Shown piece after piece: positions 1-64,000 of a stretch of 64,000 nt of DNA. Positions within the stretch are counted from its first letter, which is position 1. Each line of letters begins with the position of its first letter. Source of the stretch: Streptomyces sp. NBC_01262 (GTDB lineage Bacteria; Actinomycetota; Actinomycetes; Streptomycetales; Streptomycetaceae); contig NZ_CP108462.1 of the NCBI RefSeq assembly GCF_036226365.1, positions 1,302,001 to 1,366,000 of the forward strand, given 5' to 3'. The notes beneath the pieces were generated by a model, which was given only the letters and a program-made list of their open reading frames with translations, did not search any database and had not been told where the DNA came from. A program made the position numbers and the translations under genes.

Positions 1-456
1 TTCGGCGATGCCGCCCTTGGCGGAGGAGACGACGACCTTCTTTCCCTTCAGATCGGCCACCGACTTCACCGCGGAGTTCTTCTGGACGACGATGCCGACG
101 GCGGTGCCGTCGTTGTGCAGGGCCGCGACGCCCTTGACGGGCACGCCGCCGCTCTGTGCCTGGAGGGTGGGGAGGTCGGCGGCGTAGGAGGTGTCGGCGG
201 CGCCTGCCTGGAGGGCCTGGAAGAGGGGGGCGGCGCCCTCGAACTCGGCCCATTTCACCTTGTACGAGGTGCCGTCGAGGGCCCCGGAGGCGTTGAGGAG
301 GGTCTGCAGGCTCTTGGCCTGGTCGCCGATGGTGAGGGTGACCTTGCCGGACGTCGAGGCGTCCGCGCTGGCCGCGTCGCCACCGCAGCCGGTGGCCGCG
401 AAGGCGGTGGCTGCGAGGGCGAGGGCGGCGGCGAGGGCCCGGAGTCTGCGGGTCAT
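1..456 (-). CDS. ssuA: SsuA-like sulfonate/aliphatic ABC substrate-binding lipoprotein (3' end beyond window)
   Basis: Extracellular solute-binding lipoprotein of an SsuA/TauA-type importer. The first 152 residues are visible. An N-terminal signal (basic MTRRLR, then an Ala/Leu core) ends in a lipobox ATGC, so Cys24 should be lipidated. Then comes the usual start of an NMT1/SsuA fold, with LTIGDQAK and the motif SVADLKGKKVVVS. The ATG overlaps the stop of the ATPase gene by ATGA, so the two are translationally coupled. Order permease-ATPase-binding protein, behind a sulfurtransferase gene, points to organosulfur uptake. Specificity (sulfonate, taurine, sulfate ester) is inferred from context only. 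Confidence 0.85.
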   Translation of the reverse strand, partial: MTRRLRALAAALALAATAFAATGCGGDAASADASTSGKVTLTIGDQAKSLQTLLNASGALDGTSYKVKWAEFEGAAPLFQALQAGAADTSYAADLPTLQAQSGGVPVKGVAALHNDGTAVGIVVQKNSAVKSVADLKGKKVVVSSAKGGIAE

Positions 457-1229
457 GAGGAGGTCCCTTCCAGGTGCTGTTCTCTGATGTCCTGCGCTTC
501 GACCGGGACGCCGAGCCAGCCGAGCACGCGGCTGCGCAGGGCGACGAATTCGGGTGAGCCGAGGCCGCGGGGGCGGGGGAGGTCGAGGTTGAGCTCGTGG
601 GCGATGCCGCCGGCGTCCATGACGAGGACCCGGTCGGCGAGCAGGAGCGCTTCCTCCACGTCGTGGGTGACCAGGAGGATCGAGCAGCCGTGCCGTTGCC
701 ACAGCTCCCCGACCAGCCGCTGGGCCTTGCCCCGGGTGAGGGCGTCCAGGGCGCCGAACGGTTCGTCGAGCAGGAGCAGTTCGGGCTCGCGTACGAGGGC
801 GCGGGCCAGGGACACGCGCTGGGCCTCACCACCGGACAGGGTCTTGGGCCAGACCCCGGCCCGCTCCTCGATGCCGACCTCGGCGAGATAGCGGGTGGCC
901 AGCGCCTTGTCGGCCCTGCCGGGCAGGCCGAGGACGACATTGCGCCAGACCTTGAGCCAGGGCATCAGCCGGGGTGACTGGAAGGCGGCGGAGCGGCGGG
1001 CGGGGACGGTGACCTCGCCGGTGATCTCGTCGTCGAGGCCGGCCAGGATGCGGAGCAGGGTGCTCTTGCCGCAGCCACTGTGGCCGAGGAGGGCGACGAA
1101 CTCGCCTGCGGCGATGGTCAGATCGAGGTCGTCGATGACGGTTCGCCCGTCGAAGGCGCGGGTCAGGCCGTGGATCTCCACGCTGTCGGTCAGGGCGGTC
1201 ACGTCGGTTACGTCGGTCATCGCGGTCAC
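453..1229 (-). CDS. ssuB: SsuB-like ABC transporter ATP-binding protein
   Basis: Cytoplasmic ATPase of the sulfonate-type importer, 258 residues. Walker A GHSGCGKST lies at about 49-57, the signature LSGGEAQ at 131-137, Walker B LLLLDEPFGALD at about 151-162 and the switch histidine in VTHD near 189. FQSPRLMPWLKVWRNV is the Q-loop region characteristic of nitrate/sulfonate/taurine ATPases. It overlaps the permease gene by 4 bp and the binding-protein gene by 4 bp. The N-terminus carries a repetitive MTAMTDVTDVTALTD stretch, so the real start could be slightly internal. Confidence 0.92.
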   Translation of the reverse strand: MTAMTDVTDVTALTDSVEIHGLTRAFDGRTVIDDLDLTIAAGEFVALLGHSGCGKSTLLRILAGLDDEITGEVTVPARRSAAFQSPRLMPWLKVWRNVVLGLPGRADKALATRYLAEVGIEERAGVWPKTLSGGEAQRVSLARALVREPELLLLDEPFGALDALTRGKAQRLVGELWQRHGCSILLVTHDVEEALLLADRVLVMDAGGIAHELNLDLPRPRGLGSPEFVALRSRVLGWLGVPVEAQDIREQHLEGTSS

Positions 1230-2110
1230 GCCCCGTCGCCGTCGAAGGAGGCCCGCCAGGACAGCAGGCGCTTGGAGAGCAGGCGTACGACGAAGTCGCA
1301 GAGCAGCCCGAGGATCGCGTACACCGCGAGGCAGAGCACGATCACGTCGGTGCGGAAGTACTGCTCGGCGTTGCTCATCAGGTAGCCGATGCCGGCGTCG
1401 GCGTTGATCTGCTCGCCGAACACCAGGGCCAGCCAGGCGGTGGACAGCGCATAGCGCAGGCCGACCAGGGCGCCGGGGAGGGCGGAGGGGAGGATGACGT
1501 AGCGGATCAGGCCGAGTCGGCCGAGGCCCAGCATCCGGGCGGCTTCGACGAGTTGGGAGTCGGCGGAGCGGATGCCGCCGTAGATGTTGAAGTAGAGGGG
1601 GTAGGTGACGCCGAGGGCCACCAGGGCGATCTTCGGGGTCTCGTCGATGCCGAACCAGACGATGAACAGCGGGATCAGGCCGACCCAGGGGATGGCCCGG
1701 AACATGCCCATCGACGCGTCGATGACGTCCTCGCCGAGCCGGAAGAGCCCGGCGGTCAGCGACAGCGCCAGCGCGATGGCAGCGCCGATGACGAAGCCGG
1801 TCGCGGCGCGGCGCCCGGAGGCGGCGATGGCGCGCGGCAGTTCGCCGCTGGAGGTCAGCTCGACGGCCTGGCGCACGACGTCGACGGGCGAGGCCAGGAC
1901 GTTCTCCGGCAGTACGCCGGTGACGCTGCCGAGGTACCAGGCGGCCAGCAGGCCGACCGGGCCGATGGTCCGGCGCAGGGCCCGCGGCAGGCGGGGTATC
2001 CGGCGGGCCCGGCGGGCGGGGCGGATGGTGAGACGGCCGGTGGCCGGCAGGGCGGCGGGCGGCTCGGGCGGGGCAGTGCCGGGGGCGGCGTGCTCCTTGA
2101 CTGCGGGCAT
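1226..2110 (-). CDS. ssuC: SsuC-like ABC transporter permease
   Basis: Integral membrane permease of the sulfonate/taurine/nitrate importer family (binding-protein-dependent transport inner membrane component), 294 residues. A long basic, proline-rich N-terminal tail of about 50 residues precedes the first membrane segment. The EAA loop reads EAARMLGLGRLGLIRYVILP, close to the consensus that contacts SsuB. The ATG lies 30 bp downstream of the sulfurtransferase stop, and the ATPase gene overlaps its 3' end by 4 bp. It is part of the same leftward operon. Confidence 0.9.
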   Translation of the reverse strand: MPAVKEHAAPGTAPPEPPAALPATGRLTIRPARRARRIPRLPRALRRTIGPVGLLAAWYLGSVTGVLPENVLASPVDVVRQAVELTSSGELPRAIAASGRRAATGFVIGAAIALALSLTAGLFRLGEDVIDASMGMFRAIPWVGLIPLFIVWFGIDETPKIALVALGVTYPLYFNIYGGIRSADSQLVEAARMLGLGRLGLIRYVILPSALPGALVGLRYALSTAWLALVFGEQINADAGIGYLMSNAEQYFRTDVIVLCLAVYAILGLLCDFVVRLLSKRLLSWRASFDGDGA

Positions 2111-2140
2111 CGGGATCGGGGTCCTCTCGGTGCTCTCGGG

Positions 2141-2998
2141 TCAGCCCGGGTGCGGGCCGGTCACGGCGGGGCGGGCGGGGTCGGCGGACCAGGCGGACCA
2201 GGAGCCGGGGAAGAGGGCGGCGTCGATGCCGGCGATGGCGAGGGCGGCGATCTGGTGGGCGGCGGTGACGCCGGAGCCGCAGTAGACGCCGACGGGGACG
2301 GCCGGTTCATCGGGATCGGCGCCCAATGACGCGAACCGGGCGCGGAGTTCGGCGGGCGTCAGGAAGGCTCCGGCGGTGGTGAGGTTGTCGCCGGTGGGGG
2401 CGCTGAGCGCGCCCGGGATGTGGCCGGCCCGGGGGTCGACGGGCTCGGTCTCGCCCCGGTAGCGCTCGGCGGCGCGGGCGTCGAGGAGCAGGCCCTTGCG
2501 GGCGAGCTCCGCGGCCTCGTCGGCGTCCAGGACGGGGAGCGCGCCGGGGGTGAGGGTGATGTCCCCAGGCGGTACGCCTTCGGGGTCGCCGGCCTCCAGG
2601 CGCAGGCCGGCGCCCTGCCAGGCGGCCAGCGCGCCGTCGAGGATCGTCACGTCCGCCACGCCCGCCCAGCGCAGCAGCCACCAGGCGCGGGCGGCGGCGG
2701 TGTTGCCGTTGTCGTCGTAGACCACGACGGCCCGCCCGGCGCTGATGCCCCAGCGGCGGGCGGCCGCCTGCAGGGCCTCGGGGTCGGGCAGCGGATGGCG
2801 GCCGCCCTGCGGGCTCGGCGGCGCGGCCAGTTCGGTGTCGAGGTCGGCGAAGACGGCGCCGGGGATGTGGCCGACGCGGTAGTACTCACGTCCGTTGGGG
2901 TCGCCGAGCTGCCACCGTACGTCGAGGACGACGGGCGGGGCGCCGGAGGCGAGGGCGCGGTCCAGGGCGCCCGGGGTGATGGTGACGGCGGTGGTCAT
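2141..2998 (-). CDS. sseA: Two-domain sulfurtransferase (3-mercaptopyruvate/thiosulfate type)
   Basis: Rhodanese-family sulfurtransferase of 285 residues with two tandem rhodanese domains. The N-terminal, inactive one begins LDVRWQLGDPNGREYY. The C-terminal one carries the loop CGSGVTA with the persulfide-forming Cys240. The CGSGVTA form is the 3-mercaptopyruvate variant; thiosulfate sulfurtransferases usually have a more basic loop. It would move sulfane sulfur to cyanide or thiol acceptors in the cytoplasm. Its start overlaps the upstream hydrolase stop by 4 bp, and the transporter genes follow, so it likely handles sulfur released from imported organosulfur compounds (inference). Confidence 0.9.
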   Translation of the reverse strand: MTTAVTITPGALDRALASGAPPVVLDVRWQLGDPNGREYYRVGHIPGAVFADLDTELAAPPSPQGGRHPLPDPEALQAAARRWGISAGRAVVVYDDNGNTAAARAWWLLRWAGVADVTILDGALAAWQGAGLRLEAGDPEGVPPGDITLTPGALPVLDADEAAELARKGLLLDARAAERYRGETEPVDPRAGHIPGALSAPTGDNLTTAGAFLTPAELRARFASLGADPDEPAVPVGVYCGSGVTAAHQIAALAIAGIDAALFPGSWSAWSADPARPAVTGPHPG

Positions 2999-3726
2999 GC
3001 GGCGGCCTCCGGCGTGGCGATGGCGGGCAGTTCGGGCGACAGCCGGAGCCGTTCGAGGAAGAGCACGATGGTGGCGGCGACGGTGCGGTGGTTGGCGTCG
3101 TTGAGCACGTCGTGCCGCCCGCCCTCGATGCCGACGAGCTGCACACCGGGGAAGCCGCTGTACGCGCGCCGGGCGGCGGCGAGCGGGCTGACGGCGTCGT
3201 CGCCGCCGTGCAGGCCGAGCACGGGTACGGTGACGCGGTCCAGGTCGGCGGCCGGGAGCCCGTCGGGGAGCTGCCCGGCCAGCGCTCCGCGCAGGAAGCC
3301 CTGGTCAGCGGTGAGGCGGCCCCGGTGGGTGGAACACGCCGTGCGCAGGTCGAGTTCGGCCTCCCAGCCGGCGCCGGTCAGGGCCGTGTCGGAGGTGGGC
3401 AGCCCCGCCAGGATCAGCGCGTCGGCCCGATTTCCGTCATGCGCGGCGAGGGCTGCCGCGTAGCGGGCCCCGGTGTCCGAGCCGACCAGTATCTTCGGGC
3501 CGGGATCGGCCTCGTCGAGCAGCAGTTTCGCGGCCTGCCCGGGGACGGCCGGGTCGCGGGTGGCGTCGCCCAGGACGCGTACCCGGTAGGCGTCGAAGGC
3601 CAGGCGGCGGCCGAACCGCTCGTACACGCCGCCGTGTTCGCCGCGTCCGGGCAGCACGATCAGGGTGCCGCGAGGGGCCAGGCCCTCGGGCTCGTCCCAG
3701 GCGTGGACAGACTGGTCGTAGGTCAT
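2995..3726 (-). CDS. Alpha/beta hydrolase, first gene of the sulfur operon
   Basis: Cytoplasmic alpha/beta-hydrolase fold protein, 243 residues. An oxyanion-region motif (LIVLPGRGEHGGVYERFG, about 21-38) resembles the lysophospholipase/serine aminopeptidase branch. The nucleophile elbow reads GSDTG, putting Asp84 where most relatives have Ser; the coding triplet is GAC. A late histidine is present in GGRHDVLND. The Asp could mean a dehalogenase-like mechanism or loss of esterase activity. It is the first gene after the cysteine-codon leader peptide. Substrate unknown. Confidence 0.8.
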   Translation of the reverse strand: MTYDQSVHAWDEPEGLAPRGTLIVLPGRGEHGGVYERFGRRLAFDAYRVRVLGDATRDPAVPGQAAKLLLDEADPGPKILVGSDTGARYAAALAAHDGNRADALILAGLPTSDTALTGAGWEAELDLRTACSTHRGRLTADQGFLRGALAGQLPDGLPAADLDRVTVPVLGLHGGDDAVSPLAAARRAYSGFPGVQLVGIEGGRHDVLNDANHRTVAATIVLFLERLRLSPELPAIATPEAAA

Positions 3727-3777
3727 GGGGGTCCTCGATTCGGGAGGATGGGGTGCGGCGCGCAGCCCTGCCGGCCG

Positions 3778-3791
3778 CTGATCGCGATCAG
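3778..3791. promoter_or_regulatory. 14-bp perfect palindrome in the sulfur-operon leader
   Basis: CTGATCGCGATCAG is an exact palindrome in the 180-bp untranslated region between the leader-peptide stop and the alpha/beta hydrolase start. It may be an operator or part of the attenuator RNA fold. A second element just upstream, GAGCC...GGCTC on the minus strand near 3858-3876, could form a competing hairpin. No function is proven. Confidence 0.35.
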
Positions 3792-3906
3792 GAGATCAAG
3801 GGATCAACGGGTGGAGGGGCGAAGCGGGCGGCCGTCGGCCGGAGGGCAGCACAAGGAGCCTGGGCCCGGGGCTCGGCGGAATCGCGGCGCGGGGCTGCAG
3901 GTCAGG

Positions 3907-3963
3907 TCAGAGACAACACATGGCGTTGACGAGGCCGAAGTCGACCTCGCGCCGTTGCGTCAA
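3907..3963 (-). CDS. Cysteine-codon leader peptide (putative attenuator)
   Basis: A short ORF ends MTQRREVDFGLVNAMCCL, with two consecutive TGT Cys codons two codons before the stop. This resembles the short actinobacterial leader peptides (pattern LTRRxHVDxxRVxxAxC) found ahead of sulfur-metabolism genes, where ribosome stalling on Cys codons reports cysteine shortage. The stop is certain but the start is not. TTG at 3963 gives 18 residues without a clear ribosome binding site, and an in-frame ATG at 4044 would give 45. It lies 180 bp upstream of the hydrolase-sulfurtransferase-Ssu operon, on the same strand. This is known for related mycobacterial loci; its role here is inference. Confidence 0.6.
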   Translation of the reverse strand: MTQRREVDFGLVNAMCCL

Positions 3964-4040
3964 CAGCGCGCCGCCCGCGGCGGGGTGCCGCCGGGCGTCG
4001 AGGGGGCGCGGCGCGGCGGCCGTCCCGTGAGCTGTTCGCA

Positions 4041-4105
4041 ACATGTGCTCAGCATGTCCGATGCACCCTGCACACGTCCAACAACGATTCGCCATCGGAT
4101 CCGAT
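4041..4105. promoter_or_regulatory. Divergent LysR / sulfur operon control region
   Basis: The region between the leader peptide and the LysR gene holds two symmetrical elements. One is ACATG-N7-CATGT at 4041-4057, and the other is the perfect 12-bp palindrome ATCGGATCCGAT at 4094-4105. LysR proteins usually bind interrupted dyads of about 15 bp in their divergent promoters, and the first element has that shape. The second lies 36 bp before the LysR ATG. Confidence 0.4.
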
Positions 4106-4141
4106 CACGAATCCTTATCGATCGGGTGTTAGCCTTCGGCC

Positions 4142-5014
4142 ATGGCACATGTGCTCGACATCGTGGCGCTCCGCAGCCTCATCGCCGTCGCGGACTGCGG
4201 TGGCTTCCACCGCGCCGCCGAGTCACTGACGCTCAGCCAGTCCGCCGTCAGCCAGCACGTGCGGCGGCTGGAGAAGACCCTCGGCCGCCCGGCCGTCGAG
4301 CGCGACGGCCGCCGCACCCGGTTCACCGCCGAGGGCGCGCTGCTGCTGGAGCAGGCCCGCCGCATCATCGCCGTCCACGACGAGGCGCTGCGCACCCTTC
4401 TCGGCGAGGAGGCCGACACGGTCGTCATCGGCTCCACCGAGCACGCCGCCGACCACATCCTGCCCCGGCTGACGGCCGCCGTCCGCGCCGTACTGCCGGA
4501 ATGCCGGGTGCGCTTCCGCATCGACCGTTCGGCACGGCTGGTCGAAGCCGTGGACCGGGGCACCGTCGATCTCGCGGTGTACGTCACCGAGGCCGCCGGC
4601 ACCGAGGGCATCCCGGTCGGCGGCCTGCCGCTGACCTGGTACGCCGCCCCCGGCTGGACCGCTCCCCCGGCCCCGGCGCCCCTGCCGCTGGTCGCCATCG
4701 AGGACCCCTGCGCCATCCGCCGCCGAGCCCTCGGCGTCCTGGCCGAGGGCGGCATCCCCGCCACCGTGGTCTGCGACGCCGGCTACCTGGCCGGCGTCCT
4801 CGACGCCGCCCGCGCCGGTCTCGGCACCGCCCTCCTCGCCACCGTCGGTGGCCAGGGCCCCGACGGCCTCGCCCAGCGCCCCGACCTGCCCCCCGTACCC
4901 GCGATCCGGATGAGCGCCCACGCCCGCCGGGGCGCCGACCCCGAGATGGTCGCGGCGGCCGTCGCCGCCGTCCGGGAGCTGTTCGCGCAGTCGGCGACCG
5001 TGCGGGCGGCCTGA
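4142..5014 (+). CDS. LysR-type transcriptional regulator
   Basis: 290-residue LysR-family regulator. The N-terminal winged HTH is clear: residues 7-66 include LRSLIAVADCGGFHRAAESLTLSQSAVSQHVRRLE in consecutive order. A linker helix and a substrate-binding co-inducer domain (VVIGSTEHAAD onward) follow. It is transcribed divergently from the sulfur-acquisition operon, the classic arrangement for a LysR activator of its neighbour, so it probably controls that operon in response to a sulfur-related ligand (inference). It ends 21 bp from the convergent TetR gene; the gap carries a tandem 12-bp repeat (GCCGTCACACGA) but no terminator. Confidence 0.9.
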   Translation: MAHVLDIVALRSLIAVADCGGFHRAAESLTLSQSAVSQHVRRLEKTLGRPAVERDGRRTRFTAEGALLLEQARRIIAVHDEALRTLLGEEADTVVIGSTEHAADHILPRLTAAVRAVLPECRVRFRIDRSARLVEAVDRGTVDLAVYVTEAAGTEGIPVGGLPLTWYAAPGWTAPPAPAPLPLVAIEDPCAIRRRALGVLAEGGIPATVVCDAGYLAGVLDAARAGLGTALLATVGGQGPDGLAQRPDLPPVPAIRMSAHARRGADPEMVAAAVAAVRELFAQSATVRAA

Positions 5015-5035
5015 GCCCGGCCGTCACACGAGCCG

Positions 5036-5632
5036 TCACACGAGCCGTCGCCCGCCTCGGCTGCGCACCAGCGGGAGGTACACCTCGTCGACGATCTCGA
5101 CGAGGACGTCGTCGGGTGCGGCGGGGACACCGCGCACGACGAACTCGTTGCGCAGCAGGACCATGGCCACGGTCGCGACCCGGGGATGGAGCGCTTCGGG
5201 GGCTGCTTCGCCGCGTGCGACCGCGCGCCCGAGGATGGTCAGCCAGGGGGCGGCCGCGGCGTCGCCGGACTGGTCCTGAAGCTGCGCCAGGAGTTCCGCA
5301 GTGCCACCGGCGGCGGAAAGCAGTTCGCGCAGGATCGCGCCGAGGGGGGAGCCCCAGTAGCGGTTCGCCTGACGTAGCCATTCGAGGGCGTCATCGCGCA
5401 GAGCGCCGGTGTCGGGCGGTTGGACCGTCGTGGTCAGCTGCCGATAGGCGGCGATGCCGAGCGCGAGGCGGTTCGGCCAGCGGCGGTAGATGGCGTTCTT
5501 GTTGGTGCCTGCGCGGGTGGCGACCTTGTCCATGGTCAGCCCGGCGTATCCGGACTCGGTGAGCTCGTCCACCGCGGCGCCCAGGATCGCCTCCTCCAGG
5601 GCGGCTCCGCGTCGCCGCGTCTTCTCCGCCAT
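5036..5632 (-). CDS. TetR-family transcriptional regulator
   Basis: 198-residue TetR/AcrR-type repressor. The N-terminal HTH spans about 12-58 (AILGAAVDELTESGYAGLT, then MDKVATRAGTNKNAIYRRW). The C-terminal ligand domain resembles the TetR_C_16/11 type (LRDDALEWLRQANRYWGSPLGAILREL). It is divergent from the TIM-barrel gene, and the shared 120-bp intergenic region holds two copies of the same dyad, which makes autoregulation and control of the neighbour likely. Confidence 0.9.
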   Translation of the reverse strand: MAEKTRRRGAALEEAILGAAVDELTESGYAGLTMDKVATRAGTNKNAIYRRWPNRLALGIAAYRQLTTTVQPPDTGALRDDALEWLRQANRYWGSPLGAILRELLSAAGGTAELLAQLQDQSGDAAAAPWLTILGRAVARGEAAPEALHPRVATVAMVLLRNEFVVRGVPAAPDDVLVEIVDEVYLPLVRSRGGRRLV

Positions 5633-5649
5633 GACCCCTTCTCACACTC

Positions 5650-5718
5650 GGTACCGCTCGTACCTTCTCATTCTCATTGCCATCTTCAGAGCGTCGCAAT
5701 TAAGGTACGGTCAGTACC
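5650..5718. promoter_or_regulatory. Two identical TetR operators GGTAC-N5-GTACC
   Basis: Two inverted repeats of the same form lie in the divergent TetR/TIM-barrel promoter: GGTAC-CGCTC-GTACC at 5650-5664 and GGTAC-GGTCA-GTACC at 5704-5718. Their starts are 54 bp apart, about five helical turns. TetR dimers commonly bind 15-20 bp dyads like this, and a pair suggests that both divergent promoters are covered. Confidence 0.6.
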
Positions 5719-5752
5719 GTAACAGCGGCGCTGCCAGGAGAGGACATGACGC

Positions 5753-6808
5753 ATGCGGGCCAGAGGCATCAGCTACGACACCGGCTTCGTTTACGACGGA
5801 AGGACCGGCCATGAGAACTTCGACCCGGAGGTGGTCAGGCGCGAGCTGCGCATCATCCGTGACGACCTGCACTGCAACGCGGTCCGCGTCATGGGGGGCG
5901 ATCCGGAGCGGATCGAACTCGCGGCGGGGTACGCCGCCGATCTCGGCCTCGAGGTCTGGTTCTCCCCCTACCCGCTCGAACTGACCGCCGACGAGATGCT
6001 GTCGCTGTTCGCCGACTGCGCCGGGCGCGCGGAGCGGCTCAGGCGGCGGGGAGCCGAGGTCGTGTTCGTCACCGGCGCCGAGCTGAGCCTGATGAACAAG
6101 GGATTCCTGCCCGGCGACAGCGTTGGCGACCGGGTCGAGCTGCTGAGCCGGCCGGACCGCGTGCGCGAGCAACTCGGCGAGGTCAGCGCACGGGTCAACG
6201 AATTCCTCGGCAAGGCCGTAGCACTCGTCCGCGAGAGCTTCGGCGGCAAGGTGACCTACGCTTCCGTACCGCTTGAGCGCGTCGACTGGGCGCCCTTCGA
6301 CATCATGTCCATGGATCTCTACCGGTCGGCCGAGATCGCCGACCGGTTCGCCGAAGGAGTCCATACCCTCGTCGCGCAGGGAAAGCCGGTGGCGATCACC
6401 GAGTTCGGCGCGGCCGGCTACCAGGGTGCGGGAGACAGGGGCGCTCACGGTCTGGAGATCGTCGAGTACGACAAGGACACCCGTGCACCGCTGCGGTTGA
6501 ACGGTGAGTACGCCCGCGACGAAGCCGGTCAGGCCGCGTATCTGCGCGAGCTGCTGGAGGCATTCGACGCCGGGGGCGTCGACAGCACCTTCGTGTTCAC
6601 CTTCGCGCTCTACGACCACCCGCACCGCCCGGACGCCGACCCCCGCGAGGACCTGGACCTGGCCAGTTACGGCATCGTCAAGGTCTTCGAGGACCGCCAC
6701 GGCCTCGCCTACCCCGACATGCCATGGGAACCCAAGGCCGCGTTCACGGCCGTCGCCGACCACTACGCCACGGAGCCGGCCGGACCGGCGTCAGGTCGCC
6801 ACACCTGA
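5753..6808 (+). CDS. TIM-barrel, glycoside-hydrolase-like protein of unknown substrate
   Basis: 351 residues, no signal peptide. Similar actinobacterial proteins are sometimes labelled abortive infection protein, but the sequence looks like a (beta/alpha)8 glycosidase-like barrel: GISYDTGF at the first strand, NAVRVMGG, VWFSPYPLE, VFVTGAELS and a late ITEFGAAGYQG. The two Glu residues in GAEL and TEFG sit where retaining clan-A glycosidases have acid/base and nucleophile. The start ATG at 5753 follows AGGAG at 5736-5740 with rather long spacing; an ATG at 5746 is out of frame. It is under the divergent TetR operators. Enzyme activity is inference. Confidence 0.7.
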   Translation: MRARGISYDTGFVYDGRTGHENFDPEVVRRELRIIRDDLHCNAVRVMGGDPERIELAAGYAADLGLEVWFSPYPLELTADEMLSLFADCAGRAERLRRRGAEVVFVTGAELSLMNKGFLPGDSVGDRVELLSRPDRVREQLGEVSARVNEFLGKAVALVRESFGGKVTYASVPLERVDWAPFDIMSMDLYRSAEIADRFAEGVHTLVAQGKPVAITEFGAAGYQGAGDRGAHGLEIVEYDKDTRAPLRLNGEYARDEAGQAAYLRELLEAFDAGGVDSTFVFTFALYDHPHRPDADPREDLDLASYGIVKVFEDRHGLAYPDMPWEPKAAFTAVADHYATEPAGPASGRHT

Positions 6809-6824
6809 CGCCGGTCCGGCCGGC
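6775..6824. terminator. Strong bidirectional hairpin terminator
   Basis: Perfect 22-bp inverted repeat (arms 6775-6796 and 6803-6824, 6-nt loop) between the convergent TIM-barrel and GT39 genes. The left arm lies inside the last codons of the TIM-barrel gene, and its TGA stop (6806-6808) falls in the right arm. There is no T-tract, as is usual in Streptomyces. Confidence 0.85.
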
Positions 6825-6845
6825 GGTGCCGCTCGGCTCTCCGCG

Positions 6846-8852
6846 TCAGCTGCTGCCGCTCAGGTCGTAGACCGTCGTGCTGCCCACGGTGGTCTTCGTG
6901 TAGTTCGCCGCGACCCACGCCGCGATCTTGGCGGCGTTGCTGGTGCCGCTGCTGGAACTGCCCGAGGCGATGAAGTAGTGGATCTTTCCTTCGGCCACGT
7001 ACTTCTTGAACGCCGCCAGGGTCGGTGTCGGGTCCGTGCCGTTGAAGCCGCCGATCGCCATCACCGGTTCGCCGCTGGCCAGTTGGTAGCTGGCGGCAGT
7101 GGTGGAGCCGACCGTGGCGGCGGCCCAGGTGTACGAGTCGGCGTCTGCCTTGAGCAGGGCCGTCATCTTGGAGCTGACGGTGACGCCGTTGAGCAGGGCG
7201 CCGATGTTGGCACCGCCGCCCATGCCGCCACCTCCGCCGGTGGGGGCCGTACCCGTGTTGCCGGTGGTACCGGTGTTGCCCTGCGGGGGCGTACCCGTAC
7301 GCGCCTGGCCGCCCTGGCCGGTCGGGGCGTTGCCGCCGCCCGTGCCGCCGCCGGGCCTGCCTCCGCCGCCGCCCATGCCCATACCGCCGGTGCTCGGGCC
7401 GGCGGTCGGCAGGGCGCCGGTGTGGGCGGTGCCGACCGTCGTCAGGGTGTAGGCGAAGGGCCCGGCCAGCGAGGCCACGATGCCCAGCGAGGCGGCGGCC
7501 AGCGCGAGGCGCCGGTTGAGGCGGCCCGCCAGCACCATGCCGACGGCGGCGATCAGCCCGGCGGGCAGGACGACCCAGCGCAGCCAGGTGTAGGAGTCCG
7601 CCGAGGCGCGGCCCAGCAGGACGTAGGACCAGATCGCGGTCACCGCGACCGTGCCGCCGAGCACCGAGGAGGCGGCCAGGCCGCGCCGGTGCTCCCAGAG
7701 CAGCCCGGCACCCATGCCGACCAGCGCCGCGATGTAGGGGGCGAGGGCGATCGTGTAGTACGCGTGGAAGATGCCGCTCATGAAGTCGAAGACCGCGAGC
7801 GTGCACAGCAGCGACGCGCCCCACACCAGCAGCGCCGAGCGCCGGTCGTCGGCGCGGCCGCCCTTGCGGGTCACCCACAGCCCGCCCACCAGCAGGATCA
7901 CCGCGGCCGGGAGCAGCCAGGAGATCTGGCCGCCCATCTCGGTGGTGAACATCCGGAAGACGCCGGTCGCGCTGCTGTTGCCGGTGGCGCCCAGGCTGCC
8001 GGTCTCGTTGCCGGTGAGCCGGCCGAAGCCGTTGTAGCCGAAGGTCAGGGACAGGAAGCTGTTGTCCTGCGAGCCGCCGATGTACGGCCGCGAGGAGGCC
8101 GGCCACAGCTCGACGATGGCGACCCACCAGCCGCCGGACACCACGATGGCGCCCAGGGCGGCGGCGAGCTGCCAGAGCCGCCTGCGCAGACGGGTCGGCG
8201 CGCACACGCCGTAGACCAGGGCGAGCCCGGGGAGGATCAGGAAGGCCTGGAAGGTCTTGGTGAGGAAGCCGAAGCCGATCGCGACGCCCGCCAGCAGCAG
8301 CCACTTGGTGCGGGCCTGCTCGGTGGCGCGCTGCGTGCAGTACACGGCGCACACCATGAGCAGCGTCAGCAGCGCCTCGGGGTTGTTGTAGCGGAACATC
8401 AGCGCCGCCACCGGGGTCACCGCGAGCGACGCGCCCGCGATCAGCCCGGCCGCCGCGCCGAAGCGGCGGCGTACGGCGGCGAACAGCACGTAGACCGCCG
8501 CGACGCCCATCAGCGCCTCGGGGACCAGCATGGACCAGGAGTTGAGGCCGAAGATCCGGACCGACAGCTCCATGGGCCACAGGGACGCCGGGGGCTTGTC
8601 GACGGTGATGAAGTTGGAGGCGTCGGAGGAACCGAAGAAGAAGGCCTTCCAGCTCTCGCTGCCGGCCTGTACGGCCGCCGAGTAGAAGCTGTTGGCCCAG
8701 CCGGAGGCGCTGAGGCTCCACAGGTACAGCCCAAGGGTGCCGAGGAGCAGCCCCAGCACGGCGGGCCGCACCCAGCGAGGGTTGGCGGGCGGCCCTGCGG
8801 GGGCCTGCGCAGCCTCGTTCTCGCTGCGTGATGGGAGCGTCAGAGTAGTCAT
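6846..8852 (-). CDS. GT39 family membrane glycosyltransferase
   Basis: 668-residue polytopic membrane protein of the protein-mannosyltransferase/ArnT superfamily (GT-C fold), expected to use a polyprenyl-phosphate sugar donor at the outer face of the membrane. The first lumen-side loop contains SFYSAAVQAGSESW and ITVDKPP, the acidic DKPP region typical of these enzymes. About a dozen hydrophobic segments follow. Between residues about 480 and 560 is a low-complexity Gly-rich linker (GMGMGGGGGRPGGG), then a soluble C-terminal domain ending VYDLSGSS. The acceptor, protein or lipid, cannot be told from sequence. Confidence 0.85.
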   Translation of the reverse strand: MTTLTLPSRSENEAAQAPAGPPANPRWVRPAVLGLLLGTLGLYLWSLSASGWANSFYSAAVQAGSESWKAFFFGSSDASNFITVDKPPASLWPMELSVRIFGLNSWSMLVPEALMGVAAVYVLFAAVRRRFGAAAGLIAGASLAVTPVAALMFRYNNPEALLTLLMVCAVYCTQRATEQARTKWLLLAGVAIGFGFLTKTFQAFLILPGLALVYGVCAPTRLRRRLWQLAAALGAIVVSGGWWVAIVELWPASSRPYIGGSQDNSFLSLTFGYNGFGRLTGNETGSLGATGNSSATGVFRMFTTEMGGQISWLLPAAVILLVGGLWVTRKGGRADDRRSALLVWGASLLCTLAVFDFMSGIFHAYYTIALAPYIAALVGMGAGLLWEHRRGLAASSVLGGTVAVTAIWSYVLLGRASADSYTWLRWVVLPAGLIAAVGMVLAGRLNRRLALAAASLGIVASLAGPFAYTLTTVGTAHTGALPTAGPSTGGMGMGGGGGRPGGGTGGGNAPTGQGGQARTGTPPQGNTGTTGNTGTAPTGGGGGMGGGANIGALLNGVTVSSKMTALLKADADSYTWAAATVGSTTAASYQLASGEPVMAIGGFNGTDPTPTLAAFKKYVAEGKIHYFIASGSSSSGTSNAAKIAAWVAANYTKTTVGSTTVYDLSGSS

Positions 8853-8961
8853 GGACCTGAGAATGCCGGGGCGCTCTGAGGTGACCCTTTGATGTGCCTT
8901 TCGGGATTCTGTGCAGTGGGTGAGAAGGTTCTGAGACGGGCCCTGCGCCTCAACCGTCCCG

Positions 8962-9864
8962 TCAGTCGTCGCCTTCCTCGCCGGCTTCGAGGAGATTGGC
9001 CGCCGCCCCGATGATCTTCGGATCGGGTTGTCCCACGATCTCGTCGTCCCGGTCGGTGTACGGGAAGCGGGCGAGCACGCTGCGCATCGCCTCGACCCGG
9101 GCGCGCTTCTTGTCGTTGCTCTTGACCACGGTCCAGGGCGCGTGCTCGGTGTCCGTGGCGCGGAACATGGCGACCTTGGCGGCCGTGTAGTCGTCCCACT
9201 TGTCGAGCGAGGCCAGGTCCATGGGGCTGAGCTTCCACTGCCGCACCGGGTCGACCTGACGGATGGTGAAGCGGGTGATCTGCTCGCCCTGGGAGACCGA
9301 GAACCAGAACTTGATGAGCTGGATGCCGTCGTCGACGAGCATCTTCTCGAAGTCGGGCGCCTGCTGGGTGAACTGCCGGTACTCGTGATCGCTGCAGAAG
9401 CCCATGACCCGCTCGACCCCGGCCCGGTTGTACCAGGAGCGGTCGAACAGCACGAGTTCGCCGGCGGTCGGCAGGTGGTGGACGTAGCGCTGGAAGTACC
9501 ACTGGCCGCGCTCGCGCTCGGTCGGCTTCTCCAGCGCCACGACCCGGGCGCCGCGCGGGTTGAGGTGCTCGGTGAAGCGCTTGATGGTGCCGCCCTTGCC
9601 GGCGGCGTCCCGGCCCTCGAAGACGATCACCAGACGCTGGCCGGTCTCCTTTATCCAGGACTGCAGCTTCAGCAGCTCGATCTGCTGCAGCCGCTTGTGC
9701 CGGTCGTACTCCGGCCGGCTCATCCGCTCCGGGTACGGGTAGTTCTCGCGCCAGGTGTCGACCGGACTGCCGTCGGAGTGGACGAGGATCGGGTCGTCGA
9801 TGTCGGTGTGGTCCACCCGCATGCCCTGCCGCAGCAGATCGGGGGATGTGACGTGGGTGGTCAC
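8962..9864 (-). CDS. ppk2: Polyphosphate kinase 2
   Basis: 300-residue PPK2 family enzyme that transfers phosphate between polyphosphate and nucleotides. The P-loop-like motif GRDAAGKGGT is at about 84-93, followed by RFTEHLNPRGARVVALEKPT, and the second motif LFDRSWYNRAGVERVMGFC is intact. The length is that of a single-domain class I enzyme (NDP/GDP phosphorylation), not the tandem class. It lies 26 bp downstream of a small membrane-protein gene and the PiT phosphate transporter on the same strand, forming a phosphate uptake/storage group. Confidence 0.93.
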   Translation of the reverse strand: MTTHVTSPDLLRQGMRVDHTDIDDPILVHSDGSPVDTWRENYPYPERMSRPEYDRHKRLQQIELLKLQSWIKETGQRLVIVFEGRDAAGKGGTIKRFTEHLNPRGARVVALEKPTERERGQWYFQRYVHHLPTAGELVLFDRSWYNRAGVERVMGFCSDHEYRQFTQQAPDFEKMLVDDGIQLIKFWFSVSQGEQITRFTIRQVDPVRQWKLSPMDLASLDKWDDYTAAKVAMFRATDTEHAPWTVVKSNDKKRARVEAMRSVLARFPYTDRDDEIVGQPDPKIIGAAANLLEAGEEGDD

Positions 9865-9890
9865 GGCGTCTCCTGACTACGCTGGCGGGC

Positions 9891-10130
9891 TCAGTTGTGG
9901 AACTGCGGGATGATCAGATACAGCCCGTACAGCACGGCTCCGGCGCACACGAGGAAGCACAGTCCCGCACCGGCCAGCGCGGCCGTACCGCCGGTGCCTG
10001 CGCCCGTCGCCGTACTGTCCTCGCGTCGGGAGAGCGCGAGCACGCCGAGTGTGAAGATCACGACGACCGCGACGGTCGCGCCGATGCTGACGACGGTGAC
10101 CTGGCCGAGAGCGCTCCAGTCCAGACTCAT
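9891..10130 (-). CDS. Small two-helix membrane protein between pit and ppk2
   Basis: 79 residues. It has two hydrophobic segments, about 12-33 and 48-73, separated by a Ser/Thr/Gly-rich loop (SRREDSTATGAGTGG). The ATG is preceded by a good ribosome binding site (AGGAGGACG). It lies 17 bp after pit and 26 bp before ppk2, so it is probably co-transcribed with them. I recognise no family; a role linked to PiT is inferred from position only. Confidence 0.75.
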   Translation of the reverse strand: MSLDWSALGQVTVVSIGATVAVVVIFTLGVLALSRREDSTATGAGTGGTAALAGAGLCFLVCAGAVLYGLYLIIPQFHN

Positions 10131-10147
10131 GGTGTACGTCCTCCTCC

Positions 10148-11299
10148 TCAGACGCTGACGCCGACGCCGGCCGGCTGCGGCCGCACCGCGACCTCGTGGT
10201 GATCGTTGACATTCCCTGCGTGCACCGGGTTGCGGCGCGAGGCGAGATAGATGGCCGCCGCCGCCGCGAGCGCTGCCACAGCGATCAGTACCGTGCCGAA
10301 CGTGCCGCCATGCACGACCACGCCCGCCGACACCGCACCCACGGCCGCCGCCGAGGGCAGCGTCACCAGCCAGGCGACCGCCATCCGCCCGGCGGTACCC
10401 CAGCGCACCTCGGCGAGCCGCCGGCCGAGTCCGGCGCCCAGGATGCCGCCGGAGCAGACCTGCGTGGTGGACAGGGCGAAGCCCAGATGGGCGGAGGTGA
10501 GGATGACCGCGGTGGAGGCGGTCTCGGCGGCGAAACCCTGCGGGGACTGGATCTCGGTGATGCCCTTGCCCATCGTGCGGATGATCCGCCAGCCGCCGAT
10601 GTACGTGCCCAGGCCGATGGCGAGCCCCGCCGACGCGATCACCCACAGCGGCGGTCCGGCGTCCGCGCCGAGGGCGCCCGCCGAGATCAGCGTCAGGGTG
10701 ATCACACCCATGGTCTTCTGCGCGTCATTGGTGCCGTGCGCGAGCGACACCAGCGACGCGGAGGCGATCTGGCCGAGCCGGAAGCCCTTGCTGACGGACT
10801 CGGAGCGGGCGCGGGCGCTGAGCCGGTACGCGAGGTAGGTCGCCAGCAGCGCGGCGAGCCCGGCCACGACCGGCGAGGCCACCGCCGGGATGAGGATCTT
10901 CTCCACCACCTTGTCGAAGTGCACGCCGTGCTCCCCCGCCCCGACCCACACGGCGCCGATCAGGCCGCCGAACAGGGCGTGCGAGGAGCTGGACGGCAGG
11001 CCCAGCAGCCACGTGAGCAGATTCCACAGGATCGCGCCGACCAGTCCGGCGAAGATCATGCCGGGGGTGACGAGGGTGTCGTCGACGATGCCGCCGGAGA
11101 TGGTCTTGGCGACCTCGGTGGACAGGAACGCACCCACGATGTTCAGCACGCCCGCGATCAGGACGGCCGCCTTGGGACGCAGTGCGCCGGTGGCGATGGA
11201 GGTGGCCATCGCGTTGGCGGTGTCATGGAAACCGTTGGTGAAGTCGAAGGCCAGAGCGGTGACGATCACTACCGCGACCAGGAAAGTGATGTGCTCCAT
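10148..11299 (-). CDS. pit: PiT-family inorganic phosphate transporter
   Basis: 383 residues counted from the ATG; a TTG two codons earlier is possible. Both PiT signatures are present: DFTNGFHDTANAMAT near the N-terminus and SLAHGTNDAQKTMG in the second half, forming the inverted repeat of the family. About ten membrane segments and a cytoplasmic loop (YRLSARARSESVSKG) are visible. It imports phosphate with a cation (known for the family). It heads a probable operon with a small membrane protein and PPK2. Confidence 0.92.
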   Translation of the reverse strand: MEHITFLVAVVIVTALAFDFTNGFHDTANAMATSIATGALRPKAAVLIAGVLNIVGAFLSTEVAKTISGGIVDDTLVTPGMIFAGLVGAILWNLLTWLLGLPSSSSHALFGGLIGAVWVGAGEHGVHFDKVVEKILIPAVASPVVAGLAALLATYLAYRLSARARSESVSKGFRLGQIASASLVSLAHGTNDAQKTMGVITLTLISAGALGADAGPPLWVIASAGLAIGLGTYIGGWRIIRTMGKGITEIQSPQGFAAETASTAVILTSAHLGFALSTTQVCSGGILGAGLGRRLAEVRWGTAGRMAVAWLVTLPSAAAVGAVSAGVVVHGGTFGTVLIAVAALAAAAAIYLASRRNPVHAGNVNDHHEVAVRPQPAGVGVSV

Positions 11300-11355
11300 G
11301 CGCAAGAGGGAAACAGCCGCGGGCGTACGGAGGCCGACGCCCGTGTGAAGGACAG

Positions 11356-11381
11356 GCGTAAATCAGTTCATGCGTAAATCA
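11356..11381. repeat. Direct repeat GCGTAAATCA in the pit promoter region
   Basis: Two exact 10-bp direct repeats (11356-11365 and 11372-11381), 16 bp apart, in the AT-richer 110-bp region upstream of pit. They could bind a regulator. They do not match the 11-bp periodic GTTCAC units of a Streptomyces PHO box. Confidence 0.4.
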
Positions 11382-11409
11382 AATCGGCTGTTCAGTCGTT
11401 TTTGTGTTT

Positions 11410-12771
11410 TCAGCGGGGCTGCGGCAGCGCCGGCAACTTCGTGTCGTACAGCCACATCGTGAACAGCCCGCCCAGCGGGTGCGCGCTGTGCCGCTGCGCC
11501 ATGGCGGTGAAGTCCTCGGTGGCGACGGTGGAGTGGCGGTGGGTCGCGGTCCACTCGCGCAGCAGCGAGACGAAGGCGGCGTGCCCGATGACCGTGCGCA
11601 GCGCGTGCAGGGTGAGCGCGCCGCGCTGGTAGACCCGGTCGTCGAAGATCTTGCGCGCGCCGGGGTCGGCGATGCGGATGTCCTGGCGCATCAGGGCGAG
11701 CCGGGTGCGGGACTTGGCGGCGTGGGCTGCGGTGCTGGGCCCGCCGGAGACCTCCGACCAGAGCCACTCGGCGTACTTGGCGAAGCCCTCGTTGAGCCAG
11801 ATGTGCTGCCAGTCGGCGATGGTGACGCTGTTGCCGAACCACTGGTGGGACAGCTCGTGGGCGATCAGCCGCTCGTGGCCGCGCCGCCCGTCGACATGGT
11901 TCGTGCCGAAGATCGACAGCCCCTGCGCCTCCACGGGGACGTCCAGCTCCTCGTCGACCACGACGGCCGCGTAGTCGTCGAAGGGGTAGGGGCCGAAGAA
12001 GTCCTGGAAGACCGTCATCATCTGCGGCTGCCGGGCGAAGTCGTGCCTGGCCTCCACGAGAAGGCGCTGCGGCACGGCGGCGGGCTGCGGCACCGGACCG
12101 ACCGCGATGTCGATCAGCTCGTACATGCCTATCTGCACGGTCGCCAGGTAGCTGGCCATCGGCGCGGGCTGCTCGTACACCCAGGTCGTGGCGGAGGCGC
12201 TGATCGTACGGGCGACGAGCGTGCCGTTGGCCACCACGGTGTACGGGGACGGGGCGGTCACCGTGATCCGGTACGACGCCTTGTCGCCGGGGCGGTCGTT
12301 GCAGGGGAACCAGGAGGGCGCGCCGGTCGGCTGGGAGGCCACCAGGGCGCCGTCCTCCAGCTGCTCCCAGCCCAGGTCGCCCCAGTCGCGGGTGCGCACC
12401 GGCTTGGGCACGCCGGTGTAGCGCACCTCGACGGTGAAGGACGCCCCCGCGGGCAGCGCCCGGGCCGGGCGGATCCGGAGCTTGTCGGCGCGGTGCGTGT
12501 AGCGGGCCGGGCGGGCGCCGTCGACCAGCACCCGGTCGACCCGGAACGGGCCGAGGTCCAGGGCGAATTCGGACAGCGCCTGCTCGGCGACGGCGGTGAT
12601 CCGGGCCCGGCCGGAGAGCCGTCCGCTGTGCGGGCGGTAGTCCAGCTCAAGGTCGTACTCCGTGGTCCGGTAGCCGCCGTTGCCGTGCTGGGGGAAGTAC
12701 GGGTCGCCCGAGGTGGCCGCCCCCGGCGTCGCGGCCATCGCCGCGACGCCGCCCCGCTTGCCGTTCTTCAC
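11410..12771 (-). CDS. M1-family zinc metallo-aminopeptidase coupled to the Pls-like synthetase
   Basis: 453-residue compact M1 peptidase. The N-terminal beta-sandwich domain (YDLELDYRPHSGRLSGRA) is followed by the thermolysin-like domain with HELSH at 305-309 and Glu328 (NEGFAKY), the full zinc set HExxH-X18-E. The GAMEN-like exopeptidase motif reads VEAQGLSIFG, so it is degenerate. I chose the GTG at 12771 because it overlaps the stop of the synthetase gene (GTGA). Poly-epsilon-lysine producers pair their synthetase with a zinc aminopeptidase that degrades the product (from memory of the pls/pld literature). This coupling suggests the same self-protection or trimming role here. Confidence 0.85.
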   Translation of the reverse strand: MKNGKRGGVAAMAATPGAATSGDPYFPQHGNGGYRTTEYDLELDYRPHSGRLSGRARITAVAEQALSEFALDLGPFRVDRVLVDGARPARYTHRADKLRIRPARALPAGASFTVEVRYTGVPKPVRTRDWGDLGWEQLEDGALVASQPTGAPSWFPCNDRPGDKASYRITVTAPSPYTVVANGTLVARTISASATTWVYEQPAPMASYLATVQIGMYELIDIAVGPVPQPAAVPQRLLVEARHDFARQPQMMTVFQDFFGPYPFDDYAAVVVDEELDVPVEAQGLSIFGTNHVDGRRGHERLIAHELSHQWFGNSVTIADWQHIWLNEGFAKYAEWLWSEVSGGPSTAAHAAKSRTRLALMRQDIRIADPGARKIFDDRVYQRGALTLHALRTVIGHAAFVSLLREWTATHRHSTVATEDFTAMAQRHSAHPLGGLFTMWLYDTKLPALPQPR

Positions 12772-15700
12772 CGTTGTGCGTCCTGCTTCCATGCCTCGAT
12801 CGGGTTGCCCAGCCAGCGGGTGGCCTCGGGCACGTTCTCGCCGCGCATCACCAGTGACGCGGGGCCGACCGTGGCCCGCGCTCCGATGACCGCGCCGGGG
12901 AGGGCGATGCCGTGCGGGCCCAGGGTGGCGCCGTCGCCGACGACCACCTCGTCCATGCGCATGATGCGATCGTGGAAGAGGTGGGTCTGCACGACACAGC
13001 CCCGGTTGACGCTCGCGCCGTCGCCGACGCGTACGAGATCGGCCTCCGGCAGCCAGTATGTCTCGCACCAGGCGCCGCGTCCGATCCGGGCCCCCAGCGC
13101 GCGCAGCCACAGGTTCATCAGCGGGGTGCCGCCGACGGCCCCGATGAGCCACGGCACGGCGAGCACCTCGACGAAGGTGTCGGCGAGCTCGTTGCGCCAC
13201 ACGAAGGAGCACCACAGCGGGTGTTCGACGGCCCGGAAACGGCCCACCAGCAGCCACTTCGCCGCAATGGCCACCGCGCATGCGGCGATTCCGCCCGCGA
13301 GCAGGATCAGCCCGCTCACGAGCACGGCTGCGGGCAGCCCGGCGCGGTCCGCGACGGTCCCGAACGCGGCCAGCGCGAGCACGGCCAGCGCCACGCCGCA
13401 CATGACCGGCACGATGCGGCACAGCTCGACCGCCGCCCGCGCCCACATCAGGCGCCGGGGCGGCTCGAAGGTGCGGCTCTGGTCGCCCTGCTCGGCGTTG
13501 CGGGGCAGCTTCATGGGCGGCATGCCGACCCAGGAGCTGCCCGCCTTGGCGCCCTTGGGCGTCGAGGACAGCACACCGACCAGGCCGCGCTTGGGCACCC
13601 GGCGACCGGCGGCGGTCATCCCGGAGTTGCCGAGGAAGGCGCGCTTGCCGACCCGGGCCTCGGCGATGCGCAGCCAGCCGCCGCCGAGCTCGTAGGAGGC
13701 GACCATGGTGTCGTCGGCGAGGAAGGCCTCGTCGCCGACGGTGGTCATGGTCGGCAGCGCCAGCACCGTGGAGGCCTCGACCCGGCGGCCGACCTTCATG
13801 CCGAGCGCCCGCAGCCACACGGGCGTGAACAGGCTCGCGTAGAGCGGGAAGAGGTGCACGCGGGCCATGTCCATCAGCCGTTCCGTCGCCCAGGCCTGCC
13901 AGGCGACCCGGCCGTGGACGGGGTGGTAGCCCTCGCGCAGGCCGATGCCCAGCATGCGCACGCCGCCCAGGATCAGCAGGGCGTACGCGAGCATGCTGAC
14001 GACGGTGGCCAGCGGCACGGCGGTCAGTGCGGCGGCCAGTGTCGGCTCGCGGTCGAGGAAGGCCTTGATGACCAGCAGGCCGGGCAGCGCGCCGAGCGCG
14101 GGCAGCAGGCCGAGCAGCAGCGAGGTGAACCCGTAGGCGGCGGTCCAGCGGCGCAGCAGCGGCGGGCGGCCGTCGGGCCAGCGGTGCGCGGCCTTGCCGT
14201 CACGGGCGGCCGGTACGCCGGACCAGCGCTGCCCGGCGGGCACCGCGCCGGTGACGCCGGACCCGGGGGCGACCTCGGCGCGCTTGCCGACGCGGGCGCC
14301 GGGGAAGAGCGTGCTGCGCGCGCCGACCGTGGCTCCGGCGCCGATCCGGATGGCGCCCAGGTGCAGCAGGTCGCCGTCGAGCCAGTGCCCGGACAGGTCG
14401 ACCTCGGGCTCGACGGCGCAGCCCTTGCCGAGCCGGAGCATGCCGGTGACCGGCGGCAGCGAGTGCAGGTCCGCGCCCTCGCCGACCCGCGCGCCCAGCG
14501 CCCGGGCGTAGTACGTCAGCCAGGCTCCGGCCAGTGCGGTGGCGCCGCTCAGCTCCGCCAGGCGTTCGGCGGTCCACACCCGCAGGTGCACGCTGCCGCC
14601 CCGGGGGTACGTGCCCGGGCGCAGCCCGCGCAGCAGCAGCCGGGCGCCTCCGGCGGCGATGACGATCCGCCCGGCGGGGCTGACGACGAGCAGCCAGCCG
14701 AGCGCCACCCACCACCAGGACACCGTGGGCGCCCAGGGCAGGTGCAGCACATTGCTGACGGCGACGGCCGCCACGCCCCAGCGCAGTCCGGCCACCGTCA
14801 GCAGCGGCAGCGTCAGCAGCACCTGGGCGGCGCCCGCGCGGCGCGGCGTCGGCCGCACCTCGCGCAGGCTGGCCTCGCCGCCCGTGGTCGCGGCGTCGAG
14901 CACGCGGGCGAGGGCTCCCAGCGTCGGATTCTGGTAGATGTCGCTGACCGACCCGGCGGCGAACCGCTCCCGGATCCGCGAGACGAGCTGGGCGGCGGCC
15001 AGACTGCCGCCACCGCTCATGAAGAAGTCCGCGCCCGGGGTGGTGGCCGGGGCGCCGAGGATCTCGCCCCACTGCCCGGCGAGCCACTCCTCGGTGGGCG
15101 TCAGCTCGGCGACGGTCTCCGGGGCCTCCTCCAGGGCGGGCAGCGGCCAGGGCAGCGCGGCCCGGTCGACCTTGCCGGAAGTGCGGGTGGGGAGGGTGTC
15201 CACGACGGCCAGCAGCGGCACGAGGGCGGCCGGAAGCTCCTTGCGCAGGCGGGCCACGGCGTCGGCGGGGTCGTAGGAGCCGTCGGAGGCCGGGGCGACA
15301 TAGCCGACCAGAAGTTGGTGGCCGGCGGCGGTCGTGCGCACCGCGGCGGCCGCGCCCGCGACACCGGGCAGGGACTGCAAGGCGGCGTCGATCTCGCCGA
15401 GCTCGATGCGCCGGCCGCCGAGCTTGATCTGCTCGTCGGCGCGGCCGACGAAGAGCAGGCCCTCCTCCTCGGCGCGGACCAGGTCGCCGCTGCGGTAGGC
15501 GCGGGCCCAGCCGAGGGCGGGCAGCGGTGCGTACTTCTCGGCGTCCTTGGCGGCGTCCAGGTAGCGGGCGAGGCCGACGCCGCCGATGACCAGCTCGCCG
15601 GTCTCTCCCATGGGCACGACCTGGCCGCGGGTGTCCACGACGGCCAGTTCCCAGCCGTCGAGCGGCAGCCCGATGCGTACCGGCCCTTCGCCGGTCAGCG

Positions 15701-16646
15701 GGGCGGCGCAGGCGACGACGGTGGCTTCGGTGGGGCCGTAGGTGTTCCAGACCTCGCGGCCGTCGACGGCCATGCGCTCGGCGAGCTCGGGCGGGCAGGC
15801 CTCACCGCCGAAGATCAGCAGGCGCACGTCGTCCAGGGCCTCTGCGGGCCACAGGGCGGCCAGGGTGGGGACGGTGGAGACCACGGTGATGCCCTGCTCG
15901 ACCAGCCAGGGGCCCAGGTCGAGGCCGGTGCGCACCAGGGAGCGCGGGGCGGGCACCAGGCAGGCGCCGTGCCGCCAGGCGAGCCACATCTCCTCGCAGG
16001 AGGCGTCGAAGGCCACGGACAGGCCAGCGAGGACCCGGTCGCCGGGGCCCAGGGGCGCGTCGGTGAGGAAGAGCCCGGCCTCGGCGTCCACGAAGGCGGC
16101 GGCGCTGCGGTGGGTGACGGCGACGCCCTTGGGCTTGCCGGTGGAGCCGGAGGTGAAGATGATCCACGCGTCGTCGTCGGGGCCGGGCCGGGCGCCCGTG
16201 GCCCCGCCGGGCAGGGCGAACGGCGTGATCGCGCGGCCGTCGCCGATCACGGCGCTCACCGCGGCCTCGGAGAAGACCAGCTCGGCGCGCTCGTCGGGGT
16301 CCTCGGCGTCGACGGGTACGTAGGCGGCGCCCGCGGCCAGCACGGCGAGGATCGACACGTACAGGTCGGCGGTGCCGGACGGCACGCGCACGCCGACCCG
16401 GTCGCCGACGCCGATGCCCTCGGCCGTCATGCGCAGGCGCAGCGACTCCACGTCGGCCAGCAGGGCACGGTAGGTGAGCGGCGTTACGCCGTCGTCGACG
16501 GCGAGCGCGTCCGGATGGCGGACGGCGGTGGCGTCGAGGATGTCGAGGAGGGTGCGCTCGGGGGCCGCTCCGGCGGCGCTGAAAACGGCCGGGACGGGGG
16601 CCAGGAGCGGATCGGGGAGGGCAGGGGTCTCGGTGGCCACGGTCAT
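12768..16646 (-). CDS. Pls-like single-module NRPS (homopoly-amino-acid synthetase)
   Basis: 1,292 residues with the architecture of epsilon-poly-lysine synthetase and relatives. An adenylation domain (about 30-520, core A3 FTSGSTGKPKG, A5 NTYGPTEATV) is followed by a carrier domain (FMSGGGSLAAAQL, about 525-600). Then come six membrane segments interleaved with three tandem soluble repeats having left-handed hexapeptide character. No classical condensation or thioesterase domain is present. Aligning by eye to GrsA gives the specificity code DAESIGTVVK. Glu at position 239 suits a basic side chain, and the code is near the lysine code I recall for bacitracin synthetase. The product is probably a short cationic isopeptide made at the membrane. 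Confidence 0.88.
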   Translation of the reverse strand: MTVATETPALPDPLLAPVPAVFSAAGAAPERTLLDILDATAVRHPDALAVDDGVTPLTYRALLADVESLRLRMTAEGIGVGDRVGVRVPSGTADLYVSILAVLAAGAAYVPVDAEDPDERAELVFSEAAVSAVIGDGRAITPFALPGGATGARPGPDDDAWIIFTSGSTGKPKGVAVTHRSAAAFVDAEAGLFLTDAPLGPGDRVLAGLSVAFDASCEEMWLAWRHGACLVPAPRSLVRTGLDLGPWLVEQGITVVSTVPTLAALWPAEALDDVRLLIFGGEACPPELAERMAVDGREVWNTYGPTEATVVACAAPLTGEGPVRIGLPLDGWELAVVDTRGQVVPMGETGELVIGGVGLARYLDAAKDAEKYAPLPALGWARAYRSGDLVRAEEEGLLFVGRADEQIKLGGRRIELGEIDAALQSLPGVAGAAAAVRTTAAGHQLLVGYVAPASDGSYDPADAVARLRKELPAALVPLLAVVDTLPTRTSGKVDRAALPWPLPALEEAPETVAELTPTEEWLAGQWGEILGAPATTPGADFFMSGGGSLAAAQLVSRIRERFAAGSVSDIYQNPTLGALARVLDAATTGGEASLREVRPTPRRAGAAQVLLTLPLLTVAGLRWGVAAVAVSNVLHLPWAPTVSWWWVALGWLLVVSPAGRIVIAAGGARLLLRGLRPGTYPRGGSVHLRVWTAERLAELSGATALAGAWLTYYARALGARVGEGADLHSLPPVTGMLRLGKGCAVEPEVDLSGHWLDGDLLHLGAIRIGAGATVGARSTLFPGARVGKRAEVAPGSGVTGAVPAGQRWSGVPAARDGKAAHRWPDGRPPLLRRWTAAYGFTSLLLGLLPALGALPGLLVIKAFLDREPTLAAALTAVPLATVVSMLAYALLILGGVRMLGIGLREGYHPVHGRVAWQAWATERLMDMARVHLFPLYASLFTPVWLRALGMKVGRRVEASTVLALPTMTTVGDEAFLADDTMVASYELGGGWLRIAEARVGKRAFLGNSGMTAAGRRVPKRGLVGVLSSTPKGAKAGSSWVGMPPMKLPRNAEQGDQSRTFEPPRRLMWARAAVELCRIVPVMCGVALAVLALAAFGTVADRAGLPAAVLVSGLILLAGGIAACAVAIAAKWLLVGRFRAVEHPLWCSFVWRNELADTFVEVLAVPWLIGAVGGTPLMNLWLRALGARIGRGAWCETYWLPEADLVRVGDGASVNRGCVVQTHLFHDRIMRMDEVVVGDGATLGPHGIALPGAVIGARATVGPASLVMRGENVPEATRWLGNPIEAWKQDAQR

Positions 16647-16714
16647 GCTGTGGCCCGCCTTCCGCCGGGTGTCAGGGCCCTCATCCGGTGCTCGGCGGCG
16701 ACGTAGGTACGCAT
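16643..16714 (-). CDS. 23-residue upstream ORF coupled to the Pls-like gene
   Basis: Small ORF starting MRTYVAAEHRMRALTPGG. It has its own ribosome binding site (GGAGAGTGAGAG just upstream of the ATG), and its TGA overlaps the synthetase ATG (ATGA). Translation of the synthetase would therefore depend on termination of this ORF. Whether the peptide has a function or the ORF only sets translation level is unknown. The synthetase start also has a GGAAGG site inside this ORF. Confidence 0.6.
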   Translation of the reverse strand: MRTYVAAEHRMRALTPGGRRATA

Positions 16715-16890
16715 CTCTCACTCTCCGTAGGTCGTGTGGAGTGCGCTGCGAATCCCCGTTCCGCGCACGGCGAACAGGGAGTTTACCCACCGTTAACCGT
16801 AATCGCCTGTTGAACGTCGTGCACGCGGCCCGGTCGCCGGCCCGCGCCGGACGCCTTGACCTGGCCGCGTCATCGCTGGTCGCAACGGGT
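16715..16890 (-). promoter_or_regulatory. Probable promoter region of the Pls-like gene
   Basis: Gene-free stretch upstream of the small ORF. The part around 16780-16810 is unusually AT-rich for the window; on the minus strand it reads TTACGGTTAACGGTGGGTAAAC, broken here as TTACGGTTAACGG then TGGGTAAAC. It includes the palindromic GGTTAACG core and a TAAACT that could serve as a -10. No start site can be fixed by eye. Confidence 0.35.
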
Positions 16891-16926
16891 GCGGGGCCCC
16901 GCCACCGTGAGGTCGCGGGGCCCCGC
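16891..16926. terminator. Twin-palindrome terminator after tagH
   Basis: Two copies of the 12-bp palindrome GCGGGGCCCCGC (16891-16902 and 16915-16926), 12 bp apart. They can form two small hairpins or one larger one. The element lies just downstream of the leftward TagGH operon and separates it from the Pls-like gene. Confidence 0.65.
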
Positions 16927-16964
16927 CCGGGTGCCCGTTCTGTGGCCAATGCCACTCAGGTGCG

Positions 16965-17753
16965 CTATTTCTGACCGGTGAATTCCTCGTAGGCGGCCAC
17001 GACTTCCTCGGCAGGGCCGTCCATGCGCAGGGTCCCGGATTCGAGCCAGAGGGCCCGGTCGCAGGTGTCGAGGATGGACTTGTTGCTGTGGCTGACGAGG
17101 AAGACCGTGCCGGCCTCCTGGCGCAGCTCGCGGATCCGCTTCTCCGAGCGCCTGCGGAACTTGCCGTCGCCGGTGGCCAGCGCCTCGTCGACCATCAGGA
17201 CCTCGTGGTTCTTGGCGGACGCGATGGCGAAGCGCAGCCGGGCGCCCATCCCGGAGGAATAGGTGCGCATCGGCATCGAGATGAAGTCGCCCTTCTCGTT
17301 GATGCCGGAGAAGTCCACGATGCTCTGGTAGCGCTCGCGGATCTCCTCCTGCGTCATGCCCATCGCGAGGCCGCCGAGGATGACGTTCCGCTCCCCCGTC
17401 AGATCGCTCATGAGGGCGGCGTTCACGCCCAGCAGCGAGGGCTGGCCCTCGGTGTACACCTTGCCGCTCTCGGCGGGCAGCAGGCCCGCGATGGCCCGCA
17501 GCAGGGTCGACTTGCCCGAGCCGTTGGATCCGATCAGGCCGATGGCCTCGCCCTTGTGCGCCACGAAGCTGACGCCGCGTACGGCGTGCACCTTGCGCAC
17601 GTTCGGGTTGCCCTTGCGGGTGACGATCCGGGTGAGGGCGGAGACGGCGCTGCCCTTGGGGGCGCCGGCGCCGCGCACCGTGTAGACGATGTGCACGTTG
17701 TCCACGATGACGGTCGGGATTTTGCCGTCCTGCGCCTTCGGTGACTCAGCCAC
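16965..17753 (-). CDS. TagH/Wzt-type polysaccharide ABC exporter ATPase
   Basis: 262-residue ATPase of the teichoic-acid/O-antigen export family. Walker A is GSNGSGKST, with the family-typical LLGVNAALMSDLTGERNVILGG, broken here as LLGVNAALM and SDLTGERNVILGG. The Walker B-D region reads VLMVDEALATGDGKFRRRSE, and VSHS carries the switch His. The C-terminus is short and lacks the extra carbohydrate-binding domain of Wzt. Its start overlaps the permease gene by 8 bp. It energises export of a lipid-linked glycopolymer (family knowledge). Confidence 0.9.
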   Translation of the reverse strand: MAESPKAQDGKIPTVIVDNVHIVYTVRGAGAPKGSAVSALTRIVTRKGNPNVRKVHAVRGVSFVAHKGEAIGLIGSNGSGKSTLLRAIAGLLPAESGKVYTEGQPSLLGVNAALMSDLTGERNVILGGLAMGMTQEEIRERYQSIVDFSGINEKGDFISMPMRTYSSGMGARLRFAIASAKNHEVLMVDEALATGDGKFRRRSEKRIRELRQEAGTVFLVSHSNKSILDTCDRALWLESGTLRMDGPAEEVVAAYEEFTGQK

Positions 17754-18657
17754 GTCCGTACTCCTCCTCGGCCTTCCAGAAGTAGACGAAGCCGCCGACG
17801 CCCGCGAAGAGCGCCCACAGCCCGGCCAGGAGCCAGACGTGCGGGGGCAGTTGGGCGGCGGTGAAGCTGTCGATGAGGGCGAAGCGCATCAGGTCGATGT
17901 AGATGGCGATCGGGTTGATCTCCAGCAGGAACTTCACGATGTGCGGGGCGTCGTGGAGCTTCGCGCTGAGGTTGTACATGACGCCCGAGGTGTACATCCA
18001 CGTGCGCAGGAGGAACGGCATCAGCTGCGACAGGTCGGTGATCTTGCTGCCGAGGCGGGCCATCGCCATCGCCAGGCCGGCGTTGAAGATGCTCTGCAGG
18101 ATCAGCGCGGGGATGACCAGCAGCCAGGACGCGGAGGGCACCTCGCCCGACATGACGACGATGACCAGCAGCACGCCCATGGACATCATGAGCTGCTGGA
18201 GCTGCTGGAGGGTGATGGAGATCGGCAGCGAGGCCCGGGGGAAGTGCAGCGCCCGCACGAGCCCGAGGTTGCCGGAGATCGCCTTGGTGCCGGCGAGCAC
18301 CGAGGACTGGGTGAAGGTGAAGATGAAGACGCCGGTGACCAGGAAGGGGATGTAGTTGTCGACCCCCCGGCTGGTGCCGAGCAGCAGGCCGAAGATCAGG
18401 TAGTAGACCGCCGCGTTGAGCAGCGGGGTCATGACCTGCCAGAGCTGGCCGAGCCGGGCCTGGGTGTACTGGGCGCTCACCTTGGCCCGCGAGTAGGCGG
18501 TGATGAAGTGCCGCCGCGCCCACAGCTGCGATACGTAGACCCGCAGACCCGGTCGTGCGCCGCTGACGGCGAGGCCGTACTTGGCCGCCAGTTCCTGTGC
18601 GCTCGGCCCCGGATCGGGGACGAGCCCCGCAGGGGACTCATCGAGGTCAAGGCTCAC
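17746..18657 (-). CDS. TagG/Wzm-type polysaccharide ABC exporter permease
   Basis: 303 residues from a GTG start. A cytoplasmic N-terminal stretch of about 65 residues precedes an ABC-2 type membrane domain of six segments. Family motifs YTQARLGQLWQVMTPLL and FGLLLGTSRGVDNYIPFLV are visible. It pairs with the adjacent TagH ATPase to flip undecaprenyl-linked wall polymers. The closely spaced divergent TetR gene suggests local regulation. Confidence 0.88.
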   Translation of the reverse strand: MSLDLDESPAGLVPDPGPSAQELAAKYGLAVSGARPGLRVYVSQLWARRHFITAYSRAKVSAQYTQARLGQLWQVMTPLLNAAVYYLIFGLLLGTSRGVDNYIPFLVTGVFIFTFTQSSVLAGTKAISGNLGLVRALHFPRASLPISITLQQLQQLMMSMGVLLVIVVMSGEVPSASWLLVIPALILQSIFNAGLAMAMARLGSKITDLSQLMPFLLRTWMYTSGVMYNLSAKLHDAPHIVKFLLEINPIAIYIDLMRFALIDSFTAAQLPPHVWLLAGLWALFAGVGGFVYFWKAEEEYGRG

Positions 18658-18715
18658 GTGGGGTGCCTTTCGTGCGAGGCAGGAAATCCAGGGGGGAGAG
18701 ATTTCGGAACAGCGC

Positions 18716-18783
18716 GATGGAACGGTGCCGTATCGTCGCGGGGCCGACGCTAGTCCACTCGGTCGATGGAACGCAACCGTTCC
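18716..18783. promoter_or_regulatory. Candidate TetR operators upstream of tagG / tetR
   Basis: A dyad GGAACG-CAAC-CGTTCC occupies 18768-18783. Its left half extended to GATGGAACG (18765-18773) is repeated at 18716-18724, 49 bp away. Both copies lie in the 158-bp divergent region between the TagG-type permease gene and the TetR gene, where a TetR dimer could repress both. Confidence 0.45.
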
Positions 18784-18815
18784 GTCCCCACGTCGGATCA
18801 CGCTACCCTCAAGAC

Positions 18816-19424
18816 ATGGCAACGGAGACCCCAACCCCACGTCGCACCCCGGCTGGCGCCGCCGTGCTGCGCGACGACGTGACCGAGGCCATCCGCGCCG
18901 CCGTCTTCGCGGAGCTCGCCGCCGTCGGCTACGGCCGGATGTCGATCGAGGGCATCGCCCGCCGCGCGGGCGTCGGCAAGGCCGCCGTCTACCGCCGCTG
19001 GAGCTCCAAGCTGCCGCTCGTCCTCGACGTCGTGTCCGCCGTCGCGACCCTCGGCCTGCCCACCCCCGACACCGGCAGCCTGCTGGGCGACGTGCGCATG
19101 CTGCTCGGGGTCTGCGCCCGCGCCCTCAAGCACCCGGTCGCCGCGCAGATCATCGCCGACCTGCTCGCGGAGGCCTCCCGCAACCCCGACATCGCGGTGA
19201 CCCTCCAGGACGCCCTGCGCAGCACCCAGCGCGGCATCGCCGACATCGTCGTGCGCAGGGCCGTCGACCGCGGCGAGCTCCCCGTCGGCACGGATCTCGA
19301 CCTCGCCCTCGACCTCATCACCGGCCCGCTCTACTGGCGGGTGGCCGTGATGCGCACCCCTGTACCCAAGGGCTACCTGGACCGGCTCGCGGCCGGCACG
19401 GTGGCCGCCCTGGGGGCGGCGTAG
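18816..19424 (+). CDS. TetR-family transcriptional regulator
   Basis: 202 residues. The HTH (about 21-67) includes FAELAAVGYGRMSIEGIARR and AGVGKAAVYRRW, and the C-terminal domain resembles TetR_C_16 (LLGVCARALKHPVAAQIIADL). The ATG at 18816 follows the operator dyad closely, implying autorepression. Its divergent partner is the TagGH exporter operon. A perfect palindrome lies 64 bp after its stop. Confidence 0.9.
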   Translation: MATETPTPRRTPAGAAVLRDDVTEAIRAAVFAELAAVGYGRMSIEGIARRAGVGKAAVYRRWSSKLPLVLDVVSAVATLGLPTPDTGSLLGDVRMLLGVCARALKHPVAAQIIADLLAEASRNPDIAVTLQDALRSTQRGIADIVVRRAVDRGELPVGTDLDLALDLITGPLYWRVAVMRTPVPKGYLDRLAAGTVAALGAA

Positions 19425-19488
19425 GGCGGTCTGCCGGGTCGGGCCGACCACGTTGGCCGGGTTGCGCAGCCCGCCGGCTGCGCTTTGC

Positions 19489-19533
19489 CCTCAATCGCCG
19501 GACGGGCTGAATCAGCCCGTCCGGCGATTGAGG
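19489..19533. repeat. Perfect 22-bp inverted repeat (dispersed Streptomyces palindrome)
   Basis: Arms 19489-19510 and 19512-19533 are exact inverted copies with a 1-nt centre. The core GCCGGACGGGCTGA, flanked by CTCAATC, is the same word family that recurs at 57 kb. It acts plausibly as a terminator for the TetR gene, and also marks the broken 5' end of the DUF805 remnant. Confidence 0.8.
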
Positions 19534-19560
19534 ACGGAACCGGCAACCCGGACGGACCCG

Positions 19561-19809
19561 GTGAGCCACTCCGGTCACGCCTACGCGCTCGCGCTGCTCA
19601 TGCCCTTCTTCGCCGTGACCACCCGCAGGCTCCACGACAACGGCCGCTCCGGGGTGTACGCACTGCTGTACCTGGTCCCCGTCATCGGGTCGCTCGTTCT
19701 GATCGTCCTCCTGGTCCGTGAAGGGGATCCGGGCACCAACCGCTACGGCGACGACCCCAAGCTCACCCCCGGAGACGGACCGCGCGGGTCCTACGCCTAC
19801 CAGGGGTGA
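19561..19809 (+). pseudogene. Truncated DUF805-family membrane protein
   Basis: About 82 residues from a possible GTG match only the C-terminal half of DUF805 proteins. The family motif TTRRLHDNGRSGVYALLYLV is followed by the final membrane segment and the tail GDPGTNRYGDDPK. The N-terminal membrane segments are absent, and the sequence immediately upstream is the dispersed palindrome. I read it as a 5'-deleted remnant; a short functional protein is possible. Confidence 0.6.
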
Positions 19810-19825
19810 GCCGGGGCTCAACGGG

Positions 19826-21754
19826 TCAGCCGCGGGTCCATTTCTGGTTCGAGCCGCCGTTGCAGGTGTACAGCTCCAGCGGTGAGCCGTTGGCGGTGGC
19901 CTGGCCGGTCACGTCCAGGCAGAGCCCGGACTGCTGGCCGACGACGGTGCCGCCGTCGGTGACCGTCCACTTCTGGTTGGCGCCGCCGTTGCAGGTGTAG
20001 AGGTCGACGACGGTGCCGTTCACGGTGCCCTGGCCGCTGGCGTCGAGGCACTTGCTGCCGTAGCCGCGCAGTTCACCGGCGGCGGTGAGGGTCCAGTTCT
20101 GATTGGTGCCGCCGTTGCAGGTGTAGATGGTCACCTGGACGCCGTTGGTGGTGGAGTACGCCGGGTCCTCCAGGCACTTGCCGGACTGCGCGCCGATCAG
20201 GGTGCTGGTGCTGGTCTTGGCTCCGCTGCCGGGGGCTCCGGCGCTGGTGAGCTGGAAGGTGGTGACGCTGCGGGCGGGGAGGGCGGCGGTGAGGACCGAG
20301 CCGCTGACCGTGGGGTTGGTGACGCTCGCAAGGCTCTCGGTGGCGCTGGTGCGGTGGGTGGCGGTGGGGGTGAGGGTGCCGCTGTTGGTGTCCAGGATCA
20401 GGCTGGAGGCGGCGGTGTTGGTGTTGGTGGCGACCACGCTCCAGGCGCCATCCTTGTAGAAGGCCATGGTCTGGACTCCGGCGGGTGCCCCGCTGACGTT
20501 GTAGCGGACGGCCCCTGGTCGTACGTACTTGCTGTACTGGCCCAGCGCGTAATAGCGCTTGGTCATGTAGAGCGACCGATTGCCGTCGGTGGCGTAGTCC
20601 GGGTCGTAGTAGACGAGGCCGTCGTTCCACCCGCTGGTGTTGACCTGGCTTGCGCAGGAGGCGTCCGCGCCGACATCGCAGCCGATCACGGAGGACAGCG
20701 CCGTCCACCACTGGAAGGAGCGGTCGTTGGCGAGGGTGAAGTCGCGGTAGACGTAGTTGGCCAGGTCGAGGCCGCCGTCGATCGTCGGATCGTACTGCTG
20801 CCCCCACCCGCTCGTGCCGGTCTTCTGGCAGCAGATCTCGCTCGCCCACAGGGGTTTGCCGTACGTGCTGCCGACGGCGGCGACGTTGCGCAGGGCGGTG
20901 TCGCCGGGGAAGTCGTACGTGTGGTGGGCGAGCGCGCTGACATAGCCGGCGGCGGTCGAGTCGCTCATCCAGGTGGGGGTGTTGGCGACGAAATTGGTGG
21001 TCTGGCTGGTCTCGTCGGCGATGATCCCGGTCGAGGTGAGGGAACGGGCGGCCAGCGTGGAGCCCAGGGCCTTGATGACGGCGGCGCGCTGGGAGACGGG
21101 GACGGCCATGCCCTCCTGGCCGCAGCCGCTGAAGGAACTGTCGGGCTCGTTCATGGGGCTGAGGTAGTCCAGGTTGACGCCGCCGGCGGCCCAGTGGGCG
21201 GTGATGTCGGCGAGGTAGGTCGCGTAGGCGCTCTCGGTGCCGGAGACCAGGGTGCCGCCGCAGCTCTGGGCGTTGCTGGTCCAGTCCTTGGGGGCGCTGT
21301 TGACGAAGCCGATGAGGGTGGGGACGCCGTGGTCGGAGGCGGACTGCAGGAAGTAGCCGCCTCCGGGGTCGCGGGTCCAGTCGTAGGTGCCGACCGAGGT
21401 CATCAGCGACTGCGGGGCGCGGGTGGGGTCGGTGACGCCGGTCCCGCCGCCGCCGATGTTGTAGCGGTACATGCTCAGATCGAGACCGGACTCGTCGAAG
21501 AGGAGGTCGCCGACCTGGCTCTTGACGCTCGATGAGAAGTCGGCGAGGTCGTTGACCCACCAGGCGCCCGAGGCCGCGAAGCCGTCGACGGTCTGGGCCT
21601 GGGTCGTGACGAGGGCGGGCGCCGAGGTGGCGGCCCGCGCCTCGGTGACCAGCGGGCCGGCGGTGACCGCGGAGGCGATGAGCGGGAGCGCGGCCAGCGC
21701 TGCGAGCCGCAGCCGGGCGCGCGATCTGGTGGAGCGGGGGAAGCTGAACGGCAT
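19826..21754 (-). CDS. Secreted GH30-family glycosidase with ricin-type lectin domain
   Basis: 642 residues from the ATG at 21754; a TTG start 20 codons earlier seems less likely. The signal peptide is followed by ARAATSAPA. The catalytic barrel resembles GH30 endo-beta-1,6-galactanases: GFAASGAWWVNDLADF, acid/base Glu in SPMNEPD and nucleophile Glu in LWASEICC. A beta-sandwich follows, then a C-terminal ricin B-type lectin (about the last 130 residues) with three repeats ending QNW, QKW and QKW. It probably degrades plant arabinogalactan or another beta-1,6-glycan outside the cell; the substrate is inferred. Confidence 0.85.
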   Translation of the reverse strand: MPFSFPRSTRSRARLRLAALAALPLIASAVTAGPLVTEARAATSAPALVTTQAQTVDGFAASGAWWVNDLADFSSSVKSQVGDLLFDESGLDLSMYRYNIGGGGTGVTDPTRAPQSLMTSVGTYDWTRDPGGGYFLQSASDHGVPTLIGFVNSAPKDWTSNAQSCGGTLVSGTESAYATYLADITAHWAAGGVNLDYLSPMNEPDSSFSGCGQEGMAVPVSQRAAVIKALGSTLAARSLTSTGIIADETSQTTNFVANTPTWMSDSTAAGYVSALAHHTYDFPGDTALRNVAAVGSTYGKPLWASEICCQKTGTSGWGQQYDPTIDGGLDLANYVYRDFTLANDRSFQWWTALSSVIGCDVGADASCASQVNTSGWNDGLVYYDPDYATDGNRSLYMTKRYYALGQYSKYVRPGAVRYNVSGAPAGVQTMAFYKDGAWSVVATNTNTAASSLILDTNSGTLTPTATHRTSATESLASVTNPTVSGSVLTAALPARSVTTFQLTSAGAPGSGAKTSTSTLIGAQSGKCLEDPAYSTTNGVQVTIYTCNGGTNQNWTLTAAGELRGYGSKCLDASGQGTVNGTVVDLYTCNGGANQKWTVTDGGTVVGQQSGLCLDVTGQATANGSPLELYTCNGGSNQKWTRG

Positions 21755-21862
21755 CACGGTGTCCCATCCGGTGTTTGCGCGAACATTCCTGGCGTGCGTG
21801 AGTGTCGAGTTCAAGGTGTGCCCATGTCAAGACTTTGTTAACAGGCGCCACAAAACACGTCA

Positions 21863-21903
21863 GTTGGCGCGGTCGGCGGCCACCGGGAGGTGTTCGCGCC
21901 AAC
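21863..21903. promoter_or_regulatory. Inverted repeat GTTGGCGCG upstream of the GH30 gene
   Basis: GTTGGCGCG (21863-21871) and its exact complement CGCGCCAAC (21895-21903), 23 bp apart, in the region divergent to the GH30 and Suv3-like genes. A further half-site GGCGCCA lies at 21844-21850. They are possible carbohydrate-regulator sites. Confidence 0.35.
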
Positions 21904-22043
21904 ACTCCGAAGGGCTCGCCAAGGGGCATTGTCAGACCCTCCGGTTACGGTGAGTGATGTCGGCAGCACTGTCCCGTACATCGTGTGACGAAGGGGGGTG
22001 CGCCGGGCCGCTCCCGCCGACGGGCGCCCGGCGCGACACGACC

Positions 22044-23849
22044 ATGGACCTGATCAACCACCTCGGCCTGGCACAGGCCTGCGAAGTCCTCGGCCTCTCC
22101 CGGCCGCAGCTCCAGCTCGCCGTCGACTACGGCCTGCTCAGCAGGGATCCGGGCACCCGCTCCTTCGACCCCGCCCAGCTGCGGGAGATCGTCGCCCGGC
22201 CCGAGCCCTTCCATGCCGCGCTGACGGCCGCGCGGGAAGCCCGGGTCCGCTCTCAGTCGGCGCGGCGCAGCGCCCAGGCCCGGGACCGCGAGGCCGTGCG
22301 GCGGCGGCAGGCCGAACTGCGGCGGGCCGCCGCCGCACGGGTGCGGGCCCGGGTGCCCGCACGGGCGCTGGGCGCGGCGCCGCCCGAGCGGGCCGTGCTG
22401 CATCTGGGACCGCCGCGCTCGGGCCGGACCCGCGCCGTGGTGGAGGTGCTGGCGGCCCACCCGGGCACCGGGGTGTACGCCACGGCCCGGCCGGGGCACG
22501 CCCTGGAGGCGTACGGGCTGCTGCGCGCCCGGCTGGGCCCGGAGCAGGTCGGGCTGACCACCGACAGAGGCAGTGTCAACGGGCGGGCCCGGGTGCTGTG
22601 CTGCACCGACCGGCATGTACGGCCGACGGGGGATGTGCTGGTCGTCGATTCCGTGGAAGGGGACGCGCTGGCCCGGCTGCTGCTGGCCGGGGCGCACCGC
22701 ACGGTCCATGTCACCGGTGTGCCCCGGGACGAGGCGCTGCTCGGAGCCTGTCTCGCCGGGTCGGCCCGCCTCGACATCGCCGGTCACCGGCGGGCCGCAC
22801 CGCTGCCCCTGGTCCCCGCCGCCGGGCCCGGCGAGGTGCCGCCCGGCACGGCGGTCGTCGCCCGGGACCGCGCTTGCGTCCACGCACTGCACCGCGAGCT
22901 GCTGGCGGCGGGGCGTACGGCCACCGTGCTGTACGAGTCGCTGCCGTCCGCCGTCCGGCTCGAACAGCTGCGCCGGCTGGCCGCCGGGGAGGTCGACGTC
23001 GTCGTCACCACGCCGGTGCTGGGCCGCGATCCCGTGCCGCCGCTGGCCTCGGTCCGCTTCGCCCAGGCCCCGGAGGCGGGCGGATGGGAGACGGCCCGGC
23101 TGGCCGCGTACGCGGACGGGACCGTGGGCGAGTACCGCACGGCCGTGCCGGTGGCCCCGCCCGGCCGCCGGCTGCTGCGCGACGCCGTCGAGGCCGCGGC
23201 CGACGGCGGCGCGGCTCCGGGGCGCGCGCGGCTGCCGCTGCTGCCCGCCTGGGAGGATCTCGGCGGCCCCGCTCCCGGCGAGATCCCGCACGCGCTGGCC
23301 GCCTGGCGTGCGGCGGCGGCCGGCGCCCTCGCCGGTCACCACGGCCTGTACGCCCAGTGGCCGGTGGCCCTGACCGCCAAGTGGCAGGCCGCCCGCACGG
23401 CCACGGGCTCCGGTCCCGCCGCCGACGCCCCCTGGCCCGCCGACGGTCCCGCGCTCTGGCGGCTTCTCACCCTGCCGGGCGGGCCCGACGGTCTCTTCCC
23501 CCGCATCGCCGCCGCCTTCCTCGCGGGGCGATCCCTCACCGGCCTGCTCCGCCCCCTCCCCGACATCGCCCTCCTCTCGCTGCCGGACGCGGAGTCCTAC
23601 GCCGGGACGCTGCGCGAACTGCGGTCCGCTCTGCTGCGCCTGGGCGACTTCGGCGGCCTCTCCCCCGCCGACACCGCCGCCGGCGAGGCCGCCGTGGTCC
23701 GGCGCCTCAACGAACTGCTCGCCCAGGGCGAGCCGTTGAGCCCGCCACCGGTCTGCGCATGCTGCGGTGCGTCGTGCGCGCCCTGGGAGGACCACTGCGG
23801 CCAGTGCCGCTGCGGTGGCGGCCCGCCCAGGGCGAGGGGGCCGGAATAG
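22044..23849 (+). CDS. Degenerate Suv3-like SF2 helicase with N-terminal HTH and zinc finger
   Basis: 601 residues from the ATG at 22044. Residues about 1-55 look like a MerR-like HTH (LAQACEVLGLSRPQLQLAV), and 60-110 is an Arg-rich, probably helical linker. Then comes an SF2 ATPase core laid out like mitochondrial Suv3: P-loop GPPRSGRT at 122-129, GVYATARPGHALEAYG, and VVDSVEGD in the DExx position. A second RecA-like half follows (TATVLYESLPSAVRLEQLRRL). The C-terminus has CACCGASC...CGQC, a likely zinc ribbon. The Walker Lys is Arg and DExx is DSVE, so ATPase activity may be lost. An RNA-binding or regulatory role is inference. Confidence 0.65.
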   Translation: MDLINHLGLAQACEVLGLSRPQLQLAVDYGLLSRDPGTRSFDPAQLREIVARPEPFHAALTAAREARVRSQSARRSAQARDREAVRRRQAELRRAAAARVRARVPARALGAAPPERAVLHLGPPRSGRTRAVVEVLAAHPGTGVYATARPGHALEAYGLLRARLGPEQVGLTTDRGSVNGRARVLCCTDRHVRPTGDVLVVDSVEGDALARLLLAGAHRTVHVTGVPRDEALLGACLAGSARLDIAGHRRAAPLPLVPAAGPGEVPPGTAVVARDRACVHALHRELLAAGRTATVLYESLPSAVRLEQLRRLAAGEVDVVVTTPVLGRDPVPPLASVRFAQAPEAGGWETARLAAYADGTVGEYRTAVPVAPPGRRLLRDAVEAAADGGAAPGRARLPLLPAWEDLGGPAPGEIPHALAAWRAAAAGALAGHHGLYAQWPVALTAKWQAARTATGSGPAADAPWPADGPALWRLLTLPGGPDGLFPRIAAAFLAGRSLTGLLRPLPDIALLSLPDAESYAGTLRELRSALLRLGDFGGLSPADTAAGEAAVVRRLNELLAQGEPLSPPPVCACCGASCAPWEDHCGQCRCGGGPPRARGPE

Positions 23850-23913
23850 TGGTGCGGCGGGCACGCTTGGTATTCCTGTCGGCATGATCGCACCCCAGGA
23901 GGCCAGGCCGCCC

Positions 23914-24660
23914 ATGAGCACGAGCGCGCCACATCCGCTGGACAACCCCGCCCGTTCCTCACTGACCGGCCCGCACGCGCACTTCGCCGAGCGCCTGGGC
24001 GACACGCTGCGCTACCCGCTCGACGTGTCGCCCTGGGCCGCACTGCCGGACCGGCCCAAGGCCCGTGACTGGGACGACATAGCGGCGCTCGCGGGTCCGG
24101 GCGGGCTGGTGCCGCTGGCCGCGGTCGACGTGCCGCCGCCGGACGGCTGGGAGGTGGAGTTCCACCTCGAAGGCGTCCAGTTGGTCGATGACGGCCTGGC
24201 GGCCGCGCCGGACCCCGAGGCCGTGCGCCTCGGCCCGGCCGACGTGCCCGAGATGCTGGCGCTGACCGAGCGCACCAGGCCGGGCCCCTTCCTGCCGCGC
24301 ACCGTGGAGATGGGCGTGTACCTGGGCATCCGCCGCGAGGGCGCGCTGGTGGCGATGGCGGGCGAGCGGCTGCACCCGCCGGGCTGGACCGAGATCAGCG
24401 CCGTGTGCACGGACGACGCCCATCGCGGGCAGGGCCTGGGCACCCGGCTCATCCTCGCCGTCGCCCACGGCATCCGGGAGCGCGGCGAGACCCCGTTCCT
24501 GCACGCGGCGGCGGACAACACCAACGCCATCCGGCTCTACGAGGCACTGGGATTCCGGCTGCGCCGCAGGGCGACGTTCCTGGCAGCGCGCGTGCCGGCG
24601 CCCGTCAATGGCACGCTTGCCGGGAACCGATCACCGGGCGACAGGAGCGGCACGCAGTGA
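23914..24660 (+). CDS. GNAT-family N-acetyltransferase
   Basis: 248 residues from the ATG at 23914, which follows AGGAGG by 11 nt; an ATG at 23884 is an alternative. The C-terminal GNAT fold is clear: AVCTDDAHRGQGLGTRLIL holds the acetyl-CoA loop (RGQGLG), followed by FLHAAADNTNAIRLYEALGF. The N-terminal 100 residues are a family-specific extension (HAHFAERLGDTLRYPLDVSP). The gene overlaps the next acetyltransferase by GTGA. The acceptor is unknown. Confidence 0.88.
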   Translation: MSTSAPHPLDNPARSSLTGPHAHFAERLGDTLRYPLDVSPWAALPDRPKARDWDDIAALAGPGGLVPLAAVDVPPPDGWEVEFHLEGVQLVDDGLAAAPDPEAVRLGPADVPEMLALTERTRPGPFLPRTVEMGVYLGIRREGALVAMAGERLHPPGWTEISAVCTDDAHRGQGLGTRLILAVAHGIRERGETPFLHAAADNTNAIRLYEALGFRLRRRATFLAARVPAPVNGTLAGNRSPGDRSGTQ

Positions 24661-25214
24661 GCGACCACCGGGAACGCATGGTGCGCGGCGAGCGCTACCG
24701 CTGCGACGATCCTCAGCTGACCGCCGACCGGCAGGCCGCCGAGCACATGGCCTCGCGATTCAACGCCACAGCCCCGGCCGACGCGCCCGGCTCCCGCGAA
24801 CTGCTGCGGGAACTGCTGGGCGAGGTCGCCGAGGGCGCCTACGTCAAGGCACCCTTCACGTGCGCCTACGGCTACAACATCCGGATCGGGGCCCGGAGCT
24901 TCATCAACTACGACGCGATCCTCCTGGACTGCGGTCCCATCACCATCGGCGAGGAGGTCGCCCTCGGCCCGCGCGTCCAGCTCGCCACCGCCATCCACCC
25001 CCTGGACCCGGCCGACCGCCGCGCCGGCTGGGAGACCACCGCCCCGATCACCATCCGCGACGGCGCGTGGCTCGGCGCCGGGGTCATCGTCTGCCCCGGC
25101 GTGACGATCGGCGAGAACACGGTGGTCGGCGCGGGCAGCGTCGTCACCCGTGACCTGCCGGATCGCGTCGTCGCCGTGGGCAACCCCTGCCGGGTGCTCC
25201 GCGAGATCCCGTAG
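24657..25214 (+). CDS. Maltose/galactoside O-acetyltransferase-like protein
   Basis: 185-residue hexapeptide-repeat (left-handed beta-helix) acetyltransferase of the LacA/Maa type. The N-terminal cap RERMVRGERYRCDDPQLTADR is followed by the active-site stretch TAIHPLDPADRRAGWE with the catalytic His, and the PVTIGDGAWLGAG-type turns read APITIRDGAWLGAG. It uses acetyl-CoA to acetylate a sugar 6-hydroxyl (family knowledge). The GTG start overlaps the upstream GNAT stop and has an AGGAG site. Confidence 0.9.
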   Translation: MSDHRERMVRGERYRCDDPQLTADRQAAEHMASRFNATAPADAPGSRELLRELLGEVAEGAYVKAPFTCAYGYNIRIGARSFINYDAILLDCGPITIGEEVALGPRVQLATAIHPLDPADRRAGWETTAPITIRDGAWLGAGVIVCPGVTIGENTVVGAGSVVTRDLPDRVVAVGNPCRVLREIP

Positions 25215-25292
25215 CCTCCCGGCCGTATCGTCGGGTACATGGAAATGCGCGAGTCCACCAAACTCCGAGCGCTTTCGGCCTAGCGTTCGGGC

Positions 25293-25913
25293 ATGGCAGT
25301 TCGGTTCCCCGCTCCTGTCGCCTTCGACGGCCGGTACGTCCGGCTGGTTCCGTTGGCGCTGAGCCACGTCCCGGACCTCTACCTCGCCGGCGGGGGCGAC
25401 GACTCGGTGTGGGGCTGGCTGCCGACGACCACCCCGCGCTCCATGGCCGAGATGAGCGCGATCGCCGAGCAGCGGCTCGCCCAGCAGGCGGCCGGCGAAG
25501 CCGTGGTGTTCACCGTGCTGCCCCGGTCCACCGAACGGCCCGCCGGCTGGATCGCCTACCTGGACATCTCCCTCGCCGACGAGCGCATCGAAATCGGCTG
25601 GAACTGGCTGGACCGCTCCCTGTGGGGCACCTCCGCCCACCTGGAGACCCACTTCATCCTGCTCCACCACGCCTTCGAGGACCTCGGCTTCGGCCGTGTC
25701 CAATGGCGGCTCGACGACCTCGACCAGGCCTCGCAGAACGCCGTCTCCCGCATCGGCGGTATCCGCGAGGGCGTGCTGCGCCGGCACTACCGCCGGGTCG
25801 ACGGTTCCTGGTGCGACACCGTCTACTACTCGCTCGTCGCCACCGAATGGCCCGCTGTACGGGCCCGCTGGGTCAACGGCTGGATCCTCGACGGCCCCAG
25901 CCCGCTTCTATGA
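25293..25913 (+). CDS. RimJ/RimL-like GNAT acetyltransferase
   Basis: 206 residues. FDGRYVRLVPLALSHVPDLY at the N-terminus and EIGWNWLDRSLWGTSAHLET in the core match the GNAT_3 (RimJ/RimL) pattern, with the late VSRIGGIREGVLRRHYRRVDG motif. It is expected to acetylate an amine on a protein or small molecule. It lies 78 bp after the sugar acetyltransferase and 7 bp before the SRPBCC gene. Confidence 0.87.
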   Translation: MAVRFPAPVAFDGRYVRLVPLALSHVPDLYLAGGGDDSVWGWLPTTTPRSMAEMSAIAEQRLAQQAAGEAVVFTVLPRSTERPAGWIAYLDISLADERIEIGWNWLDRSLWGTSAHLETHFILLHHAFEDLGFGRVQWRLDDLDQASQNAVSRIGGIREGVLRRHYRRVDGSWCDTVYYSLVATEWPAVRARWVNGWILDGPSPLL

Positions 25914-25920
25914 TCACCCC

Positions 25921-26316
25921 GTGACCGCCTTCCGTATCCAGTGCCGGACTCCTCTGCCCGCCGCCGAGGCCTGGCGCCGCCTGACGGACTGGCCCCGCCA
26001 CGCCGCCCACGTCCCGCTCACCACGATCACCGTGACGCCCTCCGGATTCGTCGCCCGCACCGGCATCGGCCGGCTGGCCTTCGACGACCCGATGGAGATC
26101 GTCAGCTGGGCTCCCCCCACCCACTGCCGCCTCGAAAAACGCGGCGCCTTCGTCACCGGCTGGGCCGAGATCGACGTACGGGCGTCCGGCAACGGCTCCG
26201 AGGTCACCTGGACGGAGGATCTGCGACTGCGGCTCCTGCCCTCGTTCCTCGACCGGCCGACGGCATGGGCAGGGCGCCGGATGTTCGGCCGGGCGGTCCG
26301 GGGCCTGCTCGGGTAG
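25921..26316 (+). CDS. SRPBCC-superfamily (polyketide cyclase/dehydrase-like) protein
   Basis: 131 residues from GTG. The pattern RIQCRTPLPAAEAWRRLTDW at the start, WAPPTHCRLEKRG in the middle and TWTEDLRLRLLP plus an amphipathic C-terminal helix fits the Bet v1-like START fold. These small proteins bind hydrophobic ligands; no catalytic role can be assigned. It follows the GNAT gene by 7 bp, so they may be co-transcribed. Confidence 0.8.
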   Translation: MTAFRIQCRTPLPAAEAWRRLTDWPRHAAHVPLTTITVTPSGFVARTGIGRLAFDDPMEIVSWAPPTHCRLEKRGAFVTGWAEIDVRASGNGSEVTWTEDLRLRLLPSFLDRPTAWAGRRMFGRAVRGLLG

Positions 26317-26388
26317 GGCGCGAGTAACGGGCCGCCTTGGCAGGCCAACCACGGCCCGGACACAGCAAATTCACAGCAAAGGAGGGCA

Positions 26389-27171
26389 GTGTCCCGGCAC
26401 ATGGCTTCGCGTATACCTCTGACCTCCGGCAGCGTCGCCGGTTCCGCCACCGGCCAAATCCGCGAACCACTCCGCAGACCGGACGGCGCTCCGCTGCGGA
26501 TCCTGGTGGTCGACGACGAGGCGGATCTGACCGAGTTGCTGTCGGTCGTACTGCGCTACGAGGGCTGGGAGCCCGCGCGCGCGGCGGACGGCGCGGGGGC
26601 GCTGCGCTGCGCCCGCCGGTTCCGGCCGGACGCGATGGTGCTGGACATCATGCTGCCCGACATGGACGGTCTCGAAGTGCTCCGGAAGGTGCGGGAGGAG
26701 CAGCCGGACGTCCCGGTGCTCTTCCTCACCGCGCGGGACGGCGTCGACGACCGCGTCGGCGGCCTGACCGCGGGCGCCGACGACTATGTCACCAAGCCCT
26801 TCGACATCGACGAGGTGATGGCCCGGCTGCGCGGCCTGCTGCGCCGCTCGGGAGCCGCCGCCCGCTCCGATTCCGTGCTCGTGGTCGGAGACCTGGCCCT
26901 GGACGAGGACAGCCGGGAGGTGCACCGCGCGGGTGTTCCGGTGCGGCTGACCGGTACGGAGTTCGAGCTGCTGCGGTATCTGATGCGCAATCCGCGCAAG
27001 GTGATCAGCAAGTCCCAGATCCTGGAGCGCGTTTGGTCGTACGACTTCGGCGGTCAGGGCAATGTGGTGGAGAGCTACATCTCCTACCTGCGGCGCAAGA
27101 TCGACCGCGGCCACGAGCCGATGATCCACACCGTGCGCGGCGTCGGCTACATGCTCAAGCCCGCCAAATGA
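26389..27171 (+). CDS. OmpR/PhoB-family response regulator
   Basis: 260 residues. The receiver domain has the acidic pair DDE in LVVDDEADLTELL, phospho-acceptor Asp86 in MVLDIMLPDMDG, the Thr in FLTARDG and Lys in YVTKPFD. The C-terminal winged HTH (LTGTEFELLRYLMRNPRKVISK, broken here as LTGTEFELLRYLM and RNPRKVISK) is the OmpR type. The GTG at 26389 sits close to AAAGGAGG; an ATG at 26401 is an alternative. Its 3' end overlaps the histidine kinase gene by ATGA. Confidence 0.93.
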   Translation: MSRHMASRIPLTSGSVAGSATGQIREPLRRPDGAPLRILVVDDEADLTELLSVVLRYEGWEPARAADGAGALRCARRFRPDAMVLDIMLPDMDGLEVLRKVREEQPDVPVLFLTARDGVDDRVGGLTAGADDYVTKPFDIDEVMARLRGLLRRSGAAARSDSVLVVGDLALDEDSREVHRAGVPVRLTGTEFELLRYLMRNPRKVISKSQILERVWSYDFGGQGNVVESYISYLRRKIDRGHEPMIHTVRGVGYMLKPAK

Positions 27172-28688
27172 GGGCACGGGCTCCGCGGGCAAGGACGCTG
27201 CGGACCAGGCTGATCGTGTCCAGCACGCTGCTGCTCGCCGTGGTCTGCGTGGTGGTCGGCGTGATCACCACGCTCGCCATGCGGTCGTATCTCATCACCG
27301 GACTGGACGACCGGCTCGACGCCCTGGCCGACCACTCGATGGCCCCCAGGAGCTGCGACCTCGGGCCCCGGGACACGGAACTGCCGTACCTCACCGCCTT
27401 CGGCGTGCCAGACGGCACCGTGGGCGTCGCCAGGTCCGGCGGAGAGGTGCGCGAGGCGGGGATGGTCGCGGGCGGCGGGGCGGTGCTGGAGCCCTCGGCG
27501 CGCCAGCAGGCCGTGCTGTCGTCGGTGCACGCCGACGGCCACCACTACACGCTGATCCTGCCGGGGCTCGGGGCCTACCGGGTGAAAACGGTGCACGCCG
27601 ACACGCATACAGGCCCGGTCACCGTGACCACCGCGCTGCCCTTCGACTACGTGGACCGCACCGTCAGCCGGCTGGTCGCCGTGGAGGCGGTCGTCACGGC
27701 CGGCGGGCTGCTGCTCGCGGCGATCGCGGCGGCCGTCATCATCGGCTACAACCTGCGGCCGCTCAACCGGGTCTCGGCCACCGCGACCCGGGTCTCCTGC
27801 CAGCCCCTGGACCACGGCGAGGTCACCGCCCTCGAACGGGTCCCGGCCGCCGACGCGGGACCCGGCACCGAGGTCGGCCGGGTCGCCGCCGCCCTCAACC
27901 GGCTGCTCGGCCATGTCGAGGGGGCCCTGGAGGCCCGCTACGCCACCGAGACCCGCATGCGCCGCTTCCTCGCCGACGCCAGCCATGAGCTGCGCACCCC
28001 GCTCGCCTCCATCGCCGGCTACGCCCAGTTGCTGCGGCGCGACACGGCGGACGGCACATCGGACAGCCCGGAGGACATCGGCCCGCGGACGGCCTTCGCC
28101 CTGCGCCGGATCGAGTCCGGCATCGTACGCATGAGCGCCCTGGTCGAGGATCTGCTGCTCCTCGCCCGTCTCGACGCCGGCCGGCCACTGGACCGCGAGG
28201 ACGTCGGCCTCGGCTCGCTCGTCGCCGACGCCGTCCACGACGCCCACGCGGCGGCCCCCGGCCACCGCTGGCTCATCGAGCTCCCCGACGACCCGGTCCA
28301 CATCACCGGCGACCCCGACCGCCTCCACCAGGCCGTGTCCAACCTCCTCGCCAACGCCCGCGTGCACACGCCGCCCGGCACCACGGTCACCGCCGCCGTC
28401 GTCCGCCTCGACGGCCAGGCCCTCATCCGCGTCACCGACGACGGCCCCGGCATCCCGGCGGCCCTCCTCCTCCGCGTCTTCGAACGCTTCGCCCGCGGCG
28501 ACGCCTCCCGCTCCCGCGCCGCCGGCAGCAGCGGTCTCGGCCTCGCCATCGTCACCGCCGTCGCCGCCGCCCACCACGGCCGCGCCGACGTCACCAGCGA
28601 GCCCGGCCGCACCGTCTTCACCGTGGCCCTGCCCCTGGGGCCCGTCCGGGATCAGCCCCCGCCCTCCGGGAAGACCCCGTCCACGTAG
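27168..28688 (+). CDS. Membrane sensor histidine kinase
   Basis: 506 residues. The first membrane segment is at about 14-36 (LIVSSTLLLAVVCVVVGVIT). An extracellular sensor region of about 125 residues and a second membrane segment near 170-190 follow. Then come a HAMP linker, the DHp domain with phospho-acceptor His273 in DASHELRTPL, and a complete ATP-binding domain (N box SNLLANARVH, G1 VTDDGPGIP, G2 GSSGLGLAI). It is translationally coupled to the response regulator. The C-terminal 37 bp are shared antisense with the YchJ gene. Confidence 0.93.
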   Translation: MRARAPRARTLRTRLIVSSTLLLAVVCVVVGVITTLAMRSYLITGLDDRLDALADHSMAPRSCDLGPRDTELPYLTAFGVPDGTVGVARSGGEVREAGMVAGGGAVLEPSARQQAVLSSVHADGHHYTLILPGLGAYRVKTVHADTHTGPVTVTTALPFDYVDRTVSRLVAVEAVVTAGGLLLAAIAAAVIIGYNLRPLNRVSATATRVSCQPLDHGEVTALERVPAADAGPGTEVGRVAAALNRLLGHVEGALEARYATETRMRRFLADASHELRTPLASIAGYAQLLRRDTADGTSDSPEDIGPRTAFALRRIESGIVRMSALVEDLLLLARLDAGRPLDREDVGLGSLVADAVHDAHAAAPGHRWLIELPDDPVHITGDPDRLHQAVSNLLANARVHTPPGTTVTAAVVRLDGQALIRVTDDGPGIPAALLLRVFERFARGDASRSRAAGSSGLGLAIVTAVAAAHHGRADVTSEPGRTVFTVALPLGPVRDQPPPSGKTPST

Positions 28689-29068
28689 ACCCACGCCCCC
28701 TCGTGCCTCACGAAGCGGCTCCGCTCCACCAGTTCGCCCTTCGCCCCGTCCTGGCTGTACGCGGCCCGGAACGTCACCGTCCCCGTCGAGTGGAACGCGC
28801 TGCCCTCGGTCGTCTCCACGATCTCCAGTGCCACCCACCGCGTCCCCGGGTCGAAGTCCACCTGCCCCGGGCGCGTGTCCGGATGCCAGGTCCGCAGCAG
28901 ATACGGCTCGTCCCGGACGGCGAAAGCGCTGAACCGCGAGCGCATCAGCGCCTCGGCCGTCGGCGCCGCGGCCCTGCCGCTGTGCAGGCGCCCGCAGCAG
29001 TCACCGTAGGCGGCGGGCAGACCGCAGGGGCAGGGCGAGGTCGCCGGCAGGGCGGAACGTCGAGGCAT
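28652..29068 (-). CDS. YchJ-family SEC-C zinc-binding protein
   Basis: 138 residues. The N-terminal SEC-C motif (CPCGLPAAYGDCCGRLHSG) has Cys-x-Cys and Cys-Cys ligands and is followed by the UPF0225/YchJ core (ALMRSRFSAFAVRDEPYLL, TWHPDTRP, GTVTFRAAYS). Function is unknown across the family. The ATG at 29068 was chosen because the family starts just ahead of the CPCG motif. Its last 37 bp overlap the convergent histidine kinase gene. Confidence 0.85.
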   Translation of the reverse strand: MPRRSALPATSPCPCGLPAAYGDCCGRLHSGRAAAPTAEALMRSRFSAFAVRDEPYLLRTWHPDTRPGQVDFDPGTRWVALEIVETTEGSAFHSTGTVTFRAAYSQDGAKGELVERSRFVRHEGAWVYVDGVFPEGGG

Positions 29069-29241
29069 GCGCCCATTGTGCGGCAGGCCGTCGGCCGACG
29101 GCCCAGCGGTTTCGACTCGGCGTTCAGCCCAGCACCAGACCACTAGCACCCGATTGGCCATGCCATCCGGTCCATTACCTCGCCAGAATCAGCCAGGTGG
29201 CCCACTGTGGCCACGTGAGCCCACTAGGGAGGCGGCTGAAC

Positions 29242-29442
29242 ATGGACCGGGAGATCACCGACCGGTACGAGAGGGAGATCCAGCGGCGGCACGAGGAGCG
29301 CCTGGCGTTCCCGCTGATCGCCAGGGACTGGCTGAAGGCCAGGAGCGCCTCGGCCCGCCGGGGGATGGGGCGGGTGCCCGGGCGGGCCGCTCGTCAGGGG
29401 CCTACGGTGCCGTCGATGGCCTCGCGCAGGAAGTCGGCGTGA
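29242..29442 (+). CDS. Small hypothetical basic protein
   Basis: 66 residues starting MDREITDRYEREIQRRHEER. It is highly charged and helical in the first 40 residues, with an Arg/Ser-rich tail. A GGGAGG site lies at suitable spacing. The 3' end overlaps the end of the DinB gene by 49 bp on the other strand, so the tail may not be conserved. I recognise no family. Confidence 0.35.
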   Translation: MDREITDRYEREIQRRHEERLAFPLIARDWLKARSASARRGMGRVPGRAARQGPTVPSMASRRKSA

Positions 29443-29900
29443 CCGTTGTGGCGGGCGTATTCGAGCAGTACGTGAATCATCACCAGCCGCAGTGACACGT
29501 CCTCGCCCCAGCGGGCGGCGTGGGCGGTGACGTCGAGCGACTCCGCCGCCTCCTCGATCCGGCGGGAGTGCTTGACCTCGGTCTGCCAGGCTTCGAAGGC
29601 CTCGGCCCGGGTGGCCGTGCTCGCGTCGTACGCCACCTGGTAGTCGCCCTCGTCCGACCAGACCAGGGGGATGTCCTCCGCGTTGACGACCTTGCGGAAC
29701 CAGGTGCGCTCGACCTCGGCCATGTGGCGTACGAGGCCGAGCAGCGAGAGGGTGGACGGCGGGCTCGATGCGCGGCGCAGATCGTCGTCGGAGAGGCCGT
29801 CGCACTTCATGGCGAGGGTCGAGCGGTGGAAGTCCAGGTAGGCACGGAGGGTTTCGCGCTCATCGGCGAGCTTGGGTGTGTCGTTTCGTTCGGTAGTCAC
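29394..29900 (-). CDS. DinB-superfamily protein (DUF664)
   Basis: 168 residues from GTG. DinB/YfiT four-helix bundle pattern: RETLRAYLDFHRSTLAMKCDGL, broken here as RETLRAYLDFHRS and TLAMKCDGL, then TLSLLGLVRHMAEVERTWF and MIHVLLEYARHNGHADFLRE. The three histidines in LVRHMAEVE, HVLLEY and RHNGHAD are the likely metal ligands. Many actinobacterial members are mycothiol-dependent or stress-related. The role of this one is unknown. Confidence 0.87.
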   Translation of the reverse strand: MTTERNDTPKLADERETLRAYLDFHRSTLAMKCDGLSDDDLRRASSPPSTLSLLGLVRHMAEVERTWFRKVVNAEDIPLVWSDEGDYQVAYDASTATRAEAFEAWQTEVKHSRRIEEAAESLDVTAHAARWGEDVSLRLVMIHVLLEYARHNGHADFLREAIDGTVGP

Positions 29901-29925
29901 GAGTGCAAGTTGTAGCACCGGCGTC

Positions 29926-31092
29926 CTACGCCATGGCCCGCGCGATGGACTCGGCCACTTCGGGCAGCTCCCAGTAGGCCGAGTGCGTCCACAGGCCGGC
30001 GCTGGCCGCGTGGCGCAGCGGCACGTCCACGGGGGCGCTGCCGTCGTGCAGCCGGAAGACCCGGGAGGCGGCGAAGGCGAGCAGGTCCAGGGGCTCCCAC
30101 AGGTTGGTCCAGCCGCCGAGCGAGGGGGGCAGGGTCACTGGCCCGGCGTACGGCGGGAGTTGGCCGCCGCGCGGGTCGCAGAGGTGGAAGTACGCGGGCT
30201 GGGAGCCGAAGGTGACCAGGGCGGAGGTCCACAGCGGTTCGGCGGCCGTGGCCATGTCGACGGAGATCACGCCGCCGAGGCTGTGGGCGACCAGGCGCAC
30301 GGGCCGGTCGGGGCCGCGGCCGAGGGCGGGGTCGACGGCGGCGATCCGCTCGCGCACCCGGGCGTGGATCAGCTCGCGGTGGCGCTGGTAGACCAGAACG
30401 TCGCCGAGGAAGCGGGTGGCGCCGGGTGCGCAGCGGGTGCGCAGGCTGTGGTTGACGCGGCCGGCCACGGCTTTGATCGCGGCGCCCGCGACGCGGTCCA
30501 GTTCGCGGAGCCGGCGGTGGAGCAGGGCTTTGAGGCGTCCTTCGCCGTCGCCGGGCCCGGCGCGCAGGCCGTCCCAGGTGCCGGACCCGCCGAACCCGCC
30601 GAACCCGCCCTCGGTGGCGTCGAGTTCGGCGACGGCGTCGGCCAGGGCCGCGGCGGTCTCGGTGAGCAGCGCCGTGTCGTCGGTCCGGGACAGCCAGCGG
30701 GTCTCCGGCCAGGCGTCGGCCACCAGGGACAGCACCTCGTCGGGGCCCTCGCGCAGTCCGGCGCCGTCGTACGCCTCGCTCAGGCGGCGCCGGATCTCCT
30801 CGGCCACGGCCCCCGGCAGCCCGTCGGCGGAGCGCAGGACGCCGGGGCCGGAGGAGGGCACGGGGGCGAACAGGGCGTCGATGACCGGATCGCCGTCGGC
30901 CGGGGCGCCTTCCCCGGGGGCGCCGGACGGCGGAAGCGCGAGGTCCACGTGCCGGTCATCGGCTCCGAGATCGCCCCAGAAGACGGGCACCAGGTCCAGG
31001 CCGGTGGCGCGCCCGAGCCGCTCGACGCTCGCCTCGAAGCCCGGCTCGTCGCGGATGCCGACGCCGTGGATGACGAACACCGGATCGTTCAC
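29926..31092 (-). CDS. Alpha/beta hydrolase (lipase/esterase-like) partner of the CHAT protein
   Basis: 388 residues. The N-terminus has an oxyanion-type VFVIHGVGIRDEPGFE and the nucleophile elbow is VAHSLGG, so the serine is intact. A late His lies in GLWTHSAYW. A middle insertion of about 200 residues (including a Gly/Phe-rich GGFGGFGGSG linker) is unlike ordinary esterases. There is no signal peptide. The GTG start overlaps the stop of the upstream CHAT gene (GTGA), so the two proteins are made together, in fixed ratio. It may be a substrate or effector of the protease (inference). Confidence 0.75.
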   Translation of the reverse strand: MNDPVFVIHGVGIRDEPGFEASVERLGRATGLDLVPVFWGDLGADDRHVDLALPPSGAPGEGAPADGDPVIDALFAPVPSSGPGVLRSADGLPGAVAEEIRRRLSEAYDGAGLREGPDEVLSLVADAWPETRWLSRTDDTALLTETAAALADAVAELDATEGGFGGFGGSGTWDGLRAGPGDGEGRLKALLHRRLRELDRVAGAAIKAVAGRVNHSLRTRCAPGATRFLGDVLVYQRHRELIHARVRERIAAVDPALGRGPDRPVRLVAHSLGGVISVDMATAAEPLWTSALVTFGSQPAYFHLCDPRGGQLPPYAGPVTLPPSLGGWTNLWEPLDLLAFAASRVFRLHDGSAPVDVPLRHAASAGLWTHSAYWELPEVAESIARAMA

Positions 31093-33281
31093 GCGAAGTC
31101 CCCCTGGCCGACAACGGTGGTGGTCGTGGTCGTGACGCGGGTTCCCGGGCTGCCGTAGACGGCGTACGCGAGCCAGGTCGGGTCCCCGTCGCGGTCACGG
31201 ATCGCCTGGCGGGCCCGCAGCGACGCCCGGCCGAGCGGTTCGCCGGCGCCGACGAGGTCCCCGTAGAAGGCGTCGGCGAATTCCAGCGCCGAGTCCGACC
31301 GCACCGCCCACAGCGTGCCGACGAACGCCCCCGCCCCGGCCTGCAGGAACTGCTGGGCCCAGCCGAGGTGCTGGGAGAACCAGTCGATCTCGCCCGCGCT
31401 GCGGCAGGCGTTGAAGAAGACGAGGGGCTGCGTGCGGCCCAGGGCGCGGGCCTGGGAGGCGTACGCGAGGTCGAGCGGATCGAAGGGACCGTCGTCCATC
31501 TCGACCTTGGATCCGGCGCCGCCGAAGGCGTTGTGGCAGGCGAAGTGCAGCAGTCCGCTGAGGCCGTCGTTGATCAGCGAGGTCAGCGCCGTGCCGTGGC
31601 TCAGCACTCCCCCGTCCAGGACCGCCGCCCCCAGCCGGGCCCGCAGCGCCGCCACCTCCTGCGCCGCCTCCGCCGGGGACCGGGGCGGCACGACGAACGT
31701 GGCCCGGTCCAGCGACAGTTCCGGCACCCGCTCCTGGCCGTACGCCTGCCGCACGATCGGCAGCCACTCGGCGAGGAAGCCGTCACCCTCCTGCGAGCCG
31801 TCCAGCGGATACATCAGCTCCCACGGCACGGCGTCATGCTCGCCCAGGATCGTCACCGCCCCGACCCTCCCCGCCTCCGCCCAGAACTGCCGCCGCACCT
31901 CCTCCGGCACCGCCGCCGCCCACAACTGCACGCCCAGACTGCGCAGCCGGTCCCGCGCCCGCGCCGCGTCGGCCGTCCCGCCCGCCTGCGACCTCGACGC
32001 CATCGCACGCAGCTCCTGGTAGATGCGCTCCGTCGGACCGCTCGGGTCCCCTGCCCGCATCCGGATCAACTCGGGCGCGTACGACGTCGATCCGAGCAGC
32101 TGGAAGCTGTACGTGCCCGGGCTGTCGCCCTTCAGCACCTGCAGGGTGATCTCACCGTCGTTCGCGTCCAGGCTCGACAGCACCGCCACTCTCGGCTGCC
32201 CGTCCCTGGTCGCGCTGCCCGGCTCCACGGACACCTGGCAGCGGACCTCGCCCAGGTAGGTGCCGTCCCGGAAGGCACGTACGGTCACCGTGTGCAGCCC
32301 GGGTGACCCGGCCTTGAGGCGGAACAGCAGCACGTCGGAGTTGCGGCCGGGCGTGAGCGTCACTTCCTGCTGCAAGGGTCCGAGGCTCGCCAGCCCGGGG
32401 GCGTGGATCGTGACGGTCAGCCGCGTGCCGCCCGGCGCCACCAGGAATGCCCGCAGCGGCACTCCCGCTCCGTCGGCCCCGGGGGCGAGTTGTACGTGCA
32501 GCGGGAGGATCTGGCCCGGGGAGGTCTGGTCGACCAGCTCCGCCACGAGGCGCCACGGCTGGGGGACTTCGGAGGAGGGGACCCCGGAGGCGGGGAAGCC
32601 CTGGGACCCCCCACCGTGCACGGAGCCGAATTTGTCGTCCAGCGGAAATCCGATGCCCGTCGGTGTCCGCCCCACGGACACCGGCGGGAACCGGACATCG
32701 GTGTACCTCGTGGGCTCAAGGCCGCCCCAGCGAGGGCGCAGCTCCTGCTCCGCCTCCTCGGACAGCCGGACCACGAACCCGGTGGCCCGGACCGTGAGGC
32801 CCACGCCCTCATCCAGGTCGCCGCTGTGCGCCTGAGAGCCGAACCAGTCGTGCAGCGCCCGTTCGGCCTCGCCGCTCTGCTCGATGGCGAATTCGCGGGT
32901 GACCCCGCTGACGTAGTAGCGCAACGGCAACGCCACCGCGTCCGCCGCGTCCCGGATACCGCGACGCACCAGCAGGACGGGATCGTCCACGCGCAGCCGG
33001 ACCTCCACGGTGACCCGGAACGCCGCCAGGTCGTCCGTGGAAGGCACCAGCAGGCGAAAGGTCAGCTGGTGTTCCCGCACATCCACCTCGTACCGGAGGC
33101 GCACCTTCCGGCCGGCCCATAACGACCGCCGGTGTCCGGGCTCATGCAGGATCAGCTCGCCGCTCCCGGTGGCGAGCACCACCGCGACCCCGGGGCGCGT
33201 CACGTCCGGCTCCGCATCGCGGAACGGCGCCCGCTGGACGTCCAGGATCACCGGCAGATGTGGGGCGGTCTCCTCGTTCAC
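31089..33281 (-). CDS. CHAT-domain caspase-like cysteine protease
   Basis: 730 residues from a GTG with a strong GGGAGGG site. The C-terminal region (about 480-715) is a CHAT domain with a catalytic dyad of His583 (LLHFACHN) and Cys626 (VFFNACRSAG), followed by AGAGAFVGTLWAV. The N-terminal 450 residues carry no TPR or WD repeats I can see. They look beta-rich, with a segment LVDQTSPGQILPLHVQLAP resembling effector-associated beta-sandwich domains. CHAT proteases are often the executioner part of bacterial defence or cell-death modules. Here the only coupled gene is the hydrolase downstream. Confidence 0.85.
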   Translation of the reverse strand: MNEETAPHLPVILDVQRAPFRDAEPDVTRPGVAVVLATGSGELILHEPGHRRSLWAGRKVRLRYEVDVREHQLTFRLLVPSTDDLAAFRVTVEVRLRVDDPVLLVRRGIRDAADAVALPLRYYVSGVTREFAIEQSGEAERALHDWFGSQAHSGDLDEGVGLTVRATGFVVRLSEEAEQELRPRWGGLEPTRYTDVRFPPVSVGRTPTGIGFPLDDKFGSVHGGGSQGFPASGVPSSEVPQPWRLVAELVDQTSPGQILPLHVQLAPGADGAGVPLRAFLVAPGGTRLTVTIHAPGLASLGPLQQEVTLTPGRNSDVLLFRLKAGSPGLHTVTVRAFRDGTYLGEVRCQVSVEPGSATRDGQPRVAVLSSLDANDGEITLQVLKGDSPGTYSFQLLGSTSYAPELIRMRAGDPSGPTERIYQELRAMASRSQAGGTADAARARDRLRSLGVQLWAAAVPEEVRRQFWAEAGRVGAVTILGEHDAVPWELMYPLDGSQEGDGFLAEWLPIVRQAYGQERVPELSLDRATFVVPPRSPAEAAQEVAALRARLGAAVLDGGVLSHGTALTSLINDGLSGLLHFACHNAFGGAGSKVEMDDGPFDPLDLAYASQARALGRTQPLVFFNACRSAGEIDWFSQHLGWAQQFLQAGAGAFVGTLWAVRSDSALEFADAFYGDLVGAGEPLGRASLRARQAIRDRDGDPTWLAYAVYGSPGTRVTTTTTTVVGQGDFA

Positions 33282-33331
33282 GGCTTCCCTCCCCCGCGGG
33301 ACTGCACCGGCCGTCACGGTACCGGGAACGC

Positions 33332-33362
33332 GGCCCTCTCGTCAGGGTGTCACGAGAGGGCC
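33332..33362. terminator. Hairpin terminator between the PrmC-like and CHAT genes
   Basis: Exact 11-bp inverted repeat GGCCCTCTCGT / ACGAGAGGGCC (33332-33342 and 33352-33362, 9-nt loop). It lies downstream of the leftward PrmC-like gene and upstream of the CHAT start, so it would insulate the CHAT operon. Confidence 0.65.
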
Positions 33363-33399
33363 GTTCACAGGTCCAGGTCCATATGGACGAGGTGACCGT

Positions 33400-33534
33400 C
33401 GGGAACAGCTCGACCGGATCACCCCGACCGAGGTGGTCGTCGCCTGGCGCCGCGACGACCGGCGGGCGGCCGTGGCCGATTTCGTCAGGGCCTGCGAGGA
33501 GGCGGTGGCCGTCAGTTCGGACTCGTCGCGATGA
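33400..33534 (+). pseudogene. Remnant: C-terminus of a LysR-type regulator
   Basis: In one frame, 44 residues ending at a TGA read REQLDRITPTEVVVAWRR and DDRRAAVADFVRACEEAV. This resembles the C-terminal strand-helix of LysR co-inducer domains (a ...AWRRDD..PAV..FV.. pattern). No upstream LysR coding sequence is present; the DNA before it is the hairpin and CHAT promoter. It overlaps the end of the PrmC-like gene by 23 bp. Probably a deletion remnant. Confidence 0.5.
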
Positions 33535-34309
33535 CGACCGTCGCCTCCAGGTCGTCGCAGGTCGCCACCCGTGGGACCAGTCCGTCGCGGACGACGGTCG
33601 CGACGGCCTGCGGGATCTGGCGCTCGCTGGTCTCGAACAGCAGGTGGCCGCCCGGCGCCAGCCATCGCGGCGCCTGGGCGGTCACCCGGCGCAGGACGTC
33701 GAGCCCGTCCGTACCGCCGTCGAGCGCGACGCGCGCCTCGTGGACGCGGGCCTCGGCGGGCAGCAGGGCGACCTCGTCGGAGGGTACGTAGGGCACATTG
33801 GCGATGAGGAGGCCGACGCGGCCGCGCAGGGCGGCGGGCAGCGGTTCGTAGAGGTCGCCCTCGTGGACGTGGCCGCCGGCGGAGCCGAGGTTGCGGCGGG
33901 CGCAGCGTACGGCGGCGGGGTCGATGTCGGCGGCGTGCAGCTCCAGTTGGCCGTAGGACGCGGCCAGTACCGCGCCCAGCGCGCCGGAGCCGCAGCACAG
34001 GTCGACGACGACGGCTCGTGGCGCGGCGAGGGCGAGGGCCTGGCGGGCGAGGAACTCGGAGCGGCGGCGGGGTACGAAGACGCCGGGGTCGACGGCGATC
34101 CGCAGATCGCAGAACTCGGCCCAGCCGAGGACGTGTTCGAGGGGAAGACCGGCGACTCGCCGGTCCACCATGGCGGTGACCTCGGCGGGCGTGCGGGCGG
34201 TGGAGAGGATCAGCCGCGCCTCGTCCTCGGCGAAGACGCAGCCGGAGGCCCGGAGGCTGGTGACGATGGTGGTGAACGAGCTGAGGGACGTTGCGAGAGA
34301 AAGCGACAC
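33512..34309 (-). CDS. PrmC/HemK-like putative N5-glutamine methyltransferase
   Basis: 265 residues, SAM-dependent. Motif I is VVDLCCGSGALGAVLA, the acidic residue is in LHAADIDPAA and motif IV is NVPY. True PrmC and HemK have NPPY; NVPY is typical of an actinobacterial side branch annotated as putative protein-glutamine methyltransferase. The N-terminal helical domain (VTSLRASGCVFAEDEARLIL) is present. The GTG start has a GAAAGG site. Its substrate may not be a release factor. Confidence 0.8.
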   Translation of the reverse strand: MSLSLATSLSSFTTIVTSLRASGCVFAEDEARLILSTARTPAEVTAMVDRRVAGLPLEHVLGWAEFCDLRIAVDPGVFVPRRRSEFLARQALALAAPRAVVVDLCCGSGALGAVLAASYGQLELHAADIDPAAVRCARRNLGSAGGHVHEGDLYEPLPAALRGRVGLLIANVPYVPSDEVALLPAEARVHEARVALDGGTDGLDVLRRVTAQAPRWLAPGGHLLFETSERQIPQAVATVVRDGLVPRVATCDDLEATVVIATSPN

Positions 34310-34527
34310 GAGAGCCTTTCGAGCTGTCGAAGGGCGCTCTCCCGGTCCCCTACGCCGGGTGGACCGGCTGGGTGTGGCCGCGAGGTGAGAGCACCCGACC
34401 TGACAAAGCGGTAATGGGTCTCACCTCCTCTGTACGCGGGATCCCTGGCGGATCCGTGACGTGACTGCCCGCTGATTCTCATCGACCGGCGGGGCGGATG
34501 TCCAGCGACTCCGGTACTTCGGCCGCT
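34310..34527. other. Gene-free stretch with a perfect Shine-Dalgarno word
   Basis: No convincing gene. On the minus strand an exact AGGAGGTGA (34421-34429) is followed after 5 nt by ATT and a 22-codon open frame ending at a TAG, so a non-canonical AUU-start peptide is conceivable. The start of the PrmC-like transcript also lies here. Confidence 0.25.
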
Positions 34528-35175
34528 TCAGCGCCGTGTGCCGGGCTGCTCCGAGGGTCCGACGTTCCGGTCCAGCCACTCGTTGAGCGGACCGGTGGCG
34601 CGCAGGAACTCCACCACGCGCCGCTTGGCGGCGGCGGTGCCCAGCCATGGCCCGACGGGCCACTGCCGCCAGGCGAACAGATCCTTGTTGCGCAGCAGTT
34701 CCAGCCGGGGATGGTCCTTGGGCCAGCCGCGCGGCGCGCCCTTCAGCCGCTCCCGGGAGCGGACCTCGATGCCGTGCTTGACGACCTGGGCGACGAGGGC
34801 CTCCAGCTCGGCCGCGCCCGCCTCCTCGGCCACCGTTTCGCGATAGCGGCGCAGCTGGTCGGGGGCCATCCCGTAGTAACCGCGGCCGGCGGCCAGCCCG
34901 TCCGCCGACAGCTGGAGGTAGCCTCCGCCGCTCAGCGTGGCGCCGATGGCGGTCTTGTACGGGGACTTGTCGGCGCTGAAGCGGACGTCGCGGTAGGGGC
35001 GGAAGATCTTCCCCGTACCGAACTCGTCCTCCAGCTCGGCGAGCAGCTCCTCCATCGGGGCGTGCACCTGGGCGTCGTACACGTCCTTGTGCGCGGTCCA
35101 GAAGAGCTTGGAGTTGTCGGCCCGGAGTCCCTCGTAGAACTCCAGCGCCTCGGCGGGCCAGCCTCGGAAGGTCAC
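34528..35175 (-). CDS. DUF2461 domain protein
   Basis: 215 residues from GTG. The family pattern is clear: FRGWPAEALEFYEGLRADNS, FWTAHKDVYDAQVHAPMEEL, FRPYRDVRFSADKSPYKTAI and GYYGMAPDQLRRYR. DUF2461 (TIGR02453) proteins are widespread and of unknown function. It is divergent from modA; no functional link is evident. Confidence 0.88.
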   Translation of the reverse strand: MTFRGWPAEALEFYEGLRADNSKLFWTAHKDVYDAQVHAPMEELLAELEDEFGTGKIFRPYRDVRFSADKSPYKTAIGATLSGGGYLQLSADGLAAGRGYYGMAPDQLRRYRETVAEEAGAAELEALVAQVVKHGIEVRSRERLKGAPRGWPKDHPRLELLRNKDLFAWRQWPVGPWLGTAAAKRRVVEFLRATGPLNEWLDRNVGPSEQPGTRR

Positions 35176-35241
35176 ACTCGCAGCGTACGCCGGTCGCGGC
35201 GAACATCGTAGAAACGCACATACCAGCCCCCTGGCGGTGAT

Positions 35242-35259
35242 CATTGCGCTCATGCAATG
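35242..35259. promoter_or_regulatory. Dyad CATTGC-N6-GCAATG upstream of modA
   Basis: Exact 6-bp inverted repeat at 35242-35247 and 35254-35259, in the 155-bp region between the DUF2461 start and modA. A related ATTTGC half-site follows near 35281. It could be the site of a molybdate-responsive or other repressor. No mod regulator gene is in the window. Confidence 0.4.
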
Positions 35260-35330
35260 TGACAGCAGACCTGCACCTCGCATTTGCGGCACTATGATCA
35301 GGACATTCACCAGATGAGGGAGTAGACCCA

Positions 35331-36155
35331 GTGATGACCCGTACCGCGCGCCGCCGGACCCTGAAGCTGACCGGCACAGCCACTGCGGCTCTGCTGGCCC
35401 TCAGCGCTCTCAGCGCCTGCTCCTCCTCGGACAGCTCCTCCGCCTCCTCGTCGCCGTCGGCGTCCTCGTCGGCGAAGCTCTCCGGCACGGTGACGGTCTT
35501 CGCGGCCGCGTCCCTGAAGGAGAGCTTCACCAGCCTGGGCAAGACCTTCGAGGCCGCCTACCCGGGCACCAAGGTGACCTTCAACTTCGGCGGCAGCGAC
35601 ACCCTCGCGGCGAGCATCACCTCGGGCGCGCCGGCCGATGTCTTCGCCTCGGCCAGCGCCAAGACGATGGCGATCGTCACGGACGCCAAGGATGCCGTCG
35701 GCACCCCCGTCACCTTTGTGCGCAACCAGCTGGAGATCGCGACCCTGCCGGGCAACCCCGACAAGATCACCTCTCTGAAGGACCTCACCAAGTCCGGCCT
35801 GAAGGTCGTGCTGTGCGACAAGACGGTGCCGTGCGGCGCCGCCGCGCAGAAGGCCCTGACCGCCAGCAACCTGAAGCTCACCCCGGTCTCGTACGAGCAG
35901 GACGTCAAGAGCGCCCTGACGAAGGTCGAGCTGAAGGAGGCCGACGCCGCCGTGGTCTACAAGACCGATGTGAAGGCCGCGGGTGGCAAGGTGGACGGTG
36001 TGGAATTCCCCGAGTCGGCCAACGCCATCAACGAGTACCCGATCGCCCTGCTCAAGGACGCGCCGAACGCGACCGCGGCCAAGGCGTTCATCGCCCTGGT
36101 GGAGTCCGCCGAGGGCAAGAAGGTGCTGACGGCGGCGGGCTTCCTCAACCCGTGA
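35331..36155 (+). CDS. modA: Molybdate ABC transporter substrate-binding lipoprotein
   Basis: 274 residues. The lipobox LSAC places the lipidated Cys at residue 30, and a Ser/Ala-rich linker follows. The ModA pattern is clear: VTVFAAASLKESF, NFGGSDTLAASITSGAPADVFASA, AVVYKTDVKA and YPIALLKDAPN. It binds molybdate or tungstate outside the membrane. The start is GTG at 35331 (or ATG at 35334) after AGGGAG. Its stop overlaps modB by 4 bp, forming modABC. Confidence 0.95.
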   Translation: MMTRTARRRTLKLTGTATAALLALSALSACSSSDSSSASSSPSASSSAKLSGTVTVFAAASLKESFTSLGKTFEAAYPGTKVTFNFGGSDTLAASITSGAPADVFASASAKTMAIVTDAKDAVGTPVTFVRNQLEIATLPGNPDKITSLKDLTKSGLKVVLCDKTVPCGAAAQKALTASNLKLTPVSYEQDVKSALTKVELKEADAAVVYKTDVKAAGGKVDGVEFPESANAINEYPIALLKDAPNATAAKAFIALVESAEGKKVLTAAGFLNP

Positions 36156-36978
36156 CGGAACCCGTCCTCGTAGCGGGCCGCAAGCAGCCCCGGCAGCGCC
36201 GCCGTTCCCCGGTGCCGCTACCGCTGCTGCTGCCGGCCCTGCTCGGGATCGCCTTCCTGGTGCTGCCGTTGGCCGGGCTCCTGATCCGTACGCCCTGGAG
36301 CGAGCTGCCGCACCAGCTCACCAGCCCCGGCATCTGGCAGGCGCTGCGGCTGTCGCTGATCGCCGCGACCTGCGCCACCGCCGTCTCCCTGGTGCTGGGC
36401 GTGCCGCTGGCCTGGCTGCTGGCGCGCACCGAGTTCCCCGGGCGCGGTCTCGTACGCGCGCTGGTCACGCTGCCGCTGGTGCTGCCGCCCGTGGTGGGCG
36501 GCGTGGCGCTGCTGCTGGCGCTCGGCCGCAACGGCATCGTCGGGCGGTGGCTGGACGAGGCGTTCGGGGTGACGCTGCCGTTCACCACGGCGGGGGTCGT
36601 CGTGGCGGAGGCCTTCGTGGCGATGCCGTTCCTGGTGATCAGCGTCGAGGGCACCCTGCGGGCCGCCGACCCGCGCTACGAGGAGGCCGCCATGACGCTG
36701 GGGGCCTCGCGCTTCACGGCCTTCCGCCGGGTGACGCTGCCGCTGATCGCACCGGGCATCGCGGCCGGGTCGGTGCTGGCCTGGGCGCGGGCGCTGGGCG
36801 AGTTCGGGGCGACCATCACCTTCGCGGGCAACTTCCCGGGGCGTACGCAGACCATGCCGCTGGCGGTGTACCTGGCGCTGCAGAGCGACCCGGCCGCCGC
36901 GATCGCGCTGAGCCTGGTGCTGCTGCTGGTGTCCATCGCGGTGCTGGCCGGGCTGCGCGACCGCTGGATGACCGCGCC

Positions 36979-36982
<4 letters not shown>
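36152..36982 (+). CDS. modB: Molybdate ABC transporter permease
   Basis: 276 residues from the GTG that overlaps the modA stop. It has an arginine-rich N-terminal tail and then five to six membrane segments. Permease motifs are present: LPLVLPPVVGGVALLLALGR and the EAA loop EEAAMTLGASRFTAFRRVTLP, followed by GEFGATITFAGNFPGRTQT, which is diagnostic for ModB. It ends by overlapping modC (ATGA). Confidence 0.94.
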
Positions 36983-38070
<1,088 letters not shown>

Positions 38071-39523
38071 TCCGCCCAGGGCCTGAAACCGCGATGTGCC
38101 CCACCTCCGCCGTCAGCTCCCGCAGCCGGTGCCAGTCCATGCGGGGCTCCACGGGCGGCACGCCGGGGCGGTGCCGGGGGACCCGTACGCGCAGGGCGCC
38201 CGGCTGGATCCGGCAGCGTACGGGCGTCGGCAGGACGAGGGCCTCGCCGTCGACACCCACCTCGATCTCGTCCGCGTCGGCGCCGACGACCACCTCGGAT
38301 GCGCTGAGGACGGTGAGCCCGGCGGCCTGCGGGCCCCGGAGCAGCCCTGCGGCCTCGGCGGCGTTCTCCACCTTGACGGCGACGACGCCGAGAACGCCGG
38401 AGTCGAGGCCTTCGCGCAGGCCCAGACCGGCCGGGTCGCCGGTGCGGTAGGGGTTGTTGCTGACGAGCACGGCCTGGGGCTCGTCCACGGTGGTGCCCGC
38501 GGCCGAGGCGATGAGGCGGGGGCCGCGCCGGTGGGTGAGGAGGTCGGGGAGGAGTTCGAGGGTCGTACGGACCTTGTCGTCGCGGTAGGCCGGGCTCTGC
38601 ACGACGGCGGCGTAGGCGCCGAAGGAGGCGTTGTTGACGAACGGCCGGTCGGTGGCGGGGCCCGAGACGAAGCCCAGGTCGACGCGGAGTTCCACGCCGT
38701 CGGTGAGGGCGTCCAGGCAGGCCGACGGATCGTCACGGTCCAGGCCCAGGTCCATGGCGAAGTGGTTGCGGGTACCGGCCGAGACGACCAGGAACGGGAT
38801 GTCCCGCTCGGCGGCCACCCCGGCCACCAGCGCCTGGGTGCCGTCCCCGGCGGCCACGCCGAGCAGGTCGGCGCCGTCGTCGACCGCCGCACGGGCGAGC
38901 TCGGCGACGTCCTGCGGGTGTTCCGGATCGAGCAGCACGACACGCGCACCGAGCGCTTCGGCCTTCTCCCTCAGCGCGAACCGCTCCACCTTCCCGCCGC
39001 CCGAGCGGGGATTCATGATGAAGAACGCATGCGCGGGCCGCGCGGCCGACGGCTCCGCACTGCGCCCGGAACGCGAACGCGTCCCGCGCAGCGCGGCCCT
39101 GCCCGCCCACACCGCCACACCCCACAGCGCGACGACCAGGAGCACCTCCCACAGCAGATTCGCCACCGCGTACAGCGCCAGCACCGCGAGCGGCGCCACG
39201 ACGGCCAGGACGACCGCGAGCACCCTCGCCGCACCGCGCCGGGTCAGCACCCACCACACGGCCGCCATCGTCACCGCTATGCCGACCAGCCCGACCGCGA
39301 TCAGCGCGAGGCTCCCGAACAGCCCGGCCGAGAGCGGCAACAGCAGCACGGCCGCCACCGCGGCGGCCAGCGCCAGCCGTGCCGACCAGCGCTGCGCCGC
39401 ATGCGCGTGCGTGGGTGTCGCGGGAACGCCGCCCATCAGCCCTCCACGTCCGAAGCCAGGGGGCTGTGATCCTATGTGCCGTAACCCCGTTTTTGCGGGA
39501 ACCTGGAGCCGCGAACCGCGGGC

Positions 39524-41005
39524 TCAGGACCGGGGCCGGAAGTAGGCGGCGGCCGACTCCTTTCCGGTGACCGTGGCGACGCAGCGGAACACGCGCAGCC
39601 CCTCGGCGTACTGGGTGGGGGTCGGCGGGAGCACGTCGACGGTCCAGTCGGCCGGGTCGACGGCCAGTGCCGCGCCGCCGCGTCTGGTCTTCGCCATGAC
39701 CTCACGCGAGCAGAGCCTGAGGATGTCGGGATGCTTCTCCAGCTCCTGTTGGTTGACGGTCATCCCGTCCGAGGGGAGCGGAGCGATGGCGAAGGTCTCC
39801 CACACGTGCGTGGCCAGGCAGTCCGAGCGGGTGATGGTGACGTTTCCGGTGATGACGACCATGCCGCCCCAGCACTCGGCGGTCGTGGTGCAGGCGGCGT
39901 GCAGGCCGGCGACGGATGCCGCCGGGCAGTTGTCGGTGGTCGTCGCGACCCCGGGGAAGGCACCGGCCGATGCCGTGGCGGTCGCCTTCGAATCCGTGGA
40001 GGTGGAAGAGGACGAGGACGGGGACGCGGAGGGCGTGCCGTCCGGCACCCACTGCTGGTAGCCCAGCACCCCGCCCGCGCCGACGACGACGGTGGCCATG
40101 ACGACCGCCGGGACGGCCAGCCGGGGACGCCGCCGGGCCTGGCGGACGGCGGGGACAGAGCGGCCCGGCACAATGGGCACGGTTTCGGTGCCCGCGAGGG
40201 CCGCGAGGGCGTCGCGCAGCGCGGCGGCGCCGGGGAGCCGGCGGGCGGGGTCGGGGGCCATGGAGTGCCGCAGGACCTCGGTGAGGGCGGGGCTCACACC
40301 GGGCAGGTCGGGTATGGGCTGGTCGTGGCGGGTGATGATCTCCGCGATGCTGAGGCTGCCCTCTTCGGGGAAGTGCGGCGGGCGGCCCTGCAACAGGGCG
40401 TAGACGGTCGCGCCGAGCGAGTAGACGTCCCCGGCCGGGGTGGGCTCGGCCATCCGGAAGGCCTCGGGCGGGGCGTAGGCGGGGGTCAGCGCCTCCCGGG
40501 TCACCGACAGTTCGTGTCCGGGGCGGGGCATCGCGGCCAGCCCGAAGTCGGCGAGGGCGACGGCTCCGTACTGGTCGATCATGATGTTGCCGGGCTTGAT
40601 GTCGCGGTGCAGCACGCCTGCCGCGTGCGCTGCGGCCAGCGCGTCGGCGATGCGCACGCCGATGTCGCGCGCCTCGTTCGCCGGGAGCGGCCCGTCCTTG
40701 TGCAGCCGGTCGCTGAGGGAGCCGCCTGGGCACAGCTCCAGCACCATGTACGGGCGGCCGTCGGGGAGCACCCCGGCGTCGTACACCGCGACCACGTGCG
40801 GATGGCCGGACAACTGCCCTGCGGCGGTGACCTCGCGCATGAAACGCTGCCGGTCGCGGTCCGAGGACAGCGTCCTGCTGTCGATCTTGAGCGCGACCTC
40901 CCGGCCCACGGCGAGCTGGCGCGCGCGGTAGACGGTGGCGAAGCCTCCCTGGCCGAGGACTTCGAGGACCTCGTAGCCGGGCAGTTCCAGGTGGTTGATC
41001 CGCAT
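39524..41005 (-). CDS. PknB-type Ser/Thr protein kinase with extracellular domain
   Basis: 493 residues. The kinase domain (about 8-270) has the GQGGFATVY glycine loop, Lys in VALKID, HRDIKPGN, ADFGLA as DFG, and APPEAF. A juxtamembrane stretch and one membrane segment (VPAVVMATVVVGAGGVLGY) follow. A Ser/Thr-rich linker and an extracellular domain of about 160 residues come next, with several cysteines (DNCPAA, AACTTTAECWGG, SDCLATHVW, RLCSREV, FRCVATV). No PASTA repeats are present, so the sensed signal differs from cell-wall muropeptides. Confidence 0.9.
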   Translation of the reverse strand: MRINHLELPGYEVLEVLGQGGFATVYRARQLAVGREVALKIDSRTLSSDRDRQRFMREVTAAGQLSGHPHVVAVYDAGVLPDGRPYMVLELCPGGSLSDRLHKDGPLPANEARDIGVRIADALAAAHAAGVLHRDIKPGNIMIDQYGAVALADFGLAAMPRPGHELSVTREALTPAYAPPEAFRMAEPTPAGDVYSLGATVYALLQGRPPHFPEEGSLSIAEIITRHDQPIPDLPGVSPALTEVLRHSMAPDPARRLPGAAALRDALAALAGTETVPIVPGRSVPAVRQARRRPRLAVPAVVMATVVVGAGGVLGYQQWVPDGTPSASPSSSSSTSTDSKATATASAGAFPGVATTTDNCPAASVAGLHAACTTTAECWGGMVVITGNVTITRSDCLATHVWETFAIAPLPSDGMTVNQQELEKHPDILRLCSREVMAKTRRGGAALAVDPADWTVDVLPPTPTQYAEGLRVFRCVATVTGKESAAAYFRPRS

Positions 41006-41014
41006 CGCGCGACT

Positions 41015-41614
41015 TTAGCCCAGACCACCGACATGCCTTGCCGCGGGCAGCCCGACGCCGAACAGGCGGAGTTGGAGCGCGAGCGTGGCGTAGTAGCCGA
41101 CCAGGGTGGAGAGGTCGAAGAGGGTGCGCTCGCCGAGGGCGTCTCGGGCGGCGGCGTACCAGGATTCGTCGAGGACGCCGGGGGCGGCGGGAGCGGCCAG
41201 GGTGCGGGCGGCGGACCAGGCGGCGCGTTCGGCGGGGTCGGGGAAGCGGGGATCGGCGCCTTCGCGCAGCGCCCGGATCTCGGGCTCGGTGAGGCCGGCG
41301 GCGCGGGCGAGGGGTTCGTGGGCGTAGCGCTCGAAGTCGCAGTCCCAGGCGGTGGCGACGACCAGGACGGCCATCTCGCCGACGCGGGGCGGCAGTTCGG
41401 TGGCGTAGCGGATCGCCGAGCCGAGGGCCTGCAGGGCCTGGCCGAGCCGGGGGCTGAACAGCATCGCGTTGAAGGGGCCGTTGAGACGGCCGCCGGGGTC
41501 GGTGAGGGCGAAGAGCTGGGGGCCGGTGGAGCGGGGGCCGCCGGTGATCGCCTCGTAGAGGGCCCGTTGTTCGGCGTTCAGCTCGTCGGGGCCGAGGAGG
41601 GGCAGGCGGCTCAT
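41015..41614 (-). CDS. Carboxymuconolactone-decarboxylase-family protein 1
   Basis: 199 residues. The AhpD/CMD fold pattern appears: RLNGPFNAMLFSPRLGQALQ, ELPPRVGEMAVLVVATAWDCDFERYAHEPLA and DLSTLVGYYATLALQLRLF. The CxxC of AhpD peroxidases is absent (only WDCDFERYAH), so it is more like a CMD-type or non-redox member. The ATG overlaps the lyase gene stop by TCAT/ATGA. It is co-transcribed with that lyase under the TGTCGACA operators. Confidence 0.85.
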   Translation of the reverse strand: MSRLPLLGPDELNAEQRALYEAITGGPRSTGPQLFALTDPGGRLNGPFNAMLFSPRLGQALQALGSAIRYATELPPRVGEMAVLVVATAWDCDFERYAHEPLARAAGLTEPEIRALREGADPRFPDPAERAAWSAARTLAAPAAPGVLDESWYAAARDALGERTLFDLSTLVGYYATLALQLRLFGVGLPAARHVGGLG

Positions 41615-42945
41615 CGCTCGGCCGCTTCCCCGGCCAGGGCCGCCAGGTCGGCGTCGGTGAGGAGGCGGCCTTCGCGGGACATCAGGTCGCGGGCCCTGAG
41701 CAGGACTTCGCCGACCTGCGCAGGGGTGAGGTCGTCGATGCCGAGGCGTTCGAGCTTGTCGGCGAGGGTGTAAGGGCCGCTGTCGGGGGTGAAGGGGATC
41801 CGGCGCTCGTTGCCGACGAGGGTGGGTTCGAGGCAATTGTGGAGGAGCGGGTCCACCGCCGTCTCCTGGGTGACGATGTCCATGCCGCCCCAGGAGAAGG
41901 CGTTGGCGCCGGTCACCGGGTGGTTCCAGGCGAGGTGATAGCCAGTCAGCGCCTCGCCGGCGCGGGCCAGCGCGGTGAGCCGTTCGGTGCGGATGCCGGT
42001 GCGGACGCCGTAGAGCGCCTCAAAGGCCAGCGCGGTCGCGGCCAGGTCGGCGTTGCCGGGGCCGCCGCAGTAGCCGTTGACGGACAGCTCGACGACCTCG
42101 GCCCCGGCGCGGGCGGCGGCGACCGCGCAGCCGACGGCCAGGCCGAAGGTGTTGTGCGGATGGAGCCCGATCCGTACGGCCGGGGCCAGCTCCTTCGTAC
42201 GGCGCACCAGGTGGGCGTAGGCCTCGGGGCTCATGGCGCCGGGGCCGTCGAAGAGGGTGAGCTCGGTGGCGCCCGCGCCGGTGAGCGCGGCGACCGAATC
42301 CGCCAGGACGGCGTCGGTGAGGTAGGAGACCATCAGCAGCGGGACGATCGCGTCCAGGCCCCGGGAGCGGGCGTGCCGGATGAGCGGGACGGCCCGGGCG
42401 AGCACGTCGGCGCGGCTGCGCGGGGCGTGCGGGGTGCGCCACTCCTCGCCGCGCCAGGCCTGCTGATAGGCGGCCGGCTGGTAGATCAGCGAGGTCTCGC
42501 CGAAGCCCTGGACCCAGATCTGTACGGCGTCGTAGCCCGCGTCGGCCGCGCGGTCGATGTCCTGCGTGGTGCGCAGCAGCGGACAGACCGCCCGGCAGCG
42601 GGAGTCCGCGCTCCTGATGACCTCGACCTCGGCGCGCAGCGCCTTGTCGTCCCGTCCGGCGAGGCCCGCGGTGACCACTTCGCCTACGCCCGCGCCGACG
42701 AGTTGCCGCAGATAGGCCTCCTTGGCCTCGCCGGTGGCGACCACCCCGGGCAGCGTTTCGACCGAGCGCAGGGTCGCGTCGCGCAGCGTCACGCACTCCG
42801 GCAGCTCCCCGGCCACGTCCGGGCGGCGGTTGAGCGGGCTGACCGACCAGCGGCCGGGCTCGTAGGCGCCGGGGGCGCGCCGGTCGGCCAACTCGGCCCG
42901 GAAGCGGGCGATCTCCTCGGCGGTGAACACTTCCGGCTTGTCCAT
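41611..42945 (-). CDS. DRE-TIM (HMGL-like) lyase/carboltransferase-type enzyme
   Basis: 444 residues of the HMG-CoA lyase/isopropylmalate synthase/pyruvate carboxyltransferase superfamily. The metal-binding start LRDATLRSVE replaces the usual RDG.Q form. HPHNTFGLAVG supplies the HxH ligands, and an Asn is in NGYCGGPGNADLA. It probably does aldol-type cleavage of a CoA or keto acid in the catabolic island (inference). It is divergent from an SDR gene across three operator palindromes and coupled to the CMD-family gene. Confidence 0.8.
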   Translation of the reverse strand: MDKPEVFTAEEIARFRAELADRRAPGAYEPGRWSVSPLNRRPDVAGELPECVTLRDATLRSVETLPGVVATGEAKEAYLRQLVGAGVGEVVTAGLAGRDDKALRAEVEVIRSADSRCRAVCPLLRTTQDIDRAADAGYDAVQIWVQGFGETSLIYQPAAYQQAWRGEEWRTPHAPRSRADVLARAVPLIRHARSRGLDAIVPLLMVSYLTDAVLADSVAALTGAGATELTLFDGPGAMSPEAYAHLVRRTKELAPAVRIGLHPHNTFGLAVGCAVAAARAGAEVVELSVNGYCGGPGNADLAATALAFEALYGVRTGIRTERLTALARAGEALTGYHLAWNHPVTGANAFSWGGMDIVTQETAVDPLLHNCLEPTLVGNERRIPFTPDSGPYTLADKLERLGIDDLTPAQVGEVLLRARDLMSREGRLLTDADLAALAGEAAER

Positions 42946-42991
42946 GAGCAGCCCTCCGGGTTTCGAAGTAACGCACCTTATCCAAGCATTC

Positions 42992-43081
42992 TGTCGACAC
43001 TCACAGCAACAACCTTGCCGCGATCCCCACTATTTCCAGGAGATGTTTACTTTGTGTCGACACTCGGCAAGACTGTCGACA
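42992..43081. promoter_or_regulatory. Three TGTCGACA operators in the lyase/SDR divergent promoter
   Basis: Exact TGTCGACA at 42992-42999, 43055-43062 and 43074-43081, in the 163-bp region between divergent start codons. The last two are 19 bp apart centre to centre. The pattern fits the FadR-subfamily GntR recognition type (TNGTNNNACNA). The regulator gene is at 60538. Confidence 0.75.
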
Positions 43082-43108
43082 CATCGGACCCGACCGAGGG
43101 AGACCACC

Positions 43109-43933
43109 GTGACCCAAGACGTGCCCGATCCGGGGCATGGCCGCCTGGCGGGCCGGATCGCCGTCATCAGCGGCGCCGGCAGCGTCGGCCCCGGCTGGGG
43201 CAACGGCCGTGCCACCGCCGTGATCTTCGCCCGCGAGGGCGCGACCGTGTTCCTGACGGACCGCGACGAAGAGGCGCTGAAGGTCACCGCCGAGCTGATC
43301 CGCGAGGAGGGCGGCACCGCCCACACGCACCTGCTGGACGTGACCGAACCAGCGGCCGTCCAGGCCTTCTTCGAGGAGACGCAGCGGCAGGCCGGGCGGA
43401 TCGACATCCTGGTCAACAACGTGGGCGGCTCCCGGGCCGGCGGGGCGGTCGAACTGAGCCTTGAGGACTGGGAGAGCCAGCTCCGCACCAACCTCACCAG
43501 CGCCTTCCTGGCCTGCAAGTACGCGATCCCGGTCATGCGGCGCGGCGGCCGCGGCTCGATCGTCAACACCGCCTCCGCCTCCGGGCTGCGCTGGACCGGC
43601 GCGGCCCAGGTGGGCTACGCGGCGGCCAAGGCGGCCGTCATCCAGCTCTCCCGAGTGACCGCCGTGGAGCACGCCCCGCACGGCATCCGGGTCAACACCG
43701 TGGTCCCCGGGCAGCTGCACACCCCGATGGTCGAGGCCAGGCTCGCGGGCCAGCGGGCGGGCGGCGACGTGGACAAGCTGCTGGCGCAGCGTCAGGCGCG
43801 GATCCCGCTGGGGTTCATGGGGGACGGCCGCGACACCGCGTACGCCGCGCTGTTCCTGGCCTCGGACGAGGCGCGGTTCGTCACCGGCACCGAGATCGTG
43901 GTCGACGGCGGAATGACGGCCCGTTGTGACTGA
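43109..43933 (+). CDS. SDR-family oxidoreductase 1
   Basis: 274 residues from GTG after GGGAG. Classical SDR: the cofactor motif SGAGSVGPGWGNGRA is an extended form of TGxxxGxG, followed by LVNNVGG, Ser in NTASASG and catalytic YAAAK. The Asp-rich FLTDRDEE after strand two suggests NAD rather than NADP. First rightward gene of the island, it overlaps the LigI-like gene by 8 bp. Confidence 0.9.
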   Translation: MTQDVPDPGHGRLAGRIAVISGAGSVGPGWGNGRATAVIFAREGATVFLTDRDEEALKVTAELIREEGGTAHTHLLDVTEPAAVQAFFEETQRQAGRIDILVNNVGGSRAGGAVELSLEDWESQLRTNLTSAFLACKYAIPVMRRGGRGSIVNTASASGLRWTGAAQVGYAAAKAAVIQLSRVTAVEHAPHGIRVNTVVPGQLHTPMVEARLAGQRAGGDVDKLLAQRQARIPLGFMGDGRDTAYAALFLASDEARFVTGTEIVVDGGMTARCD

Positions 43934-44852
43934 GCCCGCCGTGACCGACACGGCAGCCACCGCCCCATCGCCCGGCTGCCCGCCCCCGCACCCGGCCCCC
44001 CGCAAGCCCGCCCTCGCACTGCCGCCCGGCAGTTGCGACGCGCACTGCCACATCTTCGGCCCGGCCGCCGTCTTTCCCTACGACCCCGACCGGACCTTCA
44101 CCCCCCTCGACGCCCCCAAGGAGCAACTCGCCGCCCTGCACAGCCATCTCGGCCTGTCCCGGGCCGTGGTCGTGCAGTCCTCCGCCAACGGTTCCGACCA
44201 CCGCGCCCTGCTGGACGCCCTGACGGCGGCCGACGGCCGGCTGCGCGGCGTCGCCCTGATCGGCGAGGCCACCACCCGCGGTGAGATCGAGGAACTGCAC
44301 CGGGCCGGCGTCCGCGCCTTCCGGCTGAACTTCCTGCCGCACCTGCGGGCCGCCCCGACCCGCGAGGAGATCGACTCCGTACTGGAACGGGTGGACGGCC
44401 TCGACTGGGGCGCCGAACTCCACGTCACCGGCCAGGAGGTCGCCGACCTCAGCCACCTCATCCGGTCCCTCCCCGGCCGGGTGGTGATCGACCACCTCGC
44501 CCGGGTCGACATCACCGAGGGCCCGGACAGCCGCGCCCTGCGGGCCCTGCTCGCGCTCCTCGACACCGGCGACGTCTGGGTCAAGGTCAGCGGGGTGGAC
44601 CGGGTCTCCCGGCAGGGACCGCCGTACGCCGACGCCGTCGCGCTGGCCGCGTCCCTCGTGGCGTACGCACCCGAACGGGCGCTGTGGGGAACCGACTACC
44701 CCCACGTGAACATCGAGGGCGGGACGCCCGACGACGGCCTGCTGGTGGACCTGCTGGCCCGCATCGCGCCGGATTCCGATCAATTGCACAGGCTGCTGGT
44801 CGACAATCCGGCCGAGTTCTTCGACTTCCCGAAGGAACCCGAGCGGCAATAG
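43926..44852 (+). CDS. LigI-like amidohydrolase (2-pyrone-4,6-dicarboxylate lactonase family)
   Basis: 308 residues from a GTG overlapping the SDR gene. The start of the barrel, CDAHCHIFGPAAVFPYDPDR, is the hallmark of the LigI/PDC-hydrolase branch. RVVIDHLARVD and ALWGTDYPH supply the later His and the general-base Asp. These enzymes open pyrone lactones in lignin-derived aromatic degradation. The real substrate here is unknown, but a lactone or cyclic ester fits the hydrolase-rich island. Confidence 0.85.
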   Translation: MTEPAVTDTAATAPSPGCPPPHPAPRKPALALPPGSCDAHCHIFGPAAVFPYDPDRTFTPLDAPKEQLAALHSHLGLSRAVVVQSSANGSDHRALLDALTAADGRLRGVALIGEATTRGEIEELHRAGVRAFRLNFLPHLRAAPTREEIDSVLERVDGLDWGAELHVTGQEVADLSHLIRSLPGRVVIDHLARVDITEGPDSRALRALLALLDTGDVWVKVSGVDRVSRQGPPYADAVALAASLVAYAPERALWGTDYPHVNIEGGTPDDGLLVDLLARIAPDSDQLHRLLVDNPAEFFDFPKEPERQ

Positions 44853-44924
44853 TGTCGCCAGAAGTGTCGACAGACGGGCCGAATTCTCAACTAGAAACCT
44901 ATTGACCATCACTTAGTGTCGACA
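44853..44924. promoter_or_regulatory. TGTCGACA operators before the flavoprotein gene
   Basis: Exact TGTCGACA at 44865-44872 and 44917-44924, 52 bp apart, plus a one-mismatch TGTCGCCA at 44853-44860 right after the LigI-like stop. They control the flavoprotein-ABC-VOC transcription unit. Confidence 0.7.
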
Positions 44925-44965
44925 TTAACGTTCGCGATGCCCGCACAACGCGTGAGGAGTCAGAG

Positions 44966-46321
44966 TTGAGAGAGTTCTCCATCTTCCGTCGTGGCGATGG
45001 CGGGTACGAGGCAGCCCGCCTGGACGCGGTGTGGAACGAGCGCAAGCCGGCCCGCTTCCCCGAGGTCATCGTCGTCGCCGAGGACGAGCAGGACGTGGTC
45101 CGGGCCGTACGCCTCGCCCGCGCCGAAGGACTCGCGGTCGGCATCCGCTCAGGCGGCCACAGCTGGGTGGGCAACGGCGTCCGCGACGGCGGCCTGCTGC
45201 TCGACCTCTCCCGGCTGACGGAGATCACCGTCGACCCGGTAGCCGGCACCGCCACCGTCCAGCCCGCCGCCAAGGGCCCCGCCCTCAACGAACTCCTCGC
45301 CCCGCACCGGCTGTTCTTCCCCACCGGCCACGCCCCCACCGTCGGCCTCGGCGGCTTCCTCCTGGGCGGCGGCTACGGCTGGAACTCCCGCGCCCTCGGC
45401 CCCGCCTGCCTCGGCATCCGCGCCATCGACGTCGTCCTCGCCGACGGCACCCTCGTCCACGCCACCGACACCACGTTCCCCCATCTCCTGTGGGCGGCCC
45501 GGGGCAGCGGCCCCGGCTTCTTCGGCGTCGTCACCCGCTTCTATCTCGACGTCCACCCCCGGCCGAGCAAGATCCTTCGCACGGTGCACAGTTACCCACT
45601 GGAACTCCGCGACGAGGTGCTGGCCTGGGCCTACGACACGCTGGAGACGCTCTCCCCCGCCGTCGAGTTCTCCGTCAAGGTCGGCTTCTCTCCCGGGCTG
45701 GACGGCCACGCCGTCTCCTTGACCGCCACCGCCTTCTGCACCCCGGGCACCGGCGACGACCTCCTCGCCCCGCTGGAGAGCGCGCCCTTCCGCGACCGGG
45801 CCGTACGGGCCCTGGTCGCCCAGGACACGACCCTGGCCGAGCTGTACGACATCGCCGACCGCCTCACCCCCGCCGGTCTGCGCTGGGCCGTGGACGGCGT
45901 CTGGGCGGAGGGTCCCGTCGAGGAGATCCTCACCGCCGCCCGGCCGGTCCTGGACGCGATCCCCGGCGGCAGCAGCTTCGTGCTGTGGATGCTGTGGGGC
46001 CACTACCCGCCCCGCCCGAACGCCTGCTGGTCCGCCCAGGCCAAGGCCTATCTCTCCCCCAACTCCGGCTGGACCGACCCGGCGCGGGACCTGGAGCACG
46101 AGAGCTGGGTGCACGGCTCGCTGGGCTCCGTACAACACCTGTCCAAGGGGCTGCAGTTCTCCGACAACAACCTCGCGGACCGCTTCGACCTCGGGCTCAG
46201 CGCCGCCAACGCCGAGCGCCTGGAGAAGTTCCGGGCCGCGTACGACCCCGACGGGCTCTTCCGCACCTACATGGCCCCCGACGAGTCCACCACCGCATAC
46301 GCCCTCAACACCCGCCCGTAG
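44966..46321 (+). CDS. BBE-type FAD-linked oxidoreductase
   Basis: 451 residues from a TTG start that has a good GAGGAG site and no better ATG nearby. The PCMH/FAD_binding_4 domain has RSGGHSW with His65, the probable covalent FAD attachment. GGYGWNSRALGPACLG carries a Cys where bicovalent relatives attach the second bond. The C-terminal BBE segment is PNACWSAQAK...AANAERLEKFRAAYDPDGLFR, shown in parts. It should oxidise an alcohol or ring carbon with O2. There is no signal peptide, so it is intracellular. Confidence 0.88.
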   Translation: MREFSIFRRGDGGYEAARLDAVWNERKPARFPEVIVVAEDEQDVVRAVRLARAEGLAVGIRSGGHSWVGNGVRDGGLLLDLSRLTEITVDPVAGTATVQPAAKGPALNELLAPHRLFFPTGHAPTVGLGGFLLGGGYGWNSRALGPACLGIRAIDVVLADGTLVHATDTTFPHLLWAARGSGPGFFGVVTRFYLDVHPRPSKILRTVHSYPLELRDEVLAWAYDTLETLSPAVEFSVKVGFSPGLDGHAVSLTATAFCTPGTGDDLLAPLESAPFRDRAVRALVAQDTTLAELYDIADRLTPAGLRWAVDGVWAEGPVEEILTAARPVLDAIPGGSSFVLWMLWGHYPPRPNACWSAQAKAYLSPNSGWTDPARDLEHESWVHGSLGSVQHLSKGLQFSDNNLADRFDLGLSAANAERLEKFRAAYDPDGLFRTYMAPDESTTAYALNTRP

Positions 46322-46353
46322 CGCCACCCCCTGTGCAAAGGAGCACAACCCTC

Positions 46354-47373
46354 ATGATCGTTCCGAACTCCGCGAGATCCCTGCGGGGCCGCCTCGCCCT
46401 CGCCGCCGTGGCACTCGCCGTCGCGATGCCCCTGACCGCGTGCGGCAGTGACAGCGGCAGCTCGTCGGTGGGGGCCGGCAAGGACGGGCTGGTCCCGGTC
46501 ACCGTGCTGCGGTCCAACGGCGCGATCTTCGAGTCGCTGTTCATCGCCGAGGACCAGGGCTACTTCAAGGACGCCGGACTGAAGGTCACCATCAAGGCGG
46601 GCGCCCAGGACACCTCGCAGAACGCCCCGTCGATCATCAACGGCGAGGCCCAGTTCGCGATGACGGACAGCTCGGGCTTCCTCAAGGGCGCGGCGGCGGG
46701 CCTGCCGGTGCGGATCGTGACCGGCCTGCAGTCCGCCATGTCCGGCGGCAACCCCACCGACGGCCTGCTGGTAAAGAAGAGCAGCCCCATCACCTCCTTC
46801 TCCGACCTGGAGGGCAGGACCGTCGGCCTGGCGGCGCTGGGCGGCACCATCCAGTTCATCACCGAATACCTCGTGCAGAAGGACGGCGGCGACCCGTCCA
46901 AGGTGAAGTTCGTGGCCCTGCCCACCACTTCGCTCAACGACGCGGTCACCTCCGGCAAGACCGACGCCGTCTTCTCCTTCGGCGCCTTCTACGCGGCCGG
47001 CAAGGCCGCCGGGCTGCGGTCGGTGGGCAACGGCATGAACGAACTGCCGGGCATACCCCAGGGACTGCTCTTCGCGAGCCAGAAATACCTGTCGGCCAAC
47101 GCCGGCACCGCCAAGAAGTTCATCGACGCCGTCGCCAAGGCCCTCACCTACGCCAACGCCCACCCCGACGCGGTGAGGGCGATCGACAAGAAGTACACCC
47201 AGCTGCCCGCCGACTTCATCGAGTCCTCGACCCCGCCGACCCTGGACAAGACCATCAACACCACGGTCATGCGGACGGTGATCACCAAGATGAACGAGTT
47301 CGAGCTGCTGGACGCCGCCCCGGAGGACTCCGCCCTGTACTGGGACCAGGCGCCCGTCACCACCGGCAGCTGA
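46354..47373 (+). CDS. NMT1/SsuA-like ABC substrate-binding lipoprotein
   Basis: 339 residues. The signal sequence has a PLTACGS lipobox (Cys31). The periplasmic-binding fold of the thiamine-precursor/sulfonate type is visible in FIAEDQGYFKDAGLKVTIKAG (split: FIAEDQGYFKDAG, LKVTIKAG), then FSDLEGRTVGLAALGG and AVFSFGAFYAAG. The ATG follows AAAGGAG. It is the first component of a four-gene importer and would capture the island's substrate outside the cell. Confidence 0.9.
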   Translation: MIVPNSARSLRGRLALAAVALAVAMPLTACGSDSGSSSVGAGKDGLVPVTVLRSNGAIFESLFIAEDQGYFKDAGLKVTIKAGAQDTSQNAPSIINGEAQFAMTDSSGFLKGAAAGLPVRIVTGLQSAMSGGNPTDGLLVKKSSPITSFSDLEGRTVGLAALGGTIQFITEYLVQKDGGDPSKVKFVALPTTSLNDAVTSGKTDAVFSFGAFYAAGKAAGLRSVGNGMNELPGIPQGLLFASQKYLSANAGTAKKFIDAVAKALTYANAHPDAVRAIDKKYTQLPADFIESSTPPTLDKTINTTVMRTVITKMNEFELLDAAPEDSALYWDQAPVTTGS

Positions 47374-47384
47374 GGGCGGCGGCG

Positions 47385-48170
47385 ATGACCACTGTTCACG
47401 GAAGGATCCGCGGCAGGATCCTGCTGCTCCAGGTGTCCGCCGTGCTCGCCGTCCTCGCCCTCTGGGCGCTGATCGGCGCGGCCGGGCTGGTGAGCGCCAC
47501 CGCGCTGCCCGGCCCGGCGGCCGTGGCCGCCCGCTTCCCGGAGCTGGCGGGGAGCGGGGAGTACTGGCAGGCGGTGAGCGACACACTGCGCGGGGCGGTG
47601 ACCGGGTTCGGGGCGGCGGTCGTGATCGGGGTGCCGCTGGGGCTGGTGACCGGTACGTATGCCGCCGCCGAGCAGTCCTCACGGCTGCTGGTGGACATCC
47701 TGCGGTCGTTCCCGGTCATCGCGCTGCTCCCGGTGTTCCTGCTGGTGCTGGGGTCGACGCCGTCGATGAAGGCCACGGTCGTCTTCATCGCCTGCGTGTT
47801 CCCGGTGTTCCTTCAGGCCCAGTACGGGGCCCGGGGCGTGACGCCCACCATCCGGGAGACGGCGGTCAGTTACCGTATCCCGCGCCTGCTGCGCTTCCGC
47901 CGGGTCGTGCTGCCGAGCGCCACCCCGTCGATCATGACCGGGCTGCGGCTGGCCGCCACGACCTCCGTGCTGGTGGCCATCGGGGTCGAGGTGCTCACCA
48001 CGCTCCCGGGCATCGGCCACATGGTCGTACAGGACCAGCAGGGCGGGGCCTCGGCCGAGGCATACGCGTACATCCTGACCGCCGGGGCGATCGGCTACTC
48101 GATCAACCTGCTGTCACAGCTGGCCGAATCCCGGCTGCTGCGCTGGCGTCCGCCGGCGCACACGGAGTGA
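47385..48170 (+). CDS. ABC transporter permease 1 (SsuC-like)
   Basis: 261 residues, about six membrane segments, BPD_transp_1 family. The EAA loop reads ETAVSYRIPRLLRFRRVVLP. It follows the binding-protein gene by 11 bp. A second, related permease comes next, so the channel is probably a heterodimer, unusual for the SsuABC class, which normally uses a homodimer. Confidence 0.9.
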   Translation: MTTVHGRIRGRILLLQVSAVLAVLALWALIGAAGLVSATALPGPAAVAARFPELAGSGEYWQAVSDTLRGAVTGFGAAVVIGVPLGLVTGTYAAAEQSSRLLVDILRSFPVIALLPVFLLVLGSTPSMKATVVFIACVFPVFLQAQYGARGVTPTIRETAVSYRIPRLLRFRRVVLPSATPSIMTGLRLAATTSVLVAIGVEVLTTLPGIGHMVVQDQQGGASAEAYAYILTAGAIGYSINLLSQLAESRLLRWRPPAHTE

Positions 48171-48182
48171 GGCGGAGAGATC

Positions 48183-49013
48183 ATGTTCACAGGCACACTC
48201 TGGAAATCCTTGCTCAAGCAGCTCTGGCTGCCTGTCCTGGTGTTCGCGGTCCTGCTGGTCGCGACGGCCGGGAGCACCAGCTTCTACTTCCCGCCGCTGA
48301 CGCGGGTGCTCGCCGCCTTGTGGACCGGGCTCACCGGGGGCGGGCTGGTCGGCGACCTGCTGTTCTCGCTGCGCAACATCGCGTTCGGGCTGACGCTGGC
48401 CACGGTGGCCGGGGTCGGGGCGGGCCTGGTGATCGGGGAGGTCAGGCTGCTGCGGCAAGCGACCGCCCCGCTGCTGGACTTCGCCCGGGCGACCCCGACT
48501 GTGGCCTTCGTGCCCGTCATCATCCTGACGCTGGGCATCGGTTCCGGACCGAAGGTCTTCCTGATCTTCCTGGGCTCGGTGTGGCCCATCCTGCTCAACA
48601 CCGTCAGCGGTGTGCACGGCATCAACCCCGCCGTCCACGAGACCGCCCACAGCTACCGCATCCCGTGGCGGCTGCGGCTGCTCAAGGTGGTCCTCCCCGG
48701 CGCCCTGCCGCAGATCTTCGCGGGCATCCGGGTCGCCCTGTCGGTGGCCGTGGTCCTGATGGTCGTCAGCGAGATCTACGGATCCCCGGTCGGCCTCGGC
48801 AACTTCATCCTGCAGAGCGGATCGAGCTTCAAGGTCGCCGACACCTGGGCCGGCACGATCCTCATCGGCATCCTCGGCTACGCCCTCAGCGTGCTGCTCC
48901 TGGCTGCCGAACACCTGCTGCTCGGCTGGTACCACCAGCGTCCGACCCGGGCGCGGCGTGCGCTGCGCCCCCTGCGCATGCGCGAAAACCGGAACGAGGT
49001 ACTTTCCCCATGA
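48183..49013 (+). CDS. ABC transporter permease 2 (SsuC-like)
   Basis: 276 residues, paralogous to the preceding permease (EAA loop ETAHSYRIPWRLRLLKVVLP). The motif PLLDFARATPTVAFVPVIIL precedes it. The gene overlaps the ATPase gene by 4 bp (ATGA). Two permeases in tandem with one ATPase imply a TM1-TM2 plus ATPase-dimer architecture. Confidence 0.9.
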   Translation: MFTGTLWKSLLKQLWLPVLVFAVLLVATAGSTSFYFPPLTRVLAALWTGLTGGGLVGDLLFSLRNIAFGLTLATVAGVGAGLVIGEVRLLRQATAPLLDFARATPTVAFVPVIILTLGIGSGPKVFLIFLGSVWPILLNTVSGVHGINPAVHETAHSYRIPWRLRLLKVVLPGALPQIFAGIRVALSVAVVLMVVSEIYGSPVGLGNFILQSGSSFKVADTWAGTILIGILGYALSVLLLAAEHLLLGWYHQRPTRARRALRPLRMRENRNEVLSP

Positions 49014-49822
49014 AACGCGGATCCAGTCTGATCGTCGAGGACGTCCGCAAGTCCTTCGGCGAGGGCCCGGACGAGCACCGGGTCATCGACGGGCTGTCCC
49101 TGCGGGTCGACCCGGGCGAGTTCGTCTGCGTCGTGGGCCCCTCCGGCGCCGGCAAGACCACCCTGCTGCGCTGTCTGTCCGGGCTCACCCGCCCCACCTC
49201 GGGAACGGTCCGCTACGGGGACAGTCCCGTCACCAAGCCGGTCGCCGACATCGCCGTGGTCTTCCAGGACTACCGGGGCTCGCTCATGCCCTGGCTGAAG
49301 GTCTGGGACAACGTCGCCTTCCCCCTGGAGGGCATGGGCGTGAAACGCGCCGTGCGCAAGCGGCGTGCCGAGGAGTGCCTGGCCGCCGTCGGGCTGTCAC
49401 CGGCCGAGGTGGGCGACAAACACCCCTGGCAGCTGTCCGGCGGCATGCAGCAGCGGGTCGCGATCGCGCGCGGGCTGGCATACGAGGCGCCGGTGCTGCT
49501 CATGGACGAGCCCTTCGGGTCGGTGGACGCCCAGTCCCGCTTCGACCTGGAGGATCTGACACTCAGCCTGCGCAGGCAGCTCGGCATCACGGTCATCGTC
49601 GTCACCCATGACATCGACGAGGCCGTGTACCTGGGCGACCGGGTGATCGTCCTGGGCGGCAGGCCGGCCACCGTCATCGACAACCTCACCATCGACCTGG
49701 GCACCGGCCGCGACCAGATCGGCACGCGCGCCGACCCGCGCTTCGCCGAGCTGCGCACGCGCGTCCTCACGCAGATCCGTGGTGAGAGGACTCCGGAACA
49801 GGTGCCGAAGGCGGTGATCTGA
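49010..49822 (+). CDS. ABC transporter ATP-binding protein (SsuB/TauB-like)
   Basis: 270 residues. Walker A GPSGAGKTT, Q-loop VVFQDYRGSLMPWLKVWDNV, signature LSGGMQQRVAIARGL, Walker B LLMDEPFGSVD and VTHDIDEAVYLGDRV are intact. Its start overlaps permease 2, and the VOC gene starts 2 bp after its stop, so transport and metabolism are translated from one message. Confidence 0.93.
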   Translation: MKRGSSLIVEDVRKSFGEGPDEHRVIDGLSLRVDPGEFVCVVGPSGAGKTTLLRCLSGLTRPTSGTVRYGDSPVTKPVADIAVVFQDYRGSLMPWLKVWDNVAFPLEGMGVKRAVRKRRAEECLAAVGLSPAEVGDKHPWQLSGGMQQRVAIARGLAYEAPVLLMDEPFGSVDAQSRFDLEDLTLSLRRQLGITVIVVTHDIDEAVYLGDRVIVLGGRPATVIDNLTIDLGTGRDQIGTRADPRFAELRTRVLTQIRGERTPEQVPKAVI

Positions 49823-49824
49823 CG

Positions 49825-50238
49825 TTGGTCCGCTTCGACCACGTCGGGATCTCGGTACCTGATCTGGAGGCCGCGATCACCTGGTACCGCGAGACCCTGA
49901 ACCTCGCGGCCGGCCCGGTGTTCGCGGTGCCCGGCACAGATCTGCGCGGCGCCATGCTCCTGCACGCGAGCGGCTGGCGCGTAGAACTGCTGCACCGCCC
50001 CGGCGCGCTGCCGGGCCTTCCCACCGGCAGCGCGCCGGAGGCGGCGGGCACACTCGGCTACGGCCACATGTGCCTGCGCGTCGACTCCCCCGAGGAGGTC
50101 GACGCCGAGTTCCGGCGACTGGTCGCCGCGGGGGCCGGCGTACGGATGCGGCCGCAGGCGGCTCCGCGCGCGGGGGCGCGGATGGCGTTCGTGGCGGACC
50201 CGTACGGCAATCTCATCGAGCTGATCGACCGCCACTAG
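49825..50238 (+). CDS. VOC-superfamily (glyoxalase/dioxygenase-fold) protein
   Basis: 137 residues from TTG. Two beta-alpha-beta-beta-beta units are seen: VRFDHVGISVPDLEAAITWY and YGHMCLRVDSPEEVDAEFRR. The metal-ligand pattern (His near the N-terminus, His in YGHMC, Glu in NLIELID) is present, so it should bind a divalent metal. It could be an epimerase, isomerase or small ring-cleaving enzyme. Position at the end of the ABC operon suggests action on the imported compound. Confidence 0.85.
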   Translation: MVRFDHVGISVPDLEAAITWYRETLNLAAGPVFAVPGTDLRGAMLLHASGWRVELLHRPGALPGLPTGSAPEAAGTLGYGHMCLRVDSPEEVDAEFRRLVAAGAGVRMRPQAAPRAGARMAFVADPYGNLIELIDRH

Positions 50239-50253
50239 CCACACCTCGCGTCG

Positions 50254-50361
50254 TGTCGACAGTGCCGCTCTGGCTCGCATGCGCACGACGCGATTGGTCA
50301 TGCCCGAAATCACTGGACGACAAAGGAGTTCACGGTGACAGGCAACAAGACAGTGTCGACA
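50254..50361. promoter_or_regulatory. TGTCGACA operators flanking the beta-helix gene start
   Basis: Exact TGTCGACA at 50254-50261 and 50354-50361, 100 bp apart. The second lies inside codons 7-9 of the beta-helix gene (Val-Ser-Thr). The strong AAAGGAG site before the GTG at 50335 supports that start, so the operator really is within coding sequence. Confidence 0.7.
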
Positions 50362-52338
50362 GATCTCACGGACCGCCAGGTCGCGATGCGGGCCCGGCCC
50401 CGCGCCCTGCTGATCGCGGTCGCCGCGGCGTTCGCGCCGGCGCTGGCCGTACCCACCGTCGCCAACGCCGCCGCGTGCAAGGAGAGGACCACCGCGGCCG
50501 CCACCCGGATCACGGTGGCGTCCGGGGAGACCCTGGAGCTCACCGCGACCACCACGGCCTCCGTCCTGAGCATCGCCGAGGGCGGCGCGATAGCCGCCCC
50601 CGACGGCTACAGCCTCACCCTGACCGTCAACGGAGTGGAGACCGGCAGCAAGCTCGCCGCCATCACCGACGGCTACGGCGGGGCGGCGACCGCCATCGCC
50701 GCCGGCACCTACCGGGGCGCCATCGTGCTCACCGTCGCCGAGGCGACGGAGGTCGCGTACAGCACCCTCACCTTCCCCTTCCGCCAGGCGATCTACGTGG
50801 ACGCGGACGGCGTCGACTCGGCCAAGTCCGTCCTGTCGGACGTACGGGGCGGCTCCGCCACCAGCACCGCGGCCACGAACATCCGGCTCAGCTCCACCGG
50901 TGAGGCCTTCAACGGCGTCTACGTCGCCGGCGGCGGCACCTACACCCTCACCTCGCCCAGGATCGCCTTCAACGGCAACGGTCGCTGCGACTTCATCGGC
51001 TACGGCGCCGCCGTCGTCGGCACCGGCTCGGGCACCACGCTGGTCCTGGACGGCGCCACGATCCGCAACACCGGGGTCGTCCGCACGGCGGTCATCGCCG
51101 ACGCCACCGCCAACGTCATCGTCAAGAACTCCACGATCCACTGCGCGGACGGCGTACTGCCCGCCGAGTACGTCCCCACCGGCGACACCAAGTACATGAT
51201 GGACGTCCCCTGGATGCTCGGCCTGTCGGGCAACGTCCGCGCCACCAACCTGCTGGGCGCGAGCACCAGGGCCTCCTACGTCAACTCCTCGATCTCCTCG
51301 GAGAAGTGGGGCGCACTCTCGGTCGACGGCGGCAGCTACTGCACGCTGACCGCCATCAACAGCACCATCGCCAACACCGGCGGCCAGGGCTACGGCTCGT
51401 ACGCGATCGGCAACGTCACCGAGCACTTCCTCGGCTGCACCTTCGACGTCGGGGACTACGCGCTCATCCACTGGGGCGCGTCCGCCCACTACGGCGACAG
51501 CACTGCCGCCGCGGTCGCCGCGCTCAACACCTCGCTGGAGATCGGCCTCACCGCCACCGAACTGGCCGCCCTCCCCGAGCAGCCCACCGTCATCGACGCC
51601 GGCCGCTTCATGGTGCTCTGGTACGCCGCCGGCTCCGTCACCATCGACGGCGGCACCCAGGTCACCACCGGCGAGACCGCCTTCATGAACAAGGCGGTGG
51701 CAGGCGTCCTCACCGTCGACGGCTCCCAGGGAGCCTCCATCACCGCCGGCAACGGCGTCATCTACCAGCTGATGGACACCGACCGCCCCAGCAGCGTCGC
51801 CGTCTCCGGCAAGCCCTGGTCGACCGAGACCATCGGCACGTACACCGAGCCCACCGGCGACGCGACCAAGTCCACCACCTGGACCGTCACCAGCGCCCAG
51901 ACCGGGGACGCGACGGCCACGTTCACCGACATCGACCTGGCCGGTGACTTCTACAACTCGGTGCGGGGCGGCGGCAACGCGAACCTGCAGGGCAAGAACC
52001 TGGTGCTCACCTTCGACGGTTCCGGCGTCGAGGGCGTCATCTCGGCGACCTCCACCGTGCACAACGTCTCGACGATCACGTCGGCGCAGTACCGGGAGAT
52101 CAGCGAGGTCACGAACACCGCGCAGGCCGTGGTGAACAACGGCGTCATCGTGACGCTGAGGAACGGGGCGCGGTGGACGGTGACCGGCACGTCGTATCTG
52201 AGCGCGCTGTCGATCGGGAGTGACGCGTCGGTGGTGGCCCCGAGCGGAAAGACGGTGTCGCTGACGGTCGGGGGCACGGCGCAGAGCCTCACACCGGGCA
52301 GCAGCTACACGGGGGCGATCACGCTGACCGTGGCTTAG
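50335..52338 (+). CDS. Secreted beta-helix protein with matching end domains
   Basis: 667 residues. A Sec signal with an unusually long N-region of about 18 residues is cleaved near VANAAACKE. The middle is a Thr/Ser/Ala/Gly-rich series of short strands (for example VIVKNSTIHCADG, AINSTIANTGGQGYGSYAI) typical of a right-handed parallel beta-helix. Residues about 52-135 and about 600-667 are related to each other: both contain an ALSI/VLSI-x-GGAI or SDASVVAP strand followed by a Gly-Ala-Ile-x-Leu-Thr-Val-Ala ending. I recognise no catalytic site. It may bind or cut a polymer or ester outside the cell. It is under the island operators. Confidence 0.75.
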   Translation: MTGNKTVSTDLTDRQVAMRARPRALLIAVAAAFAPALAVPTVANAAACKERTTAAATRITVASGETLELTATTTASVLSIAEGGAIAAPDGYSLTLTVNGVETGSKLAAITDGYGGAATAIAAGTYRGAIVLTVAEATEVAYSTLTFPFRQAIYVDADGVDSAKSVLSDVRGGSATSTAATNIRLSSTGEAFNGVYVAGGGTYTLTSPRIAFNGNGRCDFIGYGAAVVGTGSGTTLVLDGATIRNTGVVRTAVIADATANVIVKNSTIHCADGVLPAEYVPTGDTKYMMDVPWMLGLSGNVRATNLLGASTRASYVNSSISSEKWGALSVDGGSYCTLTAINSTIANTGGQGYGSYAIGNVTEHFLGCTFDVGDYALIHWGASAHYGDSTAAAVAALNTSLEIGLTATELAALPEQPTVIDAGRFMVLWYAAGSVTIDGGTQVTTGETAFMNKAVAGVLTVDGSQGASITAGNGVIYQLMDTDRPSSVAVSGKPWSTETIGTYTEPTGDATKSTTWTVTSAQTGDATATFTDIDLAGDFYNSVRGGGNANLQGKNLVLTFDGSGVEGVISATSTVHNVSTITSAQYREISEVTNTAQAVVNNGVIVTLRNGARWTVTGTSYLSALSIGSDASVVAPSGKTVSLTVGGTAQSLTPGSSYTGAITLTVA

Positions 52339-52344
52339 CCATCG

Positions 52345-52390
52345 CGGACCGGACCCACGAACCTCGCCCGAGGTTCGTGGGTCCGGTCCG
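52345..52390. terminator. Perfect bidirectional terminator
   Basis: 22-bp arms 52345-52366 and 52369-52390 are exact inverted copies with a 2-nt centre. The element fills the gap between the stop codons of two convergent genes (beta-helix protein and SDR 2) almost completely. Confidence 0.9.
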
Positions 52391-53167
52391 TCACGCGCCG
52401 ACCATGTTGTAGCCGCCGTCCGCGATCAGGAACCCTCCGGTGATGTGCTGCGCGTCCTGCGTGGCCAGGAACAGCGCCGTTCCCGCCAGTTCGGCGGGAC
52501 CGGGGATCCGGCCCATCGGCGTCGCGGCCCGCAGTTGGTCGCCGCGTCCGCTTTTCCAGTCTTCGCGGCCGAGCGTGGCGGCCGTCTCGATGAAGCCGGG
52601 GGCGAAGACATTGACGCGTACGAGCGGTGCGAAGGCCTGGGCGTAGGACTTGGTGAGCCCGATGATGCCGTACTTGGCGGCGGCATACTGGGGGGCCCGT
52701 GCGCTGCCGCGCACGACCACGGTGGAGCCGACGTTGACGATGGCGCCGCCGCCCTGATCGAGCATGCGCGCGCCGAATTCGTGGGTGCACAGGAGGGTGC
52801 CCTTGATGTCGACGGCGAGGACGTGGTCGATGGACTCCTCGGTGATGTCGCGCCAGGACATCTGCTCGCGGGCCACGTCGCCGACGTTGTTGACGGCGAC
52901 GTCGAGGCGGCCGAAGTATGACCAGACCTCCTCGGCGAGGCGCTGGATCTGGGCGTGTTCGGCGATGTCGGCCTGGACGACGAGGGCCTTGCGGCCCAGC
53001 GCGGTGACGCGCTCGGCGGTGGCGTCCGCGCCGGCGCGGGAGTTGCGGTAATGGATGGCGACGTCGGCGCCCTCCTGGGCGGCGCGGACGGCGATCTCGG
53101 CGCCGAAGCCGGTGCCGGCGCCGGTGACCAGGACGGTCTTGCCGGTGAACCGCTGGGGGAAGGACAT
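52391..53167 (-). CDS. SDR-family oxidoreductase 2
   Basis: 258 residues from the ATG at 53167 (GGGAG site; a start five codons earlier is possible). TGAGTGFG cofactor motif, NNVGD, Ser in VGSTVVVRG and YAAAK active site are intact. IHYRNSRAG after strand two (no acidic residue, basic Arg) suggests NADP. It is 39 bp downstream of SDR 3 on the same strand and ends at the strong terminator. Confidence 0.9.
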   Translation of the reverse strand: MSFPQRFTGKTVLVTGAGTGFGAEIAVRAAQEGADVAIHYRNSRAGADATAERVTALGRKALVVQADIAEHAQIQRLAEEVWSYFGRLDVAVNNVGDVAREQMSWRDITEESIDHVLAVDIKGTLLCTHEFGARMLDQGGGAIVNVGSTVVVRGSARAPQYAAAKYGIIGLTKSYAQAFAPLVRVNVFAPGFIETAATLGREDWKSGRGDQLRAATPMGRIPGPAELAGTALFLATQDAQHITGGFLIADGGYNMVGA

Positions 53168-53206
53168 GCGGGCTCCCATCATGAGGATCCGGGCGGTCTG
53201 GGCGGT

Positions 53207-53947
53207 CTATACGAGGGTCCGGCCGCCGTCGGCGTAGAGGACGTGGCCGGTGACGAAGGAGGCCTGGTCGGAGGCGAGGAAGAGAACGGGCCCGACGAGG
53301 TCCTCCGGGCGGCCGAGGCGGCCGGCCGGGACGAGCGCTTCCATGGCGGCGCGCATGCCGGGGCGGGCGAGGTAGTCGCGGGTGAGGGCGGTCTCGGTGT
53401 AGCCGGGGGCCACCGCGTTGACGGTGACGCCGCAGGGGGCCCATTCGCGGGCCATGACGCGCATGAGCTGGTTGACGCCGCCTTTGGTGGCGGCGTACGG
53501 GGCATGGTCCTTGTGGGCGAGGAGCCCGGAGACCGAGGACAGGTAGACGATCCGGCCGTGGCCCTGGGCGACCATGAACGCTCCGGCGGCCCGGCCCAGC
53601 CAGAAGGCGCTGTTGAGGTTGACGGCGACGATCCGCTCCCAGACCTCGTCGGTGGTGTCGAGGACGGGGCGGCGGTCGTTGGCGCCGACGGCGTGCACGA
53701 ACACGTCCAGTCCGCCGAGGCGTTCGGCGGCCTCGGTGACGGCGGCGCGGCAGGCGTCGGCGGAGGTCAGATCGGCGGCTGTGCCGGTGATGCCTGGGCC
53801 CGCGAGTTTTCCCAGCTGTTCCCTATCTATGTCCAGTACGGTCACTGTGGCTCCGGCGTCGGCCAACGCCCTTGCGACGGCTGCTCCGATGCCGCCGGCG
53901 CCGGCGATCAGCGCGCACGTGCCCCCGTAGTCCCAGGTCGTTTTCAT
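53207..53947 (-). CDS. SDR-family oxidoreductase 3
   Basis: 246 residues. The cofactor motif is shortened to AGAGGIGAAVA, with LDIDRE giving an acidic NAD-type residue. Catalytic SSVSG and YAATK are present. HAVGAND replaces the usual NNAG, as in some family branches. It is divergent from the FAH gene across one exact and one near operator. It forms a two-gene unit with SDR 2. Confidence 0.9.
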   Translation of the reverse strand: MKTTWDYGGTCALIAGAGGIGAAVARALADAGATVTVLDIDREQLGKLAGPGITGTAADLTSADACRAAVTEAAERLGGLDVFVHAVGANDRRPVLDTTDEVWERIVAVNLNSAFWLGRAAGAFMVAQGHGRIVYLSSVSGLLAHKDHAPYAATKGGVNQLMRVMAREWAPCGVTVNAVAPGYTETALTRDYLARPGMRAAMEALVPAGRLGRPEDLVGPVLFLASDQASFVTGHVLYADGGRTLV

Positions 53948-53978
53948 GACGTGGACCGTAATCGACTTCGGCGCGAGG

Positions 53979-54038
53979 TGTCCACACTTGAGCCCCCCTT
54001 GACGTAAAACCCAGCTCCCGGCAGGCTGAGTGTCGACA
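53979..54038. promoter_or_regulatory. TGTCGACA operator before the FAH operon
   Basis: Exact TGTCGACA at 54031-54038, 15 bp before the FAH start codon and just upstream of its GGGAGG site, plus one-mismatch TGTCCACA at 53979-53986 on the side of SDR 3. Binding at the first would block translation-proximal elongation or initiation. Confidence 0.65.
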
Positions 54039-54053
54039 GTTAAGGGAGGCTTT

Positions 54054-54926
54054 ATGAAGTTGGCAACCTTCGACAACGGGCTTGTGGGGCGGATCGACGG
54101 CGACACGGTCGTCGAGCTCGATCTCCCCTCCACCCGCGCGTTCTTCGAACGGGGAGGGACGGCCGGCGAGACCGGCCGGACCTTCCCGCTCGCCGGCGTA
54201 CGGCTGCGGGCGCCCATCGTCCCGAGGAAGTTCTTCCACACGGCGGGCAACTTCCGTGAGCACCACGACGATCTGGTCCGCGTCGACTGGTCGCATCCGG
54301 TCAACAAGGGCATCGTGTTCTTCCAGAACGTCGACGCGATCATCGGCCCGGAGGACCCGATCGTGTACCCGGAGCAGCTGACCCGGGAGCTGGACTACGA
54401 GCTCGAACTGGCCGTCGTCATCGGCAAACCCGGCAAGTTCTTCTCCGCCGAGCAGGCCGTCGAGCACATCGCCGGCTATCTGGTGTTCAACGACATCACC
54501 GCCCGCGACATCCAGCGCAAGGAGATGGAGTCCGGGGTCTTCTCCTTCTCCAAGGCCATCGACACCTTCTGCCCCATCGGCCCGTACATCGTCACCGCCG
54601 ACGAGATCGGGGACCCGCACGACCTCGGCATGGAGCTGCGCGTCAACGGCGACATACGGCAGAAGTCCAACACCTCGCGCATGTCGGTCTCGATACCGCA
54701 ACTGGTCGCCTACCACTCGCCGCAGGTCTACAGCGCGGGCGACATCATCACCACCGGCACGATCGCGGGCGTCGCCGCCAGCACAGCGGACCCCTTCGCC
54801 AACTACCTCAGACCCGGTGATGTCGTCGAGGCGGAGATCGAGGGACTGGGCGTCCTGCGCAACCGCGTCATCTCCTGGCAGGAGGCGTACGGGACCCCGG
54901 CGCCGCCCGCCGAGCAGTGGGTGTGA
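54054..54926 (+). CDS. Fumarylacetoacetate-hydrolase-family protein 1
   Basis: 290 residues from ATG with GGGAGG at 54044-54049. The FAH fold is clear: KFFHTAGNFREHHDD, LDYELELAVVIGKPGKF with the Glu-x-Glu metal ligands, GYLVFNDITARDIQ supplying Asp, and a TTGTIAGVA loop. The family hydrolyses C-C bonds in acylpyruvates or decarboxylates/isomerises ring-cleavage products. It heads the FAH-FAH-amidohydrolase transcription unit. Confidence 0.9.
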   Translation: MKLATFDNGLVGRIDGDTVVELDLPSTRAFFERGGTAGETGRTFPLAGVRLRAPIVPRKFFHTAGNFREHHDDLVRVDWSHPVNKGIVFFQNVDAIIGPEDPIVYPEQLTRELDYELELAVVIGKPGKFFSAEQAVEHIAGYLVFNDITARDIQRKEMESGVFSFSKAIDTFCPIGPYIVTADEIGDPHDLGMELRVNGDIRQKSNTSRMSVSIPQLVAYHSPQVYSAGDIITTGTIAGVAASTADPFANYLRPGDVVEAEIEGLGVLRNRVISWQEAYGTPAPPAEQWV

Positions 54927-54930
54927 CGGC

Positions 54931-55779
54931 ATGCGCATCGCCAATCTCGCAGGGCGCGCGACCCTGCTGACCGACGACGGCGCCATCGATATCGCCCTCG
55001 CCAGCGGCGGACGGTTCCTGGCCGACCCCCGGGCGGTCTTCCGGCAGTGGGACAAGCTGCTCAAGTGGTCGATGACCGCCGACCCGGCGCTGGCCCAGCC
55101 GTACGACGACGCCACACTGCTCACCCCGGTGCCCGAGCCGCGCCAGATCTTCGCGGTGGCCCTCAACTACCGCCCGCACACGGCCGAGGCGGGGTACGAG
55201 GAGCCCGAACAGCCGCTGATCTTCACCAAGTTCCCGACCTGCCTGACCGGGCCGCACGGCACCATCGGACTGCCCGCCGGCCATGTCGACTGGGAGGTGG
55301 AGATGGTCGCGGTCATCGGCCGCGAGGCCTACCGGGTGCCCGAGGAGAAGGGCTGGGACCCCGTCGTGGCGCTGGCCGTCGGCCAGGACCTGTCCGAGCG
55401 GGTCAGCCAGCTAGCCGGGCGGCCCGCGCAGTTCTCGCTCGGCAAGTCCTTCCCGGGGTTCGGGCCGGTCGGCCCCGCCCTGGTCAGCGTGGACGAGGTC
55501 CCGGACCGGGACGACCTGGAGCTGGTCTGCAAGCTCAACGGCGAGGTCGTGCAGCACGACCGCACCTCCAGCATGATCTTCCCGGTGCCCCGGCTCGTCT
55601 CGCACATCAGCGCCGTCTGCCCGCTCCGGCCCGGCGACCTGATCTTCACCGGCACCCCGGCGGGCGTCGGCAACCGCCGTACCCCGCAGCGCTTCCTGAC
55701 CCCCGCCGACACCCTGGTCAGCCGGATCGAGGGGCTCGGCGAGATGCGGCACCGGTTCCGTTCGAGGGGAGGCGAGTAG
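54931..55779 (+). CDS. Fumarylacetoacetate-hydrolase-family protein 2
   Basis: 282 residues. FAVALNYRPHTAEAGYEEP, VDWEVEMVAVIGREAY with the metal-binding Glu pair, VGQDLSERVSQ with the Asp, and FTGTPAGVG at the end are standard FAH features. Only 4 bp separate it from FAH 1, and its stop touches the amidohydrolase start. The two FAH proteins are diverged, so they may act on successive intermediates. Confidence 0.9.
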   Translation: MRIANLAGRATLLTDDGAIDIALASGGRFLADPRAVFRQWDKLLKWSMTADPALAQPYDDATLLTPVPEPRQIFAVALNYRPHTAEAGYEEPEQPLIFTKFPTCLTGPHGTIGLPAGHVDWEVEMVAVIGREAYRVPEEKGWDPVVALAVGQDLSERVSQLAGRPAQFSLGKSFPGFGPVGPALVSVDEVPDRDDLELVCKLNGEVVQHDRTSSMIFPVPRLVSHISAVCPLRPGDLIFTGTPAGVGNRRTPQRFLTPADTLVSRIEGLGEMRHRFRSRGGE

Positions 55780-57012
55780 ATGGCCTCCGCCGCTGTTCTC
55801 TACGTCGACGTACGGGTCTTCGACGGCACCGGACGCGACCCCTTCCCGGCCGAGGTCCTGGTCCAGGGCAACCGCATCACCGCCGTCGCCGCCCGCGTCC
55901 CGGCGGACCTGCGCGCCGACGCCCTGGTGATCGACGGCCACGGCGGAACCCTCATCCCCGGGCTCGTCGACGCCCACGCCCACCTCGGCTTCGGCTCCAC
56001 CGTCGAGCACCGCTCCGCCCGCCGCGACGAGCCCGAGGAGGAGAAGGCCCTCCTCGTCGCCCACGCCGGGCGGGTCCTCCTCGACCACGGCATCACCAGC
56101 GCCTACTCCGGCGGCAACCGGCTCCCCCGTACCGAGACCGCCGCCCGCAAGGCCTTCGCCGAAGGCTGGATGCCCGGACCCCGCCTCAAAGCCGCCTCCT
56201 GGCAGGGCAGCGCCGGCATGGTCGAACCCGGGGTCTACGACTTCCCCGGCATCGACGGCCGAGCCTCCGACCCCGAATCCGTCAGCCGCTTCGTGGGCGA
56301 CATGGCCGCGCTCGGCGTCGACATCGTCAAGCTCTCGCTCTCCGGCGAGAGCGCGGTCGTCGCCGGCACCTCGCGCATCGTCCAGTTCACAGACGAGGAG
56401 GTCGCCGCGGCCTCCGCGACCGCGCACACGAACGGCGTCTGGCTCACGGCTCACGCCCATGCCGCCGAGTCGGTCAAGATGGCGGTCCGGCACGGGATCC
56501 GTGCCGTCTACCACTGCACCTTCGCCGACGAGGAAGCCCTCGACCTCCTCCAGGCCGCCCGCCACCGGGTCTTCGTCGCCCCCACCCCGGGCATCATCCA
56601 CGCCAACCTCTGCGAGGCCGCCGGCGAGCCGGAGCCCGGCATGGAGGTCGAGGCCACCGCCAAGGCCGTCCGCGAGGTCGTCCCCGAGCTCGTCCGGCGT
56701 GGGATCCGGGTCGTCCCCGGCGGCGACTACGGCTTCGCCTGGAATCCCGTCGGGCGCAACGCGCGCGACCTGGAGCTGTTCGTCGACTGGTTCGGCTTCA
56801 GCCCCGCGGAGGCGCTGCGCTCCGCCACGCAGTACGGCGGCCAGATCATGGGCATGGGCGAGGAGTTGGGGCTCGTGAGAGTCGGATGGCTGGCGGACCT
56901 CGTCCTCGTCGACGGTGACCCCTTGGACGACATCCGCATCCTCCAGGACCGGGCCCGGCTGGCCGTGATCATGAAGGACGGGCGTCTTCATGGGCTGCGG
57001 CGGGGGGTTTGA
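55780..57012 (+). CDS. Metal-dependent amidohydrolase (imidazolonepropionase/prolidase-like)
   Basis: 410 residues. Composite amidohydrolase: VDAHAHLGFG gives the HxH pair, VDIVKLSLSG the bridging (carboxylated) Lys, WLTAHAHA and AVYHCTF later His ligands, and GGDYGFAWN the Asp. Flanking N- and C-terminal beta-sandwich strands end with ADLVLVDGDPLDD. Relatives hydrolyse C-terminal amides, cyclic imides or lactams. It suggests the island's substrate has an amide or lactam as well as ester functions (inference). Confidence 0.88.
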   Translation: MASAAVLYVDVRVFDGTGRDPFPAEVLVQGNRITAVAARVPADLRADALVIDGHGGTLIPGLVDAHAHLGFGSTVEHRSARRDEPEEEKALLVAHAGRVLLDHGITSAYSGGNRLPRTETAARKAFAEGWMPGPRLKAASWQGSAGMVEPGVYDFPGIDGRASDPESVSRFVGDMAALGVDIVKLSLSGESAVVAGTSRIVQFTDEEVAAASATAHTNGVWLTAHAHAAESVKMAVRHGIRAVYHCTFADEEALDLLQAARHRVFVAPTPGIIHANLCEAAGEPEPGMEVEATAKAVREVVPELVRRGIRVVPGGDYGFAWNPVGRNARDLELFVDWFGFSPAEALRSATQYGGQIMGMGEELGLVRVGWLADLVLVDGDPLDDIRILQDRARLAVIMKDGRLHGLRRGV

Positions 57013-57042
57013 CCGGTGCGGTCTGTCATGGCCGAGGGTTCT

Positions 57043-57567
57043 GTCCTCAAACGCCGGACGGCTACGCCGGTGCCGTTGCGGTGCCGTCGGTCGGGGTTGC
57101 TGGTTCCGTCCTCAATCGCCGGACGGGCTGGGTTGGCCTGGGGGTCGGGGCCACCACCGGGGATCTCTCCTCGGCGCTCGCGACTCTGCCACCTTCGAGT
57201 TCGTGCCCGGGATCCTCGCTCGTCGCGCTGCGGGAGAACCCCGGCATGTCCCCTCCCGGCCGGACGGCAAGTTTCAGCCTGTCCGGTTTAAGTGCCTGTA
57301 CCCCCCACCGGGCCGGTGGCCGCGAGCGGACCGAAGGGGACGGTGGAGGGATGCGCCCGGAAGCGACGAGCGAGGATCCCGGGCAAGGACAAGCAAGTGC
57401 CCGAGTCGCGAGCGCTGAGGACGCAGTCCCGGCAGGCGGCCCCGACCGTACGACAACAGCAGGCGCACACCGGCCGACCCAGCCCGTCCGGCGCTTGAGG
57501 ACGGAACCAGCAACCATGGCCGGGGGCACCCAAACCGCACCGGCGCAGCCGCGCGGCGCTTGAGGAC
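57043..57567. repeat. Nested imperfect palindrome of about 525 bp
   Basis: Gene-free island built from three pairs of inverted arms around one centre near 57300: 57043-57073/57537-57567 (31 nt, about four mismatches), 57096-57135/57476-57515 (40 nt, about two mismatches) and 57169-57226/57363-57420 (58 nt, imperfect). The outer two carry the dispersed word CGCCGGACGG / GTCCGGCGCTTGAGG, also seen at 19.5 kb. It separates the amidohydrolase from the carboxylesterase gene. Confidence 0.75.
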
Positions 57568-57610
57568 ACGCCCGAAGGGCGTTCAGGGGGCCCGGGGGCG
57601 CAGCCCCCGG
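57568..57610. terminator. Two GC hairpins upstream of the carboxylesterase gene
   Basis: ACGCCC-GAA-GGGCGT (57568-57582) and CCGGGGGC-GCA-GCCCCCGG (57592-57610) are exact small hairpins following the large palindrome and preceding the esterase start by about 38 bp. Probably terminators of the upstream unit. Confidence 0.5.
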
Positions 57611-57647
57611 CGGGTCCGGGCGGAGCCCGGTTTCGAACGGAGAGGTC

Positions 57648-58952
57648 ATGACTGAGTGCACACCCAGCGCCGCCACCCGCGGCGGCCGCCTCATCGGCGG
57701 CTGGGAGGACCGCGAGGTCGCCGTCTTCCGGGGTATCCCGTTCGCCGCGCCGCCCGTTGGGGAGCTGCGCTGGCGGCCTCCGGAACGACCGGAGCCGTGG
57801 GAGGGCGAGCGGCGGGCGGACGAGTTCGGGCCGGCGCCGTTGCAGCCGCAGCCGGCGGCGGACTCGGTGATGTACCGCAGCAACTTCGCGGACAGGCGCC
57901 CGCTGGTGATGAGCGAGGACTGCCTGTACCTGAATGTGTGGACTCCGGAGCCCTCCCCCGCCACCGCCGGGCTGCCGGTGATGGTGTGGGTGCACGGCGG
58001 GGGCAACCGGTACGGCCACGGTTCGCAGGACATCCACAACGGAAGGTCGATGGCCGCGCGCGGCGTGGTCATGGTCACGCTCAACTACCGCCTGGGGGCG
58101 CTGGGTTTCCTGGCGCATCCGGGGCTGGGCGAGGCGTCGGGGAACTACGGGTTGCTGGACATCGTCGCGGCGCTCACGTGGGTGCGGGAGAACATCGGCG
58201 CGTTCGGCGGCGACCCGAATCGGGTGACGCTCGCGGGTAACTCCGCCGGGGCCGCGCATGTGTGCCACCTCATGGCGTCGGCCGTGGCGCGCCCGCTGTT
58301 CCGGGCGGCCATCGGCCAGAGCGCGAGCGGCGTCGGCCGGGCGGAGGGTCCGTTGCCGGGGCAGGAGGAGGCGCGGAAGCAGGGCGTGGCGTACGCGGAG
58401 GGGTTCGGCGGACGGGATGCGGCCGGGCTGCGCCGGATCTCGGGGGTGGAGCTGATCGTGCGGGGCCACTTCGGTCCGGTGGTGGACGGCCGCGTACTGA
58501 CCGAGCCGACCGATGACGTTTTCGACTCCGGCCGCCAGCACCCCGTGCCGCTGCTGACCGGCAGCAATCTCGACGAGGGCACGGTCTATGCCCCCGCACC
58601 GGACGCGGCGGAGGTCGGGGACTCCCGGTTCGTGCGCCCGGTACGGCACTGGGCCCGCCTGCATCACGTCACCACGGGCGCGCCTACCTGGATGTACCGC
58701 TTCACCCGCAAGCCGCCGATGCCGCCGGGCCTCCCGGATGCCGGGGTCTATCACACCGCCGAACTCCCTTACGTGCTGGACACGATGGACCGGCGCCCGG
58801 ACTGGCCCTGGCGGGACGCCGACCGGCGGCTGGCAACCACGATGGCGGACGCCTGGGCGCGCTTCGTGGCGGCCGGAGATCCGAACGGCGGTGCGCTGCC
58901 GCGCTGGGACACCTTCAAGGGCGTCGGCGACGAACCCGCGATGATCTTCTGA
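57648..58952 (+). CDS. Type-B carboxylesterase
   Basis: 434 residues, no signal peptide. COesterase family: FRGIPFAAPPVGELRWRPP, SEDCLYLNVWTP, oxyanion VWVHGGGN and nucleophile elbow GNSAG (usually GESAG). The acid is in SNLDEGT and the His in AGVYHTAELPYVLD. At 434 residues it is shorter than the usual 500. It would hydrolyse an ester inside the cell. An AGAG site precedes the ATG. No TGTCGACA lies in front of it, so it may rely on another promoter. Confidence 0.9.
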   Translation: MTECTPSAATRGGRLIGGWEDREVAVFRGIPFAAPPVGELRWRPPERPEPWEGERRADEFGPAPLQPQPAADSVMYRSNFADRRPLVMSEDCLYLNVWTPEPSPATAGLPVMVWVHGGGNRYGHGSQDIHNGRSMAARGVVMVTLNYRLGALGFLAHPGLGEASGNYGLLDIVAALTWVRENIGAFGGDPNRVTLAGNSAGAAHVCHLMASAVARPLFRAAIGQSASGVGRAEGPLPGQEEARKQGVAYAEGFGGRDAAGLRRISGVELIVRGHFGPVVDGRVLTEPTDDVFDSGRQHPVPLLTGSNLDEGTVYAPAPDAAEVGDSRFVRPVRHWARLHHVTTGAPTWMYRFTRKPPMPPGLPDAGVYHTAELPYVLDTMDRRPDWPWRDADRRLATTMADAWARFVAAGDPNGGALPRWDTFKGVGDEPAMIF

Positions 58953-58966
58953 AAGGACTACGGCCC

Positions 58967-59470
58967 ATGGCACGACTGCCCGGCACCGACGGCTACGGCG
59001 AGATCGCCGACCGCATCCGCGAGCGACGCGGCGGCGCTCTGCGCCCCCTGGACCGGATGCTGCTGCACAGCCCCGAACTCGCCGACGGCTGGAACAGCCT
59101 GCTCGGGGCAGTGCGGCAGCGCATCGCCCTGCCGGGCGGGATACGGGAGCTGGTCGTGCTCCGCGTCGCGGTGCTCAACCGCGCGGAGTACGAGTGGCGG
59201 GCGCACGAGAAGCCCGCCCGCGAGGCCGGTCTCGGCGATGCCCAGCTGGCCGCGCTCCGCGACGAGGACGCCGGGTCGCACCCGGCTCTGGACGGGCGGC
59301 AGCGCCGGGTGATCGCGTACACCGACGCGATCACCCGGGAGATCCAGGTCCCGGCCGCCGTCTTCGACGCCGTACGCGCCGAGTTCGGCACGGCGGAGCT
59401 GGTGGAGCTGACGGCCACCATCGCCGCGTACAACATGGTCTCGCGCTTCCTGGTGGCCCTGGAGGTCTAG
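58967..59470 (+). CDS. Carboxymuconolactone-decarboxylase-family protein 2
   Basis: 167 residues. CMD/AhpD-like: LPGGIRELVVLRVAVLNRAEYEWRAHEKPA is the family core (shown in parts by residue runs LPGGIRELVVLRVAVLN and RAEYEWRAHEKPA), with the proton-relay Glu/His but no CxxC. It lies 14 bp after the carboxylesterase gene, so they are likely co-transcribed. It overlaps the convergent hydrolase gene by 4 bp. Confidence 0.87.
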   Translation: MARLPGTDGYGEIADRIRERRGGALRPLDRMLLHSPELADGWNSLLGAVRQRIALPGGIRELVVLRVAVLNRAEYEWRAHEKPAREAGLGDAQLAALRDEDAGSHPALDGRQRRVIAYTDAITREIQVPAAVFDAVRAEFGTAELVELTATIAAYNMVSRFLVALEV

Positions 59471-60429
59471 TGGTGTCGGTTCAGGAAGCGCAGCAGGACC
59501 GCGTTCCAGGCGTGCGGCTGCTCCCAGTGCGGGTTATGGCCCGCTTCGCGGATCACGTGCGTTTCGCCGTCCCGGAGGTGCCCGGCGTTGAGGCGCATCA
59601 CGGAGGGCGGGCTGTAGAGGTCGGCGTCGCCGGTGATGAGCTGGACGGGGAGGTCGATGGTCTCCAGTGCGGCCCAGGTGATGGTGTTGGCGAGTGACTG
59701 GGGGAAGGAGTCGGCGGTTCTGGCCCGTTCGTGGATAGCGAGCCAGGCGGCGACGCCGTCGGGGTCGCCGGCGCGGTAGGAGGGGCCCAGTTCCTGGAAG
59801 TCGACTGGCATGTCGCCGAAGGGGTCAGGGCGCAGGGCGGCGGTGAGGGCGGCGTACTCCGGGTCGCTGATGCCGACGACGCTGCCGGAGACGGTGAGGC
59901 TGAGCAGCCGGTCGGGGTGGGACAGGGCGTAGTCGACGGCGACGGGGCCGCCGGCCGCCGAGCCGGAGAGGTGGAAGCGGCCGAGGCCGAGGTGGTCGGC
60001 GAGGTTGTTGAGGTCGCCGGAGACGGTGTCGGATGCGGCTCTGGTCCCGGCCACGGAGCCGTAGGCGCCGCGCCGTGAGTAGCCGATGACGCGGAAGCCG
60101 GTTTCGGCGAGCACGGGCTGCTGGTAGGGCCAGCTCTCGCCGCTGCCGGAGCCGGGGTGCAGCAGGATGACGGGCCGGCCCTTGCCCCCGGTGTCCCAGC
60201 ACCACAGGCTGCCGCCCCCGGCGACCGGGACCTGGTACTCGGTCACCGCCGCCTGCGCGGGCACGGGTACGGGCTCCCAGGGGGCCTCGTCCGAGGCCCC
60301 GCCGCGCCCAGCCGCCTGGGCGACGCCGGTGCCTGCCGCGAGCGCGGCCAGGGCCGCCGCGCCACCACTGACGAGGGCCCGTCGGCCCGGTCCCCGGCCA
60401 CGTCCTGATGTCGTACGCTTTCCGCTCAT
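59467..60429 (-). CDS. Exported alpha/beta hydrolase with Tat-like signal
   Basis: 320 residues from ATG with an AGGAGG site. The N-terminus GPGRRALVSGGAAALAALAAG then AQAAG looks like a twin-arginine signal. The fold has LLHPGSGSGESW as oxyanion region, SGSAAGG as nucleophile elbow, an Asp in ITGDADLY and His in EAGHNPHWEQP. It acts probably outside the membrane. It is divergent from the GntR gene across two operators. Confidence 0.85.
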   Translation of the reverse strand: MSGKRTTSGRGRGPGRRALVSGGAAALAALAAGTGVAQAAGRGGASDEAPWEPVPVPAQAAVTEYQVPVAGGGSLWCWDTGGKGRPVILLHPGSGSGESWPYQQPVLAETGFRVIGYSRRGAYGSVAGTRAASDTVSGDLNNLADHLGLGRFHLSGSAAGGPVAVDYALSHPDRLLSLTVSGSVVGISDPEYAALTAALRPDPFGDMPVDFQELGPSYRAGDPDGVAAWLAIHERARTADSFPQSLANTITWAALETIDLPVQLITGDADLYSPPSVMRLNAGHLRDGETHVIREAGHNPHWEQPHAWNAVLLRFLNRHH

Positions 60430-60454
60430 TACGCCTCCTGTGTTTTGCGTTGCC

Positions 60455-60515
60455 TGTCGACAGACCACCCGGGATCCGCTGTGAATCGCATTGGAAACTT
60501 GAGATAGTGTCGACA
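60455..60515. promoter_or_regulatory. TGTCGACA operators at the GntR/hydrolase divergent promoter
   Basis: Exact TGTCGACA at 60455-60462 and 60508-60515, 53 bp apart. The second, in the form AGTGTCGACACT (12-bp perfect palindrome 60506-60517), lies 22 bp before the regulator's ATG, implying autoregulation. Confidence 0.75.
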
Positions 60516-60537
60516 CTGACGAATGGAGAATCGGCGC

Positions 60538-61278
60538 ATGACCGATCAGGACACGCACCTGGTACTGGAACGGCTGCTGCGGCTGCGGGACCGGCGCGAG
60601 CCGCTGGTCGCGCAGATCGCCGAGTGGGTCGGGGCCGGGATCATCGAGGGCCGGCTGCAGCCCGGCCAGGACCTCAACAGCGTTGATCTGTCCCGGGAGT
60701 TCGAGACCAGCCGCACCCCGGTGCGCGAGGCCCTGATGCTGCTGGAGCAGGAGGGCCTGGTGGAGATGAAGGCCCGCCGCCGCCCGCGCGTCGCCGCTCC
60801 TTCCCTGCAGGACATCCGGGACATCTACCAGGTGCGGCGCCAGCTGCTGTCGATGCTCGCCGCCCTGCTAGTCAAGGACGCCACGGACGAGGAGATGACC
60901 GAGCTGCGCACCCAGGTCGTACGGATGCGGAAGCTGGCCGACGACGGCGACGTGGACGCGTACTTCTGGAGCCATGTCCACCTGCAGGAGCGGATGACCG
61001 AGATCGTCGGCAACGCCACCCTGAAGCAGATCCTGGACTCCCTGGCCCTGCGCACCCTGATGCTGCGCCACCTGAGCCTGACCCGCCCCGGCCGGCTCGC
61101 GTACAGCATCGACGACCAGGAGCGGCTGATCCAGGCCTGCGAGGAGCGGGACGCGGATCTCGCCTCCGCGCTGATCGCGGGTGCCACGGTGCGCGCCCTG
61201 CGCGCGGTGGAGGAGCAGTTGGAGCGCGATGCCCCGGGCACCGCCAAGCCGGCCCGGAGGCGACGCGCGGCGTCGTGA
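60538..61278 (+). CDS. GntR-family regulator, FadR subfamily (FCD domain)
   Basis: 246 residues from the ATG at 60538 (GGAG at 60525-60528). The N-terminal winged HTH, about 10-75, includes ILEGRL-type IIEGRLQPGQDLNSVDLSREF and TSRTPVREALMLLEQEGLV in order. An all-helical FCD domain with VRRQLLSMLAALL, Asp/His ligands in FWSHVHLQERM and a third His in LRHLSL follows. FCD domains bind a metal and a carboxylate effector. It is the only regulator in the island and the obvious candidate to bind TGTCGACA. Confidence 0.9.
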   Translation: MTDQDTHLVLERLLRLRDRREPLVAQIAEWVGAGIIEGRLQPGQDLNSVDLSREFETSRTPVREALMLLEQEGLVEMKARRRPRVAAPSLQDIRDIYQVRRQLLSMLAALLVKDATDEEMTELRTQVVRMRKLADDGDVDAYFWSHVHLQERMTEIVGNATLKQILDSLALRTLMLRHLSLTRPGRLAYSIDDQERLIQACEERDADLASALIAGATVRALRAVEEQLERDAPGTAKPARRRRAAS

Positions 61279-61288
61279 CGGGGGCGGC

Positions 61289-62068
61289 TCAGCCCGCCAT
61301 CACGCCGCCGTCGACCGGGAAGTTGCCGCCCGTCACCCAGGCCGCCTCGTCGGAGGCCAGGTAGACCGCGCACCAGGCGATGTCCTCGGGTGTGCCGACC
61401 CGGCCCAGCGGGATGCGGGCCAGCAGGGCGTCGCGGGTACCGCCCTGGTGGGCCCCGGCGGACGCGGTCGCGGGGGTGAGCACCATGCCGGGCGAGATGG
61501 TGTTGGCCCGGATGCCCAGCGGGCCGCCCTCGACCGCGAGCTGCCGGGTCAGCCCGAGCACGGCCGACTTGCCGGCGCAGTGCGCGATCATCCCGAAGTT
61601 CCTGCTGCCCCGGAAGGCGTTCACCGAGGCGAAGTTGATGATCGAGCCGCCGCCGGTGGCCGCCATGTGCGGCCAGGCCGCCCGGCAGGGCAGGAAGGCG
61701 ACATCGATCTCCCCCCGGATCGTCGGGGTCCACTGCTTGTCGAAGTCCATCTCCGCCGCCGGCGCCATGTGCGGCGGTATCGCGCCCGCCGTCACCAGCG
61801 CATCGATCCGGCCGTGCAGCGCCATGGCCTCGGCCACGAACCGCTCGGCCCCCGCCGGATCCGTCATGTCGCACGGATGAACCATCGCGACGCTCAGCCC
61901 GCGCTCCCGCGCCAGCTCCTGCGTCCGCTCGGCGGCGGCCGAGTCGATGTCGCAGCCGACGACAGCCGCGCCCTGCGCCGCGAACAGCAGCGCGCACCCC
62001 TGACCGATACCGGCGCCCGCACCGGTGACGAGGGCGACCTTGCCGGACAGCCTTGCGGAACCAAGCAC
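61289..62068 (-). CDS. SDR-family protein 4 with His in place of catalytic Tyr
   Basis: 259 residues. TGAGAGIGQG cofactor motif, CDID acidic NAD residue, Ser in NFASVNAF. At the active site, where YxxxK is expected, the sequence is AHCAGKSAV: His163 and Lys167. The codon is CAC. The product could be inactive, or His could act as the acid in an altered reaction. It is preceded by two operator palindromes and belongs to the island. SDR-type C-terminal motif VTGGNFPVDGG is present. Confidence 0.88.
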   Translation of the reverse strand: MLGSARLSGKVALVTGAGAGIGQGCALLFAAQGAAVVGCDIDSAAAERTQELARERGLSVAMVHPCDMTDPAGAERFVAEAMALHGRIDALVTAGAIPPHMAPAAEMDFDKQWTPTIRGEIDVAFLPCRAAWPHMAATGGGSIINFASVNAFRGSRNFGMIAHCAGKSAVLGLTRQLAVEGGPLGIRANTISPGMVLTPATASAGAHQGGTRDALLARIPLGRVGTPEDIAWCAVYLASDEAAWVTGGNFPVDGGVMAG

Positions 62069-62129
62069 ATCGTTCTCCTCATCGAGCCGGCGTGCGGGTC
62101 GCCGGGCGACCTCGTGTGAACCTTCTTAG

Positions 62130-62189
62130 TGTCGACACTATCGCCGCGTCAAGGGCTATGTGGCACTTGATGGTTGATATCTGTCGACA
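62130..62189. promoter_or_regulatory. TGTCGACA operators before SDR 4
   Basis: Exact TGTCGACA at 62130-62137 and 62182-62189, 52 bp apart, the same spacing as the pairs at 44.9 kb and 60.5 kb. They lie upstream of the leftward SDR gene and mark the right edge of the island. Confidence 0.7.
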
Positions 62190-62640
62190 CAATGGTCGTA
62201 CGAGGCGGCGATCACGAAAGGACCCCCACCCCTCCCCTCCGGGACACCTCAAACCCCGGACAGCGCAGATTCACCCGGACGAGTGAATCCACGCCGTCCG
62301 GCCGACCGAACATTACCTGCGGTAAATCTGCACATCGCGCATCCGCACGACACCCGGACGGCCGTGCGACGACCCGGAGCCGGCCGCCGCCGGGGTCTTT
62401 GGTCCGGAGTGCCCAAATTCCGCGCCGCGGAGCCGGTCGAGGGATGTGAAGAAAGTGCCAGCAACATGTGGACACAACCCCACACCGGTGAAGCCGCAAA
62501 GTCGGCATCGAATTCGAACAGCGCGTTGGCCAATTGGCCGTCCGAACTGTGAGCGTGCTTTGATCCTGCGCAGTGGCGGAGAGCTCGCCCCCCGAGCGAT
62601 TCGCCACTCGATATCTGTCCTTATGAAGGGAAGCCCCATC
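62190..62640. other. Gene-free promoter region of the peptide locus
   Basis: About 450 bp with no convincing gene. It holds two exact dyads, GATTCAC-N8-GTGAATC (62268-62289) and TTACC-TGC-GGTAA (62313-62325). The sequence becomes AT-richer toward 62500-62620, where the precursor-peptide promoter should lie. Either dyad may bind a regulator of the peptide genes. Confidence 0.4.
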
Positions 62641-62856
62641 ATGAACGTCACCCCCCAGGTTGAGACCCGCGAGATCTCCGACGCCGACCTCGACAACGTC
62701 TCGGGTGGCCTCGTCGGTCAGCTGCTCGGCACCGTGACGGGCACCGTCGACTCGGTCGCCCCGGTCAGCGGCGTCGTCTTCGGCCTCGTCGGCACGGTCG
62801 AGGGTGCCACCGGCATCAACACCTCGGTCGCCACCGGCCTCGTCTCCGGTCTCTGA
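62641..62856 (+). CDS. Double-glycine-leader peptide precursor (bacteriocin/RiPP-like)
   Basis: 71 residues. The leader (1-23) is acidic and ends REISDADLDNVSGG, the classic class II bacteriocin/lanthipeptide leader with a Gly-Gly cleavage site. The 48-residue core starts LVGQLLGTVTGTVD and is rich in Gly, Val, Thr and Ser. It has no Cys, Lys, Arg, His, Trp or Tyr, so no lanthionine or disulfide is possible. The hydrophobic, repeated LVGxxxG and TGxV pattern suggests a membrane-active or self-assembling peptide. It is followed by HlyD-like and C39-transporter genes that would cut and export it. Confidence 0.8.
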   Translation: MNVTPQVETREISDADLDNVSGGLVGQLLGTVTGTVDSVAPVSGVVFGLVGTVEGATGINTSVATGLVSGL

Positions 62857-62866
62857 GACGAATTGC

Positions 62867-62906
62867 GCCGTGGGCCCCGGAGCCGTCCGTTTCCGGGGCC
62901 CACGGC
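62867..62906. terminator. Hairpin between the precursor gene and the export genes
   Basis: Perfect 15-bp stem (62867-62881 and 62892-62906, 10-nt loop), starting 10 bp after the precursor stop. As a partial terminator or 3' stabiliser it would give many more precursor transcripts than exporter transcripts, as is common in bacteriocin operons. Confidence 0.7.
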
Positions 62907-62961
62907 CGCCCTTGCGGCGTTGTGTCCGAATAGCGCAGAATGCAGTCGAGGGAAGAATTCC

Positions 62962-63738
62962 GTGCAGTTTCGCCAAAAGGCCCTCGCCAAGCTGCAATCC
63001 CCCGAAGAACTCGACCTGCCGGTGCGATTCGCGCGCCCGCAGGGCTGGCTCGTGCTGTCCATAACCATTGTGGTCATGGCCGGTGCGAGCTTTTGGGCGT
63101 TCACAGGTTCGATTTCCTCGAAATTGAGCGCGCCCGGAATTCTCACCCACGGGCAGGGCAGTTACGTCCTACAGAGCCCCGTCGCCGGCCAGGTCACCCA
63201 GGTCCTCGCCGAGCAGGGCGAGCAGCTCGCGGCCGACGCGCCGCTGCTCAAGCTGCGTACGCAAACCGGCGCCACCACCGTCGTCCGCACCCTGGCAGCG
63301 GGCCGGGTGACCACGCTGGTGGCCACGATCGGCACGGTCGTCACCACGGGGGCGGATGTGGCGGCCGTCGAGCGCGTCGCCCAGGCCGATGACCCGATCG
63401 TGGCGGTCCTGTACCTGTCGGCCGCGAACGCCGCGTCGGTGCCGCTGGGCGCCACGGTGGATCTGACCGTCGAGTCGGTGGCGGGCAGCCGGTACGGCAG
63501 TCTGCGCGGCCATGCGCAGTCCGTGGGCCCCGCTGCCCAGACGCAGGCGCAGATCGCGGCCTTCCTGGGCGACAGCCAGCTCGCCGAGGATTTCTCCCGG
63601 CAGGGGCGGCCGGTGCCGGTCCTGGTACGGCTGGGCAGCAAGGCGGCGGCCGCCGCGAAGACGATCGGCTCCATGACCCCGGCCACCGGCAGCGTCCGGC
63701 TGGCCGCCCAGCGTCCGATCGATTGGCTGCTCCCGTGA
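62962..63738 (+). CDS. HlyD-like membrane fusion protein for peptide export
   Basis: 258 residues from GTG with a GAGGGAAG site. A short cytoplasmic tail, one membrane segment (about 29-47, [19 protein letters not shown]) and an extracytoplasmic part follow. The latter has a biotinyl-lipoyl-like motif ([20 protein letters not shown]). It resembles the NHLP-type secretion adaptor. A coiled-coil hairpin like that of Gram-negative HlyD is not evident, in keeping with a single-membrane organism. It overlaps the transporter gene by GTGA. Confidence 0.82.
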
Positions 63739-64000
63739 CCGCGCCCGCACCGTCGTCCTCCGGCCGCCGTGCCGCACGCCCGCAGCCGCACCGGCAGCCA
63801 CATCGGCAGCAGCAGCCGCAGCGGCGGTCGAAGCCGAAGGCGCGCAGGCCCCGTACCGTACGCACCCCCACGGTGCTCCAGATGGAGGCCGTGGAGTGCG
63901 GCGCCGCCTCGCTGGCGATGGTGCTCGGCCACTACGGCCGCCATGTCCCCCTGGAGGAGCTGCGGATAGCCTGCGGCGTCTCCCGCGACGGCTCGCGGGC
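63735..64000 (+). CDS. C39-peptidase ABC exporter (PCAT), 5' part only
   Basis: The first 88 codons are visible; the gene runs past the window end. A basic, His/Gln/Pro-rich N-terminal tail ([17 protein letters not shown]) precedes the C39 peptidase domain with catalytic Cys55 in [20 protein letters not shown], then [15 protein letters not shown]. Such transporters cleave after Gly-Gly and export the core peptide using ATP. The GTG overlaps the HlyD-like stop. Catalytic His and Asp and the ATPase lie outside the window. Confidence 0.88.

Follow-up and report, generated by a model that had tools for sequence, protein, structure and literature searches.

A Cys-free double-glycine peptide family of Streptomycetaceae with a dual-ABC exporter and a candidate role at the hyphal surface

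Near the end of the window, i.e. the whole stretch of 64,000 nucleotides analysed here (positions 1302001-1366000 of the 9.74 Mb, single-contig genome of Streptomyces sp. NBC_01262), a small gene with a double-glycine leader stands directly before export genes. Such a layout raises the question of what kind of peptide is exported, whether it is modified, and where it would act.

The precursor and its export genes

A sequence-only reading of the window had described a 71-residue precursor with a double-glycine leader and a 48-residue core free of Cys and basic residues, and all three, the reading frame, the leader and the core, were confirmed, Table 1. The core contains 0 Cys, 0 Lys/Arg and 0 His, has a net charge of -2, and its computed monoisotopic mass in unmodified form is 4468.4 Da. 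An alternative in-frame ATG at 62623, six codons upstream, would make the precursor 77 aa long. However, this ATG adjoins the ribosome-binding sequence GAAGGGAAG and an equivalent upstream ATG is absent in both relatives checked (n=2), so the 71 aa form is the better start. A ribosome-binding sequence like GAAGGGAAG is found ahead of the start codon in most relatives.

Table 1. Features of the peptide operon and its upstream region (window coordinates).
Feature	Position	Strand	Remarks
Word ATCTGCACA	62327..62335	+	~300 bp upstream; recurs in relatives
Operator-like element (TGTGAAGAA, then CG.C, then GTG)	62439..62485	+	model R1, 23.2 bits
Promoter-like element (ATTGG-N18-TGCTTTGATCC in the window)	62525..62575	+	alignment A4
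Ribosome-binding sequence GAAGGGAAG	62625..62633	+	read from sequence
Precursor ORF	62641-62856	+	ATG 62641, stop 62854-62856, 71 aa
Leader, 23 residues ending SGG	62641..62709	+	V(-4), L(-7), I(-12)
Core, 48 residues and stop	62710..62856	+	without Cys, Lys, Arg, His
Compact HlyD-like adaptor, 258 aa	62962..63738	+	HlyD_3 above cut-off
C39 peptidase/ABC transporter, start	63735..64000	+	TIGR03796; runs on to 65999 outside the window
Second ABC transporter, 951 aa	66002-68857, outside the window		TIGR03797

The predicted cleavage site is after G23. According to the available part of PMC6363468, the leader positions -4, -7 and -12 occupy hydrophobic pockets in the LahT structure. The precursor has the Gly-Gly and hydrophobic residues at these three positions, and the exporter has an intact Cys/His/Asp protease, as for a C39 (double-glycine) substrate.

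Scans of the window peptide against Pfam and NCBIfam gave sub-threshold matches only (TigB E 0.39, Ntox14 E 0.067, Glug E 0.83). None of the 26 rows of the family profile A1 scored above a cut-off in the same libraries, the best being FapA (E 0.0058), Lactococcin (E 0.0056), bacteriocin_sig (E 0.026) and L_biotic_typeA (E 0.03). These weak matches are treated as chance or as due to the common leader. A sequence search of the PDB with the peptide found nothing below E 0.09. A TigB-like identity was considered and dropped, because a radical SAM gene was not seen nearby.

The peptide gene opens a four-gene operon, followed by a compact HlyD, a C39 ABC transporter and a second, NHLP-type ABC transporter; the last lies beyond the window edge. 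The proposal of a dedicated exporter is therefore borne out and gains a second transporter. The HlyD-like adaptor obtains 111 bits with TIGR03794, under the cut-off of 156, and a simple hydropathy scan places an N-terminal hydrophobic segment at residues 30-48 and a weaker one at 146-164. Its stop codon shares a GTGA overlap (63735) with the start of the C39 transporter. The latter scores 1017 bits with TIGR03796 (cut-off 853) and carries the Cys/His/Asp boxes, Walker A/B and the signature. The second transporter scores 885 bits with TIGR03797 (cut-off 709); the ATPase motif set is present and the C39 boxes are absent. The three genes resemble the NHLP/Nif11-type export set (TIGR03794, TIGR03796, TIGR03797), with both ABC transporters over the curated cut-offs. 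In contrast to that set, the HlyD is short and below cut-off, and the precursor matches no NHLP/Nif11 model in Pfam or NCBIfam.

A 188 bp stretch with 19-bp perfect terminal inverted repeats (GGCCCTGTCCGGGCGATCA) lies at the window-equivalent positions 68857-69044 (L004 8858-9045) and abuts the stop codon of the second ABC transporter. It looks like a small mobile element. An exact copy is absent from the other 263 loci, and a similar pattern is absent within the window.

The surroundings were scanned in ten ORFs, picked by codon composition rather than taken exhaustively. The two upstream of the operon encode a GntR regulator and an SDR; the eight downstream, spread over ~9 kb, encode three acyl-CoA dehydrogenases, two SDRs, a thiolase, an enoyl-CoA hydratase and a GNAT protein. 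Neither a maturase nor an immunity gene turned up in the operon or in these ten ORFs, and the 105 bp ahead of the HlyD gene leave no room for a further gene. A LanM gene was found neither there nor among the genes that recur beside relatives. The sequence-only reading had seen no modifying enzyme up to position 64000 and had suggested extending the sequence; the extension provides the rest of the C39 transporter and the second ABC transporter, with no maturase among the eight downstream ORFs, and the same holds for the genes recurring beside relatives.

Distribution and composition of the family

The window peptide used as a query matches 22 of the 35 genomes of its own genus, and the profile A1 (26 rows) matches 232 of the 394 Streptomycetaceae genomes, own genome counted in both cases. 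Among 396 genomes drawn across the phylum there are eleven matches, all eleven in Streptomycetaceae. A scan with one genome per species gave 410 relatives, and the best 80 of these belong to Streptomyces, Kitasatospora or Actinacidiphila only. Among plasmid records we found one full relative on a S. chartreusis plasmid, a partial one in another Streptomyces and a weak match in Azospirillum, none of them annotated. The rarity that the earlier reading implied is not supported, because the family is widespread in Streptomycetaceae, and one member, SCO0753 of S. coelicolor, is already in print (PMC6629963).

Peptide and exporter go together. A TIGR03797 exporter over cut-off is present in 231 of the 232 peptide-positive genomes (the exception is G306) vs 19 of the 162 peptide-negative ones. 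Behind the peptide, HlyD and the first ABC transporter are found at all 80 loci of the best 80 of 410 relatives, and a separate place for the second ABC transporter at 79, the remaining locus (L118) being on a 6.1 kb contig; this conservation is biased upward, because just the top-scoring relatives were taken. Among the 28 loci of the own genus, window included, all three exporter genes follow the peptide in 20, two are cut by contig ends (L042, L049), and no exporter was found beside six (L055-L060; at L056 just ~1 kb of downstream sequence was covered). No maturase was recognised by eye in the ORF listings of these six loci. The peptide is thus conserved next to exporters (20/28 and 80/80 loci), contrary to what the sequence-only reading had named as a refutation. 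At L037, L111 and L122 the second ABC transporter is matched in separate or partial stretches and is possibly broken or misassembled.

The composition of the core is a family trait. All cores of the best 80 of 410 relatives lack Cys and Lys/Arg. In the own genus, where 27 of the 28 loci could be parsed (window included, L041 missed), 27 cores are Cys-free, 25 are Lys/Arg-free (L057 and L060 have one such residue each), and the net charge is -1 to -4. Together these make 107 core rows, with two loci in both sets. The mean column identity of the core is 72% across 41 rows (the window and 40 of the best 80), and the cores of the own genus split into variable subfamilies. The peptide family is real, widespread and already noted in S. 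coelicolor; its family-wide definition is new here. It is present in 232 of the 394 sampled Streptomycetaceae genomes and has no assigned function in the open-licence literature searched.

The core pattern and a possible surface role

In 67 distinct window-type cores, pairs of glycines four residues apart occur 244 times vs 90 expected, and pairs at distances 1, 2 and 5 are depleted; since these cores are related, a z-score for the pairs overstates the evidence. The window core itself has five GxxxG pairs vs 1.85 expected (P 0.012), and its hydrophobic moment at 100 degrees is 0.85 vs 0.33 (P 0.008). Its 170-degree moment is not raised (P 0.30), and an amyloid or chaplin-like beta core is therefore not favoured. 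All five groups tested have a raised helical moment in their best 18-residue stretch (P 0.002-0.006, the rows being related and the values uncorrected for multiple tests). In the PVLDT subfamily (5 rows) the helical moment is retained, without a GxxxG excess. The VGVG/VSVSGG group (11 rows, the largest subfamily of the genus) has a glycine excess at i+3 and i+4, and its whole-core helical moment is not raised. The orphans (6 rows) show neither the GxxxG excess nor a raised whole-core helical moment, and their 170-degree moment is raised.

AlphaFold2 run on 41 cores places helices at residues 2-34 and 38-47 with low confidence (mean pLDDT 61.9, pTM 0.25). The window-type pattern, which is new here, fits an uncharged, self-associating helix with a glycine zipper, and the AlphaFold2 model gives it weak support; the sequence-only reading had suggested an uncharged peptide that inserts into membranes or associates with itself. 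Insertion of the core into membranes is something that we only infer.

The apparent counterpart in S. coelicolor has been described. According to the available part of PMC6629963, SCO0753 is a 77-aa Cys-free hydrophobic peptide encoded upstream of SCO0754 (HlyD) and SCO0755-0756 (ABC), and these four genes are conserved in many Streptomyces. The same text reports SCO0753 as the most overexpressed gene (log2 6.3; 8.1 by qRT-PCR vs the double-deletion strain) in a strain with the activated kinase Sco5282-D125G, induced along with cell-envelope genes under the activated two-component system, and almost silent in the null mutant. The activated strain shows dispersed growth, and the turn from pelleted to dispersed mycelium is an industrially important trait. 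The authors propose an altered hyphal surface and regard a SapB-like action of SCO0753 as unlikely for a peptide without Cys. Reduced matB expression is named as an alternative possible cause of the dispersed mycelium, so a role of SCO0753 in dispersion stays a proposal. Strains deleted for the two-component system, in which SCO0753 is almost silent, sediment like the wild type (PMC6629963). Elsewhere, in the accessible parts of the reports, SCO0753 is up in an aor1 mutant (PMC5733086), SCO0756 is up in a strain lacking Ppm1 (PMC5882110), and, in a comparison involving a copper-regulation mutant, SCO0756 is slightly down (-0.8; PMC6414726). Equating Sco5282/5283 with GarS/GarR was considered and is wrong (NarL- vs OmpR-type).

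By layout and description, the window operon appears to correspond to SCO0753-0756: a Cys-free hydrophobic double-glycine peptide directly before HlyD, ABC and ABC. The setting is different. In S. coelicoflavus (L075), which has a matching layout, Pfam identifies the flanking genes as a secreted protease of trypsin type and a Ppx/GppA phosphatase, matching SCO0752 (listed with secreted proteases) and SCO0757 (exopolyphosphatase), whereas the window operon has the SDR and GntR genes upstream and the acyl-CoA dehydrogenases downstream. Among the 80 loci of named genomes, a trypsin-type protease recurs at 60, a SpoIIE/GAF/PAS protein at 56, an MFS-like protein at 31 and a Ppx/GppA phosphatase at 23; the MFS-like group was assigned by reading, and each of the other three by a scan of one member. 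The protease, SpoIIE-type and Ppx-type genes were not found beside the window operon, and we read them as ancestral neighbours. The open-licence literature, searched with part of the gene names, contained neither a functional test of the peptide nor a description of its upstream element, and words from the leader and core were absent from it.

We favour, with a probability of about 0.42, an unmodified self-associating peptide that acts at the hyphal surface. The operon would make and export it without modification. By homology, the C39 domain would bind the leader at V(-4), L(-7) and I(-12) and cut it after Gly-Gly, and the 48-mer would leave through the HlyD/ABC1/ABC2 exporter. The sequence pattern suggests that the core may then fold into an uncharged amphipathic helix, or two of them, with a glycine zipper along one face, and associate with itself or with the membrane. 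From the published regulation in S. coelicolor, the product may act on the producer's own hyphal surface in a surfactant, anti-aggregation or envelope-stress role, and killing of competitors would not be its main role. Several points weigh against this reading: the 162 of 394 Streptomycetaceae genomes without the peptide, reduced matB as another possible cause of dispersion, the wild-type sedimentation of the two-component deletion strains, the uneven GxxxG pattern across subfamilies, the low pLDDT, and a dN/dS that is higher in the core than in the leader.

SapB (RamS) and the chaplins are hydrophobic secreted products at the hyphal surface; SapB is lantibiotic-like and the chaplins are Sec-exported. 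A hydrophobic secreted surface action would be common to them and the window peptide, whereas the type of export or modification differs by description. A wider proposal, which we regard as possible and rather unlikely, is that the family adds to the surface peptides of Streptomyces a third type, which is neither lanthipeptide-like as SapB is nor Sec-exported as the chaplins are: an unmodified uncharged glycine-zipper helix, sent out by dual-ABC C39 export of the type found in azole-RiPP clusters, with precursors that are scattered in some genomes under one dedicated operator, and controlling hyphal cohesion or envelope state.

The strongest competing explanation is an unmodified bacteriocin, in which the exported helix inserts into the membranes of related bacteria in a class IIb or microcin-like manner and immunity comes from the exporter or from elsewhere. 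Class IIb bacteriocins generally have a GG leader and no modification enzyme, with two precursor genes and an immunity gene in one operon, and most class II bacteriocins have basic residues. The GG leader with a C39 exporter is indeed the classical layout, but the window operon has one precursor, no immunity gene and no basic residues in the core. An immunity gene was seen neither in the 105 bp before the HlyD gene nor recurring beside the 80 loci (ORFs of at least 40 aa passing the codon filter). A GxxxG helix would be a likeness to class IIb two-peptide bacteriocins such as plantaricin S, the characterised members of which are all said, in the available part of PMC6382864, to have GxxxG or GxxxG-like motifs; the window core has five pairs (P 0.012), helical periodicity and a low-confidence helix, and the PVLDT subfamily and the orphans show no GxxxG excess. 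Variable core subfamilies within one genus and a pooled dN/dS that is higher in the core (0.53) than in the leader (0.28; 2073 non-independent pairs) also speak for a bacteriocin. Against it stand the conservation of the core across many Streptomyces species (72%, 41 rows) and the induction of the putative orthologue with envelope genes (PMC6629963, which also names SapB and the chaplins). On balance we consider a bacteriocin unlikely, and prefer the peptide acting at the producer's surface.

Upstream elements and related exporters

Window-type operons have two upstream blocks in common, a promoter-like one (A4) and an element with a TGTGAAGAA core (A3). The anchoring promoter word is present in 84 of the 107 upstream regions, and the other 23 are all diverged loci of the own genus. 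The best match to the promoter-like element in the own genome has 38.5 bits, the next 15.3, and the exact pattern occurs once. Its model (R2) matches just two of the 27 genus loci (L034, L036). Further upstream, ATCTGCACA is found in 72 of the 84 regions that had the promoter word, and CTGCAC in 82; ATCTGCACA is possibly a further regulator site.

The operator-like element was modelled from 36 rows of A3 (R1). Its highest-scoring site in the own genome is the one before the operon (23.2 bits), the window row being part of the training set. A second match (5858199, 22.7 bits) was rejected as a promoter site, because it lies inside a long coding frame. R1 was run on 32 held-out loci, 27 with the peptide and five with an exporter and without this peptide. 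A site was found at 25 of the 27 peptide loci, on the coding strand and 155-257 bp before the peptide start, and at none of the five exporter loci (L205, L209, L210, L216 and L218, of which L209 has a window-type exporter). The two peptide loci where R1 found no site are the orphans L057 and L060. Two further matches are located 2.5 kb off, in L035 and L036. Weaker matches (two and six) were inspected as well; most are in coding frames, and one (L230) is intergenic in the wrong orientation.

A refined model trained on most of these sites (R3) gave 12 matches with E <0.08 in eight genomes, all at peptide loci, and again none at L057 and L060. In the S. coelicoflavus genome, no second target of R3 stood out clearly, which weighs against the favoured reading.

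For four of the 25 R1-positive precursors (L055, L056, L058, L059), no exporter was found beside them. Comparison shows that the same operator-like element, which is new here, stands before the operon and, in some genomes, before sister precursor genes elsewhere. The shared element together with precursors apart from the exporter suggests a small candidate regulon.

Strong regulation and a conserved core in Streptomyces could also point to a secreted signal with a partner kinase or receptor as its sensor. GG-leader pheromones of streptococci act as such signals, and pheromones are usually shorter than the 48 hydrophobic residues found here, which are long for this role. Apart from the operon genes, the 28 genus loci most often have as neighbours a LuxR-type AAA regulator (6), then a cyclophilin-type isomerase (5) and then an Rv2632c-like protein (4), with one member of each group scanned. 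The large LuxR-type AAA/TPR regulator immediately upstream of the peptide in six loci (L044 6096-9041, the member scanned, and L045-L049) is possibly a local regulator of that subgroup and agrees with signalling. However, the recurring neighbours include neither a recognisable kinase gene nor one for a membrane receptor, and the SpoIIE/GAF/PAS protein, near 56 of the 80 Streptomyces-type loci, is not beside the window operon. Quorum signals are among the C39-exported GG peptides in the available text of PMC6363468; for this family we consider a signal improbable, and retain the surface peptide as the preferred reading.

The exporter has relatives in other clusters. Of the 19 genomes with the exporter and without the peptide, 17 had their exporter loci examined, and in 13 of these 17 the HlyD is 30-35% identical to that of the window; the identity is 45% at L218, 42% at L219 and 56% at L209, and L208 has close ABC genes without a HlyD match. 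Nine of the 14 listed loci carry a protein of 750-800 aa, and both that were scanned (L210, L216) score as SagD/YcaO azole maturases. SagB-type dehydrogenases were confirmed in both loci scanned (L210, L217). Dual-ABC exporters stand beside YcaO/SagD-type proteins and SagB-type dehydrogenases at L205, L207, L210, L212, L214-L217 and L220, and a search of these loci for a GG precursor found none. Since these proteins adjoin them, the related exporters serve modified azole peptides; unlike those clusters, the window peptide family appears to have an unmodified product.

A modified RiPP with its maturation enzyme encoded elsewhere (a 'type A2 lantipeptide' or a TOMM-like product with dehydrated or oxazoline Ser/Thr made in trans) would agree with these exporter relatives and with two names in the accessible parts of the literature, lantibiotic-like for SCO0753 (PMC6629963) and type A2 lantipeptide for a gene, possibly of this family, in a Peptidase_C39 cluster of another strain (PMC13047742), but we judge it very improbable, as no maturase was seen beside the relatives examined and the 107 parsed core rows contain 0 Cys, therefore no lanthionine or thiazole. 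The class II lanthipeptide label fails, with Cys in 0/27 and 0/80 parsed cores and LanM absent from the genes scanned, and the lantibiotic name of the S. coelicolor version is contradicted by the sequence.

Two other small peptides were seen near related exporters. At L209 (3725-3865, reversed locus), a 46-aa peptide stands ahead of the window-type exporter; its leader (IDDDELDNISGG) is related, its core has just nine residues, among them His and Arg, and the operator-like element was not found there. At L219 (~1922-2161, reversed locus), near a dual-ABC exporter, a small ORF combines a GG-like leader (DEDLEGIAGG) with a short tail.
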